From Candidatus Methanohalarchaeum thermophilum (GTDB taxonomy: Archaea > Halobacteriota > Methanonatronarchaeia > Methanonatronarchaeales > Methanonatronarchaeaceae): 64,000 nt of DNA. This document shows, one piece after another, positions 1 through 64,000 of the stretch; within the stretch, counting starts at the first letter, position 1, and every line of letters starts with the position of its first letter. The position numbers were made by a program, and so were the translations under genes. Under the pieces are notes generated by a model. The model worked only from the letters and a program-made list of their open reading frames with translations, did no database searches and was not told where the DNA came from. The DNA lies in contig MSDW01000001.1 of the NCBI GenBank assembly GCA_001914405.1, positions 1 through 64,000 of the forward strand. The letters are read 5' to 3'.

Positions 1-720
1 TTAACTTGGTTTGAAGGGAATGAGGGTGGTGTTTCTACTGCAGTCCTTATTTACAAGGATATGGTTCCCGGAGATCACGATGGAAAGGTTACAATAAATG
101 AAAAACTTTCAGATCCCAATTCAAAAATAAATACATACTTACAGTTTGCTAGATTAGAAATAAATCAAAATATAGTAGTGGATATTAATAAGACTTCAGG
201 TGGAGAACTCCATATTGTCGGAGCTAATAATACAGAAATAAAAACTAAAAACAATGACACATATTCTAAAGGAGTAGATGTAGATGTTTTAGATAAAAAA
301 GACAGATATAATATAACTTTTGAGAAGCCGGCTAGAGGTGGGTATTCGATTCAATGGGGGCCAGGTGATTCTTGGCAGTGGAGTGATCCTGTTTTTGTTC
401 AGGTTGGTCAGCCTAAGGAGTTTAGGGAGTCTTTTAGTTATTTGGATAGATTGGCTATGGGTAAATTAAGTTTAGAGGGATATAATGAGATTTTGAATTC
501 TACTTTGCCTGAGAATGTTGGGTATAATTTTTATTTGATGGATTCTGATGGTGATCTAGTTGTTAATGCGGATGGTGAGGTTTTAGAGGTTTGGTCTGGT
601 GTTCCTTCTAGTGATGCGGTTAGTTCTGAAAGGGTGATTGTTGCTTCTAATTCGACTAAGGAAAGTGAAGTCAAAGATTACGAAGTATACAGAGCTAGAT
701 TAGTTCTTTGGTATAGATAA
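1..720 (+). CDS. Partial hypothetical extracytoplasmic protein (3' end only)
   Basis: The reading frame is open from the first base of the window, so this is the C-terminal part (about 239 residues) of a longer protein. It ends with TAA. The visible part is acidic and rich in Asn, Ser and Thr, with several N-x-S/T sequons and alternating hydrophobic/polar runs typical of beta-rich secreted domains. No membrane segment is seen. The tail resembles, by general style only, haloarchaeal pilin-operon proteins. I do not recognise the family. Codon use changes inside the gene: A-rich at about 70-330, G/T-rich from about 340 to the end. It converges on mtmC. Confidence 0.6.
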   Translation, partial: LTWFEGNEGGVSTAVLIYKDMVPGDHDGKVTINEKLSDPNSKINTYLQFARLEINQNIVVDINKTSGGELHIVGANNTEIKTKNNDTYSKGVDVDVLDKKDRYNITFEKPARGGYSIQWGPGDSWQWSDPVFVQVGQPKEFRESFSYLDRLAMGKLSLEGYNEILNSTLPENVGYNFYLMDSDGDLVVNADGEVLEVWSGVPSSDAVSSERVIVASNSTKESEVKDYEVYRARLVLWYR

Positions 721-805
721 TCGTTTTTTAATAAAATAAAATAAAGTGTGGTAGGGGTATGTATTTGGTTTATTTAATTTGATGTTTTGTTTTTTGTTTT
801 TGTTT

Positions 806-1441
806 TTAGTTTAGTAGGTTTTCTGCTGTTTCTGTTGCTTTTGCTGCGTTTGGTGCGTAGGCGTCTCCGTTTATTTCTTCGACCCATTTTTCTGTTACTG
901 GTGCTCCTCCGAATAATGTTTTTGTTGGTAGTTCTCTTTTTTGGATTTCTTGTACTATGTCTTTTTGGTTTGGTTTTGTGGTGGACATTAGGGCTGATGC
1001 TGCTATTATTTCTGCGTTTTCTGCTTCTGCTTTGTTTATGAATTCTTTTTCTGTGACGTCTTTTCCTAGGTCTATTACGTTGAATCCTGCTCCTTCTAGC
1101 ATTGCTATTACTACATTTTTGCCGATTTCGTGTATGTCTCCTTCGACTGTTCCTATTATTATTGTTCCTTTTGATTTTTTGTCGCTTTCGTCTAGTTTGG
1201 GTTTTAGTACATTTAGTGCTGATTTCATTGCGTCAGCGGCTTGTGTTACCTGTGGTAGGTATATTTCTGCTTTGTCGAATTGTTCGCTTATAGTGTTCAT
1301 TCCAGCTGCTAGTCCTTCGCTTATTGCTTTAAATGGTTCTATTTTTTGTTCTATTGCTTTTTCTGCATATTCTTCTGCTTTTTCTTGGTCTTTTGTTTCA
1401 ACTGCTTCTTTTAATCCATTTAAAATTTCTTTTTCAGACAT
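806..1441 (-). CDS. mtmC: Monomethylamine corrinoid protein MtmC
   Basis: A 211-residue methyl-carrying corrinoid protein of the B12-binding family. The N-terminal half (about 1-85) is the helical cap domain. The C-terminal half is the cobalamin-binding Rossmann domain, with the D-x-H-x-x-G signature in GDIHEIGKN near residue 103, whose His is the lower cobalt ligand, and GGAPVT near 178. It accepts the methyl group from MtmB and passes it to a methylcobamide:CoM methyltransferase. It lies 61 nt downstream of mtmB on the same strand, which is why I call it MtmC rather than MtbC or MttC. A strong GGAGGT ribosome site precedes the ATG. It is similar to the two other corrinoid proteins here (8583 and 14703). 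Confidence 0.93.
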   Translation of the reverse strand: MSEKEILNGLKEAVETKDQEKAEEYAEKAIEQKIEPFKAISEGLAAGMNTISEQFDKAEIYLPQVTQAADAMKSALNVLKPKLDESDKKSKGTIIIGTVEGDIHEIGKNVVIAMLEGAGFNVIDLGKDVTEKEFINKAEAENAEIIAASALMSTTKPNQKDIVQEIQKRELPTKTLFGGAPVTEKWVEEINGDAYAPNAAKATETAENLLN

Positions 1442-1502
1442 GTTCTAGATAACCTCCTTTTTTTGTGGTTTTAATTAAATTAATCTAATTATTTTGTTTT
1501 TT

Positions 1503-2924
1503 TTAGAATTTGAGTCCTAGTTCTTCTAATTCGTTTTTGGTTGATTGGTAGATCTCGAAGTATTTGTCTGTTGGTGTTAGGTCGTCCATGTTGTAGCATT
1601 CTTGCATTTTCTTTCCGTTTCCTAGTTCTGTGTTGTCTGGGTCTTTTGTTTGGTCTGCTTCCATGTAGTTATCTTCGTAGGAGCTGACTAGTTCATCTAT
1701 TATTTGGTTTGCTTCTGATACGTCTAGTCCTGCTACTGCTTCTGCAGCTTCGCTCATCATTTTAGACTCCATTGAGGTTGTGTAGTCTTTGAGTACTCCT
1801 TTTGCTGATGCTGATCCTGACATTATTTCTCTTCCGCTTACTGTATCTGTCATTGCTTGGGCTGCAACTTCTTTTAGGCACATATTGGTGCATGGACCGG
1901 ACAGTGGATAATATTGGTTACCTATTAGGATGTTTGGTTTTATTTTGTTGAATGCTGCTGCTACGTGGCCTGCCATTGCTAGGCATTCTCTTGCGGTTGT
2001 TATTCCCCATCTTACATGGATTGGTCCGTCTAGGTGCCAGTCACAGTGGTACATTGTGTAGCTGATTAGGTGGGATGCCATGTCTATTATGGTGCTTTCT
2101 TCTAGGCCTCCTGCGTATCCGCCGAATATTGGCATTTGTTCTATCATTATTGTGTCGTTGTTTTCTACCCAGCCTGCGACCATGTTTAGTCCTGCGTTAT
2201 CTACTTTTAGTTCGTTTAATTGTGAACATTCGTGGCTATCTGAGGGATTTAATCCGTTTAGTTGGTCTGCTGCTATTCTTCCTGCCTCAGTAAGAGGTGT
2301 TTCTGGGCCCTATATGCCCATGTTTGGTCTGCCTGCTCTAGCACAGGCTTCACGTACAGATCTCAACTCAAAAAGGGTGCCTTTAATTTCCATTGCAGTG
2401 CCGGCGGGTGTATCGTGTCCGTTGTAGCTTGATGGTACTCCGTCTACGATTAGGTCGACGCTTGGTTCTTGTGCGTATGTTTGATGCATTTCCACGAATA
2501 TGTCCTCTGAAACTGGTGCTCCGGTTGGTCCTCCTTGTGTTAGTGGTGGTTTTTTGTCGTTTCCTGCTCTGGGTGTTACTTCTACGGAGTCTTTTCCTTT
2601 TCCTAGTGTTAGGTCGGTTGTGGCTTTTTCTAGTCCTGCCATTATTTGTTCTTCTGTGACTTCTATTACTGTTTCAGTATCAATGTTGTATATTCCTAGG
2701 TCGGATAAGAGGTCTACTCCTGCGTTAAATATATCTTCTTTTAGTTGCTCGTCTTCTGGCACTATTTTGCTTTGATCCATTTCGATGTCGTATTTTTCTA
2801 CATATTTTTGAGCTTTTTCTCTAATTAATTCGTTATCCCATTTAGTTTCTGAAACTTCTTTTCCGTCTCTAAATTTTCTATCTGCTTCCCATACACCTAA
2901 TCCATTTCCTTTAAATGAAGCCAT
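1503..2924 (-). CDS. mtmB: Monomethylamine methyltransferase MtmB, pyrrolysine-containing (UAG read through)
   Basis: This is the first enzyme of monomethylamine methanogenesis: it demethylates CH3NH3+ and methylates the corrinoid of MtmC. An in-frame TAG at 2310-2312 (codon 205 from the chosen start) follows RPNMGI and precedes GPETPLTEAG, exactly the pyrrolysine site of the family (residue 202 in Methanosarcina). Reading through gives a full-length protein of 473 residues. The downstream part keeps SQLNELKVDNAG and the C-terminal barrel. The frame is open back to a TTG at 2939, but the ATG at 2924 has GGTGGA seven bases upstream and lies about 35 nt from a TATA box, so I prefer it. No other stop interrupts the gene. 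Confidence 0.95.
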
Positions 2925-3249
2925 CTGTTTTTCCACCAACGAAGCTAATAAATGGTTTTTTTATATAAAACCAGCTACTAGTAAGTTTGGTTACCTAATC
3001 TAATATCATATGTTACTCCAAAAAACCAAAAACAAAAAAACTAGATCCCAACTCAAAAAAAATACTTAATCCAAAAAACAAAAAATAAAAAATCCAATAA
3101 AATGTATCTTATAGAACACATTAGGTCCTAAAGAAATAAATATAAATTATATAGATACAAAAAGTCTCTATATAAGTTCTAGTGCTCTAATTTTTGTTTT
3201 TTGTGTTAGGTTGAAAAATTATAAGAAATCGAGAAAGTAATTTTATCTA
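2925..3249. other. Divergent intergenic region between mtmB and pylD
   Basis: This 325-nt A/T-rich gap holds the mtmB promoter on the minus strand and the pylD promoter on the plus strand. A TATA-like CTATATAAG sits at about 3170-3178, roughly 72 nt before the pylD ATG. The middle (3010-3110) is an A-rich low-complexity stretch. No RNA gene or clear operator palindrome was seen. Because mtmBC and pylDC are divergent, a regulator binding here could control both methyltransferase and pyrrolysine supply; that is inference. Confidence 0.4.
2955..2970 (-). promoter_or_regulatory. TATA box of the mtmBC operon
   Basis: On the minus strand an A/T-only stretch reading TTTTATATAAA lies about 33-45 nt upstream of the mtmB ATG. 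It is placed for transcription to start near the TTG/GTG codons at 2939-2936, leaving a short leader that holds the GGTGGA ribosome site. No BRE could be confirmed by eye. Confidence 0.45.
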
Positions 3250-4137
3250 ATGACGAGGCTGGATGAAGAAACGGTAAAAAAAGTAAGTCAGAAATTAAAG
3301 AAAATAGATAGCCAAATTAGGGATTTTTCTGGTTCTAGTTTCAATGAAATCTGTAGAGGATCTGATTATTTCGATAATCAAGTGGATCCAAGCAAAAAAA
3401 AGACTGCTGCCGTTCCAGTGACCGAAGAACTAGGTGAGATAAGTGGCTTCTCCGAGACAGTTTCAGAAATACTTAACTACCTAGGATTTAACTCAGCCCA
3501 TGTAGACGAGAGTGATGTACTAGGTTTTTCCAAAGCTATTAAAAAGAAACCAGATCTAGTTTTCATGGCAGATAACGATCAATTTATTTCCTACAATACT
3601 AAAACCAACTCATTCGTTGGAAACGATACTGCAACTGCTAGAGGATATTCAATATTAACTAAAGAAACAATTAAAAAAAATAATCTATCAAACATCCTAT
3701 TAATCGGTTTAGGCAATGTAGGACTTAGCATCCTTAAGTTTTTGACCCAAACCGAGACCTCAATTTTACAAGAAACCGAAGAAATATTTGTTCACGATAA
3801 AAAAGAAAAAAAGATCAAAAAAGCCAAAACCATAGAAAAAAACATAAAACCACTTAAAAAATCCAAACCAAGTGAAATAGACCTAATTATAGATGTCACA
3901 CCTGTAAAAAACCCTATCAACCTCAAAGAAAAAAAGAATCACAACTTATTTACGATACAACCAGGCGTCCCCCCAGGTTTCAGCCCTAACTCTAATCCCA
4001 GCAACAATTCTAATTCTAATTCTAATTCTAGTTCTAGTTTTGGTGGAGAGGTGGAGTTGAAGTCTTTTCATGATCCTTTAGCTATTGGTGTTGGATCAAT
4101 GGCCTTTATGGCTTTAAATAATTGGAGAAAGAGATAA
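3250..4137 (+). CDS. pylD: Pyrrolysine biosynthesis protein PylD
   Basis: PylD catalyses the last step of pyrrolysine synthesis, the NAD-dependent oxidation of 3-methylornithyl-lysine that ends in ring closure. The 295-residue product has the family features: an N-terminal helical domain, FMADNDQFISYN, the NDTATARGY segment, and a Rossmann motif GLGNVG near residue 157. Before the conserved C-terminal FHDPLAIGV there is an extra Asn/Ser-only stretch (about residues 247-262), encoded by a TCTAAT/TCTAGT hexamer repeat. Methanosarcina PylD is shorter. The stop overlaps a possible earlier pylC start, so pylD and pylC form one unit. No clear Shine-Dalgarno site is seen before the ATG. Confidence 0.92.
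   Translation: MTRLDEETVKKVSQKLKKIDSQIRDFSGSSFNEICRGSDYFDNQVDPSKKKTAAVPVTEELGEISGFSETVSEILNYLGFNSAHVDESDVLGFSKAIKKKPDLVFMADNDQFISYNTKTNSFVGNDTATARGYSILTKETIKKNNLSNILLIGLGNVGLSILKFLTQTETSILQETEEIFVHDKKEKKIKKAKTIEKNIKPLKKSKPSEIDLIIDVTPVKNPINLKEKKNHNLFTIQPGVPPGFSPNSNPSNNSNSNSNSSSSFGGEVELKSFHDPLAIGVGSMAFMALNNWRKR
3998..4040 (+). repeat. Hexanucleotide microsatellite inside pylD
   Basis: About six tandem copies of a TCTAAT-type unit, drifting to TCTAGT, are translated as an Asn/Ser run. The repeat is in frame and does not disrupt PylD, but it marks a sharp change in base composition: the coding strand is A/C-rich before it and G/T-rich after it. Confidence 0.8.
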
Positions 4138-4139
4138 AG

Positions 4140-5228
4140 ATGAATTTGGTTGTGGTTGGAGGTGGTCTTCAGGGACTTGAATTGTGTTATTTAGCTAATA
4201 AAGCTAATATTGAAACTACTTTGATTGATAAAAAGGAGGATCCTATTGCAAAGGGGCTTGCAGACAATTTTATTAGTATGGATGTTACTGATTCTGTTGA
4301 TAGATTAAGAAAAAAATTTGAGAAACATAGTTATTTGGTGCCTGCAACTGAGAGTTTAGATGCCTTAAGATGTTTAGATAATGAATTTGATGGTAAGGAT
4401 ATATTGTTTGATTTTAAGAGTTTTTTTCTTACTTCTGATAAGAAGAGAATGTATCAGATGCTTTCAGAGAACACTAAGGTGCCTCCAAGGGCTACGGTCG
4501 ATAGTGATTTTCCAGTGATAGTTAAGCCTGTTCGGGGTAGTGGTAGTAAGGGAATAAGAAAGATTTCTAGTGAATCCGAATTTAAGAAGTTTAAATCAGG
4601 GAAAAAAGATTTTAGTAATAATTATTTGGCTCAGAAATACTTAAAGGGAAGACAATACTCTACTGAAGCTGTAGTTAAAAATGGTAGACTATATAGTTAT
4701 CAAACCACTTTATTAGAGTTTCAAAGTGATTATGGTTGTTGTAGGATTGTCTGCAACCCAAATATACCAAAAGAGATTATAAATAAACAAAAAAAAGCTA
4801 TAAAAGACATATATAAGTCATTTAGTGAAATAAATTATTTATTTGATGTTCAAACACTTTTCGATGGAAAGGAACTGTATTTAATTGAGATAAACGCCAG
4901 ATTCCCTAGCCAGACCCCTATCTCCGTTTATTGGTCCACCGGAATCAACTTACTAAACCAACTAATCAAACCTCAAGAACATATGATAGATGGAGCTCCC
5001 GTTATATTAGAGCATTTCAAATTAAATAACAACAATATAGAGATAATCAGTGAAGCAAAACTCCTTGAAGGATCTGATTACAGAATTAAAAAGAAGTTGC
5101 CTGGATGTAAAGAAGCTATAATAGGAAAAACAGATAATAACAAAAAAATTGGTACCGCTATCTTCAAAGAAAAAAATCTAATAGAAATAGAAAAACAAAG
5201 AAAAAAATTCTACAAAACAATCAAATAA
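4140..5228 (+). CDS. pylC: 3-methylornithine-L-lysine ligase PylC (ATP-grasp)
   Basis: PylC joins 3-methyl-D-ornithine to the epsilon-amine of lysine using ATP. The 362-residue product starts with a Rossmann-like VVVGGGLQG segment, carries an ATP-grasp core (VIVKPVRGSGSKGIRKI near residue 125) and ends the ATP-binding region with LIEINARFPSQTP near residue 250. I chose the ATG at 4140, two bases after the pylD stop; a TTG at 4122 would overlap pylD and adds residues not seen in the family. Composition changes within the gene, from G/T-rich (4140-4720) to A/C-rich (from about 4880). pylB and pylS are about 7.4 kb away, not in this operon. Confidence 0.92.
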   Translation: MNLVVVGGGLQGLELCYLANKANIETTLIDKKEDPIAKGLADNFISMDVTDSVDRLRKKFEKHSYLVPATESLDALRCLDNEFDGKDILFDFKSFFLTSDKKRMYQMLSENTKVPPRATVDSDFPVIVKPVRGSGSKGIRKISSESEFKKFKSGKKDFSNNYLAQKYLKGRQYSTEAVVKNGRLYSYQTTLLEFQSDYGCCRIVCNPNIPKEIINKQKKAIKDIYKSFSEINYLFDVQTLFDGKELYLIEINARFPSQTPISVYWSTGINLLNQLIKPQEHMIDGAPVILEHFKLNNNNIEIISEAKLLEGSDYRIKKKLPGCKEAIIGKTDNNKKIGTAIFKEKNLIEIEKQRKKFYKTIK

Positions 5229-5436
5229 TTTTTATAAAATACATTATAACCTAAAGAAGCTTTTTAATACAGATATAAAGTACATAATCCTTTTTTTGTT
5301 TTTTTATTAATTTGTAAAATTCTTTTTCTCCTTAAGGAAAAGGTTATAGGGCTCTGAGTTAAGATAAAAAAAATAGAGTAGGGGAGAAGTTTATTTTTGT
5401 TTTTGGTATAAGAGAGGGGTTTTTTGGTTTAGTGTT

Positions 5437-5601
5437 TCAGGTTCCGGGTGCTAGTATCTTTTTGCCGTATCTTCTTGCAATCCATAGTGCTACGATGGCT
5501 ATTATTAGTATTAGGATCTGGTAGCTTACTTCTGAGATTGGGATGATTCCGTTTTCAAAAAATTGTCTGTATGCTTCTGTTGTTATTCCTGTTTGGGGCA
5601 T
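5437..5601 (-). CDS. Small single-pass membrane protein next to the permease
   Basis: This 54-residue ORF starts at an ATG directly abutting the stop of the upstream regulator gene and ends with TGA. Residues about 28-42 are a hydrophobic helix (ILILIIAIVALW), followed by a positively charged ARRYGKK tail, so the C-terminus is probably cytoplasmic. A weak GGAGG-like ribosome site lies upstream. I do not know a family. Its position as last gene of the permease-regulator unit suggests a role as small partner of the permease, but only position supports that. Confidence 0.6.
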   Translation of the reverse strand: MPQTGITTEAYRQFFENGIIPISEVSYQILILIIAIVALWIARRYGKKILAPGT

Positions 5602-5940
5602 TTATTTTTCCTCCTTTGTTGGTTTTTCTTTTCCATCTAATGCTCCAACATCTTTTGCTCTTTGTTCTCCGGTTTCCGTTAAACAGTATTTGTGTAGTAT
5701 GGCTTCTTTTTGGAATTTACCTTCTTTATCTATTTCATATTCGACTTGTTCTAGTAGGCCATGGTTGGCCATTTCAATTAGATTGGAGTAAAGCATTCTT
5801 TCTGAGATCTAGAGGCAACCAAAAACCTTGCCGTAATTATTGTAGTCTCTTTTTACTTCTTCTATTATTTCATGGCACCAAAGTTCTCCTTCTCCTCTAA
5901 AGCATTCGAGTATTTTAAATTTTGTTGGTCTTTTACTCAT
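5602..5940 (-). CDS. Winged-helix regulator with one in-frame UAG (candidate pyrrolysine protein)
   Basis: Reading through a single TAG at 5809-5811 (codon 44) gives one 112-residue winged-helix protein ending in TAA. The part before TAG (MSKRPTKFKILECF..., GELWCHEIIEEV) is helix 1-2 of a PadR/ArsR-like fold. The part after it (ISERMLYSNLIEMANHGLL, then YCLTETGEQRA) is the recognition helix, wing and last helix. Both halves are needed for a fold, and the frame is unbroken otherwise. The likely Pyl would sit at the start of the DNA-recognition helix. It lies 84 nt after the methylamine permease and abuts the small membrane protein. Alternative: a nonsense-mutated gene. Confidence 0.72.
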
Positions 5941-6024
5941 TTTTTTAACCTATTATAGGTTTTAAAATAATTTTTGGTTTTTATTTAGGCCTTAATTTGT
6001 TTTTTGTATTTTTATTGTTTTTAT

Positions 6025-7074
6025 TTAGCTTTCTCTTACTCTTTCTTCGACTTCTTCTTCTGTAAACATTACCCAGGCTCCTATTATGCATATTATTGAT
6101 CCTAAGATTACTGTTCATTTTGGAACTTGTCCTCCGAAAAGAAATAGGAATATTACTGCAAGTACTCCGTATAGGTTTGCCACACCTTGTCCTCTTCCTA
6201 CTCCTACGAGTGGGAATGATTTGTACCAGTTTACGTAACAGAATCCGAATGTTATGCCTGCCATTACTAGTGTTAATAGTACTATTGGTTCGAATGCTTG
6301 TAATGCGTATTCAAACATTGGGAGTCCTAGGACTGCTAGTAGTGGGATTATTATTATCCACCAGATGAGGGTTTCGCCTAAGAATCGTGTTAAGATTCCT
6401 GCGTCTGGTTCGGAGACTTCTAGTGCTCGTCCTGCTACTGCTCCTTCTGTTCCCCAGCCGGCTGCTGCCATTGCGCCTCCTAGGTATCCTAGCCAAGCTA
6501 CTTTTCCTCCGGTTGCTGTGAGGTTGGAGATTAATCCGAATATGTAGACTACTACTCCACTGAGCATTATTAGGGGGACACCGGTAACTGCTCTTTTAGA
6601 TATTTTTTCACCGTACCAGACTTTAGAGATAACTATTCCAAAAACTGGGTATAGTAATGCTGCTACTGCTGCAAATGCTCCTCCTATGAAACCCATTGCC
6701 ATGAATGATCCTAGAATCGCTATTGGGCCTCCAAGGAATCCGGCCAGCAGATACCATTTGGAGGAACTTTTAAATTCTGTTACTGTTCTTTTTATTTCAC
6801 CTAGTTTGCCTAGACCACCGTTCCATATTATTAAGGCTAAACTTACGGTTATAGCGTTTAATCCTGTTATTAATACTGCTGTTATCACCATTCCTACGCT
6901 GCTGCCTACCATTTCTGCCATTTCTGTTTGCATTTCGAAGAAGGGGTTTAATAGCCAGACTACTTCTCCTGGTACATACCATAGGCCCCAGAGTATAGCT
7001 GTCATTAATGCGAACATGTATCCATATCTTCGCTTATTTTCGCGTTGTTTTGCCAAAAGTTGGGTTTTTTCCAT
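6025..7074 (-). CDS. Methylamine permease (MtmP/MttP-like) with an in-frame UGA
   Basis: This is a membrane transporter of about ten helices similar to the methylamine permeases found in methanogen methylamine operons (DMT-like repeats, WGLWYVPGEVVW near residue 30). A TGA at 6115-6117 (codon 320) interrupts it, but the same frame continues with TVILGSIICIIGAWVMF and a charged tail to a TAA at 6025. This gives 349 residues, the length I expect for the family. The continuation is clearly a last membrane helix, so the gene is either read through, mutated, or affected by a base error (TGG to TGA is one change). GGAGGT precedes the ATG. It leads a unit with the UAG-containing regulator and the small membrane protein. 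The transported amine cannot be told from sequence. Confidence 0.85.
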
Positions 7075-7402
7075 ATTTTTACCTCCTTTTGAAGATAATA
7101 TAATATCTTAGGTTTTTTGGTTGGTCTTTAATCAGGTAACGATTTAGGCTTATTAGGCAACTAGTATTGTTTTAGTAATTTTTTGATCACAGCCATCTAA
7201 GAGTGGCTTTAGATTGGTTAGCTTAGTTAATATTTTAAAAATAAACGGAAACAAAATATTAGATTAAATAAGAGCTTCAGAGGATAAAATAGTTTAAAAA
7301 GGAAATTTGGCCTAAAAAAGAAGGTGAACCTAATTTACATTAAAAATAGAGTTAGCAAAAGTTTTAATCTTGTAGCTGAGAATGATTAACTAGGTGTAAT
7401 GC
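7075..7402. other. Divergent intergenic region between the permease and the RHH gene
   Basis: This 328-nt A/T-rich gap carries the permease ribosome site (GGAGGT at about 7082) and, presumably, both promoters. A short GGTAACGATTTAGGCT...AGCC-like pairing near 7135-7160 may form a weak hairpin. No RNA gene, repeat copy or additional ORF was recognised. Confidence 0.35.
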
Positions 7403-7729
7403 TTGAGTAAAAAGTCCACATCCTTTTCGATTTCAAAAAATCTAATAAAAGAACTAGACGAAAAAGCCTCGGATTCAGAAAAAAGCAAATCAGAGGTAGT
7501 GGAAAGATCCCTAAAAGAGTTTATAGAAGGAAGTGAAGAAGTTAAAGAACTTAGATATAAACTAAAAGAAAAAAAGAAACAAAACAAATTGCTTGAGGAT
7601 AGAATAAACGACCTAGAAGCAAGAATAAACGACCTAGAAAAGATAATCAAAAACAAAGAAAAGCAAATAAAGCTACTAAAAAATTACATCAACGAGGAAA
7701 ATGAAGAACTAGAAATATTAATTGATTAA
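7403..7729 (+). CDS. Ribbon-helix-helix protein with C-terminal coiled coil
   Basis: The 108-residue product has an N-terminal ribbon-helix-helix (Arc/MetJ-CopG type) DNA-binding motif at about residues 4-47 (STSFSISKNLIKELDEKA, then SKSEVVERSLKEFI). A continuous charged coiled coil follows at about 50-105. A 21-nt direct repeat doubles the heptad RINDLEA, so the coil has grown by duplication. Start codon is TTG, and the product is soluble. It is probably a transcription repressor that dimerises through the coil. The neighbours (permease unit on one side, PAS protein on the other) do not reveal its target. Confidence 0.75.
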   Translation: MSKKSTSFSISKNLIKELDEKASDSEKSKSEVVERSLKEFIEGSEEVKELRYKLKEKKKQNKLLEDRINDLEARINDLEKIIKNKEKQIKLLKNYINEENEELEILID

Positions 7730-7743
7730 AGATTAAATTGAGC

Positions 7744-8307
7744 TTAATTTATTTTTATTGTCCCATTTAAGTCCTTTGCGTATTTTTTTAATTTCTTTAT
7801 CCACTCTTCATCCTCTTCATTATGGATATTGTTTTCTCGTTCAATTTTTTCAACTAACTTTAAGGCATCATCTGGATCTAGTTTAACCTCTTTCATGTAC
7901 CTTAAAATTACTTCATTGTTTTCCACATCTTTTGAAATAAACATGTTTCCCTTAAATGGCGTATTATTATCTCTTACATCTTCTTCACTTTCAATATCAA
8001 GTATAATTCCCTCCAATAGTTCTGGTCCATCTTCTCTATAAACTGCGTGTCCTTCTTCCCATACTTTCTTAATTTTGTTATTTGCTGTTTTTATCCTATA
8101 AACCACATTAAAAGGTCTTTTTTGTTTTATAGATTTTTTAATCTTGTTTTTTACCTTTGATCTGTCACTAGGATGTATTATATCTCGATATGAGATCTTA
8201 TTATTGTTTAGCAGAGCCGAAGGATCGTACCCAGTTACGTCTTGAAAGTGGCCGCATATGTATTTCATAGTCCATTTTTCGTCATATTTACATTCATAAA
8301 GTGGCAA
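7744..8307 (-). CDS. PAS-domain sensor protein
   Basis: The 187-residue product begins with a PAS domain (about 1-110): the KYICGHFQDVTGYDPSALL and ISYRDIIHPSDRSKV segments and the IKKVWEEGHAVYRED strand are typical of PAS_3-type folds. The C-terminal part (about 125-187) is charged and helical, with no kinase, HTH or cyclase domain, so it may act as a stand-alone sensor or partner. It faces the RHH gene tail to tail with 14 nt between the stops. The ligand is unknown. It lies just upstream of, and divergent from, mtbCB. Confidence 0.8.
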   Translation of the reverse strand: MPLYECKYDEKWTMKYICGHFQDVTGYDPSALLNNNKISYRDIIHPSDRSKVKNKIKKSIKQKRPFNVVYRIKTANNKIKKVWEEGHAVYREDGPELLEGIILDIESEEDVRDNNTPFKGNMFISKDVENNEVILRYMKEVKLDPDDALKLVEKIERENNIHNEEDEEWIKKLKKYAKDLNGTIKIN

Positions 8308-8543
8308 CCTTCAGATACCTCCAATTTAATTAACATACCTTACCTACTTAAGTTATTTATGCTATTTATAAAAGTTTATCATCTAACTAACCAAACTCTA
8401 GCAATAGAGTAACATAATTAAAATAATATTTTTCATATTAAAACTTCTCTTTATCCTTTAATTTTTAAAATACTGATTGTAAAAAAGAAAAACCTATTAT
8501 TATTTTATTAAAAAAATATTAAAATAATAATCACTTATGGACA

Positions 8544-8558
8544 ATTTTTTTATAGAAA
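8544..8558 (+). promoter_or_regulatory. TATA box of the mtbCB operon
   Basis: A TTTTTTTATAGAAA run is centred about 30 nt upstream of the mtbC ATG. The spacing predicts a leaderless or near-leaderless mRNA, which agrees with the absence of a ribosome site before mtbC. Confidence 0.4.
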
Positions 8559-8582
8559 AATTATAGATCTTATATTGATACT

Positions 8583-9245
8583 ATGGCCGACAACAAAAAA
8601 GAATTAATAAAAAACTTAAAAAACGCAATATCAGAAAACAGACCAGACGAAATCGTTGAAGTCACAGAAGAATACATAGAAAACGGATACGACTCTAAAG
8701 ACGCTATATCAAAAGGAATAACCCCAGGAATGCGCGAAATCGGAGAAAAATTCGATAAAGGAGACATATTCTTACCTCAAGTCATGACCCTAGGAGACGC
8801 AGTCTCAGAATCCTCCGAAAAACTACTAAGCACACTATCAGAAGACTCAGAAGAAACCAAAGAAGACAAAATAGTAATTGGAACAATAGAAGGCGATATC
8901 CACGATATAGGCAAAGGAATAGTTCAAATGATGCTAAAAGTAGAAGGATTCGACCTAGTGGACCTAGGAAGAGATGTCCCACTAGATGACTTCATAGAAG
9001 CAGCAAAAGAACACGAACCAGACATCATGGGTAGTTCAGCTCTAATGACAACTACAAGATCAGGCATGGAAGAACTAGAAGATATGCTAGAAGAAGAAGG
9101 CCTAAGAAGCGAAATAAAAACAATGATAGGAGGAGCCCCAATTACAGAACACTACGCTGAACAAATAGGCGCAGACGCATACGGAGAAGATGCAATGGAC
9201 GCCGTAGAAAAAGCAAAAAATTTAGTAAATAAAAATGAGGGATAA
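8583..9245 (+). CDS. mtbC: Dimethylamine corrinoid protein MtbC
   Basis: The 220-residue corrinoid protein has an N-terminal helical cap (about 1-90) and a C-terminal B12-binding domain, with GDIHDIGKG near residue 105 (His is the lower cobalt ligand), SSALMTTTRSG near 150 and GGAPIT near 180. It is named MtbC because mtbB begins three bases after its stop. It receives the methyl group of dimethylamine from MtbB. Codons are strongly A-ending, typical of the highly expressed methylamine genes in this window. Confidence 0.93.
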   Translation: MADNKKELIKNLKNAISENRPDEIVEVTEEYIENGYDSKDAISKGITPGMREIGEKFDKGDIFLPQVMTLGDAVSESSEKLLSTLSEDSEETKEDKIVIGTIEGDIHDIGKGIVQMMLKVEGFDLVDLGRDVPLDDFIEAAKEHEPDIMGSSALMTTTRSGMEELEDMLEEEGLRSEIKTMIGGAPITEHYAEQIGADAYGEDAMDAVEKAKNLVNKNEG

Positions 9246-9248
9246 AAA

Positions 9249-10658
9249 ATGACAGAAAAATATACAACACGAAAAGGAGACGGCAGAAAAATAGAACTAA
9301 CCAAATCAGAGATAAGAGAAGACATAGAGGAAGGATCAGCCGATGCAGCAAACAAAGGAGGAATAAACGAACTAAAAGAAGACGAAAAAGATAAAATAGT
9401 TTCACTCATCACCGACCCAAGTAAAGTAGTCTCAGTCGAAAAAGGAAACGAAGTACCATTCACCCACGACATAGGCACCCTACGATTAATGGGTGACCAA
9501 GGAAACAGCGGAGTAGGAATACCAATGTCAAGAGAACAAGGAGTAAAAACACACGAAAGAGCATTCGCAGTAGACACAATGGAATTAGGCCACATAGACT
9601 ACAGTTTCAAACCCGCAAAACCAATTATAGCACAAGAACAACAAACCCTAGAAGACATACTACTATCAACAATAGTACCAATATGGTATGGCGCAATGCC
9701 AAACCTAGGACTATATTACGCACCAGACGGCCAATTCAAAAACCCAAACGAATTAATGCCAGAAGGAAAAATCAAAGAAGCTAAAGAAGCACAAGAAAAA
9801 GCAATAGAACAAGCCAAAGAAGATATGAGCTACATAGCCGAAAACTTAAGAAAAGTAGGACTAGACGGGCTAAACATAGACACAACAGCAGCAGCAGGAG
9901 ACCCAGACTTCAAAGCAGTACTCGAAGTAACAGAAGAACTAAAATCAAACCCAGAAACCGAAGACCTAGCAATAGAAATCGGAATGGCAGCAGAACACGT
10001 ACTAGGAATGCACGGCGACCTAGAATACAACGGAAAACAACTAGCGGGAATATTCCCACACGAACAAGTAGAAATAGTCGAAGAAGCAGGCGGAGACCTA
10101 TTCGGGCCAGTATGCAACACCAAAACAGGAAAATCACTTCCATGGAACCTAGCAAGAGCAGTTACATTCGTAAAGGAAACCAGCAAAGTATCAGACATAC
10201 CTATACATGTAAACATGGGAATGGGCGTATGCGGAGTCCCAATGTTCGAGACACCTCCTGTAGACGCAGTAACCAGAGCATCTTCCGCAATGGTCGAAGT
10301 AGGAAATGTAGACGGCATATAGGTAGGAGTTGGTGACCCAGTGGGAATGAACATAGCCCACTACGCAGCCTCAGGCCTAGGAGGAATCAGAACAGCCGGA
10401 GACCTAGTCGCCAGATGCCAAATGAGAGAAAACATGAAAATAGACGAAGCAAAAAACTACGTAGCCAAAAAACTCGATGTAGACACACAAGACCTCTCAA
10501 ACGTAAATGTAATGAGAGACCTCAGAGAAGAACTAGACATAGGAGTCATAACCTCACTACCCGGAGCAGCAAAAGGAGTAGAAGCAAAATCAAAAATAGC
10601 AGATGTCCTCGACATAGAAATACCATCCGTAAACAGACTCAAAAACAAAATAGAATAA
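9249..10658 (+). CDS. mtbB: Dimethylamine methyltransferase MtbB, pyrrolysine-containing (UAG read through)
   Basis: This enzyme transfers one methyl group of dimethylamine to MtbC. A single in-frame TAG at 10320-10322 is codon 358; the flanks are GNVDGI before and [13 protein letters not shown] after, matching the pyrrolysine site of MtbB (356 in Methanosarcina). With read-through the protein is 469 residues and ends in TAA. Conserved stretches include [39 protein letters not shown] and FGPVCNT. A GAGGGAT ribosome site within the end of mtbC precedes the ATG. A second ATG at 10346, after the TAG, is not a separate gene start. Confidence 0.96.
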
Positions 10659-11024
10659 AAAAACACAAAAACCCCCTCTTTTTTCTATTTTACATCAAAA
10701 CCACCAAAATAAATCAAAAAACATTTAGAAAACAAAAAAACCATTTAAAATAAATTTATTACAATAAAACCGTTTTACCAAAACAAAAAAAACTTATCTA
10801 ATTTATTTCTAATTAATTAAAGTTTCAAAAACCCTAAAACGATAAAAACACTTAATGAACTTTTAATATAGAAAAATCTATTTGATCTCTATATCAATTA
10901 GATCTAAAATGAAAATAGATAGTTTTTTTGTTTTCAGGGGTATAAGGTAAAGTTTTTTTATTTGAAGAGAGATTTCTGGGTTTTTTAAGAAATAAAAAAA
11001 TAAAATAGTGTGGTTTTGGTTTTT
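10659..11024. other. Convergent intergenic region between mtbB and mttB
   Basis: This 366-nt A/T-rich spacer lies between two genes ending toward each other. Oligo-T and oligo-A tracts at 10676-10690 and around 10945-11000 could end transcription in both directions, as archaeal terminators are mostly T-runs. No ORF, tRNA or repeat copy was recognised. Confidence 0.35.
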
Positions 11025-12515
11025 TTATATTTGTACTTTTACTTCTTCGTTTTTGTCTGCTTTTTTGACGATATCTTCCATGTCTGATAGGAGGTCACTG
11101 TCTATTTTCTTGACTTCGTGTTCTGATAGTACTTTGTTTACAAAGTCGTGTGCTCTTTCTGTCATGTTTTGGCTACCTTTGCTTTCCCAGTCTCCTCTCA
11201 TGTTTCTATCTATTAACTCATGTTCTGAATGCATGTCCATGTTGCTTATTGTGCTGTCGTGTTCTAGGAAGTTACCGTATTTTACATCTCTGACTGAATC
11301 TAGTGATATTGTTTCGTCTGATACTGGTATTCCGCCTCCGGCTACTTTTTCTACCATTTTTATTACTGCGTCGTCGATTGCTAGTTGTTCTAGTGCGCAT
11401 GTGTTACCTAGTTCTAGCATTCCTGCTCCGTATAGTGTGTTTGCTCCTCCTAGTTGTGGCAGTAATGTTGTGATTGTTTTTTCGTGAGCCGCCTGAGCAT
11501 CAGGCAGCTTAGAATCAGCCTATATGCCGGCTACAAAGGTTGGTAGGTCGTAGTATTGTCCGAGTTTTGCGACTGAGGCGCTTATCATTCCTAGTTCAGG
11601 AGCTCCTACTGGTGCTGTTCCTTTTTTGACATCGAACATTGTTGTTGAGCTTCCGTACCAGACTGGTGCTCCAGGTTTGAAGATCTGTGAAAGAACTATT
11701 CCTGCTAGTACTTCTGCGTTGTGTGTTACTAATGTGCTTGCTAGGTTCATGTTTCCTGATGCTCCTGCCATTGCCATGCTTAGTACATTTACTGGGATTC
11801 CTAGTTTTGCTCCTTTTTCGATTACTTTAAGACCGTTTTCTCCTAGTTGTAGTGGACTTGTTGGGCATAGTAGCATAGAGAATATTGGTCTTTCTCTTGC
11901 CATTTCTTCGTCTCCACCGTAGTATGCTTTAACCATTTCCCAGTAGTATTCTACATTTTCAGCTACTGGATCTATGTGGTGGAAGTGTTTTGATGTGTTT
12001 TTTATTGATGTTAGAAATTCATGTACATCTATTTCTGCGTCTGATGGTAGGTCTCTTGCGGCTACGGTTAGAGAGTAGTAGTCTATGCTGTCTAGGTAGT
12101 CAGCTAGTTTTGCTTGGTCTTCTATGTCTTTTTGTTTTGAGTCTCTTATATTGAAGTTACCGTTGTCGTCTATTTCTAGGGTTGATACTCCAGTTCCAAA
12201 GGTGGTGCAGTTTACATCTGGACCAGCTTCTTGCATTACATCTTTGTCTTCGTCTCTTGCTGGTAAGTTAAAGCTGCTAGGAGCTTTACTTAGGGCGTCA
12301 TTAACCAAGTGTTCTGGTATTTTTACAATTTTGCCATCTACTTCGCATCCTGCTTCTCTGAATACATTTCTTGCTCTTTCTGTTTCCACTCTGATCCCTG
12401 GATCTCTTAGTACTTTCATGGTTGAGCGATGGATTTTATCTAATTCATCGTCTGTGAATAATTCTAGCTTTGATCCTTTTTGACTGTTTATTCCAGCCCA
12501 TGTTCTATCTTTCAA
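11025..12515 (-). CDS. mttB: Trimethylamine methyltransferase MttB, pyrrolysine-containing (UAG read through)
   Basis: This enzyme moves a methyl group from trimethylamine to MttC. An in-frame TAG at 11520-11522 is codon 332; the flanks are LPTFVAGI before and [15 protein letters not shown] after, matching the pyrrolysine site of MttB (334 in Methanosarcina). With read-through the product is 496 residues. Family segments include [11 protein letters not shown] near the N-terminus, [20 protein letters not shown] and [10 protein letters not shown]. The start is TTG, with AGGTGAT upstream. Unlike mtmBC and mtbCB, its corrinoid protein is not adjacent: mttC lies about 2.2 kb away on the other strand, beyond pylTSB. 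Confidence 0.96.
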
Positions 12516-12629
12516 AATATCACCTATATTAGAATATTGTTATTATTATAATAAAAAACTATCATGCTGATAAAGGTTTTGGAATTAATACAAACAAAAA
12601 AGTAAAAAAAAGAAAAGTCAAACTTAAGC

Positions 12630-13676
12630 TTAAAATCCATTGATGTAGTCAACAAGTTCTTGAGTTCTTGCAGCCCTAAACCCATTTTCTTCCAAATAAC
12701 TCTTAACCTGAGAAGGAGACCTCTCACCATCCTCTATACCATACTCATGGTTTGCAACTCCCGACAAACTAAAATCAGGAGGTATAATAGAAGTAACCAC
12801 ATTAGCTCCTGCTCGAATTTTTTCTGATATCCCATCCAAGCCTCTAATATCCAAAGAAGCAGGAACCAATTTCCTCGGATTAGTTAATCTCAACAAAGCA
12901 ATAATTAATTTTGGATCCCTCTTCTTAACTTCCGGAAGAGGAACTCCATCATGTCTCACATACTCCATACACCTAACTTGAGCCACATCTTCCTGCGACA
13001 TCTGATATATGGTTCTGGCCAGTGAATCTGTATCTTCACCCAAATTGTATAGTAATCCATCCTCCGCCAACAATCCAGCTTCTCTCGCTTCTTTTCTCAC
13101 TCTTTTTCTAGCTTTAAATGATTGATTAGGTCGTAACTCTTTATATAAGTTTAAGTCATGGGTTTCTTGATAGATAGCGTACCAATCAGCGCCTTTTTCG
13201 TGTATTTTCTGTATTTGATCCTTATTTTTAACTCCTGGACTAACCATTATTGGTCTATTTAATGTTGAAAGTTCTTCGATTATATTTAGTAGTTCTCCAA
13301 AGTTTTTTTCATAGTATGGATCCTGTCCAGATGTTATATCTATTAAATTGACTCCTTCTTCGATTAGAGACTTTGAGATCTCGAATATCTCTTTCTTGTC
13401 CTTACGATATCTATTAGGTAGTTCATTAGTTTTTCTGTAGTAACAGAAGTTACAGTTATTTCTACATACAGTAGAGAAGTAGACAAACCCGTAAAGAAAG
13501 ACTTTATTTGAAAAAAACTTTTCCCTTACCTTAGATGCTGTTTCTAAGATCTTTTTCTTTTCCTCGTCTTCTTGGATGCTTAAAAGCCTTTTAATGTCTT
13601 CTTTATCAAAAGATTGGTTCTGCACATTTTTCAATGCTTCTTCAAAATCTCTATTCAAGTATTTAGTTGATTTCAA
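12630..13676 (-). CDS. pylB: Methylornithine synthase PylB (radical SAM)
   Basis: PylB converts lysine to (3R)-3-methyl-D-ornithine, the first step of pyrrolysine synthesis. The 348-residue product has the radical-SAM cluster motif CRNNCNFC (CxxxCxxC, about residues 71-78) followed by YYRKTN, then a TIM-barrel with GVNLIDITSGQDP, the IYQETHD segment and a C-terminal region ending in AARTQELVDYINGF. Its ATG overlaps the last 14 nt of pylS, indicating translational coupling. It belongs to the pylT-pylS-pylB unit. Confidence 0.93.
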   Translation of the reverse strand: MKSTKYLNRDFEEALKNVQNQSFDKEDIKRLLSIQEDEEKKKILETASKVREKFFSNKVFLYGFVYFSTVCRNNCNFCYYRKTNELPNRYRKDKKEIFEISKSLIEEGVNLIDITSGQDPYYEKNFGELLNIIEELSTLNRPIMVSPGVKNKDQIQKIHEKGADWYAIYQETHDLNLYKELRPNQSFKARKRVRKEAREAGLLAEDGLLYNLGEDTDSLARTIYQMSQEDVAQVRCMEYVRHDGVPLPEVKKRDPKLIIALLRLTNPRKLVPASLDIRGLDGISEKIRAGANVVTSIIPPDFSLSGVANHEYGIEDGERSPSQVKSYLEENGFRAARTQELVDYINGF

Positions 13677-14484
13677 GTCTTATACCATCCTGGTAGCTAA
13701 GGGATCTAGCGTAGGATTTTATTGAATTTCCCTCGTTTTTTGTTTGTATTAGTCTTTCTACCCCGATCCCTATTCCTATCCAGGGTTTATTTATAGAGAA
13801 ATTCGCATCAAGGGGATGTGGTCCTATTACGCTTGAGGCTATTTCTAGGCCATTAACCTCTATATCCAGAGTTTTTCCATATACAGTAGATTTTTCTTCT
13901 TCTATTTTGTAATCTACTAAGTTTCCAATTATTTCATCGATCATTTCTCTGGTTCTTTTCTCTTTATCTTTTATTTCACCCACTTCTACTGCGTTGAGCA
14001 TCTTAAATTCTCGAACATGGTTTTTTCCTTGTTCCTTCCTGAAACATGTCCCTAATTCAAATAATTTAACGACATCTTTTTTACTTATTCTAAGAAAGTG
14101 TTTCATCTGCCTATATAAGTTAGGAGCTAGCATTGGTCTTAAACACTTATTTCCTTCATCTAACTTATATATTTGATTGTATATGTTGCTTTCTTCTGAT
14201 ATATTCATTTTATTTTTTAGTACGGACATAGAGATTATGTGAGGAGTTTGAACCTCGGTGAAATCGCTTTCATATAGATTTTTTCTTAGTTTCTGTTCGG
14301 TTTTTTTCCAATCGGGTTCGTTTATTCGTTGGAGTTTCTTAAATTTGTTTCTATTCTTTTTCTGTAGTTCAGTCTCTTTTCTTTCGAAGAATTCGTCTCT
14401 TTCTTCTTGATCTTCAAAAGTGGGTGCTTCTCCTTGGTAACCTAGTTCCCTTAGCCTCTGTGATTGTGATCTCGTTAATTCCAT
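13663..14484 (-). CDS. pylS: Pyrrolysyl-tRNA synthetase PylS without PylSn domain (short motif 2 loop)
   Basis: This class II synthetase charges tRNA-Pyl. The 273-residue protein is only the catalytic domain, so it is the PylSn-lacking class. The pocket residues I can align with the Methanosarcina enzyme are L123, Y124, N164, V166 (Cys in M. mazei), Y202 and W235. Motif 2 reads CFRKEQGKNHVREF, at least one residue shorter than the M. mazei loop CYRKESDGKEHLEEF. Motif 3 is GIGIGVERLIQ. The frame continues upstream through the tRNA gene, but the ATG at 14484 right after the tRNA fits the family start. A short loop together with A73 in the adjacent tRNA suggests the orthogonal second PylRS type. 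Confidence 0.93.
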   Translation of the reverse strand: MELTRSQSQRLRELGYQGEAPTFEDQEERDEFFERKETELQKKNRNKFKKLQRINEPDWKKTEQKLRKNLYESDFTEVQTPHIISMSVLKNKMNISEESNIYNQIYKLDEGNKCLRPMLAPNLYRQMKHFLRISKKDVVKLFELGTCFRKEQGKNHVREFKMLNAVEVGEIKDKEKRTREMIDEIIGNLVDYKIEEEKSTVYGKTLDIEVNGLEIASSVIGPHPLDANFSINKPWIGIGIGVERLIQTKNEGNSIKSYARSLSYQDGIRLEIN

Positions 14485-14490
14485 AGTCAG

Positions 14491-14576
14491 TGGGGAGCCC
14501 GGGAGTTGAACCCGGCAACCGAGGGTTTCTCCTTTTAGGGTAACTAGAGCCCCCTTGGCCACCCGACCAGCCCCCC
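14491..14576 (-). tRNA. pylT: tRNA-Pyl (anticodon CUA), A73, with a predicted 17-nt intron
   Basis: The acceptor stem GGGGGGC pairs with GCTCCCC (seven pairs, one G-U), followed by discriminator A at 14491. U8 is a single base and the D stem GGTC/GGCC has a four-base loop, both tRNA-Pyl traits. The T arm is CCGGG-TTCAACT-CCCGG. Removing 14527-14543 gives anticodon stem GGGGG/CCCTC, loop CTCTAGA with CUA at 14547-14545, and a 69-nt mature tRNA, the Methanosarcina length. Without the intron the anticodon stem has a mismatch and the variable region is 21 nt. It ends six bases before the pylS ATG on the same strand, so pylT-pylS-pylB are likely co-transcribed. CCA is not encoded. Confidence 0.88.
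14527..14543 (-). other. Predicted archaeal-type intron in tRNA-Pyl (between positions 37 and 38)
   Basis: The fold expected by the archaeal splicing endonuclease can be drawn. The exon bases CUCU pair with GGAG near the intron 3' end (four pairs, one U-G). They are flanked by the three-base bulges AGU and AAA on opposite strands and supported by the GGGGG/CCCUC anticodon stem. Cutting two bases into each bulge removes 17 nt and places the junction at the canonical 37/38 site. The outer intron helix is missing or very short (a ten-base loop), so this is a relaxed bulge-helix-bulge. Confidence 0.7.
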
Positions 14577-14702
14577 ATCTATTAACCAGACTTAACTTAA
14601 CCACACTTAACTTTTTTGTACTCACCCCTAATAAATTATTAGTATAATATTAATTTTTAAATAATAATCTAATAATATAATATATGTTCGAAGGTAGATA
14701 AA
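14577..14702. promoter_or_regulatory. Divergent promoter region of pylTSB and mttC
   Basis: This 126-nt A/T-rich gap lies between pylT (minus) and mttC (plus). On the plus strand an AATATAATATATG stretch at about 14672-14684 is a good TATA element for mttC, with GAAGGTAG as ribosome site. On the minus strand ATTATACTAATAAT-like sequence near 14633-14650 may serve pylT. Sharing one small region suggests joint control of trimethylamine use and pyrrolysine charging. Confidence 0.45.
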
Positions 14703-15341
14703 ATGAGTTTAATAGAAGAAGCTAAAAAAGCGGTTCTAGAATACGATGAAGAAAAAGCAAAAGAAATATCAAACAAAGTAGTCGAAGACGGTACAGATCC
14801 AGTTAAAGTAATCCAAGAAGGATACACAAAAGGAATCCAGATAATAGGAGAAAAATTCGATAACGAAGAAATATACCTACCCCAAGTAATGCAAGCAGCC
14901 AACACAATGCAAGCCGGAGTAGAAATACTAAAACCACACCTAGAAGACAACACATCCGACGAAAAACAAACAACGGTCGCACTAGCAACAGTAGAAGGCG
15001 ACATCCACGAAATCGGCAAAAACATCGTAAAAACAATGCTAAACGTTGAAGGATTCAATATAATCGACCTAGGAAAAGACGTACCACTAGACGAAATAGT
15101 AGAAACAGTAGAAAAAGATGACCCAGATGTAGTAGGAACCTCAGCACTCATGACAAGCACAATCGGAAAACAAGAAGAACTAGAAGAACAACTAAAAGAA
15201 AAAGACCTCCGAGAAGACGTAAAAACATTAGTAGGAGGAGCACCAGTAACAGAAGACTGGGCAAAAGAAATCGGCGCAGACGCATGGGCCGAAAACGCAC
15301 AAAGCGCACCCGAAGTAATAAACGAAATAACAGAAGAATAA
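14703..15341 (+). CDS. mttC: Trimethylamine corrinoid protein MttC
   Basis: The 212-residue corrinoid methyl carrier has a helical cap (about 1-85) and a B12-binding domain with GDIHEIGKN near residue 100, TSALMTSTIGKQ near 148 and GGAPVTEDW near 178. By elimination (mtmC and mtbC sit with their methyltransferases) it is the partner of MttB, which is the nearest methyltransferase. It is divergent from pylTSB and followed 51 nt later by a MarR-like regulator gene, probably in the same transcript. Confidence 0.88.
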   Translation: MSLIEEAKKAVLEYDEEKAKEISNKVVEDGTDPVKVIQEGYTKGIQIIGEKFDNEEIYLPQVMQAANTMQAGVEILKPHLEDNTSDEKQTTVALATVEGDIHEIGKNIVKTMLNVEGFNIIDLGKDVPLDEIVETVEKDDPDVVGTSALMTSTIGKQEELEEQLKEKDLREDVKTLVGGAPVTEDWAKEIGADAWAENAQSAPEVINEITEE

Positions 15342-15392
15342 AACCAAAAACCCTCTTTTATTTTTTTATTTTTCAAACCAAAAGGTGAAAAA

Positions 15393-15716
15393 ATGTCCAA
15401 ATTCTATCTAAAAAACTACGGATCCTTCACAAAAGGAGAATACAGAATCCTCCAATCACTAGAAAACGGAGAAGAAAAAAGATTCAGCGAACTAGTAGAA
15501 TCAACCGGACTATCCAAACCCGTAGTCTCAAAATCAGCTAGCGAACTAATCGAAGAAAACCTAATCAAAAAATACCCAAGCAAAAAAGACCAAAGAGTAA
15601 GAATATACAGCATGACAGAAAAAGGAATAAAAGAATACCAAAAAGCAAGAAAAAGAGTAATAAAAGACCTAAAAGAAGTAAAAAGAAGAGTAGAAAAAAA
15701 CATACAAAAAGCCTAG
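15393..15716 (+). CDS. MarR-like winged-helix regulator downstream of mttC
   Basis: The 107-residue product has a winged helix (FTKGEYRILQSLE, FSELVESTGLSKPVVSKSASEL as recognition helix, wing YPSKKDQRVRIYSMTEKG) and a basic C-terminal helix. It resembles the regulator at 45158. It has an AAAGGTGAAA ribosome site. Its stop is TAG at 15714-15716; reading on as pyrrolysine would reach another TAG nine codons later and then a low-complexity tail. The extension looks non-coding, so I treat TAG as the stop. It may respond to methylamine metabolism, given the position. Confidence 0.82.
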   Translation: MSKFYLKNYGSFTKGEYRILQSLENGEEKRFSELVESTGLSKPVVSKSASELIEENLIKKYPSKKDQRVRIYSMTEKGIKEYQKARKRVIKDLKEVKRRVEKNIQKA

Positions 15717-15865
15717 CCAAAAGCACAAACAAGCCAACAATAGCAACCTAAACACCAAAAAACACCAACCAAAACTAAAAACACAAAAACAAACACAAAC
15801 ACAAACCACCCAACACAGACAAAAAAATAACCTAAACAGTATAACAAGCCAAGATCCTTTATTTT

Positions 15866-15982
15866 TTATCTTAATGGCTGAGAAGACTCCCTCCAAAGTC
15901 TTTGATTTTACATCTTTACAGGTAACTTCCTCCGATACCTAATCAGAGATTAGAAAGAAGTCTTCCCAAAAACTAAGATAAA
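15866..15982. repeat. Two IS605-type end palindromes, head to head
   Basis: 15866-15909 begins TTATCTTAATGGCTGAGAAG, and 15921-15982 is the same family on the other strand, ending CTTCCCAAAAACTAAGATAA. Both match the left end of the tnpB element (23059-23123) and the three non-coding elements in this window. Confidence 0.7.
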
Positions 15983-16009
15983 TTCAAAAACCCCTAATTT
16001 TCTTTACTA

Positions 16010-16074
16010 GCGTGACCTCCTCACCTACCTAAATCAGAGAGTTAGGAAGAAGTTTTCTCAACCATTGGGATAAA
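16010..16074 (-). repeat. IS605-type end palindrome
   Basis: The sequence GCGTGACCTCCTCACCTACC, then an inner CTAAATCAGAGAGTTAG palindrome, then TTTTCTCAACCATTGGGATAAA matches the left-end consensus of the tnpB element family. It is a stand-alone copy without coding sequence. Confidence 0.7.
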
Positions 16075-16700
16075 GTAATTTTTAGTAGAATAAGCCAATC
16101 AAGTCAACTAGATCCTCAAGTTGTGCATCCCATGATGAAAGAAGAAAATATTTTTGATTATTTTCCAATTAGAGGTATAATAGAAGCCCTCTCAGTTTGG
16201 GGAGAAGTATTAAGTGGAAACGCTTTAAGTGAAATTGACAAGGAAGTTAAAGAAAAAAATTATTAAACCAATTGCTAAACAAGTAGATCCTTCTTATTTG
16301 ACACTTCACTAGGAAAACTCTAATTTAGCTAAACTATATGAGGAAAAAAAGATTTTAAGTAAAAATGAGATCAAAGAAAAAATCAAAGCGCTGCTTAGCT
16401 TATTTAATAGATTACTCTGTTCATCTATATAGTGCTGACATCCAGAAAATCGAGGAAAAACCTCCTTTAAATGAATTTATCGATGTTAAAGCCATAAAAA
16501 ACCAATAATGGAGAAAAAATCGAAAAATTAATAATTAAAATGGCCATTACATTTCCGTTATTTGAGGCTAAATATAAAAAGAAGATAGGAGCATTAAATA
16601 GACTGTTGTATAATCACTCCCACAGAAAAAAAGCAAAAAGACTTTAATGATATTAAAGAAGAAAAAACCTAGTGATTACTTTGTTCTTGAAATAGGCCAC
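16075..16700 (+). pseudogene. Unrecognised gene remnant
   Basis: A frame beginning near 16080 reads as plausible protein for about 55 codons (ENIFDYFPIRGIIEALSVWGEV and following), then breaks at 16262-16265. Further short protein-like pieces occur in shifted frames to about 16690. The base composition is coding-like but stops and shifts are frequent. I cannot name the parent gene. It could be an old transposase or part of the element bounded by the tRNA-like fragment at 16929. Confidence 0.4.
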
Positions 16701-16928
16701 CACTTTCATAACTAACTAAAGTCTATTTTGTCTCCTTGATCCCAGCATAGGCCTTTAACCAAGTCCTTGGGTAAGATTATTTGATATTATTTTCCCTTTT
16801 TTGCTGTAGTTTTCGGGAATCCAAAAACATCAAAACTTAAATCTATATAGTTTTTGATATAAAATAAGTATGTTTTTTTTGGCATTTAAGCAACTTAAAG
16901 CCTATTAGTCTCTGAAAAATCTTTATAT

Positions 16929-16945
16929 ATGCCCCGACCAGGATT
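16929..16945. repeat. tRNA-Arg 3'-end-like fragment (candidate attachment site)
   Basis: The sequence ATGCCCCGACC, then one mismatch, then GGATT equals the plus-strand view of the last bases of tRNA-Arg at 18381-18397. Beyond that the match ends. Duplicated tRNA 3' ends mark integration of mobile elements; the DNA between (16946-18380) holds the MntA-HepT module. Confidence 0.5.
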
Positions 16946-17175
16946 AGGAAACTAGATTTACCCGTAAATTGTTAAAACGATTTTTAATACTAACTTCAAA
17001 GCAATTATTTTTAACTCAAAAGTAGATCATAAACCTCTTAGGACCTACTTAAGAGCTAAAAACTTGTTTTTTCTTCTAAATTACCTTATCTATCAAGATA
17101 AGGGTGAAATTAATTTTTTCTATTAAATTTTAATTTTTTCTATTAAATTAATTAGGTAATAGATCAAATACCTTT

Positions 17176-17466
17176 TTGCTAATCATGATCTTAGATTCTG
17201 ATGCAAAAAAAGAGATAAGAGATAAATTAATGAATAAAGGAGCAAGCTATGTAGCTATTTTTGGCTCCCACATAAAGGGAAATGAAACTTCAAGTAGTGA
17301 TGTAGATGTTTTGGTTGAATTTTCCGAACCCAAAACCCTAATAGATGTTGTTAGAATTGAACGAGAATTATCTGATTTAATTGGTAAAGATGTTGATTTA
17401 GTCACCAAAAAATCTTTGAGTCCATTAATAAGTAAAAATTTAGAGAAAGAGGCTTTGATGAGTTGA
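17176..17466 (+). CDS. mntA: MntA-type nucleotidyltransferase antitoxin
   Basis: The 96-residue minimal nucleotidyltransferase has the family motif GSxxxGxxxxxSDxDxxV (FGSHIKGNETSSSDVDVLVEF, about residues 26-46). In MntA-HepT systems this protein adds AMP to a tyrosine of the HEPN toxin and silences it. The start used is TTG; an ATG at 17185 (MILDSD) is more likely the true start. It is followed by an ATG that would begin hepT, but a transposon-like element intervenes. Confidence 0.8.
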   Translation: MLIMILDSDAKKEIRDKLMNKGASYVAIFGSHIKGNETSSSDVDVLVEFSEPKTLIDVVRIERELSDLIGKDVDLVTKKSLSPLISKNLEKEALMS

Positions 17467-17474
17467 ATGAAAGA

Positions 17475-17940
17475 GGTGAAGTGACCCCTACCTAAATCAA
17501 ATGATTTAGGAAGAGAGGCTTCCCTGTGACCTTATCCTCGAAAGGGAGTTTGTTTTCCACGGTGCTTATCTCATATACACCGTCAACAGGGAACTTGCGC
17601 TTTGAGGAAGGGTGGATTAGGACACAAAGCCCATATATTAGCTACACAATGGCTCCTCTTATTCTCTCCGGTTGCTCCACACAACCACTACACCCTACTC
17701 CCGAAGTTTCGGGCTTACCCATCTACCTTACTACTTACCTAATACACCTATTCGATGTAGAGTCCGAGGCTTTAGCCATTACCTCAAGGGCATGGGATTG
17801 CTTTTTGTTCAAGGCAGACAAACCAACCAACTGCCAGTTACTCTTAATTAGTCTCAAAAACACTTAAAACATCTGTAATTGATTCATCACCCACCTAAAT
17901 TAAAAATTTAGGAAGGTGTCTTCTCAACTAATTAGATAAA
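17475..17940 (-). mobile_element. Non-autonomous IS200/IS605-like element (copy A), inserted at the start of hepT
   Basis: The right end (GAAGTGACCCCTACC with inner palindrome, 17475-17530) and left end (17884-17940, TTCTCAACTAATTAGATAAA) are the ends of the tnpB element at 21608-23123. The core (about 17535-17850) has no intact tnpB but is strongly similar to copies B (40017-40488) and C (55907-56325). It also contains a short reading frame like a TnpB C-terminal tail before the right end. The plus-strand 113-codon frame through it is an accident of the core. Element orientation is minus. Confidence 0.75.
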
Positions 17941-18252
17941 AACTTATTAAAACACATCAAAGAAGGTGTTGAAAGAATAGAAAAATATAGCAATGATTTA
18001 TCTAAACAAGAATTTATGAAAAACGAGTTGGTTCAAGATGCAGTTATTCGTCAATTAGAAATTATTGGAGAAGCTTCAAAGAAATTATCAGATGATTTTC
18101 GATCAAAAGATGAAGAAATCGAATGGAGGGATATAGCTGGGATGAGGGATAAATTAATTCATGGATATTTTGGTGTTGATTTAGAGATTGTTTGGGAAAC
18201 CATAAACAATGAGTTGCCAAAGTTAAAAAAAGAAGTCCAAGAGAAAATCTAG
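17941..18252 (+). pseudogene. hepT: HepT-type HEPN toxin, N-terminus separated by an insertion
   Basis: From 17941 the frame encodes NLLKHIKEGVERIEKYS and onward into a HEPN domain with the catalytic R-x4-H-x-Y motif in RDKLIHGYF. It lacks a start until ATG 18016, which lies inside the first helix. The proper start was probably the ATG at 17467, now cut off by element copy A, which sits between about codon 2 and the rest. Loss of the first helix makes activity from 18016 doubtful. The stop is TAG (18250-18252) with a TGA six codons later. Confidence 0.7.
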
Positions 18253-18381
18253 TTCAGTTATTTCTTCTCTTGAGATAAAAACCTGAAAATATTTATCTCG
18301 GGCCCTTTTTTACGGGTAAATTTGGTGTTCTAATCAATCTTTTGTTTCTTTTGGCTCAGGGAATGGTTTTTTGTTTTTAGA

Positions 18382-18454
18382 TGCCCCGACCGGGATTTGA
18401 ACCCGGGTCTATGGCTCCGCAGGCCATTAGGATAGTCCACTACCCTATCGGGAC
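18382..18454 (-). tRNA. tRNA-Arg (anticodon GCG)
   Basis: The acceptor stem GTCCCGA/TCGGGGC is closed (one U-G), the anticodon arm is ATGGC-CTGCGGA-GCCAT with GCG at 18420-18418, and the T arm is CCGGG-TTCAAAT-CCCGG. The discriminator is A. The D loop has G18G19 followed by A20, an arginine identity base. CCA is not encoded. No intron is needed. A partial copy of its 3' end lies at 16929. Confidence 0.9.
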
Positions 18455-18488
18455 AAAAAAAGTTAATGTAGAACTTGGCTTAGTGTTT

Positions 18489-18701
18489 TTATTTCTCTTT
18501 TTCTTTTTGTTTTATTTCTTTGTTTAGTTCTTCAGCTAGTTTGTTCCATTCTTTTTCTTCTATTTCCTCTGGTTTTTTGGCATCGCTTAAGAATATTGCG
18601 TTTAGTACTTCTTCTTCTACATTTTCTGGGTTTTTTACGATTCTTATTCCATTTTCAGTTTTATATACCTTGTTTTTTGTTTTTTTATTTTTTTCAGACA
18701 T
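18489..18701 (-). CDS. Small charged hypothetical protein downstream of leuB
   Basis: The 70-residue, Lys/Glu-rich soluble protein overlaps the end of the isopropylmalate-dehydrogenase-like gene by eight bases, which argues that it is translated with it. The middle ([36 protein letters not shown]) is predicted helical. I do not recognise a family. Confidence 0.6.
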
Positions 18702-19812
18702 TTTTAACCCTCTCTGCTATTGCGTCTCCCATTTTGGTTGTTGAAGCGTTTCCGCCTAGGTCATATGTTTTTATTTTTCCTTCTTCTAGTACTTGTGATA
18801 TTGCTTTTACTATTCTTTTTTTGGCTTTTTGTTCTCCTAGGTGGTCTAGTAGTAGTGCTCCTGCCCATATTGTTGCTATTGGGTTTACTTTGTTTTCTCC
18901 AGCGTGTTTTGGAGCGCTTCCGTGGATAGGTTCAAACATGCTTGTTCCTTCTGGATTTATGTTTCCTCCTGGAGCTAGGCCTAGTCCACCTTGTATCATT
19001 GCTCCTAGGTCTGTTATTATGTCTCCGAACATGTTTGGTGTTACTATGGTCTGGTACCATTCTGGGTTCTTTACGAACCACATGGTTGCAGCATCTACAT
19101 AGTTGAATTCGTGTTCGATCTCTGGGTATTCTTCTGATATTTCCTCTATTTTTTGTCTCCAGAAACCGTAGATATCGGATAGTACATTTGCTTTGTCTAC
19201 TGCTGTAACTCTGTCGTCTTTTCTTTTTTGGGCGTGATCGAAGGCGTATTTTGTTACTCTTTTTGCTCCTTCTTCGGATATTACGCCTAATTGATATGCT
19301 ATTTCGTCTGAATCGCTTTCTATGTCTAAGTCAAATTTTAAGTTATAAAGTTTTCTTTCTATTTCTAGAGTGTTTTTAGTTTTTCCTTTTTTGGCTCTGC
19401 CGCCTACACCTACATAGAAGTCTTCTGTGTTTTCTCTGATTACAGTGAAGTCTATGTTTCCTGGTTCTCTTAGTGGGCATTCTACTCCTGGAAGTAATTT
19501 TACTGGTCTTAGATTGACATATTGATCGAAGTAGAATCTGAGTTTTAGTAGTATGCCTTTTTCTAGGACTCCTGGTTCTACTCTTGGGTCTCCTACGCTT
19601 CCCATATATATTGCATCGTATTGGGATAGTTCTTTTAGTGCTGATTCTGGTAGTGTTTCCCCTGTTTCTAGGTAGTGTTCTGCTCCATATGGATATTCCT
19701 TCCATTCTACATTGAAGTTTTCTGTAGCTGCTGCTGATTCTATGACTTTTTTTCCTTCGTTAATTATCTCGGGCCCGATTCCGTCTCCGGGTATTACGGG
19801 TATTTCATACAT
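18694..19812 (-). CDS. leuB: 3-isopropylmalate dehydrogenase family (LeuB or AksF)
   Basis: The 372-residue NAD-dependent beta-decarboxylating dehydrogenase starts [15 protein letters not shown], has the substrate segment [21 protein letters not shown], the Mg-binding region around [25 protein letters not shown], and the NAD motif [18 protein letters not shown]. It overlaps leuD by four-plus bases (ATGTATGA). In a methanogen the same fold serves leucine synthesis or the 2-oxosuberate route to coenzyme B (AksF); sequence by eye does not decide between them. Confidence 0.88.
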
Positions 19813-20284
19813 CTAGGTATTCCTCCTTTACATAAGGTAATAAGCCATCTTTTTGTACTATCTCTTCTATGAATTCCGGTTTTTTTTCTATCTCAAAGGT
19901 TTTATCTTTTGTTTTATCTGTTATAGTATTTTTATTTATTTCTAATTCGTCTTCTTCTTCTATTTCATCTGTTTCTCCGCATTCGATTGCTAGAATCCCT
20001 AGGTTTATGGCATTTCGGTAGAATATTCTAGCAAAGCTTTTAGCTATTATTGCTTTTATTCCAGCTCCTTTAATTGCTAAGGGAGCATGTTCTCTGCTGC
20101 TTCCGCATCCAAAGTTTTCTCCTGCTACTATGTAATCTCCTTCTTCAACTTTATCTGCAAAATTTTCTCTTTCATTTTCGAATACATGTTCTGCTAGCTT
20201 TTCTGGTTTGTTCAATGTAAGGTATCTTCCAGGGATTATTGCATCCGTACTAACATCGTCTCCAAATTTCCACGCTTTGTTCAT
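19805..20284 (-). CDS. leuD: 3-isopropylmalate dehydratase / homoaconitase small subunit
   Basis: The 159-residue swivelling-domain subunit has [16 protein letters not shown] near the N-terminus and [18 protein letters not shown] near residue 58. The loop after the first strand, known to set specificity in archaeal enzymes, reads YLTL here, neither the YLRT of homoaconitase nor the YLVY-type of isopropylmalate isomerase, so the substrate stays open. It is the partner of the large subunit 40 nt upstream and overlaps the dehydrogenase gene downstream. Confidence 0.88.
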
Positions 20285-20324
20285 AGATATTTTTCACCTC
20301 TTATTTCCTTAATTTTTCAATTCT

Positions 20325-21560
20325 CTATTTTTGGTTTTTTCTAGGATCCGTTATTTCTCCTTTTATCGCTGATTCTGCTGCCACCATGGGCGATGATAGA
20401 TAAACTCTTGCTTTTGGTGATCCCTCTCGTCCCTTGAAGTTCCTGTTCGATGTTGCGAGACCTACTTCTCCTTCTCCTAGGAGGCCAAAACTACTTCCCA
20501 TACAGGGACCGCAGCAGGGTGATTGAACTATTGCTCCTGCATCCATAAATTTCTCGATTATATCTTCTTCCATTAATTTTTTGTTTACCTTCCGTGATGC
20601 TGGGACTATTATAGTTCTGACTTCATTGGAAAATTTTCTTTCTCCTAGGATTTCTGCAGCTTTTTTTAGGTCTTGATATCTTCCATTGGTGCATGAACCG
20701 ATGAATACTTGGTCTAGTTCGGTTCCTTCTACCTCACTTATATCTTTTACATTGTCTACTTCATGTGGAGCTGCTATCTTGGGTTCTAGGTTGCTTACAT
20801 CGTAATGTTTTTCTTCGATGTAATCTGCCTCTTCATCTGGTTCGATCTCTCGGTTAGATCCTGTGTATTCCTTTGTTTTTTCATCGGTTGCTACTAACCC
20901 AGTTTTACCTCCCATCTCTATTGCCATATTACACAATGTGGCTCTTCCCGCAATCGACATTTTCTCAATAGTCGGCCCAGTAAATTCAAGTGCTTGGTAG
21001 AGAGCTCCTGATGCCCCGATTTCTCCTGCTAACATAAGTATTACATCTTTTGGACCAACATAATCTGGTAATTTACCTTCTAGGGTTACTTTTATTGTTT
21101 CTGGTACTTTGAACCATAGTTTTCCGGATGCAAAAGCTGCTCCCATATCCGTGGATCCAACTCCGGTTGCAAAAGCTCCTAGAGCCCCATAGGTACATGT
21201 ATGGGAGTCAGCTCCTATAACTAATTGACCTGGTTTTACATGATTTTCAAGCATTAGTTGATGGCATATTCCTTCTCCAACATCATAAAAAGTAGTATTT
21301 TGTTCTTTTGCAAATTTTCTTAGTTTTTTTTGGTTGTCAGCTGCTTGAATCGAGTCAGCTGGTGCCTGATGGTCTAGTGGTATAATTATCTTATCTGGAT
21401 CCCAGACTTCTTCTGCTATTTCATTGAATGCGTCAACGGCTAGAGGAGCCGTTATATCGTTGGCCATAGCTAGATCTATATCTGCAAAGGCGTAATCTCC
21501 TGCTTCTAGATCTTGATCACTAGCTCTCGACAATATCTTTTCAGCGATTGTTTTTGGCAT
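20325..21560 (-). CDS. leuC: 3-isopropylmalate dehydratase / homoaconitase large subunit
   Basis: The 411-residue aconitase-family subunit has the [4Fe-4S] cysteines in FIGSCTNGR and SPCCGPCMG, and the signature [23 protein letters not shown]. It is the first gene of the leuC-leuD-leuB-like operon with a small hypothetical gene at the end. The gene ends with TAG; reading through would add only seven residues before TAA. The ribosome site is unclear. It could be the coenzyme B pathway enzyme (AksD) instead of leucine LeuC. Confidence 0.9.
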
Positions 21561-21607
21561 AACATTAAAAGATGGATTTTTTGGAAATTATTTCTTTTCC
21601 AAATAAA

Positions 21608-21760
21608 GTGAACTACCCCTACCTAACCTTCGGTGAGGAAGGGGCTTCCTGCGAGTCCTCCCAACTCCTAATTGGAGAAACTCTCATTTTATGTTCGGCT
21701 GTTTGTCGCAGAAAACCTTCCATAAAGGAAGATTGCTCGTCCACAGAGCGTTCTTGTGAT
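21608..21760 (-). ncRNA. Probable omega RNA (reRNA) region at the tnpB 3' end
   Basis: In TnpB elements the guide RNA spans the end of the tnpB gene and the right transposon end, with the guide taken from flanking DNA. The last about 100 nt of tnpB plus the right-end hairpins (GGAAGCCCCTTCCTCACCG and the ATGAGAGTTTCTCC-like palindrome) fit this. The 5' boundary cannot be fixed by eye. Confidence 0.4.
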
Positions 21761-22911
21761 AGGAAACGATACATTATATTGACAGCAGAATTCCTGTCTC
21801 TGTCAATCTCATTTCCACAATCACATTTATAAGTTCTTTCATGTAGTGGTATTTCTTGTTTCTTTCCACAAACACAGCATCTTTTGGTAGTGTTTGCTTC
21901 GTTGATTTCTATTACCTTCTTACCTACAAGTTTTGCCTTGTAGGTTAGAAATCTAACGAATCTACCAATCGTGCCTGTGTTTTGTAGACTCCTATTCAAG
22001 CCTTCTGCATACTTGTTGTTCTGTGCCATATCTTTAGTATTCAAGTCTCCAACTACTATCGTATTCGCTTTAGTATTCTCAACTATTTTCCTACTTGTCT
22101 TGTGTTGCCAATCCTTCATTTGATTGGCACACTTTCTTTTCATCTTCTTCAGTTTCTTGTTATACCTTTTCCACCTATTACTTCCTTTCTTACAGTGATC
22201 TCTTTTTGATTGAACCTCTTCTATCTTTGATTGCCAATACTTGTCTGGTCTTGGATTCTTGAACTCAACAAACTTCCCATCCATATTTACTCCTGTATGT
22301 TTTGTGATACCTAAATCAAACGCCTGATAAAGTCCATTATCTTTATACTCTGGTGTTTCTTCTTTATAGGTTACTGATATGTAGTATTCTCCTTTGAACT
22401 CATCCCTAAAGATTTCAACTTGTTTAACATTTTTATCTTCTAAATCAAACTTGCTTGGAATATCAAAAGATAGCTCTATTTTATCTGGGTGATTGTGAGA
22501 AAATTTTATTTCTCCATTTTTTATCTCAAACCCAGATTGGTTATAGCATAAAGTGGTGAGATAGTTACTACCTTTGAATCTCGGTGGATTTGCTTTCTCA
22601 TTTCCTTCCTTCCAAAGGGAGAAGAATGACTTGTAATTGGCGTCCAGCTTCTTTAGAGTCATTTGTAAAACTTTAGAATACACCCAGTTGTATCTTGGGT
22701 ATTCCTCTTTTAATTTGGGTAACTTATTTTGTTGTTCTGTGTATGTGATATAGTTTCTGTCTTCCTTTGGCTTATTTTTATTTTTCTTCCAATCTTCTAT
22801 TCTCTCTTTCAAAGAAAAGTTATAGAGTAATCTACATACCTCAGATAAAGAAGTGAGAACTTCTTCCTGTTCTTCTGTCGGCTCAATCTTTATTTTTTGG
22901 GTCAGTTGCAT
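21619..22911 (-). CDS. tnpB: TnpB RNA-guided nuclease (IS605 OrfB family)
   Basis: The 430-residue TnpB has an N-terminal helical/WED region (LTQKIKIEPTEEQ), RuvC-I Asp in AFDLGITKH (D199), RuvC-II region TIVVGDLNTKDM, a zinc finger with CCVCG and CDCG (about 345-365), and RuvC-III DRDRNSAVNI (D372). The usual RuvC-II Glu (VxEDL) is Gly288; a Glu in INEANTTK (E338) may replace it, as in TnpB groups with a shifted catalytic Glu. The gene ends in TAG close to the right end. Confidence 0.9.
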   Translation of the reverse strand: MQLTQKIKIEPTEEQEEVLTSLSEVCRLLYNFSLKERIEDWKKNKNKPKEDRNYITYTEQQNKLPKLKEEYPRYNWVYSKVLQMTLKKLDANYKSFFSLWKEGNEKANPPRFKGSNYLTTLCYNQSGFEIKNGEIKFSHNHPDKIELSFDIPSKFDLEDKNVKQVEIFRDEFKGEYYISVTYKEETPEYKDNGLYQAFDLGITKHTGVNMDGKFVEFKNPRPDKYWQSKIEEVQSKRDHCKKGSNRWKRYNKKLKKMKRKCANQMKDWQHKTSRKIVENTKANTIVVGDLNTKDMAQNNKYAEGLNRSLQNTGTIGRFVRFLTYKAKLVGKKVIEINEANTTKRCCVCGKKQEIPLHERTYKCDCGNEIDRDRNSAVNIMYRFLSQERSVDEQSSFMEGFLRQTAEHKMRVSPIRSWEDSQEAPSSPKVR

Positions 22912-23023
22912 TTTTCATTAGCCTATTTATTATTTCATCATAGGTTTCTCTTTTTGTTATCCTCAAATCCTTCAATCTCTTTCTCGTTTTTTTCTCTATC
23001 TGGATAGTCGTTGGTTCTTCCAT
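22883..23023 (-). CDS. Small RHH-like protein upstream of tnpB
   Basis: The 46-residue ORF (ATG 23023, stop TGA 22883) overlaps the tnpB start by 29 nt. The sequence MEEPTTIQIEKKTRKRLKDL, followed by TKRETYDEIINRLMK, is a one-strand, two-helix ribbon-helix-helix pattern like the antitoxin-type small proteins that often precede haloarchaeal and methanogen tnpB genes. It may repress the element. Confidence 0.7.
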   Translation of the reverse strand: MEEPTTIQIEKKTRKRLKDLRITKRETYDEIINRLMKNATDPKNKD

Positions 23024-23058
23024 ACATAAGTATTATATATCTACCTATTTATAACTAA

Positions 23059-23123
23059 TGGTGATTCATCCCTAACCTAAATCAGGGATTGAGGATAGGG
23101 ACTTCTCACCAGTAAAGTTAAAA
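23059..23123 (-). repeat. Left end of the tnpB element
   Basis: It contains an inner palindrome CCCTAACCTAAATCAGGGATT and an outer segment CTTCTCACC...GTTAAA. Copies of the same 60-75 bp design occur at 15866, 16010, 17884, 32304, 34217, 40017, 45617, 45931, 54131, 54225 and 55907. Confidence 0.7.
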
Positions 23124-23168
23124 CGAAAAGGAATATTACTTTTTAGATTTAATTTATTTGAGATAAGA

Positions 23169-24560
23169 ATGGAGCCGAGGAAGGTTTTTGAGAAGATACG
23201 AGACGAGGGCGAAAACATAACTAAAGAGGAGTTTAAGGAGTTAGTTGAGGACAAAGTCGATGAACTTGGTGGGTTATGTGATCACGAAACTGCATCTAAG
23301 TTAGTTGCTCATGATCTTGGTGTTAATCCGGAAGAGGAGTTAGTTGAAATCGGTGATATATCGGAGGACATGGAACGTGTTTCTTTTATTGGTAAGGTAG
23401 TTGAAACGGGTGATGTGAACTCTTTTGAGAGGGATGATGGCTCGGTTGGTAGAGTAGGCGATATTACTCTTGGAGATGAGTCCGGAGAGATTAGAGTTGT
23501 TTTTTGGGATGATAACGCTGATTTGATCAAGGTAGGAGAGATAGTGGAGGGGGATGTGCTTAAGGTTAAGAATGGAAATGTCCAAGAAGGTTATTCTGGG
23601 TTAGAGGTTAATGTAACCGGAGTTACTGATATAGATTTTAAAGAGGATGAAGAAATTGATTTCGAGAGAGAAACTATAGATGTAGGTGATTTGGAAGAGG
23701 AGATGGGTTCTGTACATGTTCGTGGTGAGGTACTTGATGTTGGTGAAAAGAAGGAGTTTGAGAGAGATGATGGTTCGATGGGAGCTGTGAGGTCTTTGAC
23801 GATTGGTGATGGAAGTGGTAGGATTGATGTTTCTCTTTGGGATGATCATGCTGAGATGGGACTTGAGGTGGGGGATCAGATTAAGATAGAGCATGGCTAC
23901 ACTAGAGAGAGATATGGTAATGTGGAGTTGAATGTTGGTTACCGGGGTAAGGTTAAAGAGAGTGATAGAGACGTTGTTTATCGGGAGAATTTTGCTGATC
24001 TTGGTGATTTAAGTGTAGGTGATCAGGTTGATGTGAGGGTCTTGGTCACTGGATGTGAGGATATTTATGTATTTGAGAGGGATGATGGATCCGAGGGAAA
24101 GGTAGCTAATTTGCATTTGAGGGATGAAACTGGTGAATGTAAGGCTGCTTTGTGGGGTGAGAAGGCGGGGTTGGTAGAGGATGTAGAGGTTGGAGATCGT
24201 TTAAAGATTACTGATGCTGAGGTTCGTTCAGGTAGAAGTGATGAACCTGAATTAAGTTTAGGATGGAAATCTGGTGTTAAAAAGATTAATAGTGGTAGGG
24301 AACTGGTTAAGGAAGATTTATGTAATATTGAGCCTGGTTTAGAGGTTGAGGTTGTTGGAACTATTGTTGATGATGGTATTTTGGATGATGGAACTGGGTG
24401 CGTTAAGATTGATTATGGCGATGTGCCTGGGGTTGGCGTGAGGATCCGGGTGAGTGGTGTTGTTCAGAAAAAGAATGGTAGGTCTGTTCTCGTGGCTGAT
24501 GAAGTTAGTGAGGTTGATGTTGATGAGGGGTTGGCTGATGAGGTTTTGGAGGAATTATAG
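23169..24560 (+). CDS. rpa: Replication protein A (ssDNA-binding, multiple OB folds)
   Basis: The 463-residue protein has an N-terminal helical stretch and three clear OB folds at about 60-150, 170-260 and 275-370. Each carries the repeated FERDDGS loop followed by a G-[DE]-x-[ST/SG]-G-x turn and a [FLA]-W-[DG] strand end; a weaker fourth OB follows. It covers single-stranded DNA in replication and repair. Codon use is strikingly G/T-rich and Gly/Asp/Glu/Val-heavy compared with A-rich neighbours. It ends in TAG; the next in-frame stop is a TGA about 29 codons on inside radA, so TAG must serve as stop here. Confidence 0.9.
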   Translation: MEPRKVFEKIRDEGENITKEEFKELVEDKVDELGGLCDHETASKLVAHDLGVNPEEELVEIGDISEDMERVSFIGKVVETGDVNSFERDDGSVGRVGDITLGDESGEIRVVFWDDNADLIKVGEIVEGDVLKVKNGNVQEGYSGLEVNVTGVTDIDFKEDEEIDFERETIDVGDLEEEMGSVHVRGEVLDVGEKKEFERDDGSMGAVRSLTIGDGSGRIDVSLWDDHAEMGLEVGDQIKIEHGYTRERYGNVELNVGYRGKVKESDRDVVYRENFADLGDLSVGDQVDVRVLVTGCEDIYVFERDDGSEGKVANLHLRDETGECKAALWGEKAGLVEDVEVGDRLKITDAEVRSGRSDEPELSLGWKSGVKKINSGRELVKEDLCNIEPGLEVEVVGTIVDDGILDDGTGCVKIDYGDVPGVGVRIRVSGVVQKKNGRSVLVADEVSEVDVDEGLADEVLEEL

Positions 24561-24562
24561 CT

Positions 24563-24602
24563 CCCTGCAGAATACTTTCACCGACCCCTGTGCAGGGTTT
24601 TT
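24563..24602 (+). terminator. Hairpin with T-run after rpa
   Basis: CCCTGCA at 24563-24569 pairs with TGCAGGG at 24591-24597, followed by five T. The stem begins two bases after the rpa stop codon and separates rpa from the radA promoter. Confidence 0.6.
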
Positions 24603-24636
24603 AACCGTAGCGATCTAATTAAGTGGTGGGATTTTC

Positions 24637-25611
24637 ATGGCTGAAGATAACGAAACCGAACTAGAAGATCTACCTGGAGTAGGTCCAGCTACGGCAGAAA
24701 AACTAGAAGACAGTGAATTTGACTCACTAGAAGCTATAGCAGTTGCAACTCCATCCGAACTAGCAGCAAGCACAGATATAGGAGACAAAAATGCATCCAA
24801 GATAATTAACGCAGCCAGAGAAGAAGCTGAAGTAGGTGGATTTGAAACCGGAAACAAATTACTGGAAAGAAGAAAAAATGTCAGCAAGATACCAACCGGA
24901 GGAGAAGAATTCGACGAACTATTAGACGGAGGAATTGAAACCCAGACTATAACAGAACTATACGGGGAGTACGGATCCGGTAAGACACAGATAGCTCACC
25001 AACTAGCTGTTAATGTTCAATTACCAGAAGAAGAAGGAGGACTAGATTCCTCTGCAATTTACATAGATACTGAAAACTCATTTAGGCCTGAAAGAATAAA
25101 ACAAATGGCTGAAGGAGTAGGGATAGATGAAGAAGAAGCCTTAGACAACATATTTGTTGCTAGAGCTTATAACTCGAACCACCAGATGCTATTAGTAGAA
25201 AAGGCACAAGAACTAGCAAAGGAACAGGAAGAAGAAGAAGAAGGAAAACAAGTTAAATTACTCGTAATAGATTCCTTAACCTCTCATTTTAGAGCAGAAT
25301 ATGTAGGCAGAGGAGCCTTAGCCGAAAGACAACAAAAATTAAATAAACACCTACATGAAGCTATCAAGTTCACTAATTTATTTAATGCCGCAGCATTAGT
25401 TACTAATCAAGTTCAAAGCAACCCTGATGCTTTCTTTGGTGATCCAACAAGACCAATTGGTGGCAACATCCTAGGCCACATGGCAACATTCCGCCTCTAC
25501 CTTAGAAAATCAAAGGGCGAAAAAAGAATAGCAAGATTAGTTGACTCACCATGTCTGCCAGAAGGAGAAGGAGTCTTCACAATCAACAAAGAAGGAATTA
25601 GAGACGCTTAA
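24637..25611 (+). CDS. radA: DNA repair and recombination protein RadA
   Basis: The 324-residue archaeal RecA/Rad51 recombinase has an N-terminal helix-hairpin-helix domain ([16 protein letters not shown], about 5-65), Walker [10 protein letters not shown] (about 109-117), Walker [12 protein letters not shown], and the L2 region [26 protein letters not shown]. An acidic QEEEEEGKQ insertion is present in the core. It forms filaments on single-stranded DNA and exchanges strands. No intein is present. Confidence 0.96.
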
Positions 25612-25734
25612 TCAATACAAAAACAAAATCTTTTATCTTAACTCAAAACCCCCTAAGACCTCTTCCTTTACGGAGAGGAAAGATATCACTTTGTGTGATC
25701 TAGATAAGTGGGCTATTTTTGTTTTAGAGATAAA

Positions 25735-26391
25735 ATGAAAGCTATTGCAGTTGACATAGATGGTACTTTAACGGACGAAGAGAGAAAGATTAATCTAGAT
25801 GCAGTTAGAGAGATCCGGAGGATCATGGACAAGGGAGTTAGAGTGGTTCTCGCAACGGGAAACATAACTTGTTTCGCTCGGTCAGTTTCCACTATGATCG
25901 GAACAAATGAACCAGTGGTTGCAGAAAACGGAGGAATAGTAGAGGTCAAAGATGGTGAAAAACATGTTCTAGGAGACAAAAGAGAATGTAATCGTGCATT
26001 TAGGTTTTTAAGAGAAGAAATAGAGATTAATAGGTTTAATGACGATAGAAAAACTGAAATAGCTCTTGGAAAAGAATTAGATATCGAAAAAGCAAGAAGA
26101 TTAATTAGTGACTTTGATGTCGAGTTAGTTGATACAGGATTTGCCGTGCACATTAAATGTAAGGATGTTAGTAAAGGAAAGGGATTGGTTAAGGCTGCTA
26201 GTTTAATGGATCTCGATGTTAGCGACTTTATTGCGGTAGGTGACTCAATGAATGACATTGAGTTGCTCAAAGTTGCTGGAGTGGGTGTAGCTGTAAATAA
26301 CTCTCCTAGTCAATTGAAAAAAGCTGCGGATCATGTATGTAGATCTGAGTTTGGAGAAGCTGTAATTGAGGCTATTGATTATTTTTTTTAA
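25735..26391 (+). CDS. pgp: Phosphoglycolate phosphatase, archaeal HAD (Cof-like) type
   Basis: The 218-residue HAD phosphatase has motif I DIDGTLTD at the N-terminus, motif II ATGN, and motif [13 protein letters not shown] and [11 protein letters not shown]. The length fits the archaeal phosphoglycolate phosphatase family, though related sugar phosphatases share these motifs. The frame extends to 25708, but the ATG at 25735 starts directly at the first beta strand ([11 protein letters not shown]) and follows AGAGATAAA. An AGACCTCTTCC...GGAGAGG hairpin lies upstream. Confidence 0.85.
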
Positions 26392-27077
26392 ATAAATAGA
26401 GCTGAGAAGATAACTGAAAACACCCCGGTTAGGAATATTCCATCAAAGGTTCCTGCTCCCCCTATACTTATCATTGAAACTCTTAGTTTCTTTATTTTGT
26501 TTAGATTTAGTATGTCTGCTCCTATTAGGACTCCTAGTACGCCTGAAAAGAAAGAGATTTTAGCTAAGTTAATAAATGGTAGGTTAAATAGAATCAGGGA
26601 AAACATTGAAGCTAAGACTGCTGTGAGTGGAGGAATGATCATTGGCATTGATATTCCTGCTCCTTCTACTAATCTTGCTCCCTTCTTTGAAACAAACACC
26701 ACTATTAATGTTGCAACCATTGTTGCATAGATCTCTTCTATGGGAATTGTCAAAAGCAGGTAAAATGACAGTAAAGTAGGAATAATTGCTCCACCTAGAT
26801 TAAGACTAACAGTTATATACTTACTTTCCCTAAATAACTGATCAGGGAACTTAAAACCAAAAACGTCTCTTTCAGGCATTGCAACTGTTTCTTTTTTCTC
26901 TAATTTAAATATTGGTATATTGACGGCGCTACCAATTAATATCAACATGTATATAAGTAATGTCATAAAAGGTGAAAAGCCAAGGATACTTCCCACAGAT
27001 AAAACCAAGTAGGCCATTAAAAAAGGTATAACGAAGAAGATTAATAACAGTGGAAGCGCTAATGGAAGAAAAAACAT
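26388..27077 (-). CDS. DUF1614 family membrane protein
   Basis: The product of about 229 residues is mostly hydrophobic, with roughly seven membrane helices. The segments AVNIPIF, the loop around [38 protein letters not shown] and [15 protein letters not shown] are typical of the DUF1614 family found in archaea, function unknown. I prefer ATG 27077 over a TTG at 27089. It overlaps the phosphoglycolate phosphatase gene end to end by four bases. Confidence 0.8.
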
Positions 27078-27136
27078 ACTCCTTCTCAAAACTTATCACC
27101 AAACTAAATATGTTAATTTAAACTCATTCATTCTAT

Positions 27137-27817
27137 ATGAAGATTGCCCTAATCTCTGATATACACGGAAACTACCCTGCTTTAGAGGCCGTACTTGAAA
27201 AAATTGACCGTGATATTGATATATTTTGTGCTGGAGATGTAGTAGGTTACAATCCATTTCCAAACAAAGTGGTTAGAAAACTGAAGGAAAGAGAGGTTAG
27301 TTGCGTCTTAGGAAACCACGATAACGCTCTTCTAAGCAATGATACCTCTTGGTTTAATCCAGTTGCCGCGGAGGCTATTAACTGGACCTTAAGTAACCTA
27401 GGCGAAAAAGAGAAAGAATACATCAAGGAACTACCCAACTTTCGTAAGGTAGATCTAGATGGATTCAAGATCTACGTAACCCATGGAAGCCCTCATTCTA
27501 TCAGAGAATATGTTATGCCAAGCACCCCTCATTTAAAGCTAAAAGGAATGATCGATGAAGTAGGTGCCGATTTACTTGTTTTAGGTCATACACATATTCC
27601 TATGGATAAAGAATTTGAAAATGGTAGAATAGTTAATCCAGGGTCTGTTGGCCAACCTAGAGATGGTGATCACAGAGCTTCATTCGCCACATTCGACACT
27701 AAAGAAAATGAGTTATCTATGCATAGAGTTGAATATGACATAGATATGGTTAATTCGAAAATAAAAGAAGTGGGATTACCTGAGAACTTGGGTGAAAGAC
27801 TTTACCTAGGTAGATAA
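27137..27817 (+). CDS. Metallophosphoesterase (YfcE-like)
   Basis: The 226-residue calcineurin-like phosphoesterase has ligand motifs ALISDIHGNYPALEAVL (DxH), CAGDVVGYNPFP (GDxxGxxP), VLGNHDNA (GNHD), THGSP and VLGHTHIPMD (GHTH), then VNPGSVGQPRDGD. All metal ligands are present. Members act on phosphodiesters or phosphoproteins, and the substrate cannot be read from sequence. It is divergent from the DUF1614 gene. Confidence 0.88.
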   Translation: MKIALISDIHGNYPALEAVLEKIDRDIDIFCAGDVVGYNPFPNKVVRKLKEREVSCVLGNHDNALLSNDTSWFNPVAAEAINWTLSNLGEKEKEYIKELPNFRKVDLDGFKIYVTHGSPHSIREYVMPSTPHLKLKGMIDEVGADLLVLGHTHIPMDKEFENGRIVNPGSVGQPRDGDHRASFATFDTKENELSMHRVEYDIDMVNSKIKEVGLPENLGERLYLGR

Positions 27818-27831
27818 TCCTCTTTTCCTCA

Positions 27832-28071
27832 TTAGGATAAATCAACTACTACCATGTCTTTAATTGCTTGAACTGTCTTAAATGGAATCATACAGTATCC
27901 TTCTTCCATCTTCATCTCTGAAGTATCAACATTTTCATTTGGATCCACGACTAGGTTTTTGAGTTGTCCTGTTCTTAAATCTGCGGTTATATTATATATT
28001 GTTCCTAATTCATCTCCATCTGATGTCACTATTTTTTTATCCGATAACTTTGTTGCGGGTATTTCCACCAT
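27832..28071 (-). CDS. PRC-barrel domain protein
   Basis: The 79-residue protein is entirely one PRC-barrel (LSDKKIVTSDGDELGTIYNI, then TGQLKNLVVDP). Small PRC-barrel proteins are common in archaea and are thought to bind RNA or the division machinery; CdpB-type proteins belong to this family. It is encoded nine bases after the cdc48 stop codon on the same strand, probably co-transcribed. GAGGTAAAAAT is the ribosome site. Confidence 0.85.
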   Translation of the reverse strand: MVEIPATKLSDKKIVTSDGDELGTIYNITADLRTGQLKNLVVDPNENVDTSEMKMEEGYCMIPFKTVQAIKDMVVVDLS

Positions 28072-28080
28072 ATTTTTACC

Positions 28081-30303
28081 TCAACGATATCCTACTATAT
28101 TTTCTTCCCCTCTTGTATCAGGGCTGCCCTTTAGTTTTTCTTCCATTTGTTCATAATATTTTTTCGTCTCGGTATCGGCTGTTGGGTAAACTTCTTTCAT
28201 TGCCTCTTTGAAATGTCTTCTTTTTACTTCTTTGGCATCTGGGTTTTTTCTTAAGGCAAATATCGCAGCTTCTCGGCACAATGCTTCTATATCGGAGCCT
28301 ACATAACCTTCAAGGTTTAATGCTAGTTCTCTTAAGTCAACATCGCTTGCTAGCGGCATGTCTCTTGTGTGTATATCCAATATCTTTTCTCTGGCTTTTT
28401 GGTCTGGTATTGGGATGTATACTCTTCTATCAAATCTTCCTGGTCTTAATAGTGCTGGATCTACTATATCAGGTCGGTTAGTTGCTCCTATAACTACTAT
28501 GTCTTCCAGTGACTCTATACCATCCATTTCCGTGAGTATTTGATTTAATACTCTTTCAGTAACCTGTCTTCCTTCAGTAGCTCTTTTAGGTGCTAGTGAA
28601 TCTATTTCATCGAAGAATATTATTGTTGGAGCTGTTTGTCGGGCCTTGCTAAATACCTTTCTGACTCCTTTTTCAGATTCTCCTACCCATTTGCTCAAAA
28701 GTTCTGGTCCCTTTACCGAGATGAAGTTTGCGTCGCTTTCATTTGCAACTGCTCTAGCTATAAGTGTTTTACCTGTTCCTGGTGCTCCAAACAAGAGTAA
28801 GCCTTTCGGAGATTTAACACCCATTCTATCAAATGCCTCTGGTTTCTTTAGCGGCCATTCGATAGCTTCCTTTATTTCTCGTTTTGCTTTGCTTAGTCCT
28901 CCTACATCACTCCATGTTGCGTCAGGAACTTCAAGTAATACTTCTCTTAATGTAGATGGCTCTATTTCTCTTATTGCTTCCTTGAAGTCATTATGGCTTA
29001 CTTCCATCTTTTCAAGTACTTCTTGCGGAACTGATTCTTCTTCTAAGTTAATTTCAGGTATATATCGTCTTAGAGCCTTCATTGCTGCTTCCTTAGATAA
29101 TGCTTCTATATCTGCTCCCACATATCCATGAGTTAGATCTGCATAGCCTTCTAAATCAGTTCCCTCTGCCAAGGGCATTCCTCTAGTATGTATCTGTAGT
29201 ATCTCTTTTCTTCCGTTTCTATCAGGAACTCCTATTTCTATTTCTCTATCAAATCTACCTGGTCTTCTTAGTGCAGGATCAACTGCATTTATTCTATTTG
29301 TTGCTCCTATTACCACTACTTCTCCTCTTTCTTCCAGACCATCCATTAGGGAAAGTAACTGGGCTACGACTCGTCTTTCTACTTCTCCTCCAACCTCTTC
29401 TCTTTTAGGTGCTATTGAATCCAGTTCATCTATGAATATTATTGATGGAGAGTCCTCTGAGGCATCCTTAAAGTACTCTCTTAGCTGCTGTTCGCTCTCT
29501 CCATAGTATTTGCTCATTATTTCAGGGCCATTTATTGAAATGAAGTTCGCTTCACTCTCATTGGCCACTGCTTTAGCTATTAAAGTCTTTCCAGTACCTG
29601 GAGGACCATGTAATAAAACTCCTTTAGGTGGCTCTATTCCTAGTCTCTTAAATACCTCTGGATGTCTTAATGGAAGCTCGATCATCTCTCTAACTTTCTG
29701 GACTTCTTTTTTAAGTCCTCCTACATCCTCGTAGGTTACTCCCGTTTGCGTTAGATCTTGGAATTCTTTTAATGGTTCTTTCCGTAATTCTATCTCTGTA
29801 TCTTCCGTTATTTCCAAGTTCTCTCCAGATGGTTCAGCTGAGACAGCTACCAGAGGCATAAGGTTACCAGATTCGTTGAAGAAGGATTTATTCATTGGGG
29901 CTTTTATCGGTACAATATCCTCTTCACGGAAAACTCTATTCAATAACTGTCTTCTAAAGTAATTTTTCAAGTCTCCCTTTATCTTAATTGATTTTTTCTT
30001 TTTTGGAGGAGCTAAAACAACTTTTTCAGCTTCCTTGACCTCTGTTTTTCTAATAGTAATATTTTCTCCAATATTTACTTCCGCGTTTCTCCTAGTAAAT
30101 CCATCTATTCTAACTATTCCTTTCCCCCAGTCCTTACTATCTGCTCTCCAGACCTTGGCCAGGGTTAAGTCATCTCCTTCTAGTTCAACATAATCTCCAG
30201 GAGAAACTTGCAATTCTACTAGGGTATCAGGATCCAGCCTAGCTGTTCCCTTTCCATTATCACTTGGGTAGGCTTTTTCTACCCTTAACTGTAATTCAAC
30301 CAT
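28081..30303 (-). CDS. cdc48: Cdc48/VAT-type AAA+ unfoldase
   Basis: The 740-residue protein has the N-terminal double-psi barrel and clam domain (about 1-185), then two AAA+ modules with Walker A GPPGTGKT (about 230) and GAPGTGKT (about 505), Walker [15 protein letters not shown] and [14 protein letters not shown], and arginine fingers in [12 protein letters not shown] and [12 protein letters not shown]. The tail ends in a degenerate HbYX-like GYR. It unfolds proteins for the proteasome. The ATG at 30303 is preferred to a TTG two codons upstream. Confidence 0.95.
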
Positions 30304-30455
30304 AAACAATAGTAAATTAAGAGTAATTAAAACATTAACCTTTCCCGTAAATATTACTTATTTCAAAAAAACCCGAGGAAAACCTCCACATCCCAAAGAA
30401 ATAATTATTTTACCTTAAAAGAATCAATTTACTCTTTGCTTGGTGTGTTTTAATT

Positions 30456-31643
30456 ATGGATGTTGCCGTTTTTGATCCAAAAACAGGTGCAGCTGGGGAT
30501 ATGATCATCTCAGCTTTAATAGATGCTGGAGCAAGTGAAGAAAAAGTTCTAGAATCGATGAATAAGGCAACAGAGAAATTTGGAGAAGTCGAAATAAAAT
30601 CAGGCAAAGTTTCCGAAAACTCTATCAATGTTCACTCAATTGATGTAATCTCTAGAGAAGAAAAACATATGAGCCACAAGGAGATCATAGACATATTAGA
30701 CAATTCAAATTTAAGTAAAGAGATAATATCGTTATCTAAAGAAGTTTTTAGTTCTATTAATAGGGCAGAAGAAAATGTTCATGGAGAAACACATGGATTC
30801 CATGAAGTAGGTCAATTAGATGCGATTGCAGATGTAGTTGGAGCATGTAAAGCCTATTATAACTTAGATTTAGACAAAAAAAAGGTTTACTGCACTCCTA
30901 TAGATGTCGGTAAGGGCTTAATTAAGATTAGTCACGGTTCTTTTAATGTTCCTGCTCCAGCTGTCCAGGAAATCTTGAATTCTAGTAAATTACAGTGGTT
31001 CCAAAACAAAATAGAGGGAGAATTATTAACTCCAACTGGAGCAGCTATTCTTTCTAATTTTGTAGACAAATCAGTTAGCGAGATACCATTGTTCATCTCC
31101 GATAGAGTAGGAAGAGGAAAAGGGGATAGGGATCTTGGGGATATCTCAAACACACTTACTGTTTATCTAGGTGAGGCTGAATTAGATCTTATCGAGGAGA
31201 GAGTTGGATTGATTGAAGTTGTTGTCGATGATGTTGACGGAGAAGTTATAGGATACAGTATTGATAAACTAATGGAAGAAGGAGCTCACGATGTAAGCGT
31301 AGTTCCTACAACAATGAAGAAAGGTAGAACAGGTAACTTGATTAGAGTTATCTGTGGCAGGGATAAAATCCATTCAATTTCAAAGACCCTATGCAATGAG
31401 CTAGGAACTCTTGGAGTCATGATTTCTTCTGTTAGACATCGATTAATAGCTAAGAGAGAAATTAAAGAAATAGAGATATTTAACTCAGAGGTCAAGGTCA
31501 AATTAGGTTACTTCAAAGATGGTGAGTTATTTGATATCTCGGCAGAATACGATGACTGCAAAAAAATCGCCCAGGATAGTGATGTGTCTCTTAGAAAAGT
31601 GAAAAAATTAGTTGAAGAAAAGGCAAGAGAGGAGTTTAGTTGA
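30456..31643 (+). CDS. larC: LarC-type nickel-pincer cofactor metal insertase
   Basis: The 395-residue protein starts DPKTGAAGDMIISALIDAG, with HGETHGFHEVGQLDAIADVVG and the ISHGSFNVPAPAVQEIL segment typical of LarC (DUF111), which inserts nickel into the pyridinium bis-thiocarboxylate cofactor. The usual His-rich linker between the two domains is short. LarB and LarE are not in the window, so the client here is unknown. radB overlaps its stop by four bases (TTGA). Confidence 0.88.
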   Translation: MDVAVFDPKTGAAGDMIISALIDAGASEEKVLESMNKATEKFGEVEIKSGKVSENSINVHSIDVISREEKHMSHKEIIDILDNSNLSKEIISLSKEVFSSINRAEENVHGETHGFHEVGQLDAIADVVGACKAYYNLDLDKKKVYCTPIDVGKGLIKISHGSFNVPAPAVQEILNSSKLQWFQNKIEGELLTPTGAAILSNFVDKSVSEIPLFISDRVGRGKGDRDLGDISNTLTVYLGEAELDLIEERVGLIEVVVDDVDGEVIGYSIDKLMEEGAHDVSVVPTTMKKGRTGNLIRVICGRDKIHSISKTLCNELGTLGVMISSVRHRLIAKREIKEIEIFNSEVKVKLGYFKDGELFDISAEYDDCKKIAQDSDVSLRKVKKLVEEKAREEFS

Positions 31644-32305
31644 ATTTATCCTTTGGGTGCAGTGAATTAGATCAATTAATAGAGAAATGTGGTCCCGGGG
31701 ATATAACCCAGTTATTTGGAAAAAAAGACATAGATAAGTCTATTTTATGTATTCAAGCAGCTGTAAATTGCTTAAAGGATGATAATAGATGTATCTATAT
31801 CGCTACAGGAAAGTTTCCTACTACGCGTTTTAAGCAGTTTGCTGGAGAAGATGCTAGTGATTTAGCTCCTAGGTTACTGGTTTCAGAGCCTAAAAATTTC
31901 GATGAACATAAATCAGCTATTAAAAAGGTTGCTGAAGTTTCAGATTTAGAAAGTATTAACTTAGTTATTATTGATTCCCCCACTGATTTCTACAGCGCCT
32001 TAGGTGATGTTGAAAGAGCAATAACTTTAAAAAAACTGTTGTCTAAGCAATTGGCCTATCTAATAGGGTTAGGCAGAAGATATGGTTTCTCAATTTTGAT
32101 CACAAATAGGGTTTACGAAGATGATATAAGTGGAGAAAAGAATATTAGAGGCGGTAAGATGCTATTAGATCTCTCTAGATATGTAGTTGAGGTAAAAAAA
32201 GAAGGAAAGAGATTCCGGAGAGCTATTTTACGAAAAGGAGAAAGTAACCTAGAAGGAAAAAAGATTGATTTTTATCTTAACGATGGAGAAATCTACTGTC
32301 CATGA
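31640..32305 (+). CDS. radB: RadB recombinase paralogue with degenerate Walker A
   Basis: The 221-residue single-core-domain RecA family protein lacks the N-terminal domain of RadA, as in RadB. The N-terminus reads FGCSELDQLIEKCGPGDITQLFG. The P-loop position is GKKDIDKS, lacking the invariant glycine before Lys (normally GxxGxGK[ST]). Walker B is LVIIDSPTDF. It is translationally coupled to larC by a TTGA overlap. ATP binding may be weak. Its stop codon lies at the edge of a transposon end repeat. Confidence 0.82.
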   Translation: MNLSFGCSELDQLIEKCGPGDITQLFGKKDIDKSILCIQAAVNCLKDDNRCIYIATGKFPTTRFKQFAGEDASDLAPRLLVSEPKNFDEHKSAIKKVAEVSDLESINLVIIDSPTDFYSALGDVERAITLKKLLSKQLAYLIGLGRRYGFSILITNRVYEDDISGEKNIRGGKMLLDLSRYVVEVKKEGKRFRRAILRKGESNLEGKKIDFYLNDGEIYCP

Positions 32306-32361
32306 GATAACCCCTACCTAATCAAGAATTAGGAAGAGGTCTTCTCAACTATTTTGATAAT
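32304..32361 (-). repeat. IS605-type end palindrome between radB and rnhB
   Basis: GAGATAACCCCTACCTAATC, an inner AAGAATTAGGAAG and CTTCTCAACTATTTTGATAA match the family consensus. The copy sits between two convergent genes; it supplies the surroundings of the radB stop and the last codons and stop of rnhB. Confidence 0.7.
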
Positions 32362-32983
32362 TTTTCTCTAGGTTTCCTTTTCTAACGAAATAAGGTAGTT
32401 CTTTTTCTTTAAACTTATTTAAAAATTTCCTAGTTTCCTTGTCACTACCGTTACCGCTTCCAAATACATCTCCGTGAATGTTTCTAAGCCTGTCTAGTTC
32501 TCTTTGTTGATAGTACTTAGCAACGATCGCAGCAGCGCAAACTATATTCCATTTTTTTTCTGCTTCGTGAGCTACATTCAGCTTTATTTCCTTGCTCTGC
32601 CCATTAAGTCCTTCTCTTATCTTTCTTTTCAGCATCTTTGCCCGAGGATAGTAGCAATCTAGATAAAGGAAAGAAGGAGATACAGAGTTTAATAAAGAAA
32701 TAATTGCTTCGTCTTGGATATTTTGCGGTGTTTTTCCTTTTTTTGTTAAACTCTCCAGTTCTGAAGGAGAGATAACTATAACGCCTGTTTCGACATATCG
32801 CGATATCTTACTATAATCTTTACTTATCTTGGTTTTATTGAGTTTCTTGGGATCCCTAAGATCTAAGGATTTTATATCTTTTAGCTGGGATGAATCAGCT
32901 TTTACATATCCTATAACAAGAGGGCCTACAACTTCTCCTACACCTACTTCGTCTATCCCTACAGAGATTTTTTCCATTTCCAT
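32345..32983 (-). CDS. rnhB: Ribonuclease HII
   Basis: The 212-residue RNase HII has the metal-binding pair in [17 protein letters not shown] (D10, E11), a third Asp in FLYLDCYYP and further catalytic-region [21 protein letters not shown]. It removes RNA from RNA-DNA hybrids. The usual DEAGRGP is DEVGVGE here, a mild variant. The last residues (KNYQNS) are encoded inside a transposon end repeat. The first two Met-Glu codons are alternative starts. Confidence 0.9.
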
Positions 32984-33156
32984 TTCTAAGTTATTTTTAG
33001 TTACAAAAAAAGTTAATGGGATACTACATTTATTTTGCTGGCCAAAAAATAAAAACCCTCTTATCTACCTAATATCTAGTTGAAGAAAGACCATAGAAAT
33101 CGTTAAATTAAGAAAAACCAAAATTTAAGGATCTAATAGATATCAAAAAGCTTGCT

Positions 33157-34137
33157 TTAAACTAGGTTTTCTAGTCCTTCTTCTTCAATTATCTTAGTAG
33201 CCCTGTCCTTTTCTTGGTTAGTTAGCCTTCTATCGATCTCTGGATAGCTCTTTGCTTTGTATTCTGGCCTATATTGGAACATTAGATTAAATCTCACATC
33301 TTTTCCTAATTCCTGTGCACACCATTCTGCTATTGGCTGAGTACAGCATTCTAGGTGATTTGGTAAAACCAGGTGTCTCAATAATATATCTGCTTGTTTT
33401 TTTGATTCTTTTAGATTACTTTTTAATGTCTCGAAATAGTTATCTATACTGGAAAGTTTTTTAGCGCACTCATCGTTTCCATATCGGAAGTCAGCTAGAT
33501 AAAGGTCTACTACCCCGTTAAGTAATTTCATCGATTGCTTCGTCATATACATGTTTGAATTCCAGATTATGGGTATTTCCGCTTCGAATTTGCTAAGTGT
33601 TTTTAGTATAATAGGTAGGTTAGGAAGTGGGTCTCCTCCAACAAAGTTTACATTTTTAGCTCCCTCTAATTTTTTTCTTACTATTTTTTTAGCCATTTTT
33701 TCGGGATGAACTGGATCCCCCTTTCTTTTTTTCTGTGATATCTCCCAATTTTGGCAGTAAACACAGTCAAACGTGCATCCTGTGAAAAATATTGTATAAG
33801 ATGGAACTAATTCAGGTTCTTCTCCACGATGTAAGAAATCTGAAGAAAATCTGGATACAGCTGTTGTATCACAGAGACCTTTTTGTTTTTCTCCCCTATT
33901 TACTCCACATCTGTTTTCGCATAATTGACAATTTTCTATAACCTTTTCCGCTATTCTCGCCTTTAGATCTAGTAATGAAGTTGATCCAGGTTCTTTATTC
34001 TCGTGATACTTCCAGAGAGTATCTAAATCAGCCTCTAGATCTGCTTCTACTTTCTTATTTTTTGTTTCTAGGTAATTGGGGTTCTTTTCATTTTTGAGTA
34101 TATCATAATAGTGGTCTAAGTTCTTCATTCTTATCAC
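33157..34137 (-). CDS. PflX-like radical SAM protein (COG1313)
   Basis: The 326-residue protein has a first Cys cluster CQLCENRCGVNR (about 73-84) and a radical-SAM motif GCTFDCVYCQNW (CxxxCxxC, about 118-129), followed by NFVGGDPLPNLP and IPIIWNSNMYMT. It belongs to the pyruvate-formate-lyase-activating-enzyme-like family often called PflX. The substrate is unknown in archaea. It stands alone, with its own start after TTTGTAGAATC. ATG 34137 and ATG 34128 are both possible starts. Confidence 0.82.
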   Translation of the reverse strand: MIRMKNLDHYYDILKNEKNPNYLETKNKKVEADLEADLDTLWKYHENKEPGSTSLLDLKARIAEKVIENCQLCENRCGVNRGEKQKGLCDTTAVSRFSSDFLHRGEEPELVPSYTIFFTGCTFDCVYCQNWEISQKKRKGDPVHPEKMAKKIVRKKLEGAKNVNFVGGDPLPNLPIILKTLSKFEAEIPIIWNSNMYMTKQSMKLLNGVVDLYLADFRYGNDECAKKLSSIDNYFETLKSNLKESKKQADILLRHLVLPNHLECCTQPIAEWCAQELGKDVRFNLMFQYRPEYKAKSYPEIDRRLTNQEKDRATKIIEEEGLENLV

Positions 34138-34216
34138 ATGAAGGTATAGAATACATAGTTTTTGTAGAATCTATATATAAGCATTTATTTTACAATATAA
34201 AATTTCATTAAGTTTT

Positions 34217-34277
34217 TTATCTTAGTGGTTGAGAAGACCCCTTTCTAAAATCTCTGATTAAGGAGGGGTAGTTGACC
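34217..34277 (+). repeat. IS605-type end palindrome
   Basis: TTATCTTAGTGGTTGAGAAG followed by CCCCTTTCTAAAATCTCTGA and AGGAGGGG matches the left-end family in plus orientation. No right end follows. It is a solitary copy between the PflX-like gene and tldE. Confidence 0.65.
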
Positions 34278-34451
34278 TATTCAGTGACTAATCTAGGTTA
34301 TATTCATTTTATTTATTCTAGTAATAGGTTCTTATTTTTTTGTTGGTTAAGATTTTTCCTTCACGGATATATGGATTTAAGTTCGTTAATTAGCATTTTA
34401 TTCGTTTTAAATGTTTTTTTCTTTGTGTTATCTTATCTTTTTTTGTATTGC

Positions 34452-35768
34452 TTAGGAACTTGATATATTTAGTTTGGTTTTTATCGGTGGTGTTATTATG
34501 TTTCTGACTTTTCTGGTTTTTTCTCCTATTCCTTTGATATTTTTTAGTAGTTGGAATATGTTTCCTGATATCATTATATCTGAGATTGGTTCAGTTATTT
34601 CTTTATTTTTTAATCGGTAGGCGTTTTTTATTCCTACTGAGAAATCTCCTGAAACTGGGTTTGCTGTGTGTGCTCCTAGTATAGATCGAATGTAGAGTAT
34701 GTCTTCTTCGATTAGTTCTTCTTTTTTCATTACCGGTTTTATTTTGAGGTTTCGGGGTGATATCTGAGGTAGGTTTCCGTATCCATTTCGTGTAGCGTTT
34801 GATGTACTTTTTTTGTTTTCTCTTAGAGCAGTTTTTTGGTCGTAAAATAGGTTTTTTAGGACGCCGTCTTTTACTATTTCATTTTTTCTGGATGGTATGC
34901 CTTCATCGTCTGATTTTTTGGAGTTTAATCCTTCTTCCATTGTTTGATCATCTATCATTTCGTAGTATTCTGGGGCTATTTTTTTATTCATTAATTCTTG
35001 GGCTTTTGATCGTCCTCTTTGTACTTCTTCTGCACTTAAGGAGGGTACTAATGTGTATTTAAGTATTGATGCGAAAGCTAGAGGCCCTAGTATGATTTCT
35101 TTTTCTCCTCCTTTCATTGATTTTTTTCCTAGTGAGTTTTCTGCATAGTATGCAGCCTTTTCTCCTATATCTTTGAAGTCAATGTCTTTTTGTCTGGATG
35201 CTTCAAACTCGTATGCTGATCCTTGTTCTTTCGTTGATTTAGATATAACCTCTATGTTGGCTGAGTACATTGTTTCTTTTTCGCTGATGTCTATTCCGTT
35301 CGAGTTAATTATCTTAGTTTCTGATTCCATTGTTGAAACGGATCCTGATGCTGGAAAGGTGTTCTTCGTTTTAGATGCATTTATCATCTCTTTGGAGGAT
35401 TTAATAAGATCTTGTGGCTCTAACTTAGTTAGGTCAGTATCATAGATTCCTTTGACTTCCGGATATTCTCCGGGTTCCGGTAGGTTTTTCATTTCTATGT
35501 TACTTGATCTAGTGAAATTTATTGCATCATTTATCCTTTCTTCTACTTTTGAAGAATTAGATGTGCTTGAGAAACCTACTTTCTGGTTTTTTATTACTCT
35601 AATGCCCACTCCTTCGTTTTGTGTGAACTTATTGTATTTAATGTCGTCTTTTTCTATTTCAGTTTCCATTCCTTGAGTTTTCTTGTAGTATACTTCTGCT
35701 TGATCTGCTCCTTTTTTTAGGCAATTATCTAGAATGTTTTTTGGTTCAAAAATCGGATCCACCTCCAA
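34452..35768 (-). CDS. tldE: TldE/PmbA-type metalloprotease partner
   Basis: The 438-residue TldD/PmbA family protein lacks the HExxxH zinc motif found in its neighbour, as expected of the TldE (PmbA) subunit. N-terminal ADQAEVYYKKTQGMETEIEKDD and C-terminal GAHTANPVSGDFSVGIKNAY are family signatures. TldD-TldE form a heterodimeric protease that trims modified peptides. It overlaps tldD by 23 nt. Confidence 0.9.
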   Translation of the reverse strand: MEVDPIFEPKNILDNCLKKGADQAEVYYKKTQGMETEIEKDDIKYNKFTQNEGVGIRVIKNQKVGFSSTSNSSKVEERINDAINFTRSSNIEMKNLPEPGEYPEVKGIYDTDLTKLEPQDLIKSSKEMINASKTKNTFPASGSVSTMESETKIINSNGIDISEKETMYSANIEVISKSTKEQGSAYEFEASRQKDIDFKDIGEKAAYYAENSLGKKSMKGGEKEIILGPLAFASILKYTLVPSLSAEEVQRGRSKAQELMNKKIAPEYYEMIDDQTMEEGLNSKKSDDEGIPSRKNEIVKDGVLKNLFYDQKTALRENKKSTSNATRNGYGNLPQISPRNLKIKPVMKKEELIEEDILYIRSILGAHTANPVSGDFSVGIKNAYRLKNKEITEPISDIMISGNIFQLLKNIKGIGEKTRKVRNIITPPIKTKLNISSS

Positions 35769-37077
35769 CCAATAGATCTTCTACATATGTGTATGGAGCT
35801 CCATCTGAAACTGGAACCAGTTGCCCTCCTTTTCCACATCGACCTGGAGAGAACTCTTTTTCTTTTCCTAGGCCCTTGATGTTTTTCAATACTTCTAGCG
35901 TTTTACCTGATAGAGAAACATCTTTCACTTGGTCTTTTTTCTCGCCATCCTTGATTAAATATCCATCTTCGGCGTTGAACTGGAAGGTTCCTTCTCCAGT
36001 AGAAACCTGTCCTCCTCTGGATCCTGTTAGGAGTATTCCTTCTTGTATTTCCTCGATCATTTCTTCTAGAGACCAGTTTCCTTCTTCTAGGTATGTGTTA
36101 GTCATTCTTACTTGAGGTGTTGAAGAAAAAGATTCGCTTCTAGAATTAGGAGTGACCCGGCCTTCATTGGTTTTTGCGGTTTCTCTAGAGTTCAAGTATC
36201 CTAAGAGTTTTCCACTTTCAACTAATTTAGTTTCTTGAGCTCTGATACCCTCCCAGTCAAATGGTATGCTACCGTATTTGCCCTTTAGAGAAGGATTATC
36301 TTTTATATTTACCTTTTCGTTCCCTATTTTTTCTCCTACTTTTCCTTTTAGTATTGAGTTGTCTTTAGAAACTATGTCTCCTTCTGTTGCGTGTCCTACT
36401 GCTTCGTGCACGAAGACTCCTGCTAGTTCTGGGCCCATAATAGCGGGCATCTTTCCTGAAGGAGGTCTCTTTGCGTCTAAGAGGTCTATTGCTTTTTCTC
36501 CCATCTGTTTGGATTTATCATAGATATCGTTTTCTTTGAATATTTCGAAGCCTTTAGTGCCATAGACCCTGGTGCTTGCTGTTTGTATCTCGTTTCCTTC
36601 TTTTGCTATAGCTTTTCCGCTTAGTCCGGTTCTATTTAATTTGTATCTGCCAAGTGAGCCTTCAGAGTTTTCGTAGTTAAAAACCAGTTGTTGATCACTG
36701 TATTGGAATTTGGTGCTTTTTATCTTTTTTTGGTTTGCTTTATTGTAGCAGTCTTTCAATAAATCTATTTTTTCAGAAATAGGGATTTCTTTTGGGTTTT
36801 TATTAGGTTTTAGGTTTATTTCTTTGTTTAATTTTTTGGTTTCTGCTAGTTGTTGTTTTTCATTTGAGTTATTTTGTCTTGCTGATTTTTTAGCTCTTTT
36901 AAGTGTTTCTTCTTTATTCATAGAGGTTGTTGAGGCAAAACCCCATCTTTGGTTTACAAGTGCTCTTGCATAGAAGCCATCTACGCTTGTTGATGTTACC
37001 TCATCTACTTCTCCATCTTCTAGAGTTATTGTATTCCCATCACTATTTACTTCTATTATCTCATAGAAATCAGTCAT
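35746..37077 (-). CDS. tldD: TldD zinc metalloprotease subunit
   Basis: The 443-residue protein has the catalytic motif HEAVGHATEGD (H224, E225, H229) and the likely third ligand Cys in FSPGRCGKGGQ near the C-terminus, followed by VSDGAPYTYVEDLLVGGG. It is the catalytic half of TldD-TldE. It begins 15 nt after the lonB stop, so lonB-tldD-tldE form one protease operon. Confidence 0.92.
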   Translation of the reverse strand: MTDFYEIIEVNSDGNTITLEDGEVDEVTSTSVDGFYARALVNQRWGFASTTSMNKEETLKRAKKSARQNNSNEKQQLAETKKLNKEINLKPNKNPKEIPISEKIDLLKDCYNKANQKKIKSTKFQYSDQQLVFNYENSEGSLGRYKLNRTGLSGKAIAKEGNEIQTASTRVYGTKGFEIFKENDIYDKSKQMGEKAIDLLDAKRPPSGKMPAIMGPELAGVFVHEAVGHATEGDIVSKDNSILKGKVGEKIGNEKVNIKDNPSLKGKYGSIPFDWEGIRAQETKLVESGKLLGYLNSRETAKTNEGRVTPNSRSESFSSTPQVRMTNTYLEEGNWSLEEMIEEIQEGILLTGSRGGQVSTGEGTFQFNAEDGYLIKDGEKKDQVKDVSLSGKTLEVLKNIKGLGKEKEFSPGRCGKGGQLVPVSDGAPYTYVEDLLVGGGSDF

Positions 37078-37092
37078 TTATGTTCAACTCTT

Positions 37093-39018
37093 TTAGTTTG
37101 GTGATGGGTTGTCTTTTGACTTTGAGATTGACATTGAGGTTACGCTGTCTTTTGCTCCAAATGCCATTTCTCTTAGGTTTTCGAGGAAACCTTCTTTGTG
37201 TTTTCCTTTTAATGCTACTTCCAGGACTTCTCTTATATTTCCAACGGGTATTATTTCTATTTTGTCTTTGTATTTGTCTTCTATAAGTACGTCGTCTTTG
37301 TTTGCTCTAGGGATAAGTACTTTATTGAGTCCAGCTTCTGCTGCTGCTTCTATCTTTGAAGTTACTCCTCCTACTGGTAGTACTTCTCCTCTTACGCTTA
37401 GTGAACCTGTCATAGCTAGGTCCTGTTTGATTGGTATATTCTCTAAAGCACTAATTACAGAGGTTGCAACGCTGATTGAAGCTGAATCTCCTTCTACTCC
37501 TTCATAGGTACCTACGAACTGGATGTGTACATCGTGATCTGACATGTCTTGGCCGCTGTATTTTTTAATTATTGCTGAGACATTTTGAACGGCCTCTTGA
37601 GCTATTTCCTGTAGTTTACCTGTTGCTATTACCTGTCCCTCTTCTTTTGATTGTGCTGGTGTTACTTCCGCGACTATTGGAAGAACTATACCTGAATCGT
37701 CTCCCATTACGGCTAATCCGTTCACTCTTCCTACGCTTTCGCCTTCGCTTTCAAACATGCGGTATTCTTTTCTCTTTTCTATGTATTTGTCTGCAACCTG
37801 TTGCTCAAGGGTTCTTGAAACTCTTTTAGCTTCTATTATATCTTCTTTTTCGACAAGATCTTTTCCTCTCGCCCTTGCTACATCTCCCGCCACTCTGATA
37901 AGGCCTCCAAGTTCTCTAATTTTTAATGTTAATTTATCTTTACTACCTGATCTTCGATTTGCTTCAAGTATTACTTCTCCAACTGCCTCTCGATTAAAAT
38001 GAGGGATTTTTCCATCTTTTTCTACCTCTTGAGCTGTTACTCTTACTAGTTTTCTTCTATTTTCTGGAGTGTCCTCCATTGTATCATTCATGTAGACTTC
38101 GTAGCCGTATCCCCGGATCCTTGACCTTAATGCAGGGTGCATTCCCTTAAGTGCATCTAGGTTACCAGCTGCGACCATAACAAAGTCTGTTGGAACGGGT
38201 TTTGTATTGACCATAGCACCGCTGCTTCTTTCCGACTGTCCTTTAATTGAAAATTTACCCTCTTGCATCGCGGATAAAAGTTGCTGTTGGCTCTCAATCC
38301 TTAACGTGTTTATCTCATCTATGAAAAGAACTCCCTTATTGGCTTTATGTATTGCACCTGCTTCGACTCTTTCGTGTGCTGGAGTCCCTAGGCCCCCTGA
38401 TTGGAATGGATCGTGTCTTACATCACCTAATAGTGCTCCAGAATGAGATCCTGTTGCATCTATAAATGGTGCCGTTTCCTTTTGTTGATTATTAATCAGT
38501 AACTTTGGCGTCTGTTTTTCGTCTTGAGGACCAACATACTTAGAAGCAAAGAAAATTACTGCAGCAGCTATTACTGATAGAAAAAGCCCTGAAGTCTCTT
38601 GAGTCTGGAAATAAGAAACAACTCCAAATCCTAATATAGCCAATATAATTAACAGTAAAACGGCGTTCCTAGTTTTTGATCTTCTTTCAGCCTCTTCCTT
38701 ATGTCTATCAACTATCTGTTTACCTTTACCAGCCGGAACAACCCTCACATCTGGGTTATTTTCATCCTCTGGATTAGGGTAGACAAGCACATCCTGTAAC
38801 TCTTCACTAGGTAAGAGCTCTGACATAGCCTTAGCTAGCATTGATTTACCAGTTCCCGGTGGACCAAGCATTATCACATGTCTTCTCTGTTTAGCAGCTT
38901 TCTTAACTACTTCAACAGCTTGATCTTGGCCAATAACCTGATCAATTAGTTTATCAGGTACTTCTATTTCTTCGGTGGTCTCAAACTCTAATCCACCGAA
39001 GGTCCCTTCCTCAGTCAT
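37093..39018 (-). CDS. lonB: Archaeal LonB membrane protease
   Basis: The 641-residue protein has Walker A GPPGTGKSM (about 52-60), two membrane helices inserted in the AAA+ domain (about 118-136 and 143-162), Walker B VLFIDEIN, and the C-terminal peptidase with Ser in EGDSASISVA and Lys in GGVTSKIEAAAEAG. It is the membrane-bound ATP-dependent protease of Euryarchaeota. It is encoded first in a lonB-tldD-tldE unit. Confidence 0.95.
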   Translation of the reverse strand: MTEEGTFGGLEFETTEEIEVPDKLIDQVIGQDQAVEVVKKAAKQRRHVIMLGPPGTGKSMLAKAMSELLPSEELQDVLVYPNPEDENNPDVRVVPAGKGKQIVDRHKEEAERRSKTRNAVLLLIILAILGFGVVSYFQTQETSGLFLSVIAAAVIFFASKYVGPQDEKQTPKLLINNQQKETAPFIDATGSHSGALLGDVRHDPFQSGGLGTPAHERVEAGAIHKANKGVLFIDEINTLRIESQQQLLSAMQEGKFSIKGQSERSSGAMVNTKPVPTDFVMVAAGNLDALKGMHPALRSRIRGYGYEVYMNDTMEDTPENRRKLVRVTAQEVEKDGKIPHFNREAVGEVILEANRRSGSKDKLTLKIRELGGLIRVAGDVARARGKDLVEKEDIIEAKRVSRTLEQQVADKYIEKRKEYRMFESEGESVGRVNGLAVMGDDSGIVLPIVAEVTPAQSKEEGQVIATGKLQEIAQEAVQNVSAIIKKYSGQDMSDHDVHIQFVGTYEGVEGDSASISVATSVISALENIPIKQDLAMTGSLSVRGEVLPVGGVTSKIEAAAEAGLNKVLIPRANKDDVLIEDKYKDKIEIIPVGNIREVLEVALKGKHKEGFLENLREMAFGAKDSVTSMSISKSKDNPSPN

Positions 39019-39104
39019 CTTTTATCACATATAGATTAAGATTATATACAGTAAGTTGTTGTTGTAAAAAAAACTATATAAAAATTTCAAGATAATTTAG
39101 GCTT

Positions 39105-39719
39105 TTAAATACATAAACCTAACGCTGGTTTTATTAAGACAAAAGAGGATCTAATTCCTCTTTGAACCAGTGTACAGACAATAGCAACTACTATAGCGAA
39201 AAAAGCCATTTTTATTCCTAATATAAGTATATTTCTACCCGAAACCTTAGCTGAAATAGACCCTAAGATAAAAGCCAAAAGAGAAGTAAACCCTATTGCA
39301 AAGTAAACAGCAATATCCGAAGGTAAGAAAAAATAGGGTATAACTGGAATAACAGCCCCTAATACAGTTGCTATTCCATCCATAACACCTTTCTTTTTAA
39401 CCTTCTTATCTGCCATTCTATGCAAAAGAGTATTTTCCAGATCCTCTCTAAGCATTGCATCCTTAATATCTCTCAGATCCTTCAGCATCTCAGACTTTTC
39501 AGCTGACACAGCAGCAAATATATTTGAAAGACCATTAGCCATACCCCCGCTCAAGCCAGCAGCTATAATAATAGAAGATGGAGCATCATATGCCCCTATC
39601 ACAATACCCAAAGTAGATAAAGTACCATCCAATGCTCCCCGCGTTATCGATCCCAAGAATTCAGAAAACCTTGAAGCCAGGTTCAACTTTATTATTCCAC
39701 TCTCCCACAAAAAATACAT
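39105..39719 (-). CDS. VIT1/CCC1 family membrane protein
   Basis: The 204-residue product has about five membrane helices. GALDGTLSTLGIVIGAY, the GLSGGMANGLSNIFAAVSAEKSEM segment and VLGAVIPVIPYFF match the VIT1/CCC1 Fe/Mn transporter family, which moves divalent metal out of the cytoplasm. The cytoplasmic metal-binding loop is short. ATG 39719 starts MYFLWES; an internal start is possible. Confidence 0.8.
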   Translation of the reverse strand: MYFLWESGIIKLNLASRFSEFLGSITRGALDGTLSTLGIVIGAYDAPSSIIIAAGLSGGMANGLSNIFAAVSAEKSEMLKDLRDIKDAMLREDLENTLLHRMADKKVKKKGVMDGIATVLGAVIPVIPYFFLPSDIAVYFAIGFTSLLAFILGSISAKVSGRNILILGIKMAFFAIVVAIVCTLVQRGIRSSFVLIKPALGLCI

Positions 39720-40672
39720 ATTTATTTATTTTATCCTAGATCTCAGGTATCTTTGAGAAACCCATTAGTTGGCCTTTTCCAGAAACGAATTTGATCCTAG
39801 TTTTCAATCACTTACTTGATTTTTCTGTCTATCGCTATTTCACTTACCAAATGAAATTATTTTTTTCTTTCTTATCTTTAATTGACTTACATACACTTTC
39901 TATACTCCCTTAGGCCTATGATATTTATTAGAACTTGTTTCTAATAGTTTGATTATTGATTTATTTTGTCTCTTTGAATACTATTTATCTTATTTGTTTC
40001 ATCTCTTATTTATGGTTTATCTATTCATCGGAGAAGACCCTCTTCCTTTCTTTGATAGATAGGGGATGAATCCGATGTTTTTTAAAATAAAAAACTAATA
40101 TTGCGTTAATGGCAGTTGGTTGGTTTGTCTGCCTTCAAACAAAAAGCAATCCCATGCCCTTAAGGCAATGGCTAAATCCTCAGACTCTACATCGAATAGG
40201 TGTATTAGGTAAGTAAGTAAGTATTGGAATAGATAGGTAAGCCCGAAACAGCTTGGGAGTAGGGAGTCTAGTGGTAGGTGTGGAGCAACCAGAGTGAATA
40301 AGAGGAGCTATTGTGTAGCTAATATATGGCGTAGTTGCCTAATCCAATTCTTCCTCAAAGCAATAGTTCCCTATTGACGGTGTGAATGAGACAAGCACCG
40401 TGGAAAACAAACTCCATTTAGGATAAGGCTTACATGGAAGCCCTCTTCCTCACCGAACAGATGTGAGGTTAGGCAGGGGTCACTTCACAGTTTGTGAAAA
40501 TCAATCTTATTTAATGCTATCCATTTTCTTTATTTTCTGAGTTATTTAATATTTTAATATAAAAATGCATGTAAACAATGTTAATTTTTCTTTTTTTATC
40601 CAATATGTGAACTGGGGTCGGCGAATCTTTATAAACCTCCACTTTTAAATGACTTATAAAAGAGTGATATTT
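39720..40672. other. Intergenic region with transposon relic, before tbp
   Basis: This 953-nt gap contains T-rich unassigned DNA (39730-40010), non-autonomous element copy B (40017-40488) and the tbp promoter region (about 40500-40672). A TATA-like TTTATAAACC lies at 40628-40637 and TATAAAAG at 40654-40661, the latter about 12 nt from the preferred start. Confidence 0.6.
40017..40488 (+). mobile_element. Non-autonomous IS200/IS605-like element (copy B)
   Basis: The left end TTATCTATTCATCGGAGAAG is followed by an inner palindrome; the right end is CCTCTTCCTCACCG...GGCAGGGGTCACTTCAC. The core 40105-40430 is non-coding but closely similar to the core of copy A on the opposite strand, for example CAATCCCATGCCCTT, ACATCGAATAGGTGTATTAG, GTGTGGAGCAACC, TAGCTAATATATGG and ACCGTGGAAAACAAACTCC. 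It carries no intact protein gene. Confidence 0.75.
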
Positions 40673-41221
40673 ATGGATCCAGAGATTAAGATTGAAAATG
40701 TTGTTGCATCGGCTTCCTTTGATCAAGAGTTAGATCTAGAAGAGATATATGAAAGGTTTGAAGATGCTGAATATAACCAGGAGAAGTTTCCAGGAGTTGT
40801 TTATAGGTTAACTGAGCCTAAAACTGCTGCATTAATATTTTCCTCAGGTAAACTAGTCTGTACTGGAGCAAAAAATGTCGATGATGTCGAGGTTGCAGTA
40901 GACAAGGTCATCAATAAACTTCGGGAAGCAGGTATAGAGATAAAAGAAAAACCCAAAACTGTTGTTCAAAACATAGTGGCTTCTGCAGATCTAGATCATC
41001 CACTAAATCTAAATTCCATTGCTATTGGTTTTGGATTAGAAAGCGTAGAATATGAACCGGAACAATTCCCAGGACTCGTTTACAGGCTTGATGAACCGAA
41101 TGTAGTGTTATTACTTTTTGGTAGTGGAAAAATAGTCTGTACTGGTGGTAAGAGACCTGAAGACTGTGAAAAAGGAGTTAAAAAAGTAAAACAGGAATTA
41201 AAGGATCTTGGTTTGCTTTAA
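40673..41221 (+). CDS. tbp: TATA-box-binding protein
   Basis: The 182-residue TBP has two direct repeats of about 90 residues: [19 protein letters not shown]...FPGVVYRL...[12 protein letters not shown] and [21 protein letters not shown]...FPGLVYRL...[12 protein letters not shown]. It recruits RNA polymerase with TFB. The frame continues upstream to 40649, but ATG 40673 matches the family start ([11 protein letters not shown]). Confidence 0.97.
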
Positions 41222-41231
41222 TTGATTTAGT

Positions 41232-44012
41232 TCATTTTTGGTCACTGGAGTTTAGTGATTCGCTAACTAAATCGGAAAAACCCAAAACTGCTTTTTTCTT
41301 TTTTTCCGCTGGAATCTTACCCTGAGCTAGTGACTTATCTCCTCCGCCGCCACCACCGATCTCCTTAGTTATTTCTTTAATAATTTGATTTGCATTTATA
41401 CCTTCTCTAATTGCTTTATCTCCTACCGAGACTATTATCTCCCCTCTGCCACTAACCAGTAAACCTATTATGTCTTCTTCTTTTAGCTGATTTGCCGTTT
41501 TTCTCAAGCCTTCCATATCTGAGTCATCTAAAATCTCATTGTAGACTCTGAATCCGTTTAATTCATTTGATTCTCTTAAAATATTTTTTTCTCTCATTAA
41601 AGCTATTTTATCCTTTAGGTCGGAGATTTTCTTTCCTCTATCCTTCCATTCCTCAAAAAATCTTTCCGAGGTTTCAGGCAACTCTTGAGGCGGAACCGAA
41701 AAGGTTTCTGATGCCTTTCTTATCATTTTATCTCTTTCTTGTATGCTTTCAATTGCTGCAGTACCTGCAGTGTATTTTAATCGAATTACTCCATCCTTTA
41801 CGCTTTCAGTTCCAGTTATTTTTATTGGACCAACATCTCCTGTTGAAGCGCAATGAGTCCCCCCACATGCCTGAACGCTCCAATTTTCGACTTCAATAAC
41901 TCTTATTTCCTTTGATTCTGGAGCTCCTCCTTGGTATAATACAAACCCATACTCTTCTTCTGCATCGTTCCGATTCATCCATCTTTCCTTAACTTCCCTA
42001 TTATCCATAACTACTTGGTTTGCTCTTTTTTCAATTTCATAAAGTTCTTCTCTTGTAATTGACTTAAAATGAGTTAAATCTAATCTAGCTTCGTCTTCAC
42101 TTAATTGAGAACCAGCTTGCCAGATATGATCGCCTAAAATGTTTCTACATGCTTCTAATATTATATGAGTTGCTGTATGATGTCTTTTATGTGCCTTTCT
42201 TCTTTCTTCATCCACATTACCTGTTACTACATCTCCTTTTTTAATTTCATCAGTTTCCTCTAAATAATGAACTATTACCCCATTGACTTTCTTTACATCC
42301 TTAATATCCAATATCTTGTCTCCTGTATCTAGGTTACCTGTGTCCGATGGCTGGCCTCCTCCTTCCGGATAGAATAAGGTCTGTTCTAATATTACTTTGT
42401 CTTCAATTACATCTAAGACAACTGATTCGAAACTATAGTCCTCTAGCTGTTTGTAAAACAGTAGATCTGTATTTGGTAGTTCTTTAAGTCTTTCAATCGT
42501 TTCATCGGTCTTTTCTTCATCTTCATTTTCCGGTGACTCGTGTTTTTTAGCCACTCTTGCATAAAAATCATCCGGTAATTCTGTTTCCACACCATATTCA
42601 CTTGCAACTTCTTTCGTTACTTCAGGTGGTATACCATGCGTATCGTATAGATCTACAACCGAATCCAATGGAATAGTTCCTGAATTATCTTTATAGTGAT
42701 TCGCAGTTTTAGAAACCAGTTTTCTTCCTTTACTTAGGGTTTCTTTAAATCTATCCTCTTCTAAATCAGTAATTTCATCGATCTTAGATTTTTTATCTTT
42801 AAATTCAGGGAAACTTTCCTTCATTCTATCTAAGTGTAGATTAACTATTTCTGATAAAGGTGCATTAATTCCAAGTGAATCCATCATCCTAAGCGCTTTT
42901 CTGATCACTAAACGAACGAGATATCCAGCTTCAGTATTAGATGGTACTATTCCATCTCCCAACATTAGCGCAATAGTTCTTGCATGATCTGTAATTGCGT
43001 AGGCATCTTCAACGGGCTCCATCATCTCTCTTAACTTATCAGTATCCATGTTCATACGATCTGAGACCTTTTTACGGATCTTATGTAAATCGGTTGAGGT
43101 ATCAACATCCATATAGCCAGATAACTTAGCGTGCTCAGATAAAACCTCTCTATACTCTGGTTCTTCTATTTTATGTTCTAATTCAGCTAATTCCATCACT
43201 TCATCTACTACATCACCATAAATCGCGTCATAGACTGTTGGAGTTCCTTTTGAAGCCCAAACAAATCTTTCAAGCCCATAACCTGTATCTACTATCTTCG
43301 AATCCATCTTCGAGTAATTTTCACCCTTTATATTATATTCACCATTCTTATCCTGAACCATATTCATAAAAACAAGAGTCGAAAGCTCTAATCCCTTCGT
43401 AAGCACCTCAAAAGCAGGACCAGCATTTCCTCCTCCAGCCCACGGATTTTCCTTATAAATAATTTCATTTTCATCAATCCCTAAATCAGTTAAAAGCTCC
43501 TGACAAAGCTCTACCGTCTTATCCTTCCAGTAAACATGATCTTCATCAAAGTTAAACGCATGATGAGCCATCATTTCAAAACTAGTTAGATGCCTCCCAC
43601 TCTTCCCCACCGAATCTATATCATCCAATCTAATACAGGGCTGAGAAATAACCAATGGATTATATGGAGGAGGAACATTCCCATTCGTTACATGTGGTTG
43701 AAAATCAGCTATAGAAGCTATAGTTAAAAAAATATCATCACGCCACCGAGCTATCACTGGTCTTCTCTTAGCCCTTTCATGCCTTCTATCTTCAAAAAAC
43801 CTCAAAAAATACTCTCTCATACCAGATAAATCAAATTCATCCTCAATAGGAGGATCATCAATAAACCCATAATCATCACAAGGAGGATCACCACATGTCT
43901 TCCTCCCCTCATCTAGAGTCCAAAAATAATATCCACAACTCTCACACTTTTTCCTCAAAAACCCTTGATCTTCCAAATAATCTAACCTATACTCATCCTC
44001 AAGACCCATCAT
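41232..44012 (-). CDS. alaS: Alanyl-tRNA synthetase
   Basis: The 926-residue archaeal-type AlaRS has an N-terminal zinc-like CESCGYYFWT region, the class II catalytic domain (AGGGNAGPAFEVL and GYGLERFVW), the editing domain with HKRHHTATHI and the CGGTHCASTGDVGPI zinc site, and a C-terminal domain ending with the Gly-rich GGGGGGDKSLAQG. The 5' third is G/T-rich on the coding strand and the rest is A/G-rich. Either of two adjacent ATG codons could be the start. Confidence 0.96.
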   Translation of the reverse strand: MMGLEDEYRLDYLEDQGFLRKKCESCGYYFWTLDEGRKTCGDPPCDDYGFIDDPPIEDEFDLSGMREYFLRFFEDRRHERAKRRPVIARWRDDIFLTIASIADFQPHVTNGNVPPPYNPLVISQPCIRLDDIDSVGKSGRHLTSFEMMAHHAFNFDEDHVYWKDKTVELCQELLTDLGIDENEIIYKENPWAGGGNAGPAFEVLTKGLELSTLVFMNMVQDKNGEYNIKGENYSKMDSKIVDTGYGLERFVWASKGTPTVYDAIYGDVVDEVMELAELEHKIEEPEYREVLSEHAKLSGYMDVDTSTDLHKIRKKVSDRMNMDTDKLREMMEPVEDAYAITDHARTIALMLGDGIVPSNTEAGYLVRLVIRKALRMMDSLGINAPLSEIVNLHLDRMKESFPEFKDKKSKIDEITDLEEDRFKETLSKGRKLVSKTANHYKDNSGTIPLDSVVDLYDTHGIPPEVTKEVASEYGVETELPDDFYARVAKKHESPENEDEEKTDETIERLKELPNTDLLFYKQLEDYSFESVVLDVIEDKVILEQTLFYPEGGGQPSDTGNLDTGDKILDIKDVKKVNGVIVHYLEETDEIKKGDVVTGNVDEERRKAHKRHHTATHIILEACRNILGDHIWQAGSQLSEDEARLDLTHFKSITREELYEIEKRANQVVMDNREVKERWMNRNDAEEEYGFVLYQGGAPESKEIRVIEVENWSVQACGGTHCASTGDVGPIKITGTESVKDGVIRLKYTAGTAAIESIQERDKMIRKASETFSVPPQELPETSERFFEEWKDRGKKISDLKDKIALMREKNILRESNELNGFRVYNEILDDSDMEGLRKTANQLKEEDIIGLLVSGRGEIIVSVGDKAIREGINANQIIKEITKEIGGGGGGDKSLAQGKIPAEKKKKAVLGFSDLVSESLNSSDQK

Positions 44013-44138
44013 GATGACCTCTAACTTTAAATTTTCAATGCCCTATATTGTTTTTACCCTTCATTATCCCTCAAAACAGGAAAAACAAAAACCTATCTAA
44101 AACTTTAAATTTTCAATTTTTATTATCTTTTGTGGGTT

Positions 44139-44632
44139 TTGCAAGAGAGCAACATAGACCCCCTTCTTTAGGCTAGGGATACACGGACTTCTCCTTTTAC
44201 ACTTATAGTTAGACAAAAACCTAATCCATTTAGGACACAGAGGTGAATACCACAACTCTTAACTCTCTCAACCCAACTTAACCCTGCGGGTCCACAACAA
44301 GCATTAGAACAAAACCTCACCCAAGCCCCCAAACCCAAAAATGAAAGCACTCAGTATAGAACCAACGAAGACTGAACCCTCCCACCATAATATAAACAGA
44401 AAGCTCCCGTGACAAAGCCCTCCAGTCTCCTCTGAACTTTCCCCTAGCAAACAAGATCTAAGCTGAGGAAATAGAACCCCTAGCAAGGACCCAACCACTC
44501 CCTACCAAATCTTTGGTTTCATGATAGGTAAGAAGCCGCCAATATGAAGCAGGAACCTCAAAACCCAAAACTCAAAACTTCAGAGGAGCCCCGCCATTCA
44601 TGGCGGAAAAGATGGCACCGCCATAAAATAGC
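44139..44632 (+). mobile_element. IS605-like relic with ends unlike the tnpB element
   Basis: It starts GCAAGAGAGCAACATAGACC with a CTTTAGGCTAGGGATACACGG hairpin and ends near GAGGAGCCCCGCCATTCATGG hairpin AAAAGATGG. Both ends resemble those of the next element (44690), and the right end has the hairpin-plus-GGAAGC/GGAGCC form common in IS200/IS605 right ends. The internal sequence has no intact frame. Confidence 0.55.
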
Positions 44633-44689
44633 TTTTTAATTGCGCTTAGAAACATCTCCAATTAATAAACTTTAACTTTTATGATAGTT

Positions 44690-45105
44690 TGAGAGAGCAG
44701 CATAGTCCCCATCCCTTTAGGGCGGGGATACACGGACTCTCTCATTCATAATACTTTATAGGTAAGAGACCAATAGTATTATTGTCAGGTTCACGGTAAG
44801 CTCCAAGTTCCCAAGCTGGATGGGAGCGTTAGGGCGGTGAGGGACTGAATCCTCCACCGAACAATTTCAAGCCTCTACTGTGAACGAGGAGTCCTCTGTG
44901 GCAGGGCAGGGCTCAGAAGCCACTACCGTTGACCCAACCTCTGTGCCTTTTGGCAAAAAGCTGGTGAGGTAGGTAGGTAACCGTCAACAATGGCTATGAA
45001 GAGGACGTTCCTCTTCATGCCAATTCCATCGGTACCCCGAAACCAGATGACACGGGTGAATGGATGGAAGCTCCGCCCTTTAGGACGGAGAAAATGTTAC
45101 GTTAA
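44690..45105 (+). mobile_element. IS605-like relic, tandem to the previous one
   Basis: The left end GAGAGAGCAGCATAGTCCCC with CCCTTTAGGGCGGGG hairpin and ATACACGGACTCTCTC matches the relic at 44139. The right end is GGAAGCTCCGCCCTTTAGGACGGAG, a classic IS605 hairpin. A short frame before it (DVPLHANSIGTPKPDDTGEWMEAPPF) looks like a TnpB C-terminal tail. The rest is non-coding. Confidence 0.6.
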
Positions 45106-45157
45106 GGCATTACCTCTATATGTATCTTGAAATGTAGCTTGGAAGGTAAAATGAACT

Positions 45158-45502
45158 ATGAACCTGAAAGATCTGATAGCAACAGTCATGAGTAACCATG
45201 AACATTTAACTGGTAGTGAATGGATGATTTTAAATACGCTTTATTCGGGCAAAAAAAATTTTGGGGAGATAGTAGATGAAACAGGGTACAGTAAGACAGT
45301 TGTAAGTACGGCAATAAGAAAACTTGAAAACAAGAGTAACATAAAAAAAGGAAAAAAAGAAGCTGATAAGAGGATTAAAATATACAAAATTACAGAAAAA
45401 GGAAAAAAAGCACATGATAAAGTAAAGGAAGATATCATTAAAGACTTAAGCGATGACCTTACAGAAATAAAGAAAAAACTAAACAAAATGACTGAAAAAT
45501 AA
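45158..45502 (+). CDS. MarR-like winged-helix regulator
   Basis: The 114-residue protein has a winged helix (LTGSEWMILNTLYSG, FGEIVDETGYSKTVVSTAIRKLE, wing GKKEADKRIKIYKITEKG) and a basic C-terminal helix. It is a paralogue of the regulator at 15393. It stands alone between transposon relics, so its target is not evident. Confidence 0.8.
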   Translation: MNLKDLIATVMSNHEHLTGSEWMILNTLYSGKKNFGEIVDETGYSKTVVSTAIRKLENKSNIKKGKKEADKRIKIYKITEKGKKAHDKVKEDIIKDLSDDLTEIKKKLNKMTEK

Positions 45503-45616
45503 ATTAGAAGCGCATAACATGCTTTTAGATTTCCCCTATCTACCCCTAAATAAAGTTAAATATTCCTAAACTACCTTAATCGGTTTTCTTTCATAAGAAA
45601 AAGCACTAAAACAAAA

Positions 45617-45681
45617 GCGTGACCTCATTACCTACCTAAATCAGGGATTTAGAAAGTAGACTTCTTGGCACAGAAGTTAAA
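45617..45681 (-). repeat. IS605-type end palindrome
   Basis: GCGTGACCTCATTACCTACC, inner CTAAATCAGGGATTTAG, then CTTCTTGGCACAGAAGTTAA fits the family consensus, with TTAAC as outer flank on the minus strand. Confidence 0.65.
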
Positions 45682-45930
45682 ATAAATGTATTTGAGTTTC
45701 GAATTTTTACCGAGGATTCTTTATAGCTAGATCAACAAGGATTGAGTTGAAAATTCTTTTATTTTATCTTTTCTTTCTTCTAAGTTGATGAAGAAGAATA
45801 CTTTTCTAACCTCTCAATTAGATAAGTGGTATTTACTGGTCTATGTGGAAAAACTTAATTGGTTTATAACAAAAAAATCTATTTAATTAGCAAGAGAGAG
45901 TAGGTTTCCTCCCTGCCCTCTAAAGTATTA

Positions 45931-45993
45931 GTGATCTACTCCCTTACCAAAATCAAAGATCTTGGGAGGGGTCTTCTCAACCACTAAGGTCCT
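45931..45993 (-). repeat. IS605-type end palindrome
   Basis: ATCTACTCCCTTACCAAAAT, inner CAAAGATCTTGGGAGGGG and TCTTCTCAACCACTAAGG follow the consensus; the outer TTATC flank has drifted to GGTCC. Confidence 0.6.
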
Positions 45994-46324
45994 AGATCAT
46001 TGGCTGAATCCTTATATATTATATTACTTTGTAGGGTGTTTAGTATGCTTTACACGTCATTAGGGTAAAAGAAGAGCGATAGTATGGAAATATGTGGAGG
46101 AAATACGAGAGTGAATATAATATTAAGGTAAGTATCTGGGTATTGTGCCTTGATCTGGGCTTTCTCTTAGAGCGAAAGGTTCTGATATCACCTAAGTTTA
46201 TGGGAAAAGTCTGGTGAAAACCCAAAATTTTTTTAAGAGGGGGTGCATAGGAATCTTCTTCCCTAGTCCCGTGATTGGAGGGATTTAGTACCTATTTGTG
46301 GTCTTCTGAGTTTGTTTAGGGGGT

Positions 46325-47695
46325 TTGTTTATCATGGAGAATGAAAGTGAGAAAATATTAATAATTATTTCTAAGCAGGATCCGGCTAGCCTTAATATCA
46401 GAGATAGGTTAGTTGAGATGTGTGATTGGAGAGAAAGAGAAAGTGAAGAGCTTGGTAGTTTTCTTAGTTTTAAGAATTTTCGGTTGAAGTCTATTGATGA
46501 GTTACATGTTGAAAATAATGACTTGGATTCTAGGTTTAAGGATTTTGGGGCTTCTTATTTTGTTTTTCCTACCAGGCATAGTAGTGAATCTGGTAAGAGG
46601 ATTTTGAGTTTGCATTCTACTGGTAATCCTTCTGAGGAAGCTGAATTAGGAGGGGAGAGCTGTAGTTTTTCTATGTCTGCTCCTCGTTTGATGAAAGATG
46701 CTATAGTTAAGTTAAGAAATTTTGGCAGGGAATTGGATTACGATGTTACTCTTGAGGCCACTCATCATGGTCCTACAGATATTGATACTCCTAGTTTTTT
46801 CATTGAGATTGGTAGTGAAGAAGAAGAGTGGAAGGATAAAGAAGCTGGTAGGGTTATTGCTAATACGATTTTGTCGTTGAAGCCGAGGAACCCGATCGTT
46901 GGAGTTAGTTTAGGAGGAGGTCATTATGTTCCTAGGCAAACGCGGTTGTCTCTTGAAACTAATGTAGTTTTTGGGCATATTATCCCTGATTATTCTTTTA
47001 GTGAACCTGATTCTATCGTTAAGGCTATTGATAAAACTCCTGGATGCAGTTTTATTCATTTAAATGATGAAGTTAAGAATATGCAGCTAAGGGAGAAATT
47101 AGAGGAGTTGGATTTACCTAAATATAGTGAAAGTGAGATAAGGGATTTAGATCCGCTTAATATGGATATTAGAGAAAGGATATATGATTTCAGTGATATC
47201 GATTTGGAGCCAGTTTTTTATGGTGGAAGAGACTATGATAGTTTTACATCTACCAGTTTTAACCAAGAATTTGTAGATAAAGTACAGAATACAGATAGAA
47301 ATAAATTTATAAGTAATTTAAAAGATAATAATGCCTTAGTTTTTAAGAAAGAAAATGGTAGCTTTAGTAATGAAATGTTATTTCCCTCTGAAGATTTCTT
47401 GAATTTAGCTACTGGTTTTGTTGATGACTGTATTTCTATTCTCGAAGATGATTCTGATCTCGAGGTAATTCAGAAGGAAGATAAAATTGTGATAGAGATC
47501 TATAACAAGAAATTTGATCCTGAGAAAGCCAAGTCATTTGGATTGGAGGAAAGGGAATTCGGTAGATTGGCAAACGGGGAAAAAGTTGAAAAAGGGGGAA
47601 ATACTATTACGCCGGAGATGGTACACAGTATTAATAAGAACAAGATTGATTTAAATAATCCTCCAGATCAATTAGATAGAATCAAAATAAATTAA
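46325..47695 (+). CDS. dtdA: D-aminoacyl-tRNA deacylase, archaeal DtdA/GEK1 type
   Basis: The 456-residue protein has the DTD2 catalytic-region signature EATHHGPTDIDTPSFFIEIGS (about 145-165), SGGHY-like GVSLGGGHYVPRQTRL, and FSMSAPRLMKDA. It removes D-amino acids from mischarged tRNA. It is longer than many DTD2 (about 270 in pyrococci) because of a C-terminal extension of about 180 residues, as in halophilic/methanogen versions. The TTG at 46325 precedes MFIMENE; ATG 46334 is probably the true start. The first part is G/T-rich. Confidence 0.85.
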   Translation: MFIMENESEKILIIISKQDPASLNIRDRLVEMCDWRERESEELGSFLSFKNFRLKSIDELHVENNDLDSRFKDFGASYFVFPTRHSSESGKRILSLHSTGNPSEEAELGGESCSFSMSAPRLMKDAIVKLRNFGRELDYDVTLEATHHGPTDIDTPSFFIEIGSEEEEWKDKEAGRVIANTILSLKPRNPIVGVSLGGGHYVPRQTRLSLETNVVFGHIIPDYSFSEPDSIVKAIDKTPGCSFIHLNDEVKNMQLREKLEELDLPKYSESEIRDLDPLNMDIRERIYDFSDIDLEPVFYGGRDYDSFTSTSFNQEFVDKVQNTDRNKFISNLKDNNALVFKKENGSFSNEMLFPSEDFLNLATGFVDDCISILEDDSDLEVIQKEDKIVIEIYNKKFDPEKAKSFGLEEREFGRLANGEKVEKGGNTITPEMVHSINKNKIDLNNPPDQLDRIKIN

Positions 47696-47704
47696 GGGGA
47701 CATT

Positions 47705-48841
47705 ATGATGAAATCTGTTGTTGAAGACGCCCTCGAGAGGGCTGAAGAAGAAGAAAAACCTAATATGGATAATGAAGGAGTTAGACCTATTCAAAGTCCT
47801 GAAAAAGAGGAGGATGACAAGGAAATCAAAGAAGTAGTTAAAGAGCTTGGAACCACCATCAGAGTTGTAGGATGCGGTGGAGGCGGATCAAACACCATCA
47901 ATAGAATGATGGAAGAAGGCATAAAAGGATCAGAGCTTATAGCTTTAAATACTGATGCACAGCACTTAGTTAACACTAATGCCCACAAAAAGATATTGAT
48001 TGGTAAAAACAGGACAAAAGGACTAGGAGCAGGTAGTTTACCAAAAATAGGCCAAGAAGCAGCCGAGGAAAACAAGAAAGAACTAGAACAGGCCTTAAAG
48101 GGCTCTGACATGGTTTTCGTTACATGTGGACTTGGCGGAGGTACTGGAACAGGAGCAGCTCCAGTAGTTTCAGAAGTAGCAAAGGAAACCGGTGCATTAA
48201 CTATAGCAGTCGTAACTCTTCCGTTCAGTGTTGAAGGAAAAGTAAGAAAAGAAAATGCTGAAGCAGGATTAGAAAAACTCAGAAATGTAGCTGATACCGT
48301 GATAGTGATCCCAAATGATAAATTGATAGACACCGTTCCAAGATTACCGCTTCAGAAGGCCTTCAAAGTTGCAGATGAGGTACTAATGAGAGCAGTTAAG
48401 GGAATAACAGAGCTAATTACAAAACCAGGACTAGTTAACTTAGATTTCGCCGATATCCGAACAATAATGGAAGGCGGTGGAGTAGCAATGATTGGTGTAG
48501 GAGAAGCTGAAGGAGATGAAAGAGCTGAAGAAGCTGTACACAAGGGATTAAAAAGCCCTCTATTAGATGTAGATATAAGTGGAGCAGAAGCAGCTTTAGT
48601 AAATGTAACAGGGGGCACAGACATAAGCATATCAGAGTCAGAAGGCGTAGTTAAGGAGATATACGAGAGGATAAGCGACGAAGCAAGAATAATATGGGGA
48701 GCACAAGTTAACGAAGACCTAGATGACACAATGAGGGTTATGCTTGTAGTTACAGGAGTTAAATCGCCTCAAATTTTAGGAAGTACAGAAGAAGCAGAAG
48801 AAAAGGAAATGGAAAGCCATGGCATAGACTATGTTGGCTAA
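47705..48841 (+). CDS. ftsZ: Cell division protein FtsZ
   Basis: The 378-residue tubulin homologue has [13 protein letters not shown] near residue 57, the tubulin signature [11 protein letters not shown] near 143, and the T7 loop [11 protein letters not shown] near 248. An N-terminal acidic tail of about 45 residues precedes the core, and the C-terminus is short and acidic with no clear conserved tail. It is upstream of secE-nusG-ribosomal genes, a conserved euryarchaeal order. An AAGGGGACATT ribosome site precedes it. Confidence 0.95.
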
Positions 48842-48860
48842 ATAATCCGGCGGTGTAAAG

Positions 48861-49403
48861 GTGTCTTCTAGAGGAAAGGATCTAGGCGATAAGATAAGAG
48901 ACAAGCTAACAGAATACTTTAGGGTTTTAAAGCTCGCAAAAAAACCTGGAAAAGAGGAATTCAGCCAAATAACCAAGATATCTGTCATCGGTATACTCTT
49001 AGTAGGTTCAATAGGTTTCTTAGTTTATCTATCTATGAATGATATTCCAAACGCTATAGCAGACATGGATAAAGCAGAAATGCGTGCACAGTTCTTAAAC
49101 ACCATTGATCCTGATAAAGCTCAACAGACATTAGAGATACAGATCAACAATACTAATCCAGAGGTAAGCACAGGAAATATAACTGTAAGTTTCCAGCCAA
49201 TAAACTGTGAGCTAAAAGATGGAGAAACAAATGTAAAAACACCTCCTATACCACCGGATGGATCTTACCTAGTATCCGTTGATGTAATAAATATAACAGA
49301 TAGATCCAATTTAATCGCAAAGGTATGGGGTGAAAACCTAAAAAGGCATGAATCTGAAGGAACTGCCCTTGAGATTACAGCACAGGATACATCCCCATTC
49401 TAA
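48861..49403 (+). CDS. secE: SecE (Sec61 gamma) fused to an extracytoplasmic domain
   Basis: Residues 1-60 are SecE: amphipathic helix (LTEYFRVLKLAKKPGKEEF) and one membrane helix (about 37-58), and the gene lies between ftsZ and nusG as usual. Archaeal SecE normally ends there at about 55-65 residues, but this frame continues to 180 residues. The extra about 110 residues are beta-rich with several Asn-x-Ser/Thr sites and no second membrane helix. Given SecE topology they face outside the cell. The frame is intact and ends TAA. Start codon is GTG. Confidence 0.85.
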   Translation: MSSRGKDLGDKIRDKLTEYFRVLKLAKKPGKEEFSQITKISVIGILLVGSIGFLVYLSMNDIPNAIADMDKAEMRAQFLNTIDPDKAQQTLEIQINNTNPEVSTGNITVSFQPINCELKDGETNVKTPPIPPDGSYLVSVDVINITDRSNLIAKVWGENLKRHESEGTALEITAQDTSPF

Positions 49404-49498
49404 AAGATAAGTTTTATATATCCTCCGGAAAATTTCCTTACGCCCAATTTTACTTAGTTTCAACTTCATGAAATTTCAGTTTGATTGGAGGTATTATA

Positions 49499-49990
49499 TT
49501 GGTAGAAGAGAAAGATTTTGAGGAATCAAAGATATTCGCTTTAAAGACAACGGCTAACCAAGAAGAAGCCGTAGCTGACATGTTATATCAAGCTGCCAAA
49601 AGAGAAGGTTTTGATATTAGATCAGTTTTAGCTCCAGAATCCTTAAAGGGATACATACTGGTTGAAACACCAAGAGAAGACATAATTAGACAAGCATCAG
49701 AGAATATACCTCACTCAAAAGGCATTGTTGAAGGGGAAACATCTCTAGAAGAAGTAGAACACTTTCTTACGCCTAAACCAAGTGTTTCAGGCATATCAGA
49801 AGGAGATATAGTCGAATTAATTGCTGGGCCATTTAAAGGAGAAAAAGCAAAAGTAAAAAGAATAGACGAAACCAAGGAAGAGATCGTTTTAGAGCTATTT
49901 GAAGCAATGGTTCCTATACCAGTTACGGTTCAAGGAGATCATGTCCGCGTACTAGATCAACAGGAAGAAGAAATTGAGAACTCAAGTTAA
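49499..49990 (+). CDS. spt5: Transcription elongation factor Spt5 (NusG)
   Basis: The 163-residue protein has a NusG N-terminal domain ([25 protein letters not shown]) and a KOW domain ([25 protein letters not shown]). It binds RNA polymerase and couples elongation with ribosomes. I chose the TTG at 49499 because GGAGGT lies six bases upstream; the upstream TTG at 49481 would include that ribosome site in the coding region. It is part of the secE-spt5-L11-L1-L10-L12 cluster. Confidence 0.94.
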
Positions 49991-50062
49991 TTAGTTATTT
50001 AATTTTACTAAAATTAACTAAAATAGATTTTAGATTAAAAAAAACTAGGAGGTAACTTTAAG

Positions 50063-50509
50063 ATGGAAGAAATCACCGCACTAGTTGAAGGAGGAAGCGC
50101 ATCCCCAGGACCACCTTTAGGGCCAAAACTTGGTCCTTTAGGAGTCAATATCCAAGAAGTGGTTAACGAAATAAACCAAGAGACCAAAGGATTCGAAGGC
50201 ATGGAAGTCCCAGTAACCATTAAAGTCGATGAAGAAACAGATGAATTTGAGATAGAAGTTGGAAAACCACCAACTACCGCCCTCATCAAGAACAAAGCAG
50301 GTATAGAAAAAGGAAGCGGAGAACCAAAAACCGAATTCGTCGGAGAACTTTCCCTAAACCAGATCAAAAGCATCGCAGATATGAAAGAAAGCGACCTGTT
50401 GGGAAAAAACCAGAACCAAAGAATGAAAGAAATTGCCGGTACATGTAATTCGATGGGCGTTAAAGTAGATGGTAAAAAGCCAACAGACTTCATTAAATCA
50501 CTAGAATAA
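50063..50509 (+). CDS. rpl11: Ribosomal protein L11 (uL11)
   Basis: The 148-residue L11 starts [29 protein letters not shown], the characteristic Pro/Gly-rich N-terminal domain. Its C-terminal rRNA-binding domain includes [14 protein letters not shown] and [14 protein letters not shown]. It forms the base of the stalk and the GTPase centre. A good AGGAGGTAAC ribosome site precedes ATG. Confidence 0.97.
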
Positions 50510-50524
50510 AAAGGGGTGTAAAAA

Positions 50525-51166
50525 TTGCTTCCAGAACAAGAAATCGAAGAAAAAGTTAAAGATGCTCTAGATTCAGCAGAAGAGAGAAATTTTGAAGAAA
50601 GCGTAGATCTGGCAATTAACTTAAAGAACATAGATCTATCCGACCCTAACAACAGAGTAGACAGAGAAGTTACATTACCTAACGGAAGAGGAAAAGGAGT
50701 TAAGGTATGTGTCTTCGGTAGCGGTGACTTAGCCCGCGAAGCCGAAGATGTCGCAGATTTTCTGCTATCTCCCGAAGAACTTGAAGATCTAGGAGACGAC
50801 AAACAAAAAGCTAGGTCTTTAGCAAAAGAATGTGACTTCTTTTTGGCAGAAGCTCCTTTAATGCCGGATATAGGTAGGATACTAGGACCTATCTTAGGTC
50901 CAAGAGGAAAAATGCCTGATCCTGTTCAACCTGGCGAAGATATAGTTCCAAAAATTAAAAGATTGAAAGAAACAATAAGACTTAGATCAGGAGAAGAAAA
51001 AACATTCCACGCCTTAGTTGGGTCAATCGGTCAAGAACTAGAAGAAATCGTTGGAAACTTGAATACCATTTTGAGAAGACTTGAAAGAGAACTTCCGATG
51101 GGTAGGCAAAATATCGACTCAATTTATGTGAAGACAACTATGGGCCCATCTGTGAGGTTGATGTAA
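50525..51166 (+). CDS. rpl1: Ribosomal protein L1 (uL1)
   Basis: The 213-residue L1 has two-domain features: [26 protein letters not shown], and [16 protein letters not shown] at the hinge, then [12 protein letters not shown] at the C-terminus. Start is TTG with GGGGTG seven bases upstream. L1 of methanogens represses its own mRNA; a binding site was not identified by eye here. Confidence 0.96.
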
Positions 51167-51169
51167 AAA

Positions 51170-52033
51170 ATGACTGAAAATGTTGCCGAATGGAAAAAAA
51201 ATGAAGTTTCAGAAATCTCGTCAAAAATCAGGGAAAGCGATGTCATCGGTATTGTAGATATAGAAGGTATTCCCGCGAGACAGCTTCAAGAGATGAGAGC
51301 AAACTTAAGAGGAAAAGCAGATCTTAAAGTAAGTAGAAATACCTTATTGAGAATTGCTCTTAACGAAGCTGGAGTAGATGAGGAATTCAAAAAATATATT
51401 AAAGATCAAGCAGCCTTACTATTTTCAGATATAAATTCATTTGAACTTAATAGAATCATAGAAGAAAATAAGACTCGAGCCCCAGCCTCTGCTGGTGATA
51501 TTGCTCCAAGCGACATCGAAGTTGAAGAAGGCCCTACACAGTTACAGCCAGGTCCAGTACTTGGTGACCTCCAAAAGGCAGGAATACCAGCAGAAATAGA
51601 TGGAGGAGATGTAGTAATAAAAGAGAACAAGGTTGTTAAAGAAGAAGGAGAAGAAATTGACGCTCTACTAGCAGATATGTTAAGTAAGCTAGGTATAGAG
51701 CCGATCGAAGTTGGCTTAGAACTTAAAGCAACTCAAGAAGACGGAGTAATATTTGAACCAGAGGCTCTAGAAATCGACGAAGAAGAATACAGAGACAAAG
51801 TTGTCAGAGCTTATCAAGACACTCTAAAACTATCAATTGAAGCAAGTTATCCAACAGAAGAAACAATCGGTAAACTTATTCAGAAAGCAAAAACAGATTC
51901 AGTTAAGCTTGGCTACGAGGCTGAGGTCCTTGAACCCGATATATTAAAAGATATAATCTCAGACGCTAAAAAGAAAGCAGGTTCACTAGCTTCAAGCTTG
52001 GGTAGCGATTTCGAAACAAATGAAAACGAATAA
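51170..52033 (+). CDS. rpl10: Ribosomal protein L10 (P0, uL10)
   Basis: The 287-residue acidic stalk protein P0 contains VADIEGIPARQLQEMR-like VDIEGIPARQLQEMRANLRGKADLK (family start), the core TRAPASAGDIAPSDIEV and GPTQLQPGPVLGDLQKAGIPAEID, and the C-terminal helical stalk spine for L12 dimers (LSIEASYPTEETIGKLIQKAK). It begins three bases after the L1 stop. Confidence 0.96.
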   Translation: MTENVAEWKKNEVSEISSKIRESDVIGIVDIEGIPARQLQEMRANLRGKADLKVSRNTLLRIALNEAGVDEEFKKYIKDQAALLFSDINSFELNRIIEENKTRAPASAGDIAPSDIEVEEGPTQLQPGPVLGDLQKAGIPAEIDGGDVVIKENKVVKEEGEEIDALLADMLSKLGIEPIEVGLELKATQEDGVIFEPEALEIDEEEYRDKVVRAYQDTLKLSIEASYPTEETIGKLIQKAKTDSVKLGYEAEVLEPDILKDIISDAKKKAGSLASSLGSDFETNENE

Positions 52034-52049
52034 GATGGAGGTGTAAATT

Positions 52050-52352
52050 ATGGAATATGTGTATGCTGCTATGTTACTTCATTCAGCAGAAAAAGATATA
52101 ACAGAAGAGTCAGTAAAAAATGTACTAGATTCCGCCGGAGTAGAAGTAGATGAATCCCGAGTTAAAGCGCTTATTTCAGCTCTAGATGGCGTAGACATCG
52201 AAGAAGCAATAGAAAGCGCTGAAATAGCTCCAACCACAGCTCCAGCAACAGAAACTGCTGAAGAAGAAGAGGAAGAAGAAGAGGAAGAAGAAGAAACCGG
52301 TGAAGAAGAAGAGGAAGCAGCAGCAGAAGGACTTGGTGCACTCTTCGAATAA
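52050..52352 (+). CDS. rpl12: Ribosomal protein L12 (P1)
   Basis: The 100-residue archaeal/eukaryotic-type P1 starts [20 protein letters not shown], has the dimerisation region to about 60, a Thr/Pro/Ala hinge and a long Glu run (over 20 acidic residues) ending in GLGALFE, the tip that binds translation factors. GGAGGTG ribosome site precedes it. It is the last gene of the cluster. Confidence 0.96.
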
Positions 52353-53041
52353 AGAGGGAATAAAATCCAATATTCCCGCCTTTATCCATTATTTCTTAAT
52401 TTATATTTCAGTAAAAATAAAGCCAAATACAAACCTTGAAGGCTTTCGCCCTTCAATATAAAGGTTGTCGTCAATTTCTATATCCTTTAAGCTAGTTTTT
52501 AGTGTTGGATCCCATGTTAAGATACCTTAATTGAGAAGACTGATTAATGCTCTCCTTTAGATCTATACATAAAAAAGTTCCCTTCTTTGTTTCAATCAGT
52601 CCCCTTTCTCCTTAGTAAACTTTCTTCTTAGTAAGCTATTCTATACCCAAGGTATCTTGCATTTCATCCAGAAGTTACGTTTAATAGCTTAATATATTTT
52701 TAGAATCGCTTTAATTTTTAATAAGTGGTTTAATCTTTATTTCCTTCCTTATCAATACCATAACTTTCCTTGAATTTTTTTTAACCAGCAAACCAAACTT
52801 AACTAGGTCTTCTCTAACTTGGAAGTATCGACCTGAAAAAATATTATATTCAAGAGTCTTATTTCAAGTCACAATCATCCCATGCCCAAAGGGACAGGGT
52901 TTTTCCTGCTTCATTACTTATAAATGAGTTTATAATTATTATTTATGGTTAGAGAAGAAAGGATTTGTCTTAGCCCTTATCTAGAGATAAAGGAAGGACC
53001 TAATGCATTCCAAAAAATCCACAAAAAGGTAAATGTAAAAC
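52353..53041. other. Intergenic region between L12 and the prenyltransferase gene
   Basis: T-rich tracts soon after L12 may end the ribosomal operon. A pair AAGATACCTTAATTGAGAAG / TACCCAAGGTATCTTG (about 52520-52660) forms a loose inverted repeat that resembles a decayed IS605-type end. A hairpin CCCATGCCCAAAGGGACAGGG lies at about 52878-52908. A 39-codon ORF occupies 52945-53064. No RNA gene was recognised. Confidence 0.45.
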
Positions 53042-53064
53042 ATGAAACTGAAAAAAAAGATTAA
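52945..53064 (+). CDS. Possible 39-residue leader-like ORF overlapping the prenyltransferase start
   Basis: ATG GTT AGA... encodes MVREERICLSPYLEIKEGPN and a basic tail; it ends at TAA 53064, overlapping the next gene by 23 nt in another frame. It resembles no family I know. It may be chance, a small protein, or the 5' remnant of another gene. A TATA-like TTATAATTATTATTT lies just upstream. Confidence 0.3.
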   Translation: MVREERICLSPYLEIKEGPNAFQKIHKKVNVKHETEKKD

Positions 53065-53884
53065 GAAATTGAGGATTATTAGGCCATTTAACTGCTTTAT
53101 GTCAGCTTTTGCTGTTTCAATAGGATATCTTATAGCAGGAGGAGGATTTTATAGCTTAAGTAAGTTGGTTTTAGCTGACTTAACCACCTTTTTGGTTACA
53201 GGAGCTGGCAATACTATTAATGATTACTTTGATAGAGAGATTGATAAAATAAATTCACCGTACAGGCCTATTCCTTCAGGAGAAATATCTCCAAAGTCCG
53301 CTTATTTGTTTTCAATTCTTTTATTTTCTATTGGTATAATTTTATCAGCAGCAATAAATTATATATGTTTATTAATCGTAGTAATTAACTCTTTTTTACT
53401 TTATCTTTACGCTAGCAAATTTAAGTCAATCCCTTTTTTTGGTAATTTGGCCGTAGGAGTTATAGTAGGCTCAACCTTCTTATTTGGTGGAGCATCAATA
53501 GGCAAAATACGAACAAATCTAATTTTATTTGGGCTAGCACTATTGGCTACACTAGGCAGAGAAATAGCAAAAGACATTGAAGACATAAAAGGTGACCAAG
53601 GATCAGTAAATACTATAGCCACTGAATACGGTATAGAAAATGCAGCTAAATTATCAATATTTTTCACAATCCTAGCTATTTCATTAAGCCCTCTACCATA
53701 CCTCTTAGGGATATTCGGAATATATTTTCTAATAACTGTAGCAATAGCAGATCTAATATTTCTTTATTCCTCAACAAATCTTTTAACCTCAATAAATATA
53801 GAAGGAGCCAAAAAATACCAAAAATTATCCAAGATAGCTATGTTTTTTGCCCTAATAGCATTCATAGTAGGTTCCTTATCTTAA
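53042..53884 (+). CDS. Digeranylgeranylglyceryl phosphate synthase (UbiA family)
   Basis: The 280-residue membrane prenyltransferase has about eight to nine helices with the two Asp-rich motifs NTINDYFDREIDKINSPYRP (about 59-78) and KDIEDIKGDQGS (about 178-189). In archaea this family adds the second geranylgeranyl chain to form the ether-lipid core. Another UbiA activity, such as a quinone-like cofactor route, is less likely in a methanogen of this type, but cannot be excluded. Confidence 0.88.
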   Translation: MKLKKKIKKLRIIRPFNCFMSAFAVSIGYLIAGGGFYSLSKLVLADLTTFLVTGAGNTINDYFDREIDKINSPYRPIPSGEISPKSAYLFSILLFSIGIILSAAINYICLLIVVINSFLLYLYASKFKSIPFFGNLAVGVIVGSTFLFGGASIGKIRTNLILFGLALLATLGREIAKDIEDIKGDQGSVNTIATEYGIENAAKLSIFFTILAISLSPLPYLLGIFGIYFLITVAIADLIFLYSSTNLLTSINIEGAKKYQKLSKIAMFFALIAFIVGSLS

Positions 53885-54463
53885 CAATACTACTCTTCAT
53901 CCCGTGAAGCAACCCAGATAGCAAGTCATGAAGTTCTCCCCATACTCTAAATAGAATCCTTTCAGAAACTCTAGAACCCCTCTCCTATCCACTTTTTCAA
54001 GTTTTATTTTTCTATTTTCTCAAACAGAGACAACCCCCGACCACAAGGATAGCTTTTAAGAATCTTAAACCATCATCTATTAACTCAATTCATGCTAAAA
54101 TCCTAGACCACCAAAAACACTTTTTCAAACGATGACTTCCTTCTCTACCTAATCAGAGAACTTGGAAGAGGATTTCTCACCAAATAAGTTAAATATGAAG
54201 TTAATTCAATCTTGCTAAACCCAAGTATTTGAGAAAGGGAGCTTTTCACCGAATAAGTTAAACTTATTTTGGTTTAATTTGGATCTGATTCTAGGATCAA
54301 TTAGTTGATTAGAAGGAAATTTTTTCTTTTAACAGATTAATATCTCTATAGTCAGATGTGGTGAAGAATTGATCTCTCTCGTTTCATTTATTTGAGAGAG
54401 GTTCAGGTTTAGATCTAGGATAATAAGATTAAGAGTTATTTAAGTCTAATAGGTGGAATAGAT
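53885..54463. other. Intergenic region with two end repeats, before the FBP aldolase/phosphatase gene
   Basis: The gap contains two IS605-type end palindromes (54131-54193 and 54221-54262). The second is short, ending TTTTCACCGAATAAGTTAAAC. The fbp promoter lies somewhere in 54300-54463; an inverted repeat TCTCTCTCG...TGAGAGAGG at 54372-54401 may be a regulatory hairpin or leader structure. Confidence 0.45.
54131..54193 (-). repeat. IS605-type end palindrome
   Basis: ATGACTTCCTTCTCTACCTAA, an inner CAGAGAACTTGG and GATTTCTCACCAAATAAGTTAAA match the left-end family with TTAAC flank on the minus strand; a partial second copy follows to about 54262. Confidence 0.65.
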
Positions 54464-55546
54464 ATGACTACTTTAAGTGTGATTAAGGCGGATGTTGGTA
54501 GTTTACCTGGTCATGTTAAGGCTCCAAACAAGTTAATTAACGAAGTTGATCGTGTTCTCGAGGAAGGAAAGGATGAAAATAAGATAACTGATTACTATAT
54601 TGGGAGATGTGGCGATGATATTGATTTGATAATGACTCACGATAAGGGTAAGAACGACAGTGATGTGCATGAGTTAGCTTGGAATTCATTTGAAGAAGCA
54701 ACTGAGAAGGCTAAGGAATTAGGACTATATGGAGCTGGACAGGATCTTCTTTCAGATGCTTTTTCAGGAAATGTAAGGGGCCTTGGACCTGGTTCAGCAG
54801 AAATGGAGTTTGATGAAAGAGAAAGCGAGCCATTTTTGACATTTTTATGTGATAAGACCTCGCCCAGTGCCTTTAATCTTCCTTTATTTAAGATGTTTGG
54901 GGATCCTTCTAATACAGCTGGTTTAGTTCTTGACCCTAGTTTACACGAAGGATTCAAATTCACTGTACAAGATTTTTATGAGGGAAAGAAAGCTGATTTA
55001 GCTTGTCCAGAAGAAATGTACGATCTTTTAGCTTTGATAGGTATATCATCAAAGTTTGCTATTGAAGAAGTTAAGAAAAAAGATGGAGAACCAGCTGCTT
55101 CCGTTTCGACTGAGAAATTAAACCTAATTGCAGGTGAATATGTAGGAAAGGATGATCCAGTTGCAGTAGTCAGGTGCCAATCCGGTTATCCTGCAGTGGG
55201 GGAAGCACTTGAAGCATTCTCCTTCCCACACCTAGTACCAGGATGGATGAGAGGGTCACACAATGGACCTCTTATGCCAGTTTCCGAAGAAGAAGCCACT
55301 CCAACTCGATTTGACGGACCGCCCCGAGTAGTAGCATTGGGTTTCCAACTTAACGATGGCAAACTTGTAGGACCAAGAGACCTATTCGATGACCCATCCT
55401 TTGATGAAACCAGAAAGAAAGCGAAAAAGGCAGCTGATTACATGAGAAGACATGGACCATTCCAACCTCATCTACTAGGCGAAGACGATCTAGAGTATAC
55501 AACCCTCCCAGATGTCCAAGACAAATTAAAAGACAGATTTGAATAA
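54464..55546 (+). CDS. fbp: Fructose-1,6-bisphosphate aldolase/phosphatase
   Basis: The 360-residue bifunctional gluconeogenic enzyme starts TLSVIKADVGSLPGHVKAPN, with metal-binding GAGQDLLSDAFSGNVRGLGPG, and C-terminal TRFDGPPRVVALGFQL and MRRHGPFQPHLL. It condenses triose phosphates and dephosphorylates FBP in one active site. It is the ancestral archaeal enzyme for gluconeogenesis, needed in a C1-using cell. Confidence 0.95.
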   Translation: MTTLSVIKADVGSLPGHVKAPNKLINEVDRVLEEGKDENKITDYYIGRCGDDIDLIMTHDKGKNDSDVHELAWNSFEEATEKAKELGLYGAGQDLLSDAFSGNVRGLGPGSAEMEFDERESEPFLTFLCDKTSPSAFNLPLFKMFGDPSNTAGLVLDPSLHEGFKFTVQDFYEGKKADLACPEEMYDLLALIGISSKFAIEEVKKKDGEPAASVSTEKLNLIAGEYVGKDDPVAVVRCQSGYPAVGEALEAFSFPHLVPGWMRGSHNGPLMPVSEEEATPTRFDGPPRVVALGFQLNDGKLVGPRDLFDDPSFDETRKKAKKAADYMRRHGPFQPHLLGEDDLEYTTLPDVQDKLKDRFE

Positions 55547-56305
55547 ATAAGATATAATAAGACATAAATTGCCAAACCTAATAAAACAAAAAAAGTCTTT
55601 AAATTCAATAGGTAGTATTAAGAAATTAAAACAAAATAAAGCCAAGTTTATCTTTTCTTTTTTTATTCATTAGGAAGTCGAATAAGTTAATTTGGTTTAG
55701 TTTGTATGGATATTTATTTTCTTTCTCTTACTTATTTTTAAGTTAATTCTGTTTTAAATATCTTTCAATCTTTATATGAGCTCTATTTACGTTTTTGAGT
55801 TTTTTTGGTTAGTAAGATAGGTATCAGAAAGTTTAAATTGAATTATTCTTTTTTTTGGATCAAATAGGGTTCGTTTGAGGACATGTCTTTATATTTTTGA
55901 AGTTTTTTATCTTGGTGGTTGAGAAGACCTTTTCCTAATCTTTGATTTGATAGGGGATGAATCAACCACTATAAGATAAGTGGTTCTGGAACTGATTAGG
56001 GATTGGCAGTTAGGAGTTCTGGCTTGAACAAATTACTAGGCCACCTATGCCCAATCAACCAAAAAACCTAGCTAACCTCGAAACAGCTTTGGAGTAAGGG
56101 TCTAGGTGGTTGGTGTGGAGCAGCCAATAAGAATAAGAGGGAGTCATTGCATAGCTAATATATGGGCTCTTGTATCTGCCCTAATCCAATCTTTCCTCAA
56201 AGCGCAAGTTCCCTGTTGGTTGAGTGTATGAGACAACCTCAACAAATAACCCAAACTCCTCCCATAGAGAAGGGGCACAAGGAGAGGGGCCTCTAAATCT
56301 TTGAT
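55547..56305. other. Intergenic region with transposon copy C
   Basis: T-rich unassigned DNA at 55550-55900 is followed by the non-autonomous element (55907-56325), which runs into the end of hypF. No gene is seen on either strand. Confidence 0.55.
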
Positions 56306-56325
56306 TTAGGTAGAGGTCACTTCAT
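55907..56325 (+). mobile_element. Non-autonomous IS200/IS605-like element (copy C)
   Basis: The left end TTATCTTGGTGGTTGAGAAG plus palindrome TAATCTTTGATTTGATA and the right end CTCTAAATCTTTGATTTAGG then TAGAGGTCACTTCA match copies A and B. The core shares AAACAGCTTTGGAGTA, GTGTGGAGCAGCC, TAGCTAATATATGG and CCTCAAAGCGCAAGTTCCC. It is more diverged than A and B. The right end supplies the last codons of hypF. Confidence 0.72.
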
Positions 56326-58570
56326 TTCTGTCTGCTTTTTCTGAAGCTACTATTAATTGTCCAAATGAGGTTCCTCCATCTCCTGGAGGGATTTGTTTGT
56401 TTGTTAATAGGTTTAAATCTTCTTTTTCTATTTCTTTTTTTATTTGATGTGAGATTGCGTTGTTGTAACTTACTCCTCCACTTAATCCTATATTTTTTAT
56501 TCCTTTTTCCTTGCAGGTTTCTATTGCTATCTTGGATAGTCCTTTTGCTAGGTTTTCTTGTGCTGTTGCTGCTATTTTACTTCTATTTATTTCATCTTTT
56601 AGTTTCATTAATTTAATTAATAGGTCTCTTGTATCCAGATAGATCTTTTTGTTTTTCTTTTCGTACTCTAATTCTAGTTCTATGCCTTCATTGTTTTTAG
56701 CACAGGATTCTAGTTTCATTGCTGGTTCTCCTTCATAGGTTCTTTTTTCGCAGATGTTTAAGAGTGTTGAAACTGAGTCAAGAAATCTTCCTGCACTTGA
56801 AGTCTTAAATACATTTGTTGAATTCTTTATTTGTTTTATTACATTATGGATTTCTTCTTTTCCATGTGGAAAATAGAATTCATTTAGTATATCGGATAGT
56901 TCCTCGATCGAATAGAGTATGCCAGCTATCATTCTGGCTGGATATTTAGTACAAAGGTCTCCACCAGGCATTGGTTGAGGAATTAATCCTCCTTTTCTTT
57001 TAAAATCTTCTTTGGTGGCAACCATAATTTCGCCTCCCCAGATTTCTCTTTCTCCACCGTATCCTGCTCCATCTATTGCTATTCCAACAATTTCCTTGAG
57101 GTCCTTTTCTCCTAATATGGAAGCCATGTGTGCGTGATGGTGTTGTACTTTTATTGGATCTGAGATTTCTTCTGCGTACTTTGTTGTCTGGTAATTAGGG
57201 TGGAGGTCGCATACAACTTTGTCTATTGATTTTATGTTCGTTAGGTCCATTAAGTGGTCTATTGTTTTTTTCATGAATTTAAAGGTCTTTAAATTATCTA
57301 TGTCTCCTATATACTGTGAAATATAACAGTTTTTATTATTGTATAGTGCTATTGTGTTATCTAATTCAGCTCCTAGTGCTAAAATTGTGTTTTCACCTAG
57401 TTCCTTTTTTATTGGCTTAGGAGCGTATCCTCGGGATCTTCTAATTAAATTTAATCCCGTTGATTTGTTTACTCTAATTACTGAATCATCGCATCTAGTT
57501 ACTATGTTTCTATTGTGTAGTAAGTAATTATCTGCAATATCCTTTAATCCTTCTTTAATGTTCTTGTTTCGTATATACATCGGTTCCCCGGGTAAATTTG
57601 CGCTTGTCATAACTAGAGGGAAGTTTATTTCATTGAATAGTAGGTGGTGTAGTCCTGAGTATGGTAACATTACTCCAATGTTGTGTAGTCCTGGAGCAAT
57701 AAATTTAGATAACGGGTTGTTTTTTCTTTTATTTAAGAGAGTTATAGGTCTTTTTAGTGATTTCATGTATTTTTTTTCTTTCTTACTAATTTCAGCAAAC
57801 TTATTTGCCATTTCTATGTCTTTAGCCATTATTGCAAAAGGCTGGTTTGGTCTTTTTAATCTCGTTCTTAATTTTTTGACCGTACTATCCTTATCTGCTC
57901 TACAAGCTAGATGGGTGCCACCTATGCCTTTAATTGCTAGTATTTTATTTTCTTTTAATAGCCTAGTTGATTTGATTATGGGGTTTTGGTTTTCTTTTTC
58001 CTCTAAGTATGTTTTTGGGCCACATTTAGGACATGCTATTGTCTGAGCGTGGTACCTTCTGTCCATTGGATTTTTATATTCTTTGGAACAGTCGCTACAC
58101 ATTGGAAAATCTGTCATTGATGTGTTTTCCCTGTCATATGGTAGTTTTTTTATGATTGTGTATCGGGGCCCACAGTTTACGCATGAGGTTGCCCAGTAAT
58201 TAAAGAACCTGTTGTCCTGTTCCTTTATGTCCTCCAGGCAATCCTCACATATTGCCGTATCCGATGGGATTATTCCAGTTCCGCTTGACTCATCGAGTGA
58301 CTCGAGTATTTTGAATTCATTTAGTCCTTTTGGTTTAGTCCAATTTACTTTAATCTCGTTTATCTGTGCTAGAGGAGGGTTTTGGTTTTTTAGCTTAGAC
58401 AAAAAAGAGTTTATATCTTCTTTTTTTCCCTCTAGGTAGATATCAACACCTGCTCCTCCTAAGTTTCTTACTCCACCTGTTAGATCACTTTCAATGGCTT
58501 TTCTATATACGAATGGCCTAAAACCTACTGCTTGAACGATACCGTTTACTCTAATTTCAGCTCTTTTCAT
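56306..58570 (-). CDS. hypF: Carbamoyltransferase HypF ([NiFe]-hydrogenase maturation)
   Basis: The 754-residue protein has an acylphosphatase domain (VNGIVQAVGFRPFVYRKA, about 7-24), two zinc-finger pairs (CEDCLEDI, CVNCGPRYT, CSDCSKEY, CPKCGPKTYL), a YrdC-like domain and a Kae1-like domain with QHHHAHMASIL and the C-terminal GDGGTSFGQL. It makes the thiocarbamate used for the CN ligands of hydrogenase. Tail residues EVTST and the stop are encoded in transposon right-end sequence. Other hyp genes are not nearby. Confidence 0.94.
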   Translation of the reverse strand: MKRAEIRVNGIVQAVGFRPFVYRKAIESDLTGGVRNLGGAGVDIYLEGKKEDINSFLSKLKNQNPPLAQINEIKVNWTKPKGLNEFKILESLDESSGTGIIPSDTAICEDCLEDIKEQDNRFFNYWATSCVNCGPRYTIIKKLPYDRENTSMTDFPMCSDCSKEYKNPMDRRYHAQTIACPKCGPKTYLEEKENQNPIIKSTRLLKENKILAIKGIGGTHLACRADKDSTVKKLRTRLKRPNQPFAIMAKDIEMANKFAEISKKEKKYMKSLKRPITLLNKRKNNPLSKFIAPGLHNIGVMLPYSGLHHLLFNEINFPLVMTSANLPGEPMYIRNKNIKEGLKDIADNYLLHNRNIVTRCDDSVIRVNKSTGLNLIRRSRGYAPKPIKKELGENTILALGAELDNTIALYNNKNCYISQYIGDIDNLKTFKFMKKTIDHLMDLTNIKSIDKVVCDLHPNYQTTKYAEEISDPIKVQHHHAHMASILGEKDLKEIVGIAIDGAGYGGEREIWGGEIMVATKEDFKRKGGLIPQPMPGGDLCTKYPARMIAGILYSIEELSDILNEFYFPHGKEEIHNVIKQIKNSTNVFKTSSAGRFLDSVSTLLNICEKRTYEGEPAMKLESCAKNNEGIELELEYEKKNKKIYLDTRDLLIKLMKLKDEINRSKIAATAQENLAKGLSKIAIETCKEKGIKNIGLSGGVSYNNAISHQIKKEIEKEDLNLLTNKQIPPGDGGTSFGQLIVASEKADRNEVTST

Positions 58571-58661
58571 TCAAGAAAAAGTTTTTTTTAAAATATGATA
58601 ACCTTTAGGTTTCGGGTAAAGTTATTCTATTTGAAGAACATAAAAAAGTGTTGGTGTACCT

Positions 58662-59156
58662 ATGGACAAGAGAACAAAAATAATCAACGACCCTGCTGAC
58701 CTTGTCCCTCTTTTACATACTTTTAAAGATGAAACCTACATGAAGATTTTCAAGAAGATATATGAAGAATCTGTTTCTTCTGATGAGTTAGTTGATGAAT
58801 TTGGAGAAGATGCCGAAGAGGCTATTGAAATATTGAATTCTATAGGTTTAGTGAAATCGAGTTGGGGGATGAATGGTGGGTCGCCACAAAAATTATATGA
58901 AACCTCTTATTCGAAGTTTAGAGCTAATTTTGAATGCGAACTTAAGGATATAGCTGAGATCTTAAGGATATCTATTAATGCAAATGATTACATCAAGAAT
59001 GAGGGGAGAAAGCTATTAGAGATTGTTGAAGATGGCCCTGAAAATATTTCTGAGGTTTCAGAGAAGCTGGATATTAAAGAAGTCCTACTTCGGGCTATAA
59101 TAAGGAGGCACCAAGGCCTAAAGATTAAAGGTAATAAGTTAAAAACTAAAGATTAA
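58662..59156 (+). CDS. Winged-helix regulator (archaeal ArsR-like)
   Basis: The 164-residue soluble protein has an N-terminal winged helix (about 10-70: TYMKIFKKIYEESVSSDELVDEFG, EAIEILNSIGLVKSSW, PQKLYETSYSKF) and a second helical HTH-like region at the C-terminus (ENISEVSEKLDIKEVLLRAIIRRH). It stands upstream of a second HTH gene with 15 nt between. The family is recognisable only as archaeal HTH; the ligand is unknown. Confidence 0.8.
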   Translation: MDKRTKIINDPADLVPLLHTFKDETYMKIFKKIYEESVSSDELVDEFGEDAEEAIEILNSIGLVKSSWGMNGGSPQKLYETSYSKFRANFECELKDIAEILRISINANDYIKNEGRKLLEIVEDGPENISEVSEKLDIKEVLLRAIIRRHQGLKIKGNKLKTKD

Positions 59157-59171
59157 TTTATTAAAGGTTAT

Positions 59172-59933
59172 TTGATAAAGATGACCTCCGTAGTTGACAC
59201 TAAGTTTAGGGTCTTAAAGAAAGTTGCAAAGAGGCAGCCTAGGGTTAGGCAAGTCGATATAGCAAAGGAACTAGACCTAACTCCCCAAGCAGTTTCAGAG
59301 CACATCAAGCTTCTTAAAAAAGATAACCTAATAGAGAGAAGAGACAAAGGTTTTATAGTCACTAAAAAAGGAATCCAATGGCTAATTAATGAATCAAAAA
59401 ACCTAAGAGAGTTCTCAGAGGACATAGAACAAAACATAGTTAAACAAACGCCCTACTCTCCAATAGCCATAGCAGAAGAAGATATAGAGAAAGGAGACAA
59501 AGTTGGAATATTCATGAAAGAAGGATTACTCAGAGCAGAAAAAGGAGAAAAGAGCGCATACGGATACGCTGAAACCAATGCAGAAGAAGGTGAAGAAATT
59601 GAAATCACAAAGATATCTGGGATTGTTGATCTTGAGCCAGGTAAGATACTAGCTATAGAGGTACCTAGTCCAAAAAAGGGAGGATCAGAAAAATTAAAAT
59701 CCATTAAAATAGAATTCAATGAAGATAAAATAGCTGCAACTGATGAATCCGGATACATAGCCGCTAAAAAAACTAAAAGAGAACCAGATATAATATTTGG
59801 GGCAAAAGAAGCTATAATAGATGCTGCATTAAAAGGATTAAACGTTTTAGCTTTTGGAACCAAAAATGCCATTGAAGAACTAGTAAAAGAGACAAAAGAA
59901 ATGGAGATCGAAATTGAAAGACATAAAAGTTAA
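59172..59933 (+). CDS. MarR/HTH regulator of the COG1497 type
   Basis: The 253-residue protein has an N-terminal winged helix ([43 protein letters not shown], about 24-66). A beta-rich domain of about 130 residues follows, and then helical [24 protein letters not shown]. Such proteins are conserved in euryarchaea next to trm56. TTG start at 59172 or ATG at 59181. Its gene end overlaps trm56 by 20 nt. Confidence 0.78.
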
Positions 59934-60435
59934 AGTTTTAAGGTTAGGACATAGGCCAGGCAGGGATAAGCGTCTGACTACCCATGTTGGTTTAGTCGCA
60001 AGAGCGTTTGGAGCAGACGAAATCAGCTTATCAAAAGACGATGAAAAGGTAAAGGAAAGCATAATCGATGTAACTAAAAGATTTGGAGGTAATTTCAAGG
60101 TAGAAATCAACGATGAATGGAAACAGACCATGAAGAACTGGAAGGGCGACATTTATCACCTAACCATGTATGGTGAAAAAATATCGAGCTACGAGGAAAA
60201 ACTAAAGAAACGCGACAAAGATGTGCTAATAGTCCTTGGAGCTGAAAAAGTCCCTAGAATAGTCTATGACCTCGCCGACTACAACATATCTGTAACAAAC
60301 CAACCTCATTCAGAGGTGGCTGCATTAGCTATTTTTCTAGACCGATTATTTGATGGAAAAGAACTCAACTTAGATTTTGATGGAGAAATCAAGGTTATTC
60401 CACAAGCTGAAGGAAAATATATCGAAAAAAATTAA
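59914..60435 (+). CDS. trm56: tRNA (cytidine-56-2'-O)-methyltransferase Trm56
   Basis: The 173-residue SPOUT methyltransferase starts [29 protein letters not shown], with [39 protein letters not shown] containing the knot. It modifies C56 of tRNAs in archaea. Starts at a TTG inside the end of the preceding gene; no closer ATG fits. Confidence 0.94.
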
Positions 60436-60469
60436 AGTATTTCTAAAATAAAAGTAGTATGGTGTTATT

Positions 60470-61000
60470 TTGTCCGAAACTGATACCGATAAATTACAGG
60501 ATTCCGTTGTCAGAAAATTCATCAAAGAGATCTCGGGTGAGGAAGCTATCGAGGTTGTCAAAAAACTAAGAGAAAAAGAAACTGCCACCGACGAAGAAAT
60601 AGCCGAAGAAGTTGAATTCGACCTAAACAATGTCAGAAAAATATTATATAAACTCTATGAAAACGGACTAGCCGAATACACTAGAAGCCGTAACCAAGAC
60701 ACGGGTTGGATAACCTACACATGGAGATTAACCCTAGAAAACGCTGACAAAGTTCTACAAAACAGAAAAGAAGAATTACTTAAAAACCTAAAGGACAAAT
60801 TAGAATTCGAAACAAACAACGTATTCTACGCATGTCCAGAAGGACACGGAAAACTACCTTTCAAAGAAGCCTCCGAAAATAACTTTAAGTGCCCAAAATG
60901 CGACTCAGGGCTAATACACTACGAAAACGAAGAAACAATAGAAAAACTAAAAGAAAGAATAGAAGAACTAAAAGAAAAAATAGAGAAACAAAGCCATTAA
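60470..61000 (+). CDS. tfe: Transcription factor E (TFE alpha)
   Basis: The 176-residue TFE has an N-terminal winged helix ([48 protein letters not shown], about 20-70) and a C-terminal zinc ribbon (CPEGHGKLP and CPKCDSGLI). The first zinc ligand pair is C-x3-G-H rather than CxxC, so one ligand may be His. A coiled-coil end follows. It stabilises the open promoter complex. Starts at TTG, 34 nt after trm56. Confidence 0.93.
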
Positions 61001-61133
61001 CCCCACAAACTAGATAAAACTAATCCTTCACTAAAAATAACCCCTCTTAACTAAACAAATCAAAAAAAATGATGGAAAACCAAAATGAAATAAACTAAGA
61101 TAAGAAAAAGATTCTTCTATTTTTTTAGGTTAA

Positions 61134-61943
61134 TTAAGTTTCGCTGAGGCCTAATACATCGCTCATATCGTAGATCCCACTATCCTTTTTATTTACATAT
61201 TCAGCAGCTCTTATTGCACCATTAACGAAAGGCTGTCTGCTTTGAGCTCTGTGCGTTATTTCTATTCGTTCTCCAGAGTTATCTCCACTGAAGTAAGTTG
61301 TGTGATCCCCGATTATGTCTCCAGCCCTAATAGCGTGGATACCGATTTCGTTTTTCTCTCGTGGCTCTATCCCATGTCTACCGTATTTAAACTTTGAACC
61401 TTCTCTCTTATTTTTTATTATTTCGGCTGTTTTTTGTGCTGTACCACTAGGTGCATCTTTTTTTCCATTGTGATGTGCTTCTACTATCTCTGCATCGTAA
61501 TCTAATGCATCTGCTACTACTTCAACTGCCTTCCAGAATACATTAACACCTATGGCATAGTTTGGTGAAATCACCGCTGCAATCTGGCCATTATTTATAT
61601 AATTAATGATCTCTTGCTTTTGGCTTGGCTCAAATCCTGTAGTACCTATAACTAGATTAGTTTTGGTCTCAGAACATGCTTTAGCAAATTCAACAGTAGC
61701 TTCAGGTCTGGTAAAATCAATTAAGACATCTACAGGGTTTTTTTCCAAATTTGATTTTATTTTCGAGGAAGAGATTACTTCAATATTCTTCTTCCCAAGA
61801 TTTAGTTCCTCTCCAAGGTCATCGCCTATATTAGGCGAATTAGGAGCTTCTATAGCTAGTTCTAAGTTATTTTCACTACTTATTATCTCTTTAGAGATAT
61901 TCCCGCCCATACGACCTAAGCATCCTGTTACAGCAAGATCCAA
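61134..61943 (-). CDS. dapB: 4-hydroxy-tetrahydrodipicolinate reductase DapB
   Basis: The 269-residue protein has the NAD(P)-binding motif VTGCLGRMGGNI, the conserved VLIDFTRPEATVEF, and the catalytic-region EAHHNGKKDAPSGTAQKTAEII. It is the second enzyme of lysine/diaminopimelate synthesis. It begins one base before the end of dapA is reached, so dapA-dapB form an operon. Lysine made here is also the sole precursor of pyrrolysine. Confidence 0.95.
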   Translation of the reverse strand: MDLAVTGCLGRMGGNISKEIISSENNLELAIEAPNSPNIGDDLGEELNLGKKNIEVISSSKIKSNLEKNPVDVLIDFTRPEATVEFAKACSETKTNLVIGTTGFEPSQKQEIINYINNGQIAAVISPNYAIGVNVFWKAVEVVADALDYDAEIVEAHHNGKKDAPSGTAQKTAEIIKNKREGSKFKYGRHGIEPREKNEIGIHAIRAGDIIGDHTTYFSGDNSGERIEITHRAQSRQPFVNGAIRAAEYVNKKDSGIYDMSDVLGLSET

Positions 61944-61944
61944 C

Positions 61945-62823
61945 TTAAATCAACTCCAGTTCAATCAAAACCTTCTTTAGTTTATTTCGATTTTCTTCAC
62001 TTAGAGAACCCAAAGGAGATCTTAATGGACCTGAGGGCCTGTCCATCATATTTAAAGCAGTTTTGACTGGAATTGGATTTGTCTCAAGGAAAATTGCGTG
62101 AAAGAGAGGAGAAAGCTTGTAATGTAAATCTCTAGCTTCTCTTAGTTTATTATCTTGCATCTTTTGAACCATCTTACTTACTAGAGATGGAGCAATATTT
62201 GCGGCTACTGAAACTGTTCCTCGGCCTCCCAACGACATTATTGGCAGCGTTTGTCCATCATTACCGGATAATATATTAAAATCATCTGGTGTTTTTGCTA
62301 TTATATCTGATACCTGGCTTACGTCCCCGCTTGCTTCCTTCACCCCTATTATATTTTCTATTTTTGATAGTTCAGCTATAACTTCTGGTTTGAGATTTGT
62401 TCCAGTTCTTGAAGGAACATTGTAGACCAGTATAGGTAGTTCAGTTGTCGCTGCAACTGTTTTGTAGTGATCAATTAGTCCTTCATCGTTTGGTTTATTG
62501 TAGTAAGGCGTTATTATCATTGCTACATCTGCTCCTACATCCTCTGCATATCCGGTTAAGTCAATTGTTTCCCTAGTTGAATTTGATCCTGTACCTGCTA
62601 TAACTGGTTCGTCTTTTTTAGTTGTGTCTATGGCAATATCGATTACTTTATCGTGTTCTTCGTATGATAGTGTTGCTGATTCTCCAGTTGTTCCACATGG
62701 GACAACTCCTGTTACCCCATTATCCAATAGGTATCTTATGTTTCTTCTTAACCCTTCTTCATCTATTTCGTTATCTTCTGTAAAAGGAGTAATTATAGCG
62801 GGGAATACACCCTTTAATTCCAT
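61945..62823 (-). CDS. dapA: 4-hydroxy-tetrahydrodipicolinate synthase DapA
   Basis: The 292-residue TIM-barrel aldolase has MELKGVFPAIITPFTEDNEID, the GTTGESATLSYEEH motif, the catalytic Tyr in PILVYNVPSRTG and the Schiff-base Lys in IIGVKEASGD. I prefer ATG 62823 over an earlier GTG at 62835, which overlaps the AAGGTG ribosome site. It is upstream of dapB. Confidence 0.95.
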   Translation of the reverse strand: MELKGVFPAIITPFTEDNEIDEEGLRRNIRYLLDNGVTGVVPCGTTGESATLSYEEHDKVIDIAIDTTKKDEPVIAGTGSNSTRETIDLTGYAEDVGADVAMIITPYYNKPNDEGLIDHYKTVAATTELPILVYNVPSRTGTNLKPEVIAELSKIENIIGVKEASGDVSQVSDIIAKTPDDFNILSGNDGQTLPIMSLGGRGTVSVAANIAPSLVSKMVQKMQDNKLREARDLHYKLSPLFHAIFLETNPIPVKTALNMMDRPSGPLRSPLGSLSEENRNKLKKVLIELELI

Positions 62824-62868
62824 AAATAAACACACCTTGATTTAATAAGAAAGCGAATCTACAAAAAA

Positions 62869-63057
62869 TTATTCCTCTGAACTTTTCACATGAGTTATAA
62901 ACCCTGCTACTCTATTTCTTAATTTTTTGCTGTTTATGTCCGTCAACTCTTCTATTTTTTCTTTGTTTTCATCAAAATCGCTATCAAATTTTCTACCATG
63001 GTAATCCAATAGTTTTTTTCCAATATTTCGTATATAGGTCTGTCTACTCCTACCCAC
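62869..63057 (-). CDS. rps17e: Ribosomal protein S17e (eS17)
   Basis: The 62-residue protein MGRSRQTYIRNIGKKLLDYH with FDENKEKIEELTDINSKKLRNRVAGFITH matches archaeal eS17. An AAAAGGCAGGTGAAAAAG-type ribosome site is upstream. It lies directly upstream of dapA on the same strand, a common euryarchaeal order. Confidence 0.95.
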   Translation of the reverse strand: MGRSRQTYIRNIGKKLLDYHGRKFDSDFDENKEKIEELTDINSKKLRNRVAGFITHVKSSEE

Positions 63058-63102
63058 TTTTTCACCTGCCTTTTTTTAACTTATTCGTTATTTGGTAATT
63101 TA

Positions 63103-63411
63103 CTAGTTTTGTTTTGCCTTCTTAAGTTTCTTTAGTACTTTATCTTCAGTTAGGCCAGAAACTTCTACAACTTTTTGGGGACTAGTTTTTCCTTTTTTTA
63201 TATTGATTGATTTGCTTGGAATTGATAATATATCTGAAAGATATTCCTTTAGTTCTCTATTAGCTTTATTTTTAGTTGCTTGTTCTTTTATGTTGATCTT
63301 TATCTGTTCTCTCCACTTGTTATATTCCTTTATTTTATTTTCTTGTGTCCCTGGGTTTACTTTTATATCAATTATTGTTAAATTTCCCTTTGAATTTATC
63401 GCTTTCTTCAT
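63103..63411 (-). CDS. DUF167 (YggU-like) protein
   Basis: The 102-residue protein has IDIKVNPGTQENKI, an IKINIKEQATKNKANRELKEYLSDIL segment, and SINIKKGKTSPQKVVEVSG, the DUF167 pattern of unknown function. It ends with TAG followed at once by TAA, so read-through would add one residue only. Confidence 0.9.
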   Translation of the reverse strand: MKKAINSKGNLTIIDIKVNPGTQENKIKEYNKWREQIKINIKEQATKNKANRELKEYLSDILSIPSKSINIKKGKTSPQKVVEVSGLTEDKVLKKLKKAKQN

Positions 63412-63423
63412 TCTTACGTGAAT

Positions 63424-64000
63424 TTACTTGTCAAGTGAAAATTTTTCTGCGTTGCGGTCTGCTATATTCTGTATCTTCTCTAGTTCCTTACTTCCATCTT
63501 CTTTCTTAAAAAGATGCTTAAATCTCTTTTGTTTTTTTAGATATTCCTCAACTGGCTTTCTATCGTTTAATTTATTTATATTCTGTATTTCTCCATCTTT
63601 TTTCCCATATAATACCCATAAACCAGTTTCTACTGCTAGTCTAGCTATTTCAATAGTTTCCTTGCCCTCATAACCCCATCCAGTTGGACAAGGAGTATGT
63701 ATCTGTACATATGTTGCTCCATTAATTTCGTTCGCTTTTTTTACTTTGTCAACTAAATCTGATGGGAAAGCTATGCTTGCTGAAGCTACATAACTGATTC
63801 CATGGGCTGCTGCAATTTCTAATGCATCTTTTTTGCGGTTTTCATTTCCATATGATTCAGTTCCTGGAGGAGAAGTGGTAGTACTTGCATCGTATGGTGT
63901 GCTCCCTGATCTCTGTATTCCGGTATTCATGTACGCTTCGTTGTCATAACAGACGTATGTTACATCGTGGTTTCTCTCCAACATTCCACTTAATGACCTA
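63424..64000 (-). CDS. porB: Pyruvate:ferredoxin oxidoreductase beta subunit (5' end outside window)
   Basis: The frame is open to the window edge; the visible 192 residues contain [20 protein letters not shown] (thiamine diphosphate/Mg region), [19 protein letters not shown] and [12 protein letters not shown], matching PorB. An internal Met (63984) is not the start. It oxidises pyruvate or, in methanogens, makes pyruvate from acetyl-CoA. The rest of the por operon is expected beyond the window. Confidence 0.92.

Follow-up and report, generated by a model that had tools for sequence, protein, structure and literature searches.

Candidatus Methanohalarchaeum thermophilum (HMET1) is a pyrrolysine (Pyl)-decoding archaeon, and one gene of its methylamine cluster, which encodes a winged-helix protein, is split by a single UAG ahead of the predicted recognition helix. 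A first-pass annotation of the window (the whole stretch of 64,000 nucleotides analysed here) had read this UAG as a possible sensor of Pyl supply. The locus therefore raises the question of whether the UAG is such a device, an incidental codon that the host is able to read, or a sign that the gene is being lost.

A winged-helix gene and its permease operon

The regulator gene (5602-5940, minus strand) runs from an ATG at 5940 to a TAA ending at 5602 and comprises 112 codons if the UAG is read through. Exactly one in-frame stop was found, the TAG of codon 44 (5809-5811, minus strand). Coding scores were positive before and after the TAG (11.0 and 27.1), with the other two frames reaching at most 7.0 and 5.6. 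A search with the single sequence recovered homologues with E values of 3e-16 to 9.5e-13, and since the homology spans both flanks of the TAG, the frame is no chance frame. Against the family profile, which includes the regulator's own copy, that copy gave an E value of 4e-42. No close relative of the gene was present in the collections searched, viral contigs yielded neither relatives of the regulator nor its exact DNA, and a PDB sequence search with the protein returned chance matches only.

AlphaFold2 predicted a winged helix (mean pLDDT 85) with a helix at residues 22-40, a turn at 41-46 that contains residue 44, a recognition helix at 47-59 and a wing of two strands at 63-71 and 80-87. 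Frame, homology and predicted fold together bore out the annotated single TAG in an otherwise open winged-helix gene of 112 codons. They also agree with the statement that both halves are required for the fold, the recognition helix and the wing being encoded after the TAG; termination at UAG44 leaves a 43-residue fragment devoid of both. The proposed placement of Pyl at the start of the DNA-contacting helix was right in that residue 44 lies just ahead of the recognition helix, but it is predicted to sit in the turn and not inside the helix. The nearest solved folds found by Foldseek were PadR-type and haloarchaeal RosR regulators (TM about 0.5-0.6), and by its predicted fold the protein would work like a regulator of the PadR/HxlR/RosR type. 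Its Pfam scores stayed below the curated cut-offs (HxlR, 15.8-16.6 bits vs. 20.8; PadR, 13.1-13.6 bits vs. 27) and, therefore, it is filed in neither family. The recognition segment reads ISERML...GLL, which resembles an HxlR motif. Among six family members tested, the regulator alone touched Pfam HxlR, with an E value of about 0.01 that falls short of the curated cut-off.

On the minus strand, the regulator is preceded by a gene for a methylamine permease (MttP-like, EamA/DMT family), which extends from 7074 to 6115 or, past an in-frame TGA at codon 320 (6115-6117), to a TAA at 6025-6027. It is followed by a gene for a small membrane protein (5601 to 5437, 54 amino acids, a single helix), whose start codon comes immediately after the stop codon of the regulator and which corresponds, by position and motif, to sORF_05 of M. 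mazei. The same arrangement was seen at all 76 of the 76 homologous loci fetched: the permease gene lies directly upstream of the winged-helix gene and that for the small membrane protein downstream, all on one strand. The assignment of the regulator to a methylamine permease unit was thereby upheld. The TMA-permease operon of M. mazei consists of MM_1691, MM_1692 and sORF_05, and its small protein is membrane-associated (PMC11456600). The window contains the same three-gene set, and Methanosarcina homologues align to the regulator; unlike the regulator, those recovered have neither an internal stop nor its loop insertion. In M. mazei, the regulator probably corresponds to MM_1692, a 'hypothetical protein'. 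We regard the regulator as a true orthologue of the winged-helix protein that methylotrophic methanogens encode between the methylamine permease and the small membrane protein. A RhaT permease linked to arCOG04962 has been described close to PylRS2 in HMET1 and in the majority of Thermoplasmatales with pylS (PMC9071458). The window holds the only permease copy of this genome, and one of the two partners of the permease is presumably arCOG04962.

At the position of the permease TGA, 61 of 62 homologues have Trp, and termination there would cost the protein its last membrane helix. The permease is about 60% identical to other permeases, and the 29 codons after the TGA are still conserved. Since 8 of 12 strongly conserved columns are kept there, the TGA is either recent or read through. 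A genome-wide reading of UGA as Trp was rejected as an explanation, TGA ending 22% of genes. The small-membrane-protein gene is intact, as is its ribosome-binding site. Both the permease and the regulator gene are absent from the two nearest relatives (same family, same class).

Further observations were made on this gene set. A second, decayed version of the operon is present on contig 4 of a Methanosarcinaceae genome (G099); there the permease Trp codon that is TGA in HMET1 has become a TAG, and the winged-helix gene carries a TAG and a frameshift. A MAG labelled Desulfobacula contains a permease/winged-helix pair similar to Methanosarcinaceae pairs, which points either to uptake by a bacterium or to wrong binning of the contig. 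In the window, the space from the permease to the dimethylamine genes encodes a ribbon-helix-helix protein with a coiled coil (7403-7729) and a PAS-domain protein (7744-8307), which are possible regulators of the cluster.

Directly upstream of the start codon of the regulator lies an imperfect inverted repeat (5941-5967). Its core AACCTATTATAGGTT (5947-5961) is a perfect dyad of 15 bp, 6 bases upstream of the start codon, and the mRNA hairpin of this dyad is more stable than most shuffled sequences (z -2.4). The repeat is a possible operator or mRNA hairpin. A function as shared operator was rejected: the genome contains one exact copy, and the dyad is absent upstream of the other methylamine genes of the window, where, as upstream of the permease, chance matches only were found.

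UAG as codon and as stop in the genome

The regulator is surrounded by mtmB (1503-2939, minus strand), pylD and pylC (3250-5228, plus strand), corrinoid protein genes, mtbB (9249-10658, plus strand), mttB (11025-12515, minus strand) and pylB, pylS and tRNA-Pyl (12630-14576, minus strand). The methylamine methyltransferase genes mtmB, mtbB and mttB, each with an in-frame TAG, served as Pyl control genes; they and the pyl genes beside the permease operon are intact. With a tRNA-Pyl (anticodon CTA), PylS, PylB, PylC and PylD and these three TAG-containing genes, the premise that this genome decodes UAG as Pyl was confirmed. Two PylRS genes, 53% identical, were found in the genome, as described before for HMET1, which together with M. 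luminyensis was the sole organism known to encode two; when placed in Haloferax volcanii, each of the two PylRS/tRNA-Pyl pairs of HMET1 decoded UAG (PMC9071458).

Stop codon usage was surveyed in 1.264 Mb (59% of the assembly) with 996 called genes, of which 12.9% end with TAG, 22% with TGA and 65% with TAA. TAG makes up 29.5% of the stop triplets in all frames and is thus under-used, yet far from abandoned as a stop. In archaea that are thought to decode UAG constitutively, UAG ends 1.6-5% of genes (PMC4153887). The share in HMET1 is above this range and, therefore, an arbitrary UAG need not be read through. Backup stops were no closer after TAG-ending genes than after TAA- or TGA-ending ones, so there is no sign of adaptation to a general read-through of UAG. 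In sum, UAG in HMET1 is ambiguous.

The regulator is not the only gene with a stray TAG. A transporter of the APC-UspA type (C1:1388364-1390523) has an in-frame TAG at a codon that is TGG in a genome of the same family, to which it is 75% identical before and 57% after the TAG. An SNase-like nuclease (C1:722480-723061) has one at a variable site, where a paralogue in the same genome (C1:394932) has TAT; each of these TAGs is one mutation away from the respective sense codon. Among non-transposon genes in 59% of the assembly, in-frame interruptions by TAG were found in 3 genes (the regulator included), by TGA in 3-5 and by TAA in none, although TAA has a share of about 49% in mutational opportunity; in relics of TnpB-type elements the interruptions were mostly TAA. 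The chance of finding no TAA among 6 interruptions is about 0.018. The counts are small and the candidates were judged by eye, and the lack of TAA is hence a hint, not proof. At C1:970985 and C1:1213794, two more long genes, for a beta-helix-like and a methyltransferase-like protein, each contain one in-frame TGA. For one TGA-interrupted gene other than that of the permease, relatives yielded no homologue.

The TAG site among homologues and the readings of the UAG

When more than 60 distinct homologues were aligned, none of the intact ones had a TAG at the site of codon 44. The TAG falls in or beside an insertion of 5-6 residues between helix 2 and the recognition helix, which occurs in the regulator only. 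None of the six columns in the recognition helix that are at least 90% conserved was kept, and with the insertion the family segment RDSxNFD was not found in the regulator. Conservation of the UAG position among orthologues, as in mtmB, mtbB and mttB, was thus not observed, but the frame downstream of the TAG is homologous and conserved. Strongly conserved family columns were kept at 9 of 13 positions before the TAG and at 13 of 24 after it; the second half is therefore not randomised. The regulator was 35% identical to its homologues, where a median of 54% (5th percentile 49%) was expected from the permease, as calculated from pairs of homologous loci with similar permease identity. The genome scan for homologues returned Methanosarcinaceae-type loci.

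The first-pass annotation had looked for support in relatives that carry a TAG or a sense codon at position 44 between conserved flanks. Such support did not emerge: no TAG was seen in intact homologues, the insertion is confined to this lineage and the conserved helix residues all differ. It had also named, as evidence against a function, ordinary sense codons in all homologues together with further stops in this copy. Homologues indeed have sense codons or a gap at the site, but the regulator has no further stop, though the adjacent permease has its TGA.

We lean, by a small measure, towards the UAG being an incidental amber which is tolerated because the host can read UAG as Pyl. The mutation to UAG would have arisen in the non-conserved, lineage-specific loop. 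Charged tRNA-Pyl would let some ribosomes pass codon 44 and give a full-length regulator with Pyl44 in an exposed turn; without active Pyl machinery, or where ribosomes stop, the 43-residue fragment would be made. We infer that codon 44 is actually read through and that this read-through is not under selection. There is no indication that Pyl44 or a dependence on Pyl was selected and, from the sequence comparisons, constraint on the operon appears weakened. The features of a neutral amber of the Thg1 kind are found at this locus: the homologues have sense codons, further sporadic ambers occur in the genome, and the host decodes UAG.

Relaxed selection is a serious rival because of the permease TGA, the excess divergence of the regulator and the absence of both genes in the closest relatives. 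The permease operon would be in early decay, the permease having lost its last membrane helix by a change from TGG to TGA and the regulator having acquired a nonsense TAG; neither product would be needed and read-through of the UAG would be irrelevant. We consider this a possible explanation that stays clearly short of probable. An early stage of decay fits a TGA at a nearly invariant Trp with the frame behind it still recognisable, and a regulator that has diverged beyond expectation and lost all six helix residues. The duplicate operon in the Methanosarcinaceae genome, in which the TAG at the same Trp is accompanied by further breaks, is an example of such a course. The nonsense codon of the permease agrees with decay just as well as with the favoured reading. 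On the other hand, the regulator is free of further stops and frameshifts, strongly conserved residues persist after both the TAG and the TGA, the permease has retained its identity to other permeases, and the small membrane protein with its ribosome-binding site as well as the neighbouring methyltransferase and pyl genes are intact. Furthermore, the HxlR-like version of the recognition segment would speak against a simple decay of that segment.

A sequence or assembly error in this genome, which was obtained from an enrichment culture, is very improbable. It would account for two nonsense codons within one operon of 1.6 kb in a single assembly, but the TAG and the TGA are both substitutions that keep the frame, comparable single TAGs in intact frames occur elsewhere in the assembly, and TAA, which random errors would yield most often, was unseen in the same role.

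Very improbable is a sensor in which full-length regulator is made only with Pyl-tRNA, so that expression of the permease or the methyltransferases tracks the Pyl supply: the methylamine operon in a Pyl-decoding genome, the modelled placement of residue 44 in the turn that leads into the recognition helix, and the candidate operator directly upstream would suit it, but no RNA structure beyond that of shuffled sequences follows the UAG (z = +0.45), and the dyad occurs upstream of the permease or the other methylamine genes of the window by chance matches only. The annotated coupling of expression to Pyl supply is also left without support by a TAG that is unconserved and lies in a unique loop, and by stray TAGs in genes with no regulatory link. 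Dependence on Pyl alone does not make a sensor because it is automatic for any UAG-bearing gene in HMET1. We likewise give little credence to the idea that translation of the regulator gauges the Pyl supply and thereby sets the expression of the permease operon, perhaps via the dyad, as a recent development from a stray amber that is confined to this lineage.

Precedents and wider meaning

As an incidental amber, the UAG of the regulator is a known kind of event. The closest precedents are Thg1 of Methanosarcina acetivorans and the putative Pyl genes of Ca. M. alvus. In Thg1, the tRNA-His guanylyltransferase, whose amber arose by neutral evolution, UAG is reported to be translated as Pyl, and Pyl is not essential for activity (PMC2933860). 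Like the regulator, Thg1 has one in-frame UAG outside methylamine catalysis that is restricted to a single species, the homologues having sense codons; unlike Thg1, the regulator belongs to a methylamine operon. In Ca. M. alvus, 16 putative Pyl genes other than methyltransferase genes were described (PMC4153887). That a regulator may contain Pyl is no new idea, since a TetR-family regulator of M. acetivorans annotated with an in-frame UAG is listed in PMC3639795, where it was used as a positive cluster. Both cases are in-frame ambers in a transcription-regulator gene of a Pyl archaeon, but the families differ, and the TetR gene is not described in PMC3639795 as a member of a methylamine operon.

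The genes for the regulator, the APC-UspA transporter and the SNase-like nuclease carry stray ambers in a Pyl archaeon where UAG remains the stop codon of about 12% of genes. HMET1 therefore lends itself to asking how ambiguous UAG is when it serves both for termination and for Pyl insertion. A regulator that truly depended on Pyl would provide a direct link from the expansion of the genetic code to gene regulation.

Follow-up and report, generated by a model that had tools for sequence, protein, structure and literature searches.

How a tRNA-Pyl gene of 86 nt, in a family whose members are about 69 nt long, can give rise to a regular amber suppressor tRNA is the question raised by pylT2, which lies directly upstream of a pyrrolysyl-tRNA synthetase gene in the 64,000-nt stretch of DNA analyzed here (the window). 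A first-pass annotation had proposed that the excess length is an intron of 17 nt following G37, and that maturation of the suppressor would consequently depend on splicing. Here we examine this proposal against the splice motif, the folding of the RNA, pylT genes of other genomes, a paralogue in the same genome and the host's own tRNA introns, and we relate it to what is already in print.

Results

Excision of 17 nt restores a normal tRNA-Pyl

ARAGORN calls a tRNA-Pyl at 14490-14576 on the minus strand with CUA at position 30, and placing A73 at 14491 gives the length of 86 nt (Table 1), just as the first-pass annotation had it. The CUA anticodon, the single nucleotide between the acceptor and D stems, the short variable loop and the neighboring pylS are the features expected of a tRNA-Pyl. 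When the 17 nt are skipped, the remaining 69 nt adopt a cloverleaf as their minimum-energy fold, in which all four stems are paired, the anticodon stem reads GGGGG/CCCUC and its loop CUCUAGA; both the splice-site scan described below and the fold thus agree with the exon structure proposed earlier. The predicted variable loop of five bases is likewise recovered (GGUUG, 5 nt after a 5-bp stem), intronless relatives having 4 or 5 nt by the same count. Excision of the insert therefore restores a normal tRNA, as would be expected of an archaeal intron.

Table 1. Features of pylT2 and of its surroundings in the window
Feature	Position	Strand	Basis or remark
mtbB, in-frame UAG 10320-10322	9249..10658	+	two ORFs; Rfam PYLIS_2 10320-10418
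mttB, in-frame UAG 11520-11522	11025..12515	-	two ORFs; Rfam PYLIS_3 11423-11522
pylB2, methylornithine synthase	12630..13676	-	TIGR03910 374.6 bits, above cut-off
pylS2, C-terminal-domain-only pyrrolysyl-tRNA synthetase	13663..14484	-	TIGR02367 230 bits, above cut-off; one-residue motif-2 gap relative to PylS1
pylT2, intron-containing tRNA-Pyl gene, A73 encoded, CCA not encoded	14491..14576	-	ARAGORN; tRNA-Pyl covariance model match 14491-14576, 48.2 bits
pylT2 3' exon, 36 nt, from A38	14491..14526	-	splice-motif scan
Anticodon stem 3' strand CCCUC	14521..14525	-	full pairing only with intron skipped; covaries with pylT1 GGAGG/CCUUC
pylT2 intron, 17 nt, UUACCCUAAAAGGAGAA	14527..14543	-	top canonical-geometry site; missing in 85/85 full-length pylT of other genomes
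GGAG, central-helix intron strand	14529..14532	-	splice-motif scan; pair probability 0.75-0.80 (free fold), 0.52-0.56 (cloverleaf-constrained)
pylT2 5' exon, 33 nt, to G37	14544..14576	-	splice-motif scan
Anticodon CUA	14545..14547	-	ARAGORN position 30
CUCU, central-helix exon strand, nt 32-35	14546..14549	-	splice-motif scan
Anticodon stem 5' strand GGGGG	14550..14554	-	splice-motif scan, stem comparison
Methylamine corrinoid protein gene, divergent from pylT2	14703..15341	+	TIGR02370 above cut-off

The surroundings of pylT2 are those of a pyrrolysine locus (Table 1). The A73 of pylT2 and the ATG of pylS2 are separated by 6 nt on the same strand (14484-14491), so that a pylS2 mRNA released by 3' processing of the tRNA would have almost no leader. 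Elsewhere in the genome there are two ORFs (21619-22911 of the window and L038:1816-2592) that, by their zinc-ribbon ends, resemble IS200/IS605-type TnpB proteins.

The predicted splice motif resembles a bulge-helix-loop

When pylT2 was scanned exhaustively for the canonical splice geometry (central helix of 4 bp, two bulges of 3 nt, outer helix), the top-ranked site had its cut after nt 33 and exon 2 resuming at nt 51, that is, the intron of Table 1, with an outer helix of 5 bp, CUCU/GGAG as the central helix, and AG^U and AA^A as the bulges. Full pairing with CUCU is possible for 4 of the 256 4-mers, and a helix at this fixed position arose in 777 of 100,000 shuffles of the insert. The inner helix amounts to 1 bp in the scan, or is replaced in the fold by a 2x2 internal loop before UUA/UAA. 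Since there is almost no inner helix, the motif (central helix 4/4, 3' bulge AA^A, outer helix present, a loop on the 5' side) is best described as a bulge-helix-loop rather than a full bulge-helix-bulge. The four-pair helix with three-base bulges on both strands envisaged by the first-pass annotation hence stands as far as the helix, the two cut sequences and their top rank are concerned, but is weaker as regards a complete bulge-helix-bulge. The folding energy of the whole pre-tRNA is no better than that of shuffled sequences (z -0.44), and the anticodon stem occupies 13% of the ensemble in the free fold, because of a competing misfold, and 47% when the cloverleaf arms are imposed.

Sliding both cuts one base upstream, so that the intron would comprise 14528-14544, would yield the loop CUCUAAA, which is found in the pylT genes of Methanosarcinales and of many bacteria. 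This placement would, however, break the AG^U/AA^A geometry, of which the host's tRNA-Tyr has an exact copy (see below), and the loop CUCUAGA of the spliced pylT2 does occur in an intronless archaeal pylT (L136); we therefore hold the alternative cuts to be very unlikely.

The insert sets pylT2 apart from the pylT genes of other genomes

For comparison we assembled 110 PylRS loci of other genomes, 30 from members of the phylum and 80 of the 326 confirmed matches in named genomes. Initial pylT scans missed divergent genes, mainly those of Methanomassiliicoccales, and the counts are therefore taken from a tRNA-Pyl covariance model, which was built from 24 of the comparison loci whose genes are also among those counted. 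A full-length pylT was found in 85 loci (75 and 10 in two covariance-model scans; 51 archaeal and 34 bacterial, as judged by record titles and handles), the other 25 including two (L132 and L148) that are cut by a contig end. All 85 genes span 67-70 nt, as opposed to 86 and 108 nt for the two genes of the genome studied here. At the level of sequence, and among the full-length pylT genes compared, the insert is thus specific to this genome. A conserved variable arm in relatives, the observation that the first-pass annotation had set against its own proposal, is found in none of the 85.

Closer relatives offered no further cases: a scan of viral contigs returned none, no PylRS exceeded the cut-off in the two other genomes of the class (three genomes being compared in all), and neither of these two contained a convincing pylT, their best matches scoring 31.6 and 25.1 bits when an ordinary tRNA of the genome studied here scores 25.9. 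An MSBL1 archaeon with a similar PylRS2 is named in PMC9071458; our searches returned no match to it.

The paralogue pylT1 carries a homologous intron

The genome contains a second pylT (pylT1; C1:1557261-1557368, minus strand), located upstream of a second PylRS that is 53% identical to the pylS2 product. This gene of 108 nt, which ARAGORN missed when run without introns, carries G73, and an additional nucleotide precedes its anticodon arm. Its intron measures 12 nt, and the site, the CUCU/GGAG helix and the GGAGAAACC 3' border are identical to those of pylT2. Its anticodon stem (GGAGG/CCUUC) differs from GGGGG/CCCUC by one compensated pair, G29-C41 having become A29-U41. The common site, helix and border indicate, by sequence comparison, an intron older than the duplication of pylS/pylT, a point on which the accessible text of Zhang et al. 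(PMC9071458) contains no statement that we could find and which we regard as a small addition.

These observations bear directly on the opposite reading of pylT2, namely a tRNA-Pyl without an intron that keeps a long variable region (21-22 nt) when mature. This would fit with ARAGORN, run without introns, accepting the unspliced gene and with four of the five positions of the unspliced anticodon stem being able to pair. The fifth, however, is a G-A mismatch, in line with the mismatched stem noted in the first-pass annotation, whereas the stem pairs fully once spliced; the unspliced pairs have probabilities of 0 to 0.21; the counterpart stem of pylT1 forms only when spliced, and covaries; and such an arm is absent from every full-length pylT of the other genomes. 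We consider a retained variable region in pylT2 extremely unlikely. The proposed dependence of maturation on splicing draws its support from the position of the motif, from the homologous and covarying pylT1, from the 85 insert-free genes and from the processing machinery described below.

In pylT1 (also L038:9262-9369) the variable region is 30 nt long and holds a second insert, which folds as a perfect 11-bp hairpin. Scanning it revealed no canonical splice geometry that would leave a variable loop of 3-5 nt, and the insert may be either an intron of a relaxed kind or a retained variable arm. The latter is conceivable because the PylRS belongs to the type that lacks a domain reading the variable loop, and a retained hairpin would make pylT1 a natural tRNA-Pyl with a long variable arm. 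Zhang et al. presumably read this insert as an intron; its description as a perfect hairpin devoid of a canonical splice motif is a further small addition to PMC9071458.

Short tRNA introns and their processing enzymes are commonplace in the host

With introns allowed, ARAGORN calls introns in 11 of the 43 other tRNA loci of the genome. Those of tRNA-Tyr(GUA) and tRNA-Cys(GCA), each 25 nt, and of tRNA-Ala, 17 nt, share the geometry of pylT2: the central helix has four pairs, the inner helix 0-1 bp, and tRNA-Tyr repeats both AG^U and AA^A. In most of the other introns, no more than three of the four central positions pair at the likely site. The tRNA loci examined (L006-L035 and L150-L162) are unusually rich in short introns, and by eye one of them (L161) seemingly combines an anticodon-loop intron with an additional insertion in its D arm. 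The splicing endonuclease EndA, a protein of 337 aa in which PF01974 and PF02778 each occur twice and which scores above the TIGR00324 cut-off, presumably represents the fused two-repeat form known from euryarchaea; RtcB is encoded as well, so that both an endonuclease and a ligase are at hand. Because short tRNA introns and both enzymes occur in the same genome, the pylT2 intron is ordinary for its host.

The intron has been described for HMET1

The first-pass annotation did not say whether such an intron had been reported; it has. Zhang et al. 2022 (PMC9071458) described Candidatus Methanohalarchaeum thermophilum HMET1 as having two C-terminal-only PylRS of 53% identity, each encoded immediately downstream of its own pylT, and a duplicated pylB; pylT1 has G73 and an extra nucleotide between the D and anticodon arms, pylT2 has A73, and PylRS2 has a motif-2 loop shorter by one residue (PMC9499178). 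The genome studied here shows the same PylRS identity, motif-2 gap, A73/G73 difference, two pylB genes and extra pylT1 nucleotide, and the window gene is thus almost certainly pylT2 of HMET1, a halophilic methanogen, or of a strain very near to it. Since the tRNA-Pyl introns of HMET1 are reported in the text of PMC9071458, the intron is already known, in print at least in words. The numbering of the two pairs is opposite in different sources: A73 belongs to tRNA-Pyl2 in PMC9071458, whereas in PMC11467909 it is pair 1 that has the unusual discriminator base and the deletion in motif 2, and pylT2 is therm tRNA-Pyl(1) in the numbering of Chem Rev 2024.

That pylT2 is a pseudogene in decay, its insert a chance insertion, is barely conceivable. 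Its 48.2 bits do fall below the 53-89 bits of nearly all full-length pylT genes of other genomes, a loss much of which we take to be due to the insert. Against decay, all four stems pair after splicing, the adjoining pylS2 is intact and above cut-off, and tRNA-Pyl2 together with PylRS2 of HMET1 is reported to suppress UAG in Haloferax volcanii (PMC9071458).

Discussion

Sequence, fold, homology and the machinery genes together make it very probable that pylT2 encodes a pre-tRNA with a 17-nt archaeal intron at the canonical position 37/38, which is spliced to a 69-nt tRNA-Pyl; from these we infer the cleavage, the ligation and the mature end points of tRNA-Pyl2. In the model that we favor, the anticodon-loop CUCU (nt 32-35) would pair with GGAG of the intron. 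A38 would thereby sit in a bulge of three bases (AA^A), and the 5' cut (AG^U) would lie in the neighboring loop. The two-repeat endonuclease would then most likely cut at G37^U and at A^A38, and RtcB would ligate the halves into the 69-nt tRNA-Pyl with the loop CUCUAGA, which PylRS2 would charge by way of A73 so that UAG could be read in genes such as mttB and mtbB. The pylS/pylT duplication would have come after the intron, of which pylT1 keeps a form of 12 nt at the same position.

With C34 and U35 bound up in the CUCU/GGAG helix until splicing, the precursor should not read UAG. It could be argued from this that the intron acts as a gate for amber suppression: UAG reading by either tRNA-Pyl would require splicing, and the intron would have persisted from before the duplication because whatever controls splicing also controls pyrrolysine insertion. 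We give this idea only a slight chance of being correct and see no reason to assume a special control of pyrrolysine, since the same would hold for other intron-bearing tRNAs of the host. Given that similar short introns are called in about a quarter of the other tRNA loci (11 of 43), the intron tells more of the host's intron-rich tRNA set than of pyrrolysine.

Two practical consequences follow nevertheless from a suppressor tRNA that is matured by splicing. Gene finders may miss or misread it, as ARAGORN did when run without introns; it accepted the pylT2 gene unspliced and missed pylT1 altogether. Moreover, genetic code expansion with the pylT2/PylRS2 pair requires the spliced sequence.

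Compared with known systems, the window gene matches HMET1 pylT2 in A73, in its place immediately upstream of pylS2, in the one-residue motif-2 deletion of the partner PylRS and in the intron, and the published text, as far as it is accessible, revealed no feature in which the two differ (PMC9071458). The introns of the host's own tRNA-Tyr(GUA) and tRNA-Cys(GCA) resemble that of pylT2 in the 37/38 position, a 4-bp central helix involving nt 32-35, the AG^ 5' cut and the near-absence of an inner helix; unlike them, pylT2 encodes an amber suppressor tRNA-Pyl. Finally, the tRNA-Sec intron described for Lokiarchaeota (PMC9499178) also belongs to a tRNA that serves an expanded genetic code, although there the intron has 31 nt, lies in the T arm and concerns selenocysteine.

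Follow-up and report, generated by a model that had tools for sequence, protein, structure and literature searches.

SecE is a core subunit of the translocon and is almost always minimal. The locus described here raises the question of what a SecE would do with a folded domain attached behind its membrane helix, and whether the attachment is genuine. It lies in a window of 64,000 nucleotides from Candidatus Methanohalarchaeum thermophilum, a member of the Methanonatronarchaeia (hereafter the window genome).

The secE gene and its locus

The gene occupies positions 48861-49403 of the forward strand (GTG start, 180 codons, TAA stop). It forms a single frame of 180 amino acids without stop or frame break, and the opposite strand, in the frame read, contains many stops. 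Five bases 5′ of the GTG is found GGCGGTG (48849-48855, +), which is Shine-Dalgarno-like. The neighbours on the same strand are ftsZ upstream (47705-48841; PF00091, PF12327) and spt5/nusG downstream (49481-49990; PF03439, PF00467), the latter probably starting with the TTG at 49500. Then come L11 and further ribosomal protein genes, presumably L11 to L12 as named by sequence and order.

Residues 11-66 (48891-49058, +) match TIGR00327, the archaeal/eukaryotic SecE model, with 56.3 bits for a cut-off of 36.2, which places the protein in the SecE/Sec61γ family. The match to Pfam PF00584 is weak (20.4 bits, below the gathering score of 22.7). Residues 11-60 align with solved SecE/Sec61γ chains, and the full-length AlphaFold2 model shows SecE-type helices at residues 8-25 and 34-59, with low local confidence. 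Together, these chains and the model (AlphaFold2/DSSP) give the N-terminal amphipathic helix and the one membrane helix of a SecE, the latter encoded by 48960-49037 (+) and having a low local pLDDT. Beyond the membrane helix, a linker (residues 60-73; 49038-49079, +) with pLDDT mostly below 50 leads into the extension. The preliminary description had counted about 110 extra residues after the helix; this holds, since the predicted helix ends at residue 59 and is followed by about 120 residues. One SecE match and one SecY were found per genome, both here and in the relative discussed below. Thus, the gene encodes the only detected SecE of the cell, with a predicted Ig-like domain after the membrane helix.

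The same fusion in a second genus

All 41 genomes of a first search have a SecE match. Besides the window genome, a whole-length match was obtained only in SCG-AAA382B04 (PZKD01000049.1), a single-cell genome of the same family and a different genus, the SecE of which matches residues 4-175 at 45%. The order ftsZ-secE-spt5 is common to both loci; in the relative, ftsZ lies 5′ and spt5, L11 and L1 lie 3′, with no separate gene between the secE fusion and spt5. The idea that an assembly error or a frameshift joins two genes, which would make the extended protein an artefact, is refuted by this second case and deserves practically no credence: frame, length and neighbours agree in two independently obtained genomes from two genera. 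The fusion, which the earlier description had proposed to look for elsewhere in the Methanonatronarchaeia, is therefore one gene in two genera of one family. The collection holds three genomes of the class, and the third, G002, from another family, has an ordinary SecE ending a few residues past the helix.

Across 107 residues, the two extensions show 34% identity. Over 101 aligned columns the identity is 35%, far above that of 2000 column shuffles (mean 7%, maximum 15%). The proportions of differing synonymous and nonsynonymous sites are pS 0.77 and pN 0.45 in the extension vs pS 0.83 and pN 0.22 in the SecE core. The core is identical in 39 of 58 columns and the linker in 3 of 12 (residues 61-72), FtsZ and Spt5 both reaching 82%. 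The identity far above shuffles, together with the pS and pN values, indicates, for the two sequences that carry the domain, that the extension is under purifying selection, yet evolving faster than the SecE core, FtsZ and Spt5.

Several residues stand out in the alignment of the two extensions. The sequon N96-N97-T98 (49146-49154, +) is identical in the relative, and Cys116 (49206-49208, +), the only cysteine, is kept. A stretch at and after strand six, W156-x-E158-N159-x3-H163-x-S165 (49326-49355, +), is also conserved. N96-N97-T98, C116 and W156/E158/N159/H163/S165 are candidates for a working face of the domain. As to the several Asn-x-Ser/Thr sites mentioned in the preliminary description, three are indeed present (N96, N106 and N144, of which only N96 is kept in the relative), but their count is within chance for the composition: shuffled extensions have 1.5 on average and 16% of them reach 3. 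The extension of the relative likewise has no excess, with 4 sequons vs 2.5 in shuffles (22%).

Fold of the extension

The AlphaFold2 model of the full-length protein, built with two sequences, has block-mean pLDDT values of 75-92 for residues 71-160, while the SecE half and the linker are modelled with poor confidence. A model of the domain only (residues 70-178) reaches pLDDT 83.7 and pTM 0.76 and has seven strands. The beta-rich character of the extension, proposed beforehand, is thereby borne out by structure prediction, DSSP placing seven strands between residues 74 and 173. Residues 74-175 (49080-49385, +) would thus form a seven-strand beta-sandwich, confidently predicted and broadly Ig-like.

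Foldseek and a second aligner both return Ig-like sandwiches, among them BBS1, complement C3/C4/C5, bacterial alpha-2-macroglobulin, transglutaminase C-terminal domains and CARDB. The best Z scores of the second aligner are 10.5 for the full model (6vbu_1; rmsd 2.3, 96 aligned) and 10.4 for the domain model (6ru5_B; rmsd 2.4, 98 aligned). Chains of five TRAP-Sec61 entries (8btk, 9n9j, 8b5l, 8rjc and 8b6l) are matched by Foldseek only, at ranks 6, 9, 12, 15 and 33 with the full model (E 4.8e-4 to 3.3e-3) and at ranks 15, 17, 20, 21 and 44 with the domain model (E 6.3e-3 to 1.9e-2); their length would fit TRAPβ. With either model, the 50 best matches of the second aligner include no TRAP chain. 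On these predicted models, the fold match to TRAP is unspecific, complement and transglutaminase domains scoring as well or better.

By sequence, the extension is not recognised as a member of any family. A profile of the extension found nothing in the PDB up to E 10. In Pfam, the window extension has no match at E up to 10 and that of the relative has five, all under the cut-offs (best E 0.013); CARDB is matched by neither up to E 10. TRAP is not recognised by sequence either, PF05753 being without a match in the window genome and matching neither extension at E up to 10. The TRAP_beta model finds nothing in the window genome and gives weak matches, below cut-off, in SCG-AAA382B04 and G002; it is unspecific here, since six control genomes are matched as well, that of Bacillus subtilis among them. 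No true homologue of the extension was found at another place in the window genome, the sole weak match (E 0.57) being a chance one in a frame that reads, by eye, as a PAS/histidine kinase.

Distribution and origin

In the phylum Halobacteriota, 379 of 392 genomes have a SecE. Every frame longer than 100 amino acids among the matches listed was read, the window genome being outside those listed. Within this set, a long C-terminus besides that of the window family was seen only in genus g4 of family f3. In the class to which genome G019 belongs, presumably the haloarchaeal one, SecE is present in 141 of 141 genomes; 8 frames of at least 104 amino acids were read, and the longest tail past the model match has 19 residues. 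The Asgard-group phylum, with a match in 130 of 139 genomes, yielded no comparable domain in the 9 frames of at least 96 amino acids that were read. No further folded SecE extension appeared among the matches listed for Halobacteriota or in the frames read from the Asgard-group phylum, surveys whose reach does not include Thermoproteota, Methanonatronarchaeum or the bulk of DPANN, nor more than a shallow sample of Methanobacteriota. On one Asgard-group contig of 3949 bases (G460:C78, about 1186 onward), a frame that opens as SecE reads on, with no intervening stop, into a putative Spt5/NusG, for 242 amino acids in all. An ATG lies at the junction, and the case may be a fusion, a missing stop or a sequencing error. 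A profile of the extension matched strongly in 2 of 294 phylum genomes, the window genome and SCG-AAA382B04; 7 further genomes gave weak, mostly partial matches (E 0.002-0.037). Among viral contigs, 97 pattern matches to the extension included no relative.

The f3 tails are of another kind. Six were read in genus g4: they extend 50-57 residues past the helix, consist of N, S and T for about half of their length, and have 3 to 8 sequons, a number above that of shuffles (<1%) in 4 of the 6. They are of low complexity and unrelated to the window extension. These SecEs also have an N-terminal addition of about 25-50 residues. A tree of FtsZ, Spt5 and L11, covering 28 of 30 loci, joins the window family and G002 (100), then family f10 (99), and places f3 elsewhere. 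The grouping agrees with the position of Methanonatronarchaeia as sister to haloarchaea, as stated in PMC5852551. Most simply, the domain would have been gained on the stem of the window family, and the f3 tail would have arisen separately, because the tree sets f3 apart.

A fused domain, expected to be an outer one and seen in one family only, is a new SecE architecture. Our literature search, with most subscription papers and preprints outside its scope, found nothing on SecE or SecD in Methanonatronarchaeia, on Ig-like archaeal SecEs or, going by titles, on a C-terminally extended archaeal SecE of this kind, and PMC5852551 and PMC10873845 gave no useful passage on Sec proteins.

SecDF in the phylum

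Euryarchaeota are reported to contain SecDF, implicated in the release of translocated proteins (PMC2910488). G002 has adjacent SecF and SecD genes. No SecDF was detected in the window genome or in SCG-AAA382B04, absences to be taken with caution at a completeness of 93-95%, on which the two carriers agree. Their SecD_SecF profile matches (2 and 3, respectively) all lie in HAE3/MMPL pumps, scoring best with the HAE3 transporter model, and the third match in SCG-AAA382B04 shares a frame with the second. One pump of that genome, of HAE3/MMPL-type RND family on the minus strand of contig C46, runs on, without a change of frame, into the beginning of an ABC-transporter ATPase domain, an unusual pump-ATPase fusion of which 1047 of 1240 amino acids were read.

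Across 147 phylum genomes, SecD_SecF matches are strong in 104 (best E 3.1e-15 or better), weak only in 13 (1.3e-10 to 0.001) and lacking in 30, the dividing line being our own. The weak-only set includes both carriers of the fused domain, and the f3/g4 genomes drawn have no match at all (7 of 7). SecE additions were seen only in genomes without SecDF, namely 2 of the window family and the 6 read of f3, a pattern that represents at most two origins and in which the SecEs of the 104 SecDF genomes were read in part. SecDF can be lost without SecE being extended, as in the many genomes of the phylum that lack the former and have the latter in its ordinary form. The proposal that SecDF loss explains the extension is weakened by families f6, f8, f13 and f17, which lack SecDF and have ordinary SecEs where read. 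The link between SecE extension and SecDF absence is a lead, not a proof. SecDF appears to be missing, or to escape recognition, in entire families of this sample (f3, f6, f8, f13 and f17), which would be a wider absence than the general statement on Euryarchaeota suggests.

Location and possible roles of the domain

Solved structures have established that the C-terminus of SecE lies outside. With this topology, the TIGR00327 match and the models support the position given in the preliminary description, a beta-rich domain outside the cell beside the translocon exit. SecE wraps around SecY at its hinge side (PMC2910488). A linker of about 14 residues would keep the domain close to the membrane, where the channel opens to the outside. 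There, it may act as a built-in translocon accessory, touching the outer loops of SecY and the emerging chain. It would help the channel to open, the chain to move forward or its folding to begin, as proposed for the lumenal Ig-like domains of TRAP at Sec61, and may take over part of the outer role of SecDF in a family without detectable SecDF. That the domain helps emerging proteins, as the preliminary description proposed, is plausible, a view strengthened by the Ig-like fold in common with TRAP and by the absence of SecDF. The recruitment of oligosaccharyltransferase or signal peptidase, the other role suggested there, would be a conjecture that the present results neither favour nor oppose. 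The complete proposal, a built-in outer accessory domain with TRAP-like action that may partly compensate for the missing SecDF, is put forward tentatively, its chances being somewhat short of even. Its boldest form, in which a prokaryotic lineage would have independently built a TRAP-like module fused to SecE and replacing SecDF at the outer channel mouth, is rather doubtful.

Other functions may be envisaged. The domain could be an anchor whose partner is the cell wall, AglB/STT3 or some other outer protein bound to the membrane. Without touching the chain, it would hold the translocon there, surface proteins being thereby glycosylated or assembled where they emerge. Both carrier genomes have one STT3/AglB gene, and the lone Cys116, the sequon and the W-x-E-N-x3-H-x-S stretch, all conserved, could form a binding face. 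Against this, no partner has been identified, STT3 lies far from secE in the window genome and on another contig in the relative, and the sequons of the extension are not enriched; such an anchor appears fairly unlikely. It may also be imagined that the extension is mere baggage, tolerated and at most mildly stabilising. It diverges faster than the core (pN 0.45 vs 0.22) and was seen in one family only. SecE evidently tolerates C-terminal additions, since a second lineage (f3/g4) has an unrelated low-complexity tail. The fold, the length and many residues have nevertheless been retained over a divergence that has brought synonymous sites close to saturation (pS 0.77), and we consider an extension without specific function unlikely. 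Finally, the SecE helix could double as a signal anchor, signal peptidase cutting the linker and freeing an outer Ig-like protein. Signal peptidase sites follow an A-x-A-like or Small-x-Ala rule, and such motifs occur in both linkers (AIA at residues 65-67, TMA in SCG-AAA382B04), the linker being moreover poorly ordered in the model. But Small-x-Ala motifs are common by chance, and we know of no cleavage of an ordinary SecE helix; this route seems quite improbable.

In G002, pieces of STT3 in two frames are found about 2 kb from secE (C7:20306-20793), and a longer STT3 match lies elsewhere in that genome.

Whichever role applies, an outer domain conserved on a core subunit would give a fixed 1:1 tether at the exit. 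A single domain swap or deletion could probe the contribution of an Ig-like domain at this site, and the same kind of question is posed by TRAP and by archaeal SecDF. From the SecDF pattern, one could also approach the matter of possible substitutes for SecDF in euryarchaea.

Comparison with known systems

The first half of the protein is an archaeal/eukaryotic SecE (Sec61γ) by its residues 11-66, its single membrane helix, its single copy and its position between ftsZ and spt5. The ordinary archaeal SecEs that were read stop a few residues after the helix at most; the SecE of the window genome has about 120 residues beyond it, including a folded domain predicted to lie outside. Among archaeal Ig-like domains, CARDB of Pyrococcus (3idu) is matched by Foldseek with E 2.1e-3, although Pfam CARDB does not match the window extension. 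SecDF, a membrane component of the export apparatus, also carries a large outer domain; it has an RND fold and is driven by protons. The fused SecE resembles it in having a large outer domain, but the window extension would comprise just one Ig-like domain and no motor.

TRAP has been reported from eukaryotes and from Asgard archaea (PMC11417166, PMC11186639). The transmembrane segment and lumenal domain of TRAPα bind the lumenal hinge loop of Sec61α, a conserved patch facing the emerging chain (PMC11186639). The lumenal Ig-like domains of TRAP are similar in size to the window extension, and the predicted model and its Foldseek matches give the latter the same broad Ig-like fold, one common to many unrelated families. 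No sequence similarity between the two was found. TRAP subunits are separate membrane proteins beside the channel, with their own signal peptide or membrane helix, whereas the window domain is fused to SecE. The expected place is alike, on the outer face at the hinge side of the channel: with SecE on that side of SecY and its C-terminus outside, the fused domain would arrive near the place of TRAP by another route.
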